The notes below the pieces were generated by a model. That model was not told where the DNA came from, did no database searches, and saw only the letters and a program-made list of their open reading frames with translations. Positions 1-21,726 of a stretch of 21,726 nucleotides of DNA are shown here, piece by piece. The stretch is from positions 1 to 21,726 of IMG/VR virus record IMGVR_UViG_3300028735_000038. One strand, written 5' to 3'. Source of the stretch: a virus. The position numbers and the translations under genes are program-made. How positions within the stretch are numbered: position 1 is the first letter of the stretch; every line of letters starts with the position of its first letter.

Positions 1-286
1 CTAGTGCAAGCATCTGTTTTTGTTCAGTGGTCATTTCATTGGCTGTGATGCGTTGTGTGCGTCGTGTGCCCACTTCATCATCAAGAATGCGTTCCAGTTC
101 TTTGATCACTTGGAGGCGGCTTCTTTTGGCATTGTCCAGTTGTTGTAGACTGCGCAGGGCTCTGCCATATTCTTCTTCTGTCACTGAGTGATAGTCGGGT
201 AATTCGATGGTTGCGGCGAATAGTTGTTCCAGTTGTTTTACTTCCGCTTCCCATCGTTTTTTGGCGAAGTCTTTGAGGTTTTTCAT
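1..286 (-). CDS. Partial small helical protein after the tail fibre gene (possible small terminase subunit)
   Basis: An open frame of 95 codons starts with ATG at 286 and runs off the left edge without a stop. The start overlaps the fibre gene stop as ATGA, and GGGAG lies about 10 nt upstream, so the start is well supported. The product begins MKNLKDFAKKRWEAEVKQLE and is highly charged and probably all alpha-helical, with a coiled-coil look and a second charged helix around residues 50 to 70. In T7-like phages the gene after the fibre region is often the small terminase subunit (T7 gp18, 89 aa) or a lysis protein. Size, charge and position favour a small terminase, but I see no diagnostic motif. 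A spanin-like lysis protein is less likely because there is no N-terminal membrane segment. That the gene is real is fairly sure; its function is a guess from position. Confidence 0.7.
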   Translation of the reverse strand, partial: MKNLKDFAKKRWEAEVKQLEQLFAATIELPDYHSVTEEEYGRALRSLQQLDNAKRSRLQVIKELERILDDEVGTRRTQRITANEMTTEQKQMLAL

Positions 287-2694
287 CTGGCTCTTGCTCC
301 CTGTGGGCGTGCTGCCATTGCCAAATACAGATATGAGTCGCCAGTGTTATAAGCGGAATCAGTGGTTCTAATCTTGATGCCGCTGCTGGTAAAGTCCAAG
401 GCAGCCACTGTAAACTCTGCCGAAGTTGTGTCGGGGTACAATATGAGGTTGTTCGGGTTGGCGGGTTGACGTGCGGTGTCGTGCGTCACCCAGTTCATAA
501 CACCACCTGTGAATCTTTTTATCATCACGTAACTGGGCTCAAAACCGCAGTGCATGTAAGGTCCGTCTGCGGCACCATTGCCAATGTAACTGCCCACCGC
601 ACACACACCTGGGATTGAGCGGAACAAGTAAGCGACATACCGATTGGTGTTGACGTTGAGAGCATCGTTCACAACGAAAGCAGCGGGTCGCCATCCACCT
701 GCCTGAAATACAGGGATGGAATTTGTTTCCGAGCTAGTGCCTTGCAGTGCCACAAAGTGAGTGTCTGAACTTAAACTTCGATGCCAAGTAAACCATCCAC
801 TGGAGGCATTGTCGCGGTTCTTAACGATGGCCATTTCAGGGCGACCACCAAGGCTGTGTGGTATTACTCTGTTTGCTGTGCCATCGCCCACATATGTGAC
901 AATATCAAAGCAAGAGGACATCTGCCAGCACCAAGCCACATAGTTGTTGGCGTTGGTGTTCACTTCCGCTGAGGTACCAAGGGCAAAAGCATCTGTGAGG
1001 AAATCCGTCAGTTGTGTGGAATCTGTGTTTTCCGCATTGGTTGCGTTGCTTATCAAGTTTAAACCGCCGCCGCGTCTTGTGTCATGTATTCTATGGTTTG
1101 AAGCTACTGAACGATTCTTTATCCACACTAGGCTTGGTGCGCCACGACTTTGACTCATACCAGTGCGGATGTTTCTCGCAGTGGCATTGCCGGTATAAGT
1201 CACCGGGCGGAACACCTCATCAGGTCTCACTGACGGCAGTGGCATCACTGATTGGATGTTGGGTTGTGATAAAGTGTGATATCCCTCTGGCAGAGCATAT
1301 GCGAAGGGTCTATGACCAAAATTGATGTTGAGCGTGCGGGCAAAGTTTTGAAACCAAGGAAACAAGTCACCGCTCACTGATGACAGATCAAATGTGGGCG
1401 TGCCTGAGTTGGGAAAGTTGGAGTTGTCGATAAGTGTGCCAGCAGAATTATACCATCCACCATTGCGACCAAGGTAGAGATGGCGCCTGTTGGCATCCCA
1501 CGCCACTCTAATTGTTTCACCCGCTACCGCATTAGGTAAACCGCTAACCGCTGTTGTGCCATTGCTCTGTAGAATAAAAGAGGCACCGTTTGTAACCAGT
1601 GACCATACGCCGGTAACCAAATTGGAGGTTGTGGCGCGATTGGCTGATGCCAAAGCCACACCCACACCAATGCCATTTGATGGACCGCCACCGCCATTAG
1701 TGGTTGCTTCAAAATACCATTTGCCTTTTGTGGCAAAGGGTTGTGTGGCTCTTGTGCCGTTCCAGTTGCCCGCATTGGTGATGTCCAGTGACCCATTGGA
1801 GATGGTGTTGGTACCAGTGTCAAGGAAGTTAAGTGTTGTGATGTTGTTGGTTGGAGTGTCAACGCTGCTGTCATTACCAGCACCCGGAGTCACCGAGAAG
1901 TTGTTGGGCGTGAAGTTGTTGTCCTGCCATTGGTCTCTTCCTAGTGTGGCAGCAGTTGTGTTGCTGGCATCTTGGAAAGTGAGATAGTAGGAGTTGACGC
2001 CACCACAGGCACCATCATACCTCTTGGGTTGCCAAATGCCGTAGCGGTCAAAGAAGCCAAAACTTTCTGGTCGTGCTGCTACCCCGTCCAAGAAATACAC
2101 ATCTGCAAGATAGCCATTGAGGAAGCCCGGGGATCCACTAAATGTTCCATTCACACCACCCAGTGAATGACTCACGTTGGTGTTCCAAGTGCCAAAGTCC
2201 GTGTTGATCGTTACAGCGGCATTGGTTGTCAACTCCGCATTAGGCACTCGCCTGCCATTCACATAAATGATGCACCTGTCATCCGCAGTGGCATTGGCTG
2301 TGTCTACCACCACTATAAAATGAGTCCAGTTGGCGGGGTCGCGGAACTGATTGCGAGTTTCCCGAATCAGGGTGTTGCCTGCCCACACCTGAAAGTTCAT
2401 TATGCTAGAACCGAAACCAATCATGTCCTGGGTGTTTCTGCCCCAGATGCCCATATAAAGGGAGGGTGTTTGTTGGCTGTTTTTGAACCAGCACGAGAAA
2501 GTCATCAACCTGCGATTGCCCACGGCAGTAAACGTGCGTGTCAACTCGGTGCTGTCAGGGCGATTAAAGCGGAGGCTTCTCTGTATCAAGTAGGGCGAGG
2601 GCTGTTCAGGTGAGTTGCGATTGCGTGATGGAGCATCCGCCATCAGCGGGCTGAAGTCAGTGCTGAGTGATGGAACAGGCTCTTGAATTGTCAT
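283..2694 (-). CDS. Large tail fibre/adhesin with LamG-like, SPRY-like and triple C-terminal repeat domains
   Basis: This 803-aa protein is the probable receptor-binding fibre. Residues about 35 to 245 look like a LamG/concanavalin-type jelly roll (MTFSCWFKNS near 64, then ANWTHFIVVVD and IYVNGRRV). Residues about 285 to 470 look like a SPRY-type beta-sandwich (GKWYFEAT near 324, GVWSLVTNG, IRVAWDANRRHLYLG). The C-terminus carries three diverged repeats of about 100 residues starting near 495, 597 and 698. Each begins with a YTGNGTA-like turn, then a hydrophobic strand ending in IKN, VKN or IKR, and a W..H(D/R) motif. The last two repeats are the most alike. It is Asn/Thr/Gly-rich, as extracellular phage beta-proteins tend to be. 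ATG at 2694 overlaps the previous stop as TGATG. Domain names are my recognition of pattern, not a search; carbohydrate binding is inferred from the folds. Confidence 0.85.
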   Translation of the reverse strand: MTIQEPVPSLSTDFSPLMADAPSRNRNSPEQPSPYLIQRSLRFNRPDSTELTRTFTAVGNRRLMTFSCWFKNSQQTPSLYMGIWGRNTQDMIGFGSSIMNFQVWAGNTLIRETRNQFRDPANWTHFIVVVDTANATADDRCIIYVNGRRVPNAELTTNAAVTINTDFGTWNTNVSHSLGGVNGTFSGSPGFLNGYLADVYFLDGVAARPESFGFFDRYGIWQPKRYDGACGGVNSYYLTFQDASNTTAATLGRDQWQDNNFTPNNFSVTPGAGNDSSVDTPTNNITTLNFLDTGTNTISNGSLDITNAGNWNGTRATQPFATKGKWYFEATTNGGGGPSNGIGVGVALASANRATTSNLVTGVWSLVTNGASFILQSNGTTAVSGLPNAVAGETIRVAWDANRRHLYLGRNGGWYNSAGTLIDNSNFPNSGTPTFDLSSVSGDLFPWFQNFARTLNINFGHRPFAYALPEGYHTLSQPNIQSVMPLPSVRPDEVFRPVTYTGNATARNIRTGMSQSRGAPSLVWIKNRSVASNHRIHDTRRGGGLNLISNATNAENTDSTQLTDFLTDAFALGTSAEVNTNANNYVAWCWQMSSCFDIVTYVGDGTANRVIPHSLGGRPEMAIVKNRDNASSGWFTWHRSLSSDTHFVALQGTSSETNSIPVFQAGGWRPAAFVVNDALNVNTNRYVAYLFRSIPGVCAVGSYIGNGAADGPYMHCGFEPSYVMIKRFTGGVMNWVTHDTARQPANPNNLILYPDTTSAEFTVAALDFTSSGIKIRTTDSAYNTGDSYLYLAMAARPQGARAR

Positions 2695-3401
2695 CAGTAA
2701 TCCGCAGCAAATATGCTGATGTCAATGAATGTGTTTGCCGCCAGCGCAGTGCCAAGTCTTGCTGTAAGGGCGTCACCCACTCCCAGTGTAAGGAAGCGAT
2801 TGGGGCTTTCATCCAAGATAGGCAATTGAGCCGTTTGTAGGGCACTCACTGCGGGAACGGTTCCATTGCCCGCTCCTGCTGGCACCGGCACATAGCCCAG
2901 TTGACTGAACGCCCACAAGCCAAATCCTGCGGGCAGTGCTTGTGGTGTGGATACAAATGGAGTGCCGCTCACCGTGAGTGTTAGGTCTGCCACAGTTGTC
3001 ACCGTGACCACTGCTCCATTGGCAGCGGCAGTGGTGGTGCGGGTATCACCTGCTGAAGGTGCTACAAAGAATGTTTCGCCGGGCACCCATCCATCGGTGA
3101 TGAAAGAACCAGTGGTTCGGGTTATCGTATTGTTGGTTGCAAAAGACGCCGTGCCCATGTTTGCCACTGATGTTTTTCTGCGTGCGAGATGGAAGAACAC
3201 GTTGATGTTGCTGGCTGACGAACTGGCAATGGAAATAGCATGTATTCTACTGCCACCCGCTCTAAACACTGTGGGGTTGTTGGTGTCATTGGCCACCGAC
3301 GTGCCTGCTTCGAATAACACACGTGGACGCACGTCTTGAGCATCTGTGAATGGAATTCTATCGTTTCGTGTTATTGCTGTGAAATTGGGATTGTGTGCCA
3401 T
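2694..3401 (-). CDS. Beta-rich virion/tail-tip protein of unknown function
   Basis: A 235-aa protein rich in Thr, Ala, Val, Ser and Asn, with no membrane segment and no predicted coiled coil. The N-terminus has a conserved-looking motif (RPRVLFEAGTSVAND, about residues 26 to 40); the rest alternates beta-prone strands and turns. AAGGAAA stands 6 to 7 nt before the ATG at 3401, and the 10-nt gap to the gp17-like adaptor gene places it in the same transcript. It sits between the fibre adaptor and the large fibre, so a role as fibre connector, decoration or baseplate component is plausible. I do not recognise the family. Confidence 0.75.
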   Translation of the reverse strand: MAHNPNFTAITRNDRIPFTDAQDVRPRVLFEAGTSVANDTNNPTVFRAGGSRIHAISIASSSASNINVFFHLARRKTSVANMGTASFATNNTITRTTGSFITDGWVPGETFFVAPSAGDTRTTTAAANGAVVTVTTVADLTLTVSGTPFVSTPQALPAGFGLWAFSQLGYVPVPAGAGNGTVPAVSALQTAQLPILDESPNRFLTLGVGDALTARLGTALAANTFIDISIFAADY

Positions 3402-3411
3402 TTGCTTTTCC

Positions 3412-4095
3412 TTATGCTATCACTCTCGACAAATAGAGTAGACTGCCTGAATTGTTCATGGGAGGCACCAGTTGTGGACTCAACTTGCCGTTGGGTTGCA
3501 CTTCAGGCACATTGCCTGGAGCAACGCCTTTCACCAGTCCCAAATTCAAGCGCGCCTCTGCGGGTGTGCTGCCTGCCGTGCCGCCCTGACTCACAGCCAA
3601 AGGCAGTGTGATGGCTCCTGCGTTGGTTACATCATATAACACTATGTTTTGGCCAGTGGCGTCAAATGCCAGCACTCGATTGGGCTGTGGTGTAAACTCG
3701 AGATTGAAGGTTCCAGTTGCTGAGTTAGCAAGCGTTAGACTGCGTTGACTCTTGACGCTTTGCTCTTGAGCATATGCCCAGATGCGATCTATATCTGCGT
3801 TCACCACTGCGGCTCTAAACGAACCCGCCTGTTGATAGTCTACAGTTCTAGCGGGATTGGTAGCACGCACTATAACAACGGAGGTGCCATTGGATGGCGC
3901 AACATTGAAAACCACGTTACCACCACTGTCTACGCCCACTCCAGTCACAGTGTAGTGGACGTTCAGTGTTTTAAGAACGCCATTGAGATAAACCTCCAAG
4001 TCACTTTCATCAAGAATCTCGAATCCAGTGGGGAATATGGTTTGTGTGCCGCTTGCGATTTGCTCACTGCGGGGTGTGTTATTGAGTATCGCCAT
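3412..4095 (-). CDS. Tail fibre adaptor with T7 gp17-type N-terminal domain
   Basis: The 227-aa product matches the N-terminal attachment domain of T7-type tail fibres (Phage_T7_tail family). Residues about 12 to 110 hold the pattern IFPTGFEILDESDLEVYLNG, then YTVTGVGV, VVFNVAP, SVVIVRATNP, R..DY...G.F and VNADIDRI. In T7 this domain is the start of a 553-aa fibre and docks it to the tail. Here it is followed only by about 110 residues of Ala/Gly-rich shaft-like sequence, so the receptor-binding parts were probably moved to the next two genes. ATG at 4095 is the only sensible start: AAAGGAG at 4113 to 4118 is about 16 nt away, too far to be ideal, and a late-promoter-like octamer lies between it and the ATG. 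Confidence 0.88.
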   Translation of the reverse strand: MAILNNTPRSEQIASGTQTIFPTGFEILDESDLEVYLNGVLKTLNVHYTVTGVGVDSGGNVVFNVAPSNGTSVVIVRATNPARTVDYQQAGSFRAAVVNADIDRIWAYAQEQSVKSQRSLTLANSATGTFNLEFTPQPNRVLAFDATGQNIVLYDVTNAGAITLPLAVSQGGTAGSTPAEARLNLGLVKGVAPGNVPEVQPNGKLSPQLVPPMNNSGSLLYLSRVIA

Positions 4096-4100
4096 CGTTG

Positions 4101-4108
4101 TATTTAGT
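4101..4108 (-). promoter_or_regulatory. Late-promoter-like octamer P7 (ACTAAATA), predicted leaderless start
   Basis: On the minus strand ACTAAATA is followed by CAACG and then the ATG of the fibre adaptor gene. If the octamer occupies -13 to -6 as in T4 late promoters, +1 is exactly the A of that ATG. No -35 element is visible. It is one of seven such motifs, all in gene junctions. Confidence 0.5.
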
Positions 4109-4116
4109 GTGCTCCT

Positions 4117-6534
4117 TTATCTCTCTGTAAGGTTTCGCCAGGAAAAGTCGCTCTCTGAAGTGGCTGCTGTGCCACCCATTATGCTGTCCATACGGTTCTT
4201 GGTGTTCAGCAACTGTTGCACTCGATACTGATTGTAGCCCAGTGGGTCCACCATCTGATGAATGTTGTCTATAACCATGCCTCTGTAAAGCCCTGAAAAC
4301 CACCAGATGTTTTGTCCCGGAACAGTGTTCAGGAACTTTCTTGTGTTTTGCCACAGTTTCTTGTCTGGCACGCTGCCGTCATAGGCTTCCTGTGCGGCGT
4401 TGCCAAATAAACTCAACAAGCCCGATGCCAAACCAATGGGTGTGGAGAAACTCGCTCGCAGTTCCGCATCACTGGGGTTGATGTTGACTCCGGTGACGCT
4501 TCGCAGTAATCCGCCGATGCCCATCTCTTTCAGATGGTTCAGCATCAACACTCCAGCACCACTGCTTGCTATGGTTTTGCTCCACAGTTCACCGCTGTCC
4601 CACGCCAGGGGTTTGTTGCCTCTGACGAACTCTTTGGCTTGAGTGGCCATAGCTATCACTGGCAGTGTCACCGCCGAGTACATTGCTAAACTGGATGCGG
4701 CAGTGATGATGCGTTGAGTTTCACTGCCTTCTGCTTCACTCCAAGCCCGCAACATATGCTTGCGGAGCATCAGTGCGGGCGTGCGTAGAATCTGTGTCAT
4801 TGAGTTGATCGTGTCAGCAACTGCTTGATTGGTCGCACCCAGTCTCAACGCCAGTTCATCACGGAAGTTAGGTGCCACCACTGCGGCACTCACATTGCTT
4901 TGAACCCAGGCTGTGTAGCGATCTCTGATATCTGGTGGCAGTGTGAATATGTCCAAGTTGCCATTGACATCAAGATGTTGGCGACCCAGTGCCTGAATAT
5001 CTGCCTTGCTCAAGTTGAAGCGTTGAGCCACTCGCCAGAACTGCTCCGGCATTTCATCACCACGTATTGCTCTACCGATGTTTTTCAGATTAAGTTGTGT
5101 GAAGCCAGCGCGAGTGGCGTTCTCCCAGAACTTGGCTCCCTGTGCTGCCATGGTGAAGTCAGCCGCTTTGAAACTGATGTTTTGTGCGGTGCCGTTGGGG
5201 TTGATTTGGGTGGCGAAGGCTCTGCTCTGTGATGCGATGATGCCGTCACCAAACGTTCCTATCAGTTGTGCGTTCACTCGAGTTTCTCTGCTTGTGAATC
5301 CACTGAACATGCCGCTCAAATCGTACATTCCAAGATAGCGTTTTGCCACAAAAGTCATTGCGGGAATATCCGCCACCAAGTTTATCACATGCTCACCGGC
5401 TTTGGCTGCGATGTTCACATTCTTCAGCACCGCTGCCGCAGTGCCCAGGGTATCGAAGTCGGGGTTTTCACGCAGTGATGTCATTGCGTTGAAGTGGCGA
5501 TTGAGTTGGGCGGCGTCTGCAATAACGCCTTCTTCAGTGAGTTTGTCTACAACAATTCTAAAACTGTTTTTGTAGTCCGCACCGAACACTTCAGCGGCTG
5601 CCAGTTGTTGGCTGTATCTCTGAATGTTGCGTATTTCACTGACGATGATTCTTTCATCGGACCCCACTTGGTTGCGGAACTGCTGAAAGGCTTCATCACT
5701 TCTCCAGCGGATTGACGCCACATCCAAGTCAGGTGATTGAAGTCTAACTTCGCCACCCGTTCTACGCACACTTTCATAAACAGCATCAGCCATCGTCATC
5801 AGTTGCTCGGGGCTGCCTGATTTTGGGTCCACTGATCGCATAAACAGTTCTCTGAACTGCCCCTGACCCATTGCTTCCATCTTACGCCAGTTAAGGGCTG
5901 GCATTGTGGGCAGTGAGTCCAAAGGCACCTTCAATCCCATCTCGCTCATTTCCACGCGGATTTGTTCTTGGATGCGATGAAGGCTCAAAGCAATTTGACC
6001 TTCTGGTGTGTTGGGTGCAGTGCCGCCTCTGCGTAGAGCCGTAAGAGCATTTGCCACAGCCACGTCATCCATGCTGTTTATGATCTTGTGGAAGTTGTTT
6101 CCCAGTGTGTCGCTGATTTCACGAAGGAATGTTTGGTTGTAGAAGCGCGCGAACTTGGCTGCTGCCGCTGCTTCTATGCTGTAGCCTGTTTCCACTGGTG
6201 ATGTGATCTTGTCCAATAGAGCCTTTCCCGGGTTGGGGCTGTTTCTAACCTCCTGAAGGAGGTTGCTGGTTCTGATTTCAGTGTGTATCTTGCGGTTCAA
6301 GTTGAATGTTTGTTCAGCGATGATGCGTTGACTCTCGCGTTCCAGAATGCTGTTAAGGGCTTGTGTAAGTTCTGTTTGTTCACCACGCTCCAATTGGCGA
6401 TATATCACACCAAGGTCCCGGTTGTTCACCGCTAAACGGCTTTGGAGTTCATTGAACACCACTTCCAATCGTTGGCTTGCGTCAGGCACGCTCTTGCCGA
6501 TGGCGTTGTTGAAGTCGATGGCACATTTTGACAT
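4117..6534 (-). CDS. Internal virion/ejection protein, T7 gp16 C-terminal-like
   Basis: An 805-aa, mostly alpha-helical protein. The last 150 residues resemble the C-terminus of large podovirus ejection proteins (KFLNTVPGQNIWWFSGLYRG, then VDPLGYNQYRVQQLL). A hydrophobic stretch near residues 620 to 640 (LAMYSAVTLPVIAMATQAKE) may contact membrane. In T7, gp16 (1318 aa) is ejected with gp14 and gp15 and forms a trans-envelope channel. The start at 6534 has a strong GGGAGGA Shine-Dalgarno overlapping the end of the upstream gene. The upstream stop TAA at 6538 to 6540 lies in the same frame and only one codon away, so this looks like the C-terminal cistron of a split gp16. No lytic transglycosylase motif was seen. 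Family assignment rests on gene order, size and the C-terminal pattern. Confidence 0.8.
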   Translation of the reverse strand: MSKCAIDFNNAIGKSVPDASQRLEVVFNELQSRLAVNNRDLGVIYRQLERGEQTELTQALNSILERESQRIIAEQTFNLNRKIHTEIRTSNLLQEVRNSPNPGKALLDKITSPVETGYSIEAAAAAKFARFYNQTFLREISDTLGNNFHKIINSMDDVAVANALTALRRGGTAPNTPEGQIALSLHRIQEQIRVEMSEMGLKVPLDSLPTMPALNWRKMEAMGQGQFRELFMRSVDPKSGSPEQLMTMADAVYESVRRTGGEVRLQSPDLDVASIRWRSDEAFQQFRNQVGSDERIIVSEIRNIQRYSQQLAAAEVFGADYKNSFRIVVDKLTEEGVIADAAQLNRHFNAMTSLRENPDFDTLGTAAAVLKNVNIAAKAGEHVINLVADIPAMTFVAKRYLGMYDLSGMFSGFTSRETRVNAQLIGTFGDGIIASQSRAFATQINPNGTAQNISFKAADFTMAAQGAKFWENATRAGFTQLNLKNIGRAIRGDEMPEQFWRVAQRFNLSKADIQALGRQHLDVNGNLDIFTLPPDIRDRYTAWVQSNVSAAVVAPNFRDELALRLGATNQAVADTINSMTQILRTPALMLRKHMLRAWSEAEGSETQRIITAASSLAMYSAVTLPVIAMATQAKEFVRGNKPLAWDSGELWSKTIASSGAGVLMLNHLKEMGIGGLLRSVTGVNINPSDAELRASFSTPIGLASGLLSLFGNAAQEAYDGSVPDKKLWQNTRKFLNTVPGQNIWWFSGLYRGMVIDNIHQMVDPLGYNQYRVQQLLNTKNRMDSIMGGTAATSESDFSWRNLTER

Positions 6535-6537
6535 TGG

Positions 6538-8286
6538 TTATCCTCCCAGCACACACTTCAAGTAATCACGCACTGCGTAGGGTGTGCGTGCGATGGCATC
6601 GAAGTCATCGCGATATAGTTGGAAGATGCGTTCCACATTCTCGGAACCATAACGATGCTTCAACCCTGCCATCACATCGTCGATGCTCTTCACATCACCC
6701 AGTCCGCTTAACACAGTGCGAGCGCCCTGTGGGTTGAAGTCGTTGAGCAGTTGTTGAGCCAGTCTTGCTCGTTCCGCGATTTGTTGTTGTAGTCTCGCAT
6801 CCATTTCCGCGGCGGGTTCATTGCGAACCTGCGGAGGTGTTTCACCCCTGTTGTGTGTGGCACGACGAATGTTGTTGTAGAAGTCAGTGGCATTGCCGCC
6901 CGGTTGACCAGTGGCATCACTCAACTTTTGTAGGGTTGCATAATCCAGTTTTCGCGCCAATAACCAGTCCAGTTGCTGCGGGCTCAACACCTTTAGGGCT
7001 TCCAGTTGTTGTTGTGGAGTGCCGCCTTCTTGACGACGCCACCAATCACTCACACTGCTTTCACGCAGTTGATTGCGATTGGGGTAAAGGTCTATCACTG
7101 GTTGTGCAGGCTCCGTTAGGGGCGGTGCATCATCAAAGGTGCTGCGTGATGCCTCGATGCGTGCTTGCTGTATCTGTGCCTCGCGCAGTGATTCCGCCAT
7201 TGCCACTCGCTCACCCGCCGTGGGGTTGTCGCTGAATTGCACACCCTGCTTTTCCAGTTGCGTTTTGATGCTGTCCACTTGTCGCACATCAGTGAAGTAG
7301 GGCGGTGCAACTTGTTCGGTGACTTCTCGTGTGATGTCAGGTGCTCTCACGGGGGCGTTGGCATCACCTCTTGCTTGAACGGCATTTTCCACCCTGCGGC
7401 GATAGGCTGCGGCTGCGGCTTCGGCTTGATCCAAGGTTTCAAATCCCAGTCGTTGTGCCAGAGTTTGGCCTTCAAGTGTGTTTCTATTGAAGTTGTAAAG
7501 TGCGGCTGATTCCCTGTTGGGGAAACGAATGTTGTTGATCTCCACTTCCGCTCTTGGTGCTTCTGGAGCGTTTGCGTGTCTTGGTAGAGTGTTGGGCGCG
7601 CCTGCTTCATCAGGCAGTCGCATGGCCCTGTACATATCTCGTAACCCACGAAATGCGTAACCAGCAGCCCCAAATACGCCGCCCACTGCTGCACCCATCC
7701 CCACCGCCATAGCGGCATCAGCGAAGGTGTAGGATTGTTGCTCATAGGAGCGAGCCAGGTATTCAAGGGGCACGCCAGTGAGCAGTTCCAAGCCCGCGTT
7801 GGCGGCTCCCATTCGCAGCACCGTGGAGGCGAAGGCTCTGCCTGCTGTTAAGCCACCACCAAAAGGTATCAAGTTGATGGGATCAAGGATATTGCCGCCA
7901 AACTGAGCAATCAAACCACCCACGCTGCCAGCCCCGGTGGCTCGTCGTTGAAACGCGGTGTTTTGTTCCGCTCTAATGCGAGCAGCCCATGCCGTTGACA
8001 ATTCCTCATCAGTGATGCCGGGTCGCCATTTCAAGCCCATGCTTTCATATACACTGCCTCGGAATTGCTCTTCAGTGACTTCCTCGCCGCCTTGTGCGGA
8101 AAAGATGCGACTGAGACGACCCACACTGGTGTCAGTGAGTCCTTGACCAAATTGCTGAGCGTTGAATAATCCACCAAAGAAGCCAATTGGTGCTTCCCCA
8201 GCAAAAGAAAAATCACTGGGACCCATTGGTGTGGGCTGTGCTGCCGGGGCTGCCAGTGGCAGTACATCAGGATTCGCGTTTGTCAT
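6538..8286 (-). CDS. Internal virion/ejection protein, N-terminal partner of the gp16-like pair
   Basis: A 582-aa protein with glycine-rich hydrophobic segments at about 115 to 150 (SVGGLIAQFGGNILDPINLI) and about 190 to 215 (AVGMGAAVGGVFGAAGYAF), then a long charged, probably helical C-terminal half with Pro-rich breaks. Such segments are common in phage ejection proteins that enter the host membrane. T7 gp16 starts with a soluble lytic transglycosylase domain; I find no matching Glu-containing motif here. ATG at 8286 overlaps the preceding stop as ATGA. Together with the next, same-frame gene it would make a protein of about 1389 residues, close to T7 gp16 in length. Confidence 0.78.
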   Translation of the reverse strand: MTNANPDVLPLAAPAAQPTPMGPSDFSFAGEAPIGFFGGLFNAQQFGQGLTDTSVGRLSRIFSAQGGEEVTEEQFRGSVYESMGLKWRPGITDEELSTAWAARIRAEQNTAFQRRATGAGSVGGLIAQFGGNILDPINLIPFGGGLTAGRAFASTVLRMGAANAGLELLTGVPLEYLARSYEQQSYTFADAAMAVGMGAAVGGVFGAAGYAFRGLRDMYRAMRLPDEAGAPNTLPRHANAPEAPRAEVEINNIRFPNRESAALYNFNRNTLEGQTLAQRLGFETLDQAEAAAAAYRRRVENAVQARGDANAPVRAPDITREVTEQVAPPYFTDVRQVDSIKTQLEKQGVQFSDNPTAGERVAMAESLREAQIQQARIEASRSTFDDAPPLTEPAQPVIDLYPNRNQLRESSVSDWWRRQEGGTPQQQLEALKVLSPQQLDWLLARKLDYATLQKLSDATGQPGGNATDFYNNIRRATHNRGETPPQVRNEPAAEMDARLQQQIAERARLAQQLLNDFNPQGARTVLSGLGDVKSIDDVMAGLKHRYGSENVERIFQLYRDDFDAIARTPYAVRDYLKCVLGG

Positions 8287-10940
8287 CGTTCTTCATCCAA
8301 TATGCGTAGTTCGCGTTGCACGATTACGTCAAAGGCTTTTATACCCCGCACTCGTTCACCTGTGTTCAGAACCACTTCTGGATCACGATTTTGTTGATAT
8401 GCCGCCATTACTCGCTGTCTCAACATGGGGTTGCGGCGCAGATCACGGAAACTCCTCACATTGTCGGCAAAGTAATCTAACATCCAGTCTTGAATGCCAT
8501 TTGCTCTCATCGCATGTGATACCGCTGATATCTCCATTTGTTGAGTGGGTGATGTGCTGTATTCAGCCGCAGCAGGATCATAAGCGGTATATGGCACTCT
8601 GCCGTTGGTGCCCACGGTTCTTGCCCACGCTTCCACTGTGGCTCTTGCCATATCTGTGGGGCTTCGCACTCTTCCAGTGGTAGTAGTAGGGGAAGGCAGT
8701 GCGAGTGATGGCAGTGGGGCGGTGGGTTGTTGTGGCTCTTGGTGCTGTGGTATTGTCAGTGATCCATCTCTGCGTATGCCCACGGGATGAAACTGCCCGT
8801 TCACAAATGCTGTGATGTTTTGACCTGTTTGCGCATCTCGTAGATAAATCACACCATTCACTTCCACTAGTCTTGCATTTCGCACCATTTGTCGCACTTC
8901 ATCTTGAGTGCGTCGTGTTGTGGGATCGCCACTCACGCCCACGTTGATGTTCCATAGGTGTGCGTCTCTCTCCAAATTAGCGTAAGTGGCGGATACGGCG
9001 GCTTCATCCAATGGCGCACCACCGCGCGCCACCCATACAGTTTTGCCCGCACCGCTGATGCCAGGTATTAAGCCAGGAGGACTCACTTCCACTTTTTGAA
9101 CCAATCTATCGGTGACGCGCCGGGCTGCTGTAAAAGCATCCTCTGCGGGCATTCCATCCGCCACCAGTTGTCTCACTTGCTCGGTGTAGATGCGATAAAG
9201 TGCTGATTCCAAATCACCCGCTAACCCAGTGTAAGTGGTGATGAAACTTTGACGAATTTGTGTGTCATTGAGTTGCTGATTGCCAGGAGTGTTCTTGTTC
9301 TTCTCGTAGTTGGCTCGTGCCGCATCCATGCGAAGTCTCACATCAGTGAACTCCGGGCTTGCTGCCACTTGTGTTCTCAAGCCAGCAGCAGCGTCGCCTG
9401 ATGCCACCTTGGCTGCCAGTTCAGGTGCTAAATCACCATAACTTGCGATGCGTTGCCTTGCTGCGGCAATTCTCTGTGGATCACCACTGGCTAACTCGTC
9501 TTGTAAAACCTTGATTTCCGAGTTGGTAAAAGCGGGCACTTGTTCCGGCGCACGTCCAAGAACCACAGCCGCACGGCGTTGTCTTTCACGAATGCCGTCA
9601 GCAGTGGAGATGTCAATGGGCTGTCCATTTTCATCACGGAAGGCACTGGGGCGTATTTGCTGTGCGGTTTCTATGGGGTTTTGGTTGGCTGCGTTCACAC
9701 GACTTGTGAGCACCTTGCCCACATCCTCTGCGCTTTGACGGGCTTGATTGCGCTGTTCTGGTGTGGGTGCGTTTTCCGCTCTGCTTGCTAACTCTTTGAG
9801 TGTTTCAGCCAGTTGTGGCAGTGACGAACCCTGTGTGGCACGCACCACTTCTGCTCGGCGAACCCATTCACGACCATTCACATCCAATCGTGCCTTGTCA
9901 GTTTCAGTGGGTGCTTGTTGTCGCTGTATACCAAGATAAGTCTCCAAGCCCACCACATCACCGCGTTCTACAAAGTCTTTTACTTGAGCTTCCTGCTCGT
10001 CAGCGGTGCGGATTCTATTAGCGTTTTGTTGATCACGTTCGCGCTCGCGTGCCACTGCTCGTGCTTCTGCTTGACGTCTTTCATCTTCACTCCATATGGC
10101 TCGCATATCTTGAGCAACCGCTCGCGCACCTTGTTCACTCATTCCCTGTGGGCGCACTTCACCGGTGGTGATTTTTGTCATCAGTGAACGTCGTTGCTCG
10201 TGACCCATTGCACGCCACTGCCTCCACAGTTCTGCACTAGCATCCACATCAATGTTGCCTTGGCGAAGGCGCTCGCGCACCTGCGGATCAAATCTATAGC
10301 CTTCCTCTGTGGGGCGTTCCGCCAGTGCCATCAGTTCATCGCGGCTTTGTTTTGCGGCTGCGATTTCTTCAGGACGAGCACCTGTCATGATCAATCGTGT
10401 TAGATTGTTGTTGGCGTCGTTGAGTTGACGAACCAGCATGGCAGTGGCTGCGGCTGCTTCTTCTCGGAATCTCACCTCACGGGCTTTGCCCACTGCTTGA
10501 ACTCGCGATTCTTCGAACTCCAGTGCCCACGCGCCTTGAAGGCGTGATGGGATATTGGGTAGCGTTTCCTGCTTGAGTTTCTCCATCGCATCCTGAAGTG
10601 CCACGGGATCGTTGCCGTATCGCAGTGTTATTTCCTGCTGCTTCTCTTGTAGATCCTGACGCTGTTGAAGTAAGAACACGCGATCCGCGGCTCTGTTGAA
10701 GGCTCTACCTGATGCTCGCAATTCACTGCGTTGCTTCAGTTCCTTGCCTCCAGTGGCCATTTGCTCATTGATACCCGATTGTGTGCCTTCCTGCTCAGAT
10801 TCGCGCTCAATCATCGCCAAGCCTTCATTCACCAAGGTGCGCTCCAGAGGTGCCAGTGCTTGACTGGGTTCAGGCACTTGAGCGGGGTTCACATTTCCAA
10901 TACTGCCGGGGTTTAGAATAGTGGTTGGTATATTGACCAT
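8283..10940 (-). CDS. Internal virion/ejection protein, T7 gp15-like by position
   Basis: An 885-aa, highly charged, Gln/Glu/Arg/Ala-rich protein. Residues about 30 to 420 look like long helices with coiled-coil character (for example QQRQDLQEKQQEITLRYGND). A Pro-rich linker near 745 to 775 leads to a compact C-terminal domain of about 110 residues. T7 gp15 (747 aa) is the tubular ejection protein between gp14 and gp16, and this gene has the same place and character. ATG at 10940 overlaps the preceding TAA as TAATG. There is no signal peptide, transmembrane segment or recognised enzyme motif. Its ejection function is inferred from gene order. Confidence 0.78.
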   Translation of the reverse strand: MVNIPTTILNPGSIGNVNPAQVPEPSQALAPLERTLVNEGLAMIERESEQEGTQSGINEQMATGGKELKQRSELRASGRAFNRAADRVFLLQQRQDLQEKQQEITLRYGNDPVALQDAMEKLKQETLPNIPSRLQGAWALEFEESRVQAVGKAREVRFREEAAAATAMLVRQLNDANNNLTRLIMTGARPEEIAAAKQSRDELMALAERPTEEGYRFDPQVRERLRQGNIDVDASAELWRQWRAMGHEQRRSLMTKITTGEVRPQGMSEQGARAVAQDMRAIWSEDERRQAEARAVARERERDQQNANRIRTADEQEAQVKDFVERGDVVGLETYLGIQRQQAPTETDKARLDVNGREWVRRAEVVRATQGSSLPQLAETLKELASRAENAPTPEQRNQARQSAEDVGKVLTSRVNAANQNPIETAQQIRPSAFRDENGQPIDISTADGIRERQRRAAVVLGRAPEQVPAFTNSEIKVLQDELASGDPQRIAAARQRIASYGDLAPELAAKVASGDAAAGLRTQVAASPEFTDVRLRMDAARANYEKNKNTPGNQQLNDTQIRQSFITTYTGLAGDLESALYRIYTEQVRQLVADGMPAEDAFTAARRVTDRLVQKVEVSPPGLIPGISGAGKTVWVARGGAPLDEAAVSATYANLERDAHLWNINVGVSGDPTTRRTQDEVRQMVRNARLVEVNGVIYLRDAQTGQNITAFVNGQFHPVGIRRDGSLTIPQHQEPQQPTAPLPSLALPSPTTTTGRVRSPTDMARATVEAWARTVGTNGRVPYTAYDPAAAEYSTSPTQQMEISAVSHAMRANGIQDWMLDYFADNVRSFRDLRRNPMLRQRVMAAYQQNRDPEVVLNTGERVRGIKAFDVIVQRELRILDEER

Positions 10941-11344
10941 TATGACCTCAAGAAGATTTGTGCTCCGGTGCCCACTAAGGAAGCGATGTTGCTCATGTTG
11001 GCGTTCTTACCTGCGGCGTATGCAGAGAAGCGAGCGTTGTCCATTCCCAGTCGTGTACGTAGGTCTGCCACGTATTCGTCTCTTGCAAACTCGGCTGCGG
11101 TGTCGCCCATCACATCAAGTGCAGTGCCATCCAGTGTCACACCTGCCTTGGAGAAACCCACCGCTTGCGCACCCATCAATGCGTCGCGTTGTTTTGTTCT
11201 TGTTTGTTTTGCCAGAGTGTTGTCTAGAGCCAGTGCTTGGGCTTGTCGCTCGTAGAGTGCACCCTGCATGCGGGCTGAATCACTGCGTGCTTGATTGCCA
11301 AGAAAGGTTCCGCCCAAGGCTAAGGCTGCGCCAAGGAAACTCAT
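10940..11344 (-). CDS. Small internal virion protein, T7 gp14-like
   Basis: A 134-aa protein starting MSFLGAALALGGTFLGNQAR. A hydrophobic Gly/Ala N-terminus is followed by a helical Ala/Gln/Arg-rich middle and the pattern GFSKAGVTLDGTALDVMGDT. That pattern is typical of gp14-type internal virion proteins (arginine-rich helix, AxGVxLxGxxxDVxxDT). I chose ATG at 11344 because it overlaps the upstream stop as ATGA and has GGAGAAG 6 to 10 nt before it. An ATG five codons upstream (11359) overlaps that Shine-Dalgarno and would lack a good site of its own. In T7, gp14 is ejected into the outer membrane. A C-terminal hydrophobic tail (NIASLVGTGAQIFL) could also touch membrane. Confidence 0.82.
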   Translation of the reverse strand: MSFLGAALALGGTFLGNQARSDSARMQGALYERQAQALALDNTLAKQTRTKQRDALMGAQAVGFSKAGVTLDGTALDVMGDTAAEFARDEYVADLRTRLGMDNARFSAYAAGKNANMSNIASLVGTGAQIFLRS

Positions 11345-11748
11345 TGTTGTCTTCTCCATATGTTCTCAGCACCCATCTGATCCACCAGTTCAAATCCCAG
11401 ACTCTGTAGCCATCTATAGCCGCTGTTGTGTTGTTGATTATGTATCGCTATCACTGGTAAATGCAGTGATTTCAGCACCTCAAGTAGAGTTTTGCGGAAA
11501 TGTCGTTTGGCGCGCCAGCACTTCCAAGTGGCAAACTGCCAGACATATATCACGTTGAATTGGTGTACAGGCTCACAGCGGAACACGCATCTATCCTCAC
11601 CATAAGTGATCAAATTGGCGGGCAAATGGCGATCCACAAACTCATCGAATGTAAGGTTGATCCGCTCAGCTAGCGCCTTGTCATCTGGTGAAAAGTTGTT
11701 CCAGATGTATTTCAAATCATCCGCAGTGGCAACGCTATACTCACGCAT
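11341..11748 (-). CDS. T7 gp13-like internal virion protein with GNAT-type fold signature
   Basis: The 135-aa product resembles T7 gp13 (138 aa) in length, place and C-terminal half. VWQFATWKCWRAKRHFRKTL at residues 69 to 88 parallels the gp13 segment around VWRLSGKAKRKFRKLI. The stretch NSGYRWLQSLGFELVDQ (108 to 124) parallels its HIRFLKTIGAVF region and looks like the last part of a GNAT acetyltransferase fold (residues facing a W/F-L-x-x-x-GF motif). T7 gp13 is needed for infectious virions, perhaps as an assembly factor; acetyltransferase activity is unproven. The start at 11748 overlaps the tail tubular B gene by 8 nt. Confidence 0.85.
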   Translation of the reverse strand: MREYSVATADDLKYIWNNFSPDDKALAERINLTFDEFVDRHLPANLITYGEDRCVFRCEPVHQFNVIYVWQFATWKCWRAKRHFRKTLLEVLKSLHLPVIAIHNQQHNSGYRWLQSLGFELVDQMGAENIWRRQQ

Positions 11749-14059
11749 AGGCCATCTCCAAACTCACTGCCAGCACCACACAAGGTTGGGGTTCTTTCAC
11801 TTGAATGGAGAAGGTTTGATCCTTCAGCCATCCGCGAAGGCGTATTTCTTTGCTGCCGCTGAACGCCACGATTGGTTGATCCAAAAGGTTGTTGCCAAAG
11901 TTGCGGAACACCGCTGCCACTCCATCCACTGACAGTGTCTTGGTGTTGACCACATCCACCACTGCCCGAACCTTGCGTATCTGATTGCCTTTGCGTGTGA
12001 GCGTTTGATTGCCCACCACAATATTCATTGGCACCATCTCCGCTTCGTATCTAAAGCCCACTTGTATCTCACTCACTGGTTCACTGACTTCTATGGTACC
12101 CGTGTTATCAACCAAATAGTCACCCAGCACAAAGCCATCTCCCACTACGGTCACAGTTTCACCAATCAGTGTGTTGAGTCCGCTCCAAGTGGTTTTGGGT
12201 GTGGTGTCTGTGCCAGTGTAGAAGTGATCCAAAAACACATCTTCTTCCGTTTGTGCTTCAATGAACACGCGATCCACATTGTTGATGGTTCTTTGAACCA
12301 CCGCAAAGAGGCATTCTCTGCTTCTGCCCGTTGAGTCAACCACGTTTGCCACGTTGACGGCTCGGTAGATGCCATTGGTTTTACGACGACTCCAAGCCAG
12401 CACATTCCTCGCAGCATCCACACACAACACACACATCTCACCGTCTTCCCGGGTCACATAGAGATAGTTGGCTTGTGTGTCTCGGTAGGATCGCAGATAA
12501 GCCATATCAAAGGGCTCTTTGCCCGGAACGAACAAGTGATGAGCCAGGATGGTTTTGTTGTCAGCCACATACTTGTCAGAAGTCAACTGGTAGACGAAAC
12601 TGCGAAGTTCTTTGAAGTTGGCGGTAAAGAACATCAACTCATCTTCCACATCAAGCACTGGTATATCGGAGATGCCATAAAGGCTTTGACGACGACACAA
12701 CACATTGGTTGGTGACAGCGCATTATCGCCTCCACCCAGTTCATATTCGTCATCAGTGGTGAAGATGTTCACGTTGCGCTTGCTCTTCATATCACGGATT
12801 CTACCCGTGGTGTCTGCTGCGATGGTGAACACAAAACCAAAGTCCTGTGTGGTGTTGCTGTTGTCGAAGTCGTTGGGGTTGCCAGTGCGTGAGCCTGCCA
12901 CTGTTAGCGGACCATCTTGTGTGCCGCCCACCAAGAAGCGGTTTTCGTAGAAGGTGGCGGCTGCGGGATAGCCCCGAGCAGCACTCCAAAACCATTCCTG
13001 CCAGGTGCCAGCGGCGGCAGTGGTGGTGCTTGACAGTGTGGCAACCACGGTGGCATTGGCTACCAAGCCGGTGGCAAAAATCACATCCTGAATATTGAAG
13101 TCAGCACCACCTGTTTCTCGCACTCTGAAGTGCTGAAAATCCATATTGGTCACTGGCACATCCACATAACCCCATGAACCAGCGGGGATCGTGACCTTTG
13201 CGGTACCGAGATTAGCAGCAGTAGCGAAGGTGTTAGTTGTATCTCCTTCAAATACCAAGTTGAAGGTGGTTGTGCTCACTGGTCGAATGCCCACTATGCG
13301 AGTGCGGATTGCTGATGTGTAAGAGTAGCCGATCCATCCATTCACACCTGCTGATGTCACCGTTGTGTTGTTGTTGTCAAAGGCATTGGCTGCGGTGCCT
13401 GCGGAAGCCAGTGCCGTGCCACCTGTGGCTGCTGATGGAAACGCCGTGATGTCTGCTGAACCCGAGTTGAGGAACACTCGCACGCCTGAAGCGTGACCCG
13501 CTTTCCAAGCGGGAGCCACATTCAGTGTGAGCGTGATGTTGCCTGTGGTTGCTGACGGCGTGAGTGTGGAGATGAGGTTATAACGTGCTCTTGTGATATT
13601 GGTGGGTTCCCACAACGTAAGACTCCACTGGCTGTCAGAGCCCTGACGACGCAGTTGACGAGTTTGACGCAGGGGATGGAATATAAAAAGCGTGTCACCT
13701 GTTTGGGTGAACCGCAGTTCTGACAGTTCACTGGCAAGATATGGTGTGGCAATGGGCGACGACACCACCATCTGAAAGTTGCGCATGATACGCAGTTCCA
13801 GTGGTGTAAAAATGAGAGTGTATTGCTGTTCTTTGTTGAAGTCAAACGTGTGTAGTTTTACCGCGTCCACTTGAACGTTGGTGAGTTCGTACACATACTC
13901 GTGCCCTCTGCGGAAGTCCAAACCGCCCTGTGGCAGCACATTGAAGTTCTCGATTTTAGCAGCACCGCGAGTGTAGATAGGTAGGTCCGATGACGAGTAA
14001 AGATACTCGCCCATTTCCCCCGCCACCCAGCGGCTTTGCGTTACAATTCTTTTGGGCAT
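11741..14059 (-). CDS. Tail tubular protein B (tail nozzle), T7 gp12-like
   Basis: A 772-aa protein close in size to T7 gp12 (794 aa). The N-terminus shows the family pattern: SRWVAGEMGEYLYSSSDLPI at residues 8 to 27, then a helix leading to VLPQGGLDFRRGHEYVYEL. Later parts fit gp12-type nozzles: NRFLVGGTQDGPLTVAGSRTG (middle; outer surface strands), FTTDDEYELGG, and NVLAWSRRKTNGIYRAVNVA. It forms the hexameric lower tail in T7. A beta-rich Thr/Ala/Gly insertion at about 160 to 345 carries probable surface domains. ATG at 14059 overlaps the tail tubular A stop as TAATG. Confidence 0.9.
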   Translation of the reverse strand: MPKRIVTQSRWVAGEMGEYLYSSSDLPIYTRGAAKIENFNVLPQGGLDFRRGHEYVYELTNVQVDAVKLHTFDFNKEQQYTLIFTPLELRIMRNFQMVVSSPIATPYLASELSELRFTQTGDTLFIFHPLRQTRQLRRQGSDSQWSLTLWEPTNITRARYNLISTLTPSATTGNITLTLNVAPAWKAGHASGVRVFLNSGSADITAFPSAATGGTALASAGTAANAFDNNNTTVTSAGVNGWIGYSYTSAIRTRIVGIRPVSTTTFNLVFEGDTTNTFATAANLGTAKVTIPAGSWGYVDVPVTNMDFQHFRVRETGGADFNIQDVIFATGLVANATVVATLSSTTTAAAGTWQEWFWSAARGYPAAATFYENRFLVGGTQDGPLTVAGSRTGNPNDFDNSNTTQDFGFVFTIAADTTGRIRDMKSKRNVNIFTTDDEYELGGGDNALSPTNVLCRRQSLYGISDIPVLDVEDELMFFTANFKELRSFVYQLTSDKYVADNKTILAHHLFVPGKEPFDMAYLRSYRDTQANYLYVTREDGEMCVLCVDAARNVLAWSRRKTNGIYRAVNVANVVDSTGRSRECLFAVVQRTINNVDRVFIEAQTEEDVFLDHFYTGTDTTPKTTWSGLNTLIGETVTVVGDGFVLGDYLVDNTGTIEVSEPVSEIQVGFRYEAEMVPMNIVVGNQTLTRKGNQIRKVRAVVDVVNTKTLSVDGVAAVFRNFGNNLLDQPIVAFSGSKEIRLRGWLKDQTFSIQVKEPQPCVVLAVSLEMAYA

Positions 14060-14637
14060 TAGAAGCGCTCACTCACATAACGGCTGTTGGCAGGTGTGAG
14101 CACCGCTGTGGTGTGATCTGATTGAGCATCCACATTTCGTGCTTCCGCTCTGCGCTGTTCGTATTCCTGTGCCATCAATCTTGCGATGTTGATGTCTGAT
14201 GTCAGTGGCATCGCCATATCGTAAGCCAAACGGCTCACCATCAAATCTTGAAAGTATGGCGGAAACTGATCCTCCGACTTTTCCTCGTGATACTTGAACC
14301 ACATGGGTTTTGTGTTGCTCAATATGCGATTGCCTTCCAAGAGATAGGGCACTGGCGATCCCGAGCGGTCCAGTGCCATCACTTCACGCATAACAAAACT
14401 GGGTTTGTAGTAGGCATAACGCCAGTTGCTGTCTTTGGGCGTTTCGTTGGCCAATACCAGTTCTTCGGTTTTGAGTGTGAAGTTCCAAAAGTAATTGCTC
14501 AATTCTGCTTTGCGAGCGTTGGGGTAGATCACTGCCGCAAATCTGGCTTCATTGGTGCCATCTTCAAAACTTTGCACCACTTCTGCCCCCAGTCGTGTGG
14601 TTGCTAAACTGATTAAGTCAAACGCCGTTGTAGCCAT
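14059..14637 (-). CDS. Tail tubular protein A (head-to-tail adaptor), T7 gp11-like
   Basis: A 192-aa protein, the usual length for gp11-type adaptors (T7 gp11 is 196 aa). The family pattern is clear: LISLATTRLGAEVVQSFEDG near the N-terminus, then YPNARKAELSNYFWNFTLKT, then WRYAYYKPSFVMRE and LMVSRLAYDMAMPLT. It forms the dodecameric ring below the portal. AAGGAGACCCC stands just before the ATG at 14637. This gene opens a new transcription block: an intrinsic terminator and two late-promoter-like motifs lie in the 162-nt gap upstream. Confidence 0.92.
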   Translation of the reverse strand: MATTAFDLISLATTRLGAEVVQSFEDGTNEARFAAVIYPNARKAELSNYFWNFTLKTEELVLANETPKDSNWRYAYYKPSFVMREVMALDRSGSPVPYLLEGNRILSNTKPMWFKYHEEKSEDQFPPYFQDLMVSRLAYDMAMPLTSDINIARLMAQEYEQRRAEARNVDAQSDHTTAVLTPANSRYVSERF

Positions 14638-14659
14638 TGTGAAGGGGTCTCCTTTTGTC

Positions 14660-14667
14660 TATTTAGC
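14660..14667 (-). promoter_or_regulatory. Late-promoter-like octamer P6 (GCTAAATA) before tail tubular A
   Basis: With T4 late-promoter geometry +1 would be A at 14654, giving a 17-nt leader that starts with the Shine-Dalgarno AAGGAG. The ten bases TCGCTAAATA are shared with P5. No -35 box is visible. Read-through RNA could pair GGGGUUUCUU (14697 to 14688) with AAGGAGACCCC (14654 to 14644), hiding this site, while P6 transcripts would lack the upstream arm. Confidence 0.6.
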
Positions 14668-14687
14668 GAAGCTGCGGTTCAACCACC

Positions 14688-14713
14688 AAGAAACCCCAGT
14701 GTTTCCACTGGGG
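14688..14713 (-). terminator. Intrinsic terminator after capsid/decoration genes
   Basis: On the minus strand CCCCAGTG, a GAAA tetraloop and CACTGGGG form a perfect 8-bp stem followed by TTTCTT. GNRA loops favour stable RNA hairpins. It lies between the capsid/decoration pair and tail tubular A, the place of T7 T-phi. The plus strand lacks a T-run after the stem, so only minus orientation is supported. Confidence 0.75.
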
Positions 14714-14760
14714 CTCCTTGCGTAGTCATAAGAGGAGATGCCCGATGGTCTGGGCACTCG

Positions 14761-14768
14761 TATTTAGC
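14761..14768 (-). promoter_or_regulatory. Late-promoter-like octamer P5 (GCTAAATA) upstream of the terminator
   Basis: Expected +1 is near 14755 by T4 geometry. The first 20 nt of that RNA include TGCCC and GGGCA able to form a small hairpin (14739 to 14756), and the terminator ends it at about 14688. P5 would therefore mainly give an RNA of about 68 nt, or a read-through message for tail tubular A. No -35 box is seen. Confidence 0.45.
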
Positions 14769-14799
14769 GAGCGAGATGTTTTTAGGCGTTAATCAAGTT

Positions 14800-15168
14800 C
14801 TAGCGCAAATCTTGAAAACCTTCAACATACAGTGTGACAGTGCCATTGGCAGTGCCTGAGCCGCTTGTGATCACAGAGATTCTGCGTGGTGCAGAGTTTG
14901 TTGATCCCAAGCCGCCGGTGATGGTGCCTGGGGATGAAGTTGCGGTTGCCGCAATGATATCAGTGGGTGGATCAAAACCCGTACCCATGGCGTTTAGTAC
15001 TTCCTGGCGCACTGCCAGATTGGTGTTGGCTCCCAGACCGGGCTGCACCAAACGTATGTTGGTGATTACAAAACCACCGGGCAGTAGGTCGTCCATGTTG
15101 AACACTGTACCGGAGGCTGCATTTGTGTAGGTGTTGCTCTTTGTGTCAATGTGAATTGGGAAACTCAT
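14800..15168 (-). CDS. Probable capsid decoration/head-stabilising protein
   Basis: A 122-aa, beta-prone protein rich in Thr, Gly, Ser and Asn, with few charges and no signal peptide. It has a central Gly/Ser/Thr stretch (about residues 76 to 95) and ends in strand-like sequence (TVTLYVEGF). It follows the capsid gene after a 24-nt gap and has a strong AAAGGAG Shine-Dalgarno, so it is probably made in quantity with the capsid protein. Position and composition suggest an outer-surface decoration protein; I do not recognise the family by sequence. The intrinsic terminator downstream ends the capsid/decoration unit. Confidence 0.75.
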   Translation of the reverse strand: MSFPIHIDTKSNTYTNAASGTVFNMDDLLPGGFVITNIRLVQPGLGANTNLAVRQEVLNAMGTGFDPPTDIIAATATSSPGTITGGLGSTNSAPRRISVITSGSGTANGTVTLYVEGFQDLR

Positions 15169-15192
15169 TTCTATTACTCCTTTGGTGTTCTA

Positions 15193-16014
15193 TCAGTCTG
15201 CGATGTTGGCAGCGACGATGCCTGTGTTCCAAGTCACCACAGCGCCGGCTTGGAATTCCACCAACACCTGCCACGCTCTCTTGTGGGCAACCCAGTCAAT
15301 GCGTGCGGTTGGTGCTTGTGAAATCGCAAGATGCACTGCTTTCTTGTGATAGCGGAATATTCTGCGTTGATTTGCTGCGGGCACTGGTAGGTAGTTGTGA
15401 ACGATATGACGTGCACCAAGTACGCGTGAAATCATGCCGTTCTGTAAACCCTTTTCATCCATATAGTCCGCTGATGTGATCACTTGGTCTGCGAGCATGT
15501 CTTCTTCAGCACCGGGCGAAATAACCGCAACCACATCTGGTCCTGGTTGAATGTCAGCCAAGCGTAGACGCTTGGTCATTGCCACCATACCAAGACGGTC
15601 ATAGGTGTTTGCTGTGGGCAGTGTGATTGATGTGGTTTGACCCGCATGCAGAGCATCGATAATGCGCGCATCTAACTTCCTGTAGATCGCGCTCCATAGC
15701 GAGTCCATAAACGCTGTGCGGTAGTTTACGTTTGAGCGGAACTCGTCAGGTGAATGAATAAGAGCCGCAGCATATGTGTCTGTTAGCACACAATCGCGAA
15801 AGCCCATGTCATTGTTGCTGTATTGCACGTCACTGCCACGTGGCTGCTCGTCAAAGGCTTGTGCCACGTCAAAAACGGGTGCACGATAGATGCGGTCGTT
15901 GACATCACGAACCACAACAACAGTGTCCTCAAGTTTTGCTGTTTCTTGTTGGAATCTATGTGTGACCTCTGTGCCAAACTTGGTGGTCCATAGATTGTCG
16001 GCGAACTGACTCAT
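15193..16014 (-). CDS. Major capsid protein
   Basis: A 273-aa protein just after the scaffold gene, in the place of T7 gene 10. It starts MSQFADNLWTTKFGTEVTHR and contains FRDCVLTDTYAAALIHSPDE and DVVAVISPGAEEDML, patterns found in short podovirus capsid proteins of presumed HK97 fold. It is shorter than T7 gp10A (345 aa). No slippery sequence for a longer 10B-type form was noticed. GGAGG lies 9 nt before ATG 16014, but it is one arm of a 9-bp hairpin, and a terminator lies farther upstream, so expression seems controlled in the leader. No promoter-like motif is visible between that terminator and the start. Identity is inferred from context and pattern. Confidence 0.85.
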   Translation of the reverse strand: MSQFADNLWTTKFGTEVTHRFQQETAKLEDTVVVVRDVNDRIYRAPVFDVAQAFDEQPRGSDVQYSNNDMGFRDCVLTDTYAAALIHSPDEFRSNVNYRTAFMDSLWSAIYRKLDARIIDALHAGQTTSITLPTANTYDRLGMVAMTKRLRLADIQPGPDVVAVISPGAEEDMLADQVITSADYMDEKGLQNGMISRVLGARHIVHNYLPVPAANQRRIFRYHKKAVHLAISQAPTARIDWVAHKRAWQVLVEFQAGAVVTWNTGIVAANIAD

Positions 16015-16023
16015 TTAGAAATA

Positions 16024-16067
16024 CCTCCATAGGTTGCTGTAATGCTCTAGCATCACTGCTATGGAGG
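16024..16067 (-). promoter_or_regulatory. RBS-sequestering hairpin of the capsid gene
   Basis: On the minus strand CCTCCATAG (16067 to 16059) pairs perfectly with CTATGGAGG (16032 to 16024), which contains the capsid Shine-Dalgarno. Inside, GTGATGC and GCATTAC form a second 7-bp stem with one G-U pair and a TAGA loop. The same inner pair would be an A-C mismatch on the plus strand, which fits a structure acting in minus-strand RNA. Confidence 0.7.
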
Positions 16068-16075
16068 ATTCAGTG

Positions 16076-16113
16076 AAAAAACCACACCTCTAGCGTAGTG
16101 ATGCCAGAGGTGT
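16076..16113 (-). terminator. Intrinsic terminator between scaffold and capsid genes
   Basis: ACACCTCT and AGAGGTGT form an 8-bp stem on the minus strand, extended inside by G-U, G-C and C-G pairs to 11 bp around an 8-nt loop (ATCACTAC). It is followed by GG and TTTTTT. This is a textbook rho-independent terminator, placed upstream of the capsid gene, which would then depend on read-through or on conditional folding. Confidence 0.8.
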
Positions 16114-16172
16114 CTCTTCTTTGTTCAGGGCGGCAGTTGCCGGTATCCTTACTAAAGGAAAAGGCTCAAGTC
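16076..16172 (-). ncRNA. Candidate structured leader RNA / short RNA between P4 and the terminator
   Basis: If P4 starts RNA near 16172 and the terminator works, a 97-nt RNA results. It holds three hairpins: TCCTT-TAGT-AAGGA (16159 to 16146), CGGCA-AC-TGCCG (16142 to 16131) and the terminator. Its terminator loop GCATCACT (16104 to 16097) is the exact complement of AGTGATGC (16057 to 16050) in the capsid RBS hairpin. It may be a leader, a separate RNA, or both. There is no open frame with a ribosome binding site. Confidence 0.4.
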
Positions 16173-16177
16173 AGTGT

Positions 16178-16185
16178 TATTTATA
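16178..16185 (-). promoter_or_regulatory. Late-promoter-like octamer P4 (TATAAATA) before the capsid leader
   Basis: This copy is identical to the T4 late consensus TATAAATA. It lies two bases past the scaffold stop codon. Expected +1 is near 16172 (G). No -35 box is seen. Transcripts from here meet the terminator about 60 nt later. Confidence 0.6.
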
Positions 16186-16187
16186 CA

Positions 16188-17210
16188 TCAGCCCTTCAAA
16201 CGCATTTCTTCCATCAAAATTGCATCCATTTCCTTCTGACCTGCTTGTGTGCGGTAGTAGTTTTGGTCGTTCATGATGGCGTATTTGCGTTGCTCAAGAG
16301 CCTGTAGGCGTGTGTCGCGGCTTGCTCCCGCATCAGCAGTTTCAGTGATGGGCTTGGGTGCTGCTCTTTGATCCAAAATCGCCTTCAGCAAAGTGATGCC
16401 TGCGGCTGTGGCTGTGAGTGGCTTGTTGAGCAGTTCCTGTGGCCATCCCAGTTTGCTCACTTGGTTCATCACGTCACGAACCACTGCCTCTGCTTGTTCT
16501 GTGCTGCCATATTGTTCCGCCAAACGCGCTCTTTCACGCTGAATGTCCACCAAAGGAGAGTGCTCCATCAGTGCCGCCCTTACTTCTTCTTTGGCTTGTT
16601 TCACGAACCAAGCAAACTGGTCCTGTGTGAGTCCTGCTTCTCGTGCTTGCTTTTGAAGTGTGGTTAACCGCTCATTGCTGGCAAAATCATCACTCCATTC
16701 CATCTCCGCTGCTGTCCAAGCGGCTTTGACGTCATATTGTTCTGGCACTCGTGAGGAAAGTTCACCCAGTTTGGTTTCGAGATTTTTGTAGCCCTTTTCC
16801 GCTTCTTCTAGGCTTTTGTATTTGCCGAACACCAATCCCTCTGGTTGCTCACCGCGTTTTAAGTTGGCAGTGAGTGGTTTGGTGTCATTGGGATGCGTCA
16901 GCGTCTTTGGTGCGGCGTTTGCGGGTGTGGCTTCTGACCCTGATTTTGCCGTCTGGACAGAAGTCAACGGGCTGCTCGTGGGTGTCGCCAAGTTCAAAGA
17001 GTTGGTTTTGGACTGCGGCGAGTTCTTCAAGGAGAGCCCTGCGTCGGCTGCGGAGGCGGGCTTTGAACTCTTCTGTGGGGTTGACTTCGCCTGTGATGGG
17101 CTGGGGCTGGGCGTTGATGCTGCCGGTGAGCTCACCGCCGCCGTGTTGCTTGAAGCGACCGGGGATGTTGTGGATGTTGCTTTGGTCGCTGTTGTTGTGG
17201 TCTCGCTCAT
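16188..17210 (-). CDS. Capsid scaffold/assembly protein, T7 gp9-like
   Basis: A 340-aa protein just upstream of the capsid gene. The first 105 or so residues are low-complexity Ser/Thr/Ala/Pro. A helical charged part follows from about residue 120, opening with the family-typical GLVFGKYKSLEEAEKGYKNL. The end (KYAIMNDQNYYRTQAGQKEM...) fits the C-terminal helix by which scaffold proteins contact capsid protein. T7 gp9 is 307 aa. ATG at 17210 overlaps the preceding stop as ATGA, with GGAG about 8 nt upstream. The low-complexity head could be a disordered tail. Confidence 0.88.
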   Translation of the reverse strand: MSETTTTATKATSTTSPVASSNTAAVSSPAASTPSPSPSQAKSTPQKSSKPASAADAGLSLKNSPQSKTNSLNLATPTSSPLTSVQTAKSGSEATPANAAPKTLTHPNDTKPLTANLKRGEQPEGLVFGKYKSLEEAEKGYKNLETKLGELSSRVPEQYDVKAAWTAAEMEWSDDFASNERLTTLQKQAREAGLTQDQFAWFVKQAKEEVRAALMEHSPLVDIQRERARLAEQYGSTEQAEAVVRDVMNQVSKLGWPQELLNKPLTATAAGITLLKAILDQRAAPKPITETADAGASRDTRLQALEQRKYAIMNDQNYYRTQAGQKEMDAILMEEMRLKG

Positions 17211-17473
17211 TGTTGTTCTCCATTGCTGTGGTTTCCTTTGTTTTTGTTTCTACTCAAGTGCCGCATCAGCGAAATCAGTTCCAGTTGCGCCACTTGATAT
17301 AGTGCTGCCTCAAGGCTGGGCTGATTGCGTGACATCTTGAATCGTGCTGTGCGTTCCAAGTAGTCCAAAACCGCGTGCCCCAGGGGGTTGTCAAACACAG
17401 CACCAAACGTGTTTTCCACTTCCTCATCAGTGAGAGGTTTGGTGTATGTGCGAGTGCGGTCCATGCTTTTCAT
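17207..17473 (-). CDS. Small hypothetical phage protein between portal and scaffold genes
   Basis: An 88-aa protein. The motif FGAVFDNPLGHAVLDYLERT (residues 23 to 42) resembles the start of small Bbp19-like phage proteins, which have an (V)F..P.G..VL..L pattern and lie near portal genes in many podoviruses. A C-terminal basic, Asn-rich tail follows an amphipathic helix (QVAQLELISLMRHL). ATG at 17473 overlaps the upstream stop as ATGA. A second in-frame ATG at 17464 is possible. Its function is unknown and the family link is tentative. Confidence 0.7.
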   Translation of the reverse strand: MKSMDRTRTYTKPLTDEEVENTFGAVFDNPLGHAVLDYLERTARFKMSRNQPSLEAALYQVAQLELISLMRHLSRNKNKGNHSNGEQQ

Positions 17474-17727
17474 TTTGCCACTTTTCCGATTCTGTTGATG
17501 TACCAGCGGCTCACACCCAGTTCTCTACTGGCTTCCGCCAGTGATGCGTAGGTTTTACCCTCCACTTCTATGGGCATGCCGCGTTTGCTAGCTGGCTGCG
17601 CAAGGGCGTGCACTGCCATGCGATGTTTGTGTGATGTGGGGGATTTTTTGGGTTGCTGCTGTGCTTGTGTGAGTGCCTTGGTGAGTTCACCAAGAGCCAA
17701 TAGTAGATTGTTCAGTTGTTTTCTCAT
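17470..17727 (-). CDS. Small HTH/NUMOD-like DNA-binding protein in the late operon
   Basis: An 85-aa protein. Residues 1 to 25 form a Leu/Gln-rich helix, 26 to 50 are basic and likely disordered, and 51 to 85 hold EVEGKTYASLAEASRELGVS followed by RWYINRIGK. This G..Y.S..EA...LGVSR..I.RIG pattern is typical of NUMOD1-like or short helix-turn-helix modules that bind DNA. Its start at 17727 has GAAGGAAG 9 to 10 nt upstream and follows the late-promoter-like P3, so it is the first gene of the portal-to-scaffold block. It could be a regulator of the late genes or a remnant of a homing-nuclease module. Confidence 0.7.
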   Translation of the reverse strand: MRKQLNNLLLALGELTKALTQAQQQPKKSPTSHKHRMAVHALAQPASKRGMPIEVEGKTYASLAEASRELGVSRWYINRIGKVAK

Positions 17728-17764
17728 TGCTTGCTTCCTTCATCAGTGTTCTGTGACTGCGAAG

Positions 17765-17772
17765 TATTTATA
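17765..17772 (-). promoter_or_regulatory. Late-promoter-like octamer P3 (TATAAATA) across the portal stop codon
   Basis: Identical to the T4 late consensus; the portal stop TAA is its central part. Expected +1 is near 17759, giving about 32 nt of leader. CAGTGT (17777 to 17772) and ACACTG (17749 to 17744) flank it as a 6-bp inverted repeat ending just before the Shine-Dalgarno. Confidence 0.58.
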
Positions 17773-19420
17773 CACTGGGAGGCATATTGGGCATGTTGGG
17801 CTGCGGCGGTGTTTGAGCCTGATTGATCGCTTGCATCGCTCCACCGGCTTGTTGAACCAAGTTCATTGCTGCCAGCATCTGTTCCTGCTGCTGTTGTATT
17901 TGGTCAATGCGTTCCACTTCTTTGGGATCACGCATCACACTCAACTCCACACCCAGTTTTTCAGCGGTGCTGCGAATCAGTTTAGCGATGTCAAACTGCT
18001 TGCTCACAACAGTGGCATCACCCACGGCTTGCACCAGTGATATGTAGCCCTGAAGATTGGTTTGGGCTTGCGCCATTTCCTGCGCTCGTTGAACCGCGGC
18101 GTATATGGTCACGCGGAACACTTCATCCAGTTGATTGGCGGGAATGCCGATGCTTTGCAGGTATTGTGGCGAAGGCGGTTCCACATCGCCTCGTGCCACC
18201 AAGCGATTCCATACGCCACGAGCCAGTGGCAGCAGCAGTTGGCTGTCAATGCGTTTTGCTGGTCCCTGACCCACTCCTGCCGCAAACAGTTCGCGACGGA
18301 ATGCCACTTCTGTAGCGGGCTGATATGTGGGCTGTGATGGATCCGGATTGAGTGCATTGTTATAGAACAGTGCTCGTATCTGACTGCGAGTGGTTTGGAT
18401 GGCATTCACAGCAATGCTGAAGTTGCCAGGAAATGGCACTGGGGTTAGAGCATCTCTCACCTTCACCACTGACCCTGGTCGCATTCTTCCGTTCAGTTGC
18501 TTTTCATTGATGGTTTCATCAGGTGTTTGCCACAGTCCGCGCGCTTCAAAGGCGCTGCGAGTCAACAGGTCTTCCACCATGAGATTCACAGTGCGTATGT
18601 CAGGCAGTGCCTGCAAGCCGGGACCTTCACCCCAGGTTTGCTTGGGTGCTCTGTCCCAGAAGTAGATGAAGTAGGTTTGATGTGGAGAGTGTTGTTGACT
18701 CAACAGTGTGCCAGTGGCTTTGTCCCACACGGAATAACAATAATAGGTGATTTCCGCACCAGCAGCCTTGTCCCACCGGGTGTATTTGTGCTCATGTTCC
18801 ACGATGTGGCGGGTTTGCTCATTGAGTGCGGGTGACGTATCCCATGTGGGCAGTTTACCGGGCCATTTGCGTTCCACTTGCGCATTGGTGAGTTCCACGC
18901 AGCGGAACACATCACGCGCATTTCCCGCATAGTCCAAAAGAAAAAACAGTTCAGCAATGGGCACACTCATAAACTGAAGGGGTTCATTGGGTGCGTCAAC
19001 GATGGCAATGGCACCAGTGCCCACAACACACACATCCCATAGGCTTTCATCCAATGCGATGTAGAAGTTGCTTTTCTGCCACACTCGGTTCAGTGCTTGA
19101 TTTGCCCCTTCCATCCAATCTGCTAGCTGTGATCCAAACTCACGCTTGAGTTGGGGTGTGCTCCACTCCAGCATGCTCCAGCGGGCGTTCTGTGGAATCA
19201 AGAAGCGTTGTGTATGGGTGGTGAGTGCTCTACAACTTTCCAGTGCGGTGGTGTCATAGATCTTCTTGCGATCAGTGGTGGTATTGCGCGTTCTGTATAT
19301 GGAGCGATGTGGTGCGATGTAGAGAAACGCATCTTCCATTTCACCAATATGAGTGGCTTTTTGTTGCTCTGCTGCTTTCAGTGACTGTGATGTTTGTTCC
19401 CACGTGATGTTTTTGTTCAT
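17768..19420 (-). CDS. Portal (head-to-tail connector) protein, T7 gp8-like
   Basis: A 550-aa protein, close to T7 gp8 (536 aa). Family landmarks: IYDTTALESCRALTTHTQRF (residues 54 to 73), RFLIPQNARWSMLEW, FYIALDESLWDVCVVGTGAI (119 to 138), then PIAELFFLLDYAG. It ends in a Gln/Pro/Met-rich tail. It forms the dodecameric ring through which DNA enters and leaves. A 12-nt gap separates it from the preceding gene; the Shine-Dalgarno (GGAAC) is weak. The stop TAA is part of a late-promoter-like octamer. Identification is firm from pattern and position beside the scaffold block. Confidence 0.93.
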   Translation of the reverse strand: MNKNITWEQTSQSLKAAEQQKATHIGEMEDAFLYIAPHRSIYRTRNTTTDRKKIYDTTALESCRALTTHTQRFLIPQNARWSMLEWSTPQLKREFGSQLADWMEGANQALNRVWQKSNFYIALDESLWDVCVVGTGAIAIVDAPNEPLQFMSVPIAELFFLLDYAGNARDVFRCVELTNAQVERKWPGKLPTWDTSPALNEQTRHIVEHEHKYTRWDKAAGAEITYYCYSVWDKATGTLLSQQHSPHQTYFIYFWDRAPKQTWGEGPGLQALPDIRTVNLMVEDLLTRSAFEARGLWQTPDETINEKQLNGRMRPGSVVKVRDALTPVPFPGNFSIAVNAIQTTRSQIRALFYNNALNPDPSQPTYQPATEVAFRRELFAAGVGQGPAKRIDSQLLLPLARGVWNRLVARGDVEPPSPQYLQSIGIPANQLDEVFRVTIYAAVQRAQEMAQAQTNLQGYISLVQAVGDATVVSKQFDIAKLIRSTAEKLGVELSVMRDPKEVERIDQIQQQQEQMLAAMNLVQQAGGAMQAINQAQTPPQPNMPNMPPSV

Positions 19421-19432
19421 TGGCTGTTCCGG

Positions 19433-19777
19433 TTAAAATAGGCGATGTGGATTGCCCACGCCCCACAAGTCGCGTGTGAGTGGCACACCTTTGCTGCCAG
19501 TTTCTGGGTCCAGGAACTGCTGATTGCCACCGCCCCGCACTGCTTCCGCTATGGCGCTCAAGCGAGCTTTTTCCTGTGCTTGGTTACTGGCTTGTGTGGC
19601 TGTGTCAGGAGAAGGCAGGGCTGGCAGTGATGAGTTGCCCTGCTTTACCGGGCTAAACAGTTGCTTGCCCAGACCCGCTGCGGCACCCACTGCCAGCAAT
19701 GGTGCTGCGATGTCACCAATGGGTTTTAGGAAACTGCTAGCGGAACTGAATAAGTTGCCGATGCTGGAGAAGCACAT
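19433..19777 (-). CDS. Small hydrophobic phage protein upstream of the portal gene
   Basis: A 114-aa protein starting MCFSSIGNLFSSASSFLKPI, with a hydrophobic Ala/Gly/Leu run at about 23 to 40 (IAAPLLAVGAAAGLGKQLF) and a charged C-terminal half. Small proteins with a Met-Cys start and an Ala/Gly-rich N-terminus are common among podovirus internal or ejection proteins. The start overlaps the preceding gene as TAATG, so translation is probably coupled. I do not know its function; a minor internal head protein or membrane-active protein are both possible. There is one hydrophobic segment only, so a classical multi-span holin is unlikely. Confidence 0.68.
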   Translation of the reverse strand: MCFSSIGNLFSSASSFLKPIGDIAAPLLAVGAAAGLGKQLFSPVKQGNSSLPALPSPDTATQASNQAQEKARLSAIAEAVRGGGNQQFLDPETGSKGVPLTRDLWGVGNPHRLF

Positions 19778-20883
19778 TAGATCGCCCTCTCACCAAGACC
19801 CGCTACCAGAGGCAAGCGGCTGAATGCTCGTCTCTGCTTGGGCTGCGTATTAAGGATTTCAGCGATGGCACGCTCCAAATCCTGTGATGCTTGACGGCTC
19901 CATTCAGGCGCACCTTCTTGAATGCGGAATGCGTTGTTGCTATTGGGTGTTGCGGCGAGTGCATTTTCCAAAGCCGCTGCGGCTGCGGCTGTGGGTTGTG
20001 ATGTGTTGTTGCGTGGCAATTGAGCATTGCCACTGTCACTTTGATTGTCTGTGCCAGGAGAGCGGGCTTCTGTGCCCACTCCTTCCTTATCTCCCAGTGC
20101 GGAAAGTGGTCCGCCAGTGGGATCAATGCCCATTGCTTGAAGGGCTGCCACTCCCAGCATTCCAAGACTAATGGGGTTGATTCCACCTGCTAAACTGATG
20201 CCGGTGCCCAGCAACGCGCCCACACCACGCATTGCTTCATTGGCTGTGAGTTTTCCGGCTGCGGCTCGGTTTGCTATATCCATTGCTTGTGCGAAGCCTC
20301 TGCCGATGGCACCGGTGCCTTCATCATAGCCCACACCACCGCTGCCAAATCCCGCACCATAGGCACCCATATTGCCGCTTTCACTGTGACCGGTGCCCGG
20401 TCCTGCGGGTCCAGTTCCAAAGCCAGGTGTGCCCGCTGCCATATCAGCCAGTGAGTTGGCCACAGCGGTGTCAAAGCTCACGCTCTCAATGCCACCGTAA
20501 CCGCCCCAGCCACCGCCATCATTGCTGCTGCCACCGAAACTGTCGGCTGCGGCACTTTCTGCGGCAGCACCAGCGGCAGCTGTGCCACCTTCTGATGCGT
20601 CTGCCCCCCAGAACTCCAAGAGCCCTGTAGTGGGGTTTACGCTGTTGTGTTTGTGTCCCACTAGATAGCGAGTGGGATTGTAGCCACCAGAAGTTAAGAG
20701 GGCTGCGATCACTGCTTGATTGTTCTCAACAACGTCACGGGGAAGAATAACTTCTCCCGTATCTACGTGAACCAGTGCGTTATCCCCTTTGCGTCCCTGT
20801 TGAGCAGCATAGGTAGCCACCAGTTGTGTTAGTGCTTGTAGCAGTTGTGATTCTTGAAGGTCAGGTGTTTTGTTCTTGGCCAT
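19777..20883 (-). CDS. Gly/Ala-rich phage protein with conserved N-terminal 'HVDTGEVILPRD' domain
   Basis: A 368-aa protein. Residues about 33 to 93 carry a pattern seen in many phages: GD.ALVHVDTGEVILPRD, then a helix (VIAALLTSGG), YNPTRYLVG and NSVNPTTGLLEFWG. The middle (about 95 to 200) is extremely Gly-, Ala- and Ser-rich; a hydrophobic helical part follows, with Gly-rich segments that may cross or disturb membranes (GALLGTGISLAGGI). Proteins with this domain are usually virion-associated but have no assigned reaction. The start at 20883 lies after a GGGGA Shine-Dalgarno buried in a 9-bp hairpin that also encloses late-promoter-like P2. Confidence 0.8.
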   Translation of the reverse strand: MAKNKTPDLQESQLLQALTQLVATYAAQQGRKGDNALVHVDTGEVILPRDVVENNQAVIAALLTSGGYNPTRYLVGHKHNSVNPTTGLLEFWGADASEGGTAAAGAAAESAAADSFGGSSNDGGGWGGYGGIESVSFDTAVANSLADMAAGTPGFGTGPAGPGTGHSESGNMGAYGAGFGSGGVGYDEGTGAIGRGFAQAMDIANRAAAGKLTANEAMRGVGALLGTGISLAGGINPISLGMLGVAALQAMGIDPTGGPLSALGDKEGVGTEARSPGTDNQSDSGNAQLPRNNTSQPTAAAAAALENALAATPNSNNAFRIQEGAPEWSRQASQDLERAIAEILNTQPKQRRAFSRLPLVAGLGERAI

Positions 20884-20891
20884 ATGTGATG

Positions 20892-20932
20892 ATCCCCGGG
20901 TTAATACCTGTATTTAGTATCCGCCCGGGGAT
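20892..20932 (-). promoter_or_regulatory. RBS-masking hairpin enclosing late-promoter-like P2
   Basis: ATCCCCGGG (20932 to 20924) and CCCGGGGAT (20900 to 20892) form a perfect 9-bp stem on the minus strand, with an inner ATAC/GTAT pair. The 3' arm contains the Shine-Dalgarno of the 368-aa gene, 9 nt from its ATG. RNA read through from upstream would mask the site. RNA started at P2 would lack the 5' arm. No T-run follows, so it is not a terminator. Confidence 0.7.
20911..20918 (-). promoter_or_regulatory. Late-promoter-like octamer P2 (ACTAAATA) inside a hairpin
   Basis: Expected +1 by T4 geometry is A at 20905, inside the loop side of the 20892 to 20932 hairpin and 22 nt before the 368-aa start codon. 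No -35 element is visible. Confidence 0.58.
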
Positions 20933-20961
20933 TGGGGTAGCTGTTGGTGTTTAGAGGTGTG

Positions 20962-21219
20962 TCAGTGCTTGTGGTTGGGGATGCCTTGGCTCCACCAGCA
21001 TTGTGAGTTGCGAAGTGCTTCCTCAAAGGAGACCTCGTCCACAGCAGGAGCGCGCCAGCCCGCGCCTTCTGGTCCGTGACCAGCGATGATTGCGTCGTTG
21101 ATTGACAGCGTTGACTGCCATTGCGCGGCAGCGGGTAGAGTGCCTTCCGTGGCAGCTTGAGCAGTGGAGATTGCCACCACTGACAGTAGAGTGATGATGA
21201 TGTTTAGTAGAGTGTCCAT
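20962..21219 (-). CDS. Small exported protein with Sec-type signal sequence
   Basis: An 85-aa protein starting MDTLLNIIITLLSVVAISTA, with a probable cleavage after AQA (about residue 23), leaving about 62 residues with two adjacent Trp and one Cys (CWW) near the end. I chose ATG 21219 because AAGGAAGGA ends 9 nt upstream; a longer GTG start at 21255 has no site. The n-region has no basic residue, which is unusual for a Sec signal. It is the first gene after the sigma70 promoter, so it may be expressed before the rest. Lysis, envelope or superinfection roles are possible; none is shown by sequence. Confidence 0.68.
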   Translation of the reverse strand: MDTLLNIIITLLSVVAISTAQAATEGTLPAAAQWQSTLSINDAIIAGHGPEGAGWRAPAVDEVSFEEALRNSQCWWSQGIPNHKH

Positions 21220-21249
21220 GATATCGGTTCCTTCCTTCTTGTGTAATGT

Positions 21250-21262
21250 GGGCACTATGCCC
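21250..21262 (-). other. Short hairpin in the leader of the first gene
   Basis: GGGCA-TAG-TGCCC is a perfect 5-bp stem on the minus strand. It lies about 6 nt after the predicted sigma70 start and may stabilise the 5' end of the RNA. Function unknown. Confidence 0.4.
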
Positions 21263-21275
21263 CTTCAATACTTGT

Positions 21276-21303
21276 AGTATATGACTTTTTAGTTGTAAGT
21301 CAA
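21276..21303 (-). promoter_or_regulatory. Sigma70-type promoter (TTGACT-16-TATACT)
   Basis: TTGACT (21303 to 21298) and TATACT (21281 to 21276) each match the consensus at five of six bases with a 16-bp spacer. It points left toward the exported-protein gene, starting near 21269. It is the only convincing host-type promoter found and probably serves early or constitutive expression of the first gene(s). Confidence 0.75.
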
Positions 21304-21318
21304 CTGAATAGTCGCAGT

Positions 21319-21326
21319 TATTTAGC
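21319..21326 (-). promoter_or_regulatory. Late-promoter-like octamer P1 (GCTAAATA), outermost copy
   Basis: Same motif as P5 and P6, about 100 nt before the first gene and just upstream of the sigma70 promoter. Expected start near 21313. This arranges an early and a late type signal in tandem ahead of the whole cluster. Confidence 0.5.
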
Positions 21327-21350
21327 AAGTTGTTGGTGTTCACTGATGTG

Positions 21351-21560
21351 GTTTAACCCTTGATGACTCGTGTTTCAAAGGTGGTGTGTGAGTGGTGTTC
21401 AATCCTTGATCACTGGTGTGATGGAATTCTTGATGGCAGGTGTTTGAAGGTTGGTGTGTGATTCAACCCTTGATCACTGGTGTTTGAAGGTTGGTGTGTA
21501 ATTCAACCCTTGATCATTGGTGTTTGAAGGGTGGTGTGTAATTCAACCCTTGATGACTCG
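21351..21560. repeat. Tandem array of about 40-bp repeats
   Basis: Units align at 21351, 21421, 21461, 21501 and a half-unit at 21541; a shortened 30-bp copy lies at 21391. The core is TTCAACCCTTGATCACTGGT followed by GTTTGAAGGTTGGTGTGT. The three central units differ at only a few positions; the outer ones are more diverged and share GATGACTCG. Each unit holds the palindrome TGATCA or a variant. The region is non-coding and lies before all promoters, suiting an iteron-like origin, a protein-binding enhancer or an end/packaging site. Confidence 0.8.
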
Positions 21561-21581
21561 TGCGTATGTCTGGGGCGCACG
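21559..21581. other. GC-rich hairpin between the two repeat arrays
   Basis: CGTGCG and CGCACG form a 6-bp inverted repeat with an 11-nt spacer. The following 40 bases include T7 followed by GGGGCACCCC. No T-run follows either stem in the right sense, so neither is a standard terminator. Role unknown. Confidence 0.4.
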
Positions 21582-21620
21582 CGAAATTTTGGTCACGCAA
21601 CGATTTTTTTGGGGCACCCC

Positions 21621-21726
21621 ATTACTGAACCGCAACCACAGCCCCCCCACTACCACCACCACCATTACTGAACCGCAACCACAGCCCCCCCACTACCACC
21701 ACCACCATCACTGAACCGCAACCACT
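21621..21726. repeat. 43-bp C-rich tandem repeat reaching the window edge
   Basis: Two full units (21621 to 21663, 21664 to 21706) and 20 bases of a third. Each unit starts ATTACTGAACCGCAACCACA and continues with seven C and CACTACCACCACCACC. The two full copies look identical; the third changes one base of the start (ATCACTG) and one near the cut end. The period is not a multiple of three, so it is unlikely to code. The strand asymmetry (C-rich on plus) is strong. Confidence 0.85.

Follow-up and report, generated by a model that had tools for sequence, protein, structure and literature searches.

A promoter-like motif enclosed by a ribosome-site hairpin in a T7-like podovirus: a candidate switch set by transcript origin

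Can one short hairpin decide, according to where an RNA begins, whether a phage gene is translated? The question is raised by the leader of a 368-aa open reading frame (ORF; 19777-20883, minus strand) in a virus known solely from metagenome DNA, and we have approached it in the window, by which we mean the whole 21,726-base IMG/VR entry IMGVR_UViG_3300028735_000038. In all likelihood this record is part of a phage genome: it carries the structural genes and lacks most of the non-structural ones. The minus strand carries all the genes of note, which encode portal, scaffold, major capsid, tail tubular proteins A and B, internal virion-like proteins and tail fibres. Virion genes of T4 type were not found; instead, the PHROG matches of the portal (phrog_332), capsid (phrog_3437) and tail proteins (phrog_376/394), and those of the fibres too, are to T7-like podoviruses, and judged by its structural genes the phage is one of these and not T4-like. 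By portal the closest isolates, at 22-25% identity, are Pelagibacter phages, Alteromonas phage ZP6 and the VP2/phiVC8 Vibrio phages. Searches of viral and genome contigs with the portal, 885-aa and capsid proteins singly, with portal and tail-B profiles, with a hairpin-plus-motif pattern and a 40-bp repeat pattern, and by a genome-contig scan gave no close relative, only relatives at ~20-33% identity (the collections may omit records very near the window). Towards the end of the record, 40-bp direct repeats (TTGAATTACACACCAACCTTCAAACACC...), which have no match in viral contigs, form an array at 21337-21562 upstream of an 85-aa ORF and are perhaps an origin or packaging site; the contig end itself (21619-21726) is a 43-bp tandem repeat (CCATTACTGAACCGCAACCACAGCCCCCCCACTACCACCACCA), probably the point where assembly stopped.

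What, then, does the leader contain? In the minimum free energy (MFE) fold, a 5' arm, AUCCCCGGG (20924-20932, minus strand), pairs with a 3' arm, CCCGGGGAU (20892-20900), through nine perfect pairs, and both sequence and fold bear out the preliminary description, which had placed a perfect 9-bp stem here, enclosing a promoter-like octamer called P2 (CTAAATAC, 20910-20917). To that description we can add an inner 6-pair helix, GAUACU/GGUAUU, with a 7-nt loop, AAAUACA (20903-20921), and it is across this loop and inner helix that the octamer lies. The Shine-Dalgarno (SD) of the 368-aa gene does sit in the 3' arm, as had been claimed: the GGGG there (20897-20894) is the best anti-SD pairing of this ORF, at -5.7 kcal/mol, which makes it a moderate SD and not a strong one. 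Promoter-like motif, mask and ribosome site are thus interlocked within 41 nt. The 368-aa ORF is the first past the hairpin, with the 114-aa and portal genes following it, and shares an N-terminal domain with other phages; no lysozyme or endonuclease was among any match found. The hairpin has an MFE of -23.5 kcal/mol, compared with -15.9 +/- 3.0 in shuffles (z = -2.57), and Rfam gave no match anywhere in the window. We rejected an intrinsic terminator as the reading of the hairpin, since no U-run follows the stem on either strand and it is absent from the full-stem terminator scan.

It is fair to ask whether such a stem is just chance pairing, or a trivial structure that regulates nothing. Counted across the window, perfect stems of at least 9 bp with loops up to 40 are not rare as such, two being present when 3.55 are expected per shuffled window of equal length. 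In the 78-nt leader of the 368-aa ORF, however, a stem with nine perfect pairs appeared in just 4 of 3000 shuffles (~0.1%), and it coincides there with an SD and with a motif that is itself non-random, so that we consider chance a very unlikely explanation. Both of the perfect 9-bp stems in the window cover an SD, the second being that of the major capsid gene.

The computed folds hold the SD in an RNA helix on long transcripts. With RNA 5' ends at 21269, 21000, 20950 or 20933, opening the SD of the 368-aa ORF is predicted to cost 14-16 kcal/mol, or 14.4-14.7 for the ends from 21269 to 20950, and the cost drops to 3.3-3.7 kcal/mol once the 5' end enters the 5' arm (3.4 at the proposed start, 20905), a predicted difference of ~11 kcal/mol between the long and short RNA states. 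No other of the 19 gene starts has an SD as occluded as this one (14.8 kcal/mol, at the 99.87th percentile for the window); that of the capsid gene comes next at 9.7, and the window median is 4.0. The earlier proposal that RNA begun at P2 would lack the 5' arm agrees with this geometry, given a start placed 6-8 nt after the motif (20903-20905, minus strand) on the spacing of T4 late promoters and of phage phiEco32 (the latter from PMC8948821), and such RNA is predicted to take SD access from ~15 to 3.5 kcal/mol.

Where might the long RNA come from? Upstream of the hairpin lies the 85-aa ORF (20962-21219, minus strand, ATG at 21219), with a signal-peptide-like start, and its stop falls 29 nt ahead of the 5' arm, so that a ribosome terminating there should not unfold the stem. 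Ahead of this ORF, a consensus scan gives a sigma70-like candidate, TTGACT-16-TATACT (21276-21303, minus strand, 10/12), from which a long, masked RNA would be made. The upstream sigma70 promoter invoked in the preliminary description is accordingly matched by a site, although such sites are at chance frequency, five having passed the scan threshold where 4.9 are expected from shuffles. We regard a long-RNA promoter at 21303-21276 as plausible.

The octamer deserves closer attention, and its core, TAAATA, is a real and highly significant intergenic motif. Seven copies occur in 21.7 kb (at 21324, 20916, 17770, 16183, 14766, 14665 and 4106), all of them intergenic and on the coding strand, with none on the opposite strand and none elsewhere; shuffled intergenic DNA holds 0.25 on average and never reached seven in 2000 trials, and the commonest 6-mer of any kind stayed at six or fewer in each of 1000 trials. 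CTAAATA is found at five of the seven, and an exact TATAAATA, the consensus of T4 late promoters, at two; the copy in the hairpin reads ACTAAATA. The other copies, all on the minus strand, are CTAAATAA at 21318-21325; TATAAATA at 17765-17772, overlapping the portal stop codon upstream of an 85-codon ORF (17470-17727); TATAAATA again at 16178-16185, in the scaffold-capsid gap at about -171 to the capsid ATG; CTAAATAC at 14760-14767; CTAAATAG at 14659-14666, which is 29 nt ahead of the ATG of tail tubular protein A and weakly nested in an SD-pairing stem; and CTAAATAC at 4100-4107, between the SD and ATG of a tail-fibre-like ORF. This last copy is awkward for an ordinary promoter, as a start 6 nt past it would be the A of the ATG and the RNA would presumably be leaderless.

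We infer TAAATA to be a promoter core from its intergenic, sense-strand enrichment and from the presence of TATAAATA in the gap in which many relatives carry sigma70-like sites. In many distant relatives, the scaffold-capsid gap has sigma70-like sites with -10 elements at -117 to -180; their scores overlap those of shuffles, but the -10 elements gather at preferred positions, mostly between -142 and -157. No sigma70 candidate was found in the same gap of this phage, where TATAAATA stands at -171. The promoter would not be of a familiar host type: the consensus scan gave no host sigma70 promoter at the motif, with a TTGACA-like -35 lying 16-18 nt from a TATAAT-like -10, CTAAAT is without the key A at position 2 of a TATAAT-like -10, and by eye the seven contexts share no -35. 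A promoter for a T7-type polymerase is also unlikely, given a core of 7-8 bp shared (by eye) where ~20 bp is needed, and given that the single-subunit RNA polymerase domain (PF00940) is absent in 33 relatives, in a search that found the T7 control, an indirect argument since the phage's own genome is incomplete. Nor do the relatives share the motif, an idea we dropped: TAAATA leads the non-coding 6-mers of this phage and heads the list in no relative that was examined.

An RNA element could, of course, work the same switch with no promoter at all. If UAAAUA motifs marked AU-rich, unpaired stretches of RNA for processing, a cut in the hairpin loop would remove the 5' arm and free the SD; the motif does lie partly in the single-stranded loop AAAUACA, and copies that are all intergenic and in sense are expected of an RNA element as much as of a promoter. 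But the contexts at the other sites are not consistently loops, and the TATAAATA copies resemble bacterial and phage -10 elements, one of them standing where relatives have promoters, for which reasons we think RNA cutting unlikely and continue with the promoter reading.

Does the nesting itself strengthen that reading? It had been argued that seeing promoter, hairpin and ribosome site interlocked supports the promoter independently of how often the octamer occurs, and here we find little to lean on. Pairing that encloses the motif is at chance in total over the seven sites (p = 0.57) and is significant singly at the 368-aa ORF site only (p = 0.03, uncorrected), so a rule by which the motif is always nested in an SD-masking stem was rejected; no motif, moreover, lies within the hairpin that masks the SD of the capsid gene. 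In this second hairpin (16024-16067, minus strand), CCUCCAUAG and CUAUGGAGG form a 9-bp stem over a GGAGG SD. Tail tubular protein A, which looked like a second nested case, proved a weak switch. In a short fold, its motif copy lies inside the SD-pairing stem, but another hairpin captures that stem's 5' arm in longer RNA, leaving a weak change (4-5 versus 2.4 kcal/mol); the leader concerned (14638-14755, minus strand) holds two competing hairpins, CCCCAGTGGAAACACTGGGG against the stem that pairs the AAGGAG SD, with the motif copy between the arms. No comparable leader hairpin was seen ahead of the genes for distant homologues of the 368-aa protein.

That SD occlusion recurs in this phage, in one case with no motif, speaks for a plainer possibility, namely that the hairpin is a translational damper which reduces output of the 368-aa protein whichever transcript carries the gene, any enclosed promoter or signal being incidental. 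Against this, 15 kcal/mol far exceeds mild damping, and RNA begun at the motif, should that be a promoter, is by position bound to lack the 5' arm; a simple damper therefore seems to us improbable.

The capsid leaders have features of their own. In the window, the leader at 16015-16187 (minus strand) is strongly structured (z = -5.39) and runs from TATAAATA through a terminator-like hairpin with a U-run (16113-16084) to the SD-masking stem; the two hairpins could refold against each other, since GCATCACT in the terminator is the complement of AGTGATGC in the masking stem-loop. In distant podovirus relatives, a structured leader RNA of ~145 nt precedes the capsid gene, with 24 predicted pairs, 12 of them changed on both sides (L010 6790-6936, L014 7183-7329, L070 8716-8862, L045 5274-5431 and others); the model of this RNA also matches L070, L045, L064, L021, L018, L055 and L044, and finds no match in the window. 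Against Rfam, L014 and L018 gave no hit that reached the gathering score. The capsid gene of phiVC8 and ZP6 (L006 5460-5500, L005 5740-5790) is preceded by a sigma70-like -10 enclosed in an inverted repeat; the repeat covers no SD, and in phiVC8 it is annotated as a terminator.

These last two phages bear on a further alternative, in which the inverted repeat of our locus acts as DNA, binding a dimeric phage regulator on either side of a promoter-like motif, with the RNA hairpin a by-product. A 16-nt imperfect dyad is indeed centred on the motif, the arms are about three helical turns apart, and phiVC8 and ZP6 (read by eye) offer a precedent for a promoter element in an inverted repeat with no SD masked. 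The arms, however, recur nowhere else in the part of the window that was searched, so the operator would be a single one, and the exact overlap with the SD would be left unexplained; we rate a DNA operator as distinctly unlikely, a little less so than chance.

How far, then, does the comparison with known systems carry? Translation control by this hairpin design is established for T4 gene e, as set out in PMC3014915, and T4-type leaders include those of gene e (lysozyme), I-TevI, segB, soc, 49 and Aeh1 mobE, according to PMC3014915 and PMC2988022. The preliminary description had likened our locus to T4 genes e, soc and 49. For gene e the likeness is close: the SD is in the 3' arm, the motif is placed so that RNA begun at it would be without the 5' arm, the late promoter is at -34 as is the motif in the window, and the same calculation gives a large predicted change in SD access, from 7.2 kcal/mol in long RNA to 2.9 from the late promoter, the change in the window being larger (~15 to 3.5). 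For soc, the same calculation gave no strong masking, and so our T4 comparison rests on gene e. The differences are that the octamer of the window is (A)CTAAATAC and not the T4 consensus, that the phage is a podovirus with T7-like structural genes, and that its switch is predicted to be the stronger.

Two other systems are instructive. In Bacillus subtilis, sigG transcripts that read through from the operon upstream carry a large hairpin that blocks translation, and this hairpin cannot form when sigG is transcribed from its own promoter, although this is a bacterial sporulation gene with a two-element promoter and a hairpin of 20+ pairs (PMC5942855). The podovirus phiEco32 has gp36-dependent single-element promoters, served by a phage sigma, with no -35 and with starts 6-8 bp downstream; by eye our motif shows no shared -35 either, as holds for T4 late promoters, but the phiEco32 consensus is tAATGTAtA where the window has TAAATA, and no masking hairpin is reported in the available text (PMC8948821). 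By anatomy and calculation, the hairpin leader is predicted to work like that of T4 gene e and like the read-through block of sigG.

The best reading of hairpin and motif is, we think, a switch of the T4 gene e kind governed by transcript origin, and we lean narrowly towards it, with promoter activity, start, timing and effect on translation all argued from the modelled structure and the motif. RNA from upstream, begun at the sigma70-like site at 21303 or at the motif copy at 21325, would read through the 85-aa ORF and hold both arms, and would fold into the hairpin, concealing the 368-aa gene's SD. The TAAATA-type motif would form the core of a phage promoter with a single element, which host RNA polymerase, together with a phage specificity factor, would probably use later in infection, and RNA starting 6-8 nt past it (~20905-20903) would be without the 5' arm, leaving the ribosome site open for the 368-aa protein to be made. 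A protein with sigma region 2 was not found in the relatives sampled. More tentatively, and with rather less than even conviction, we suggest that a switch of the T4 lysozyme type arose independently in a T7-like podovirus through an undescribed class of single-element TAAATA promoter, whose other group members apparently use sigma70-like promoters.

If this is true, the timing of protein synthesis by transcript origin would not be a peculiarity of T4, and unrelated phages would have reached such a design independently, here in a compact version of 41 nt. A further implication would be a promoter class, and hence a specificity factor, not yet described in this large group of podoviruses.
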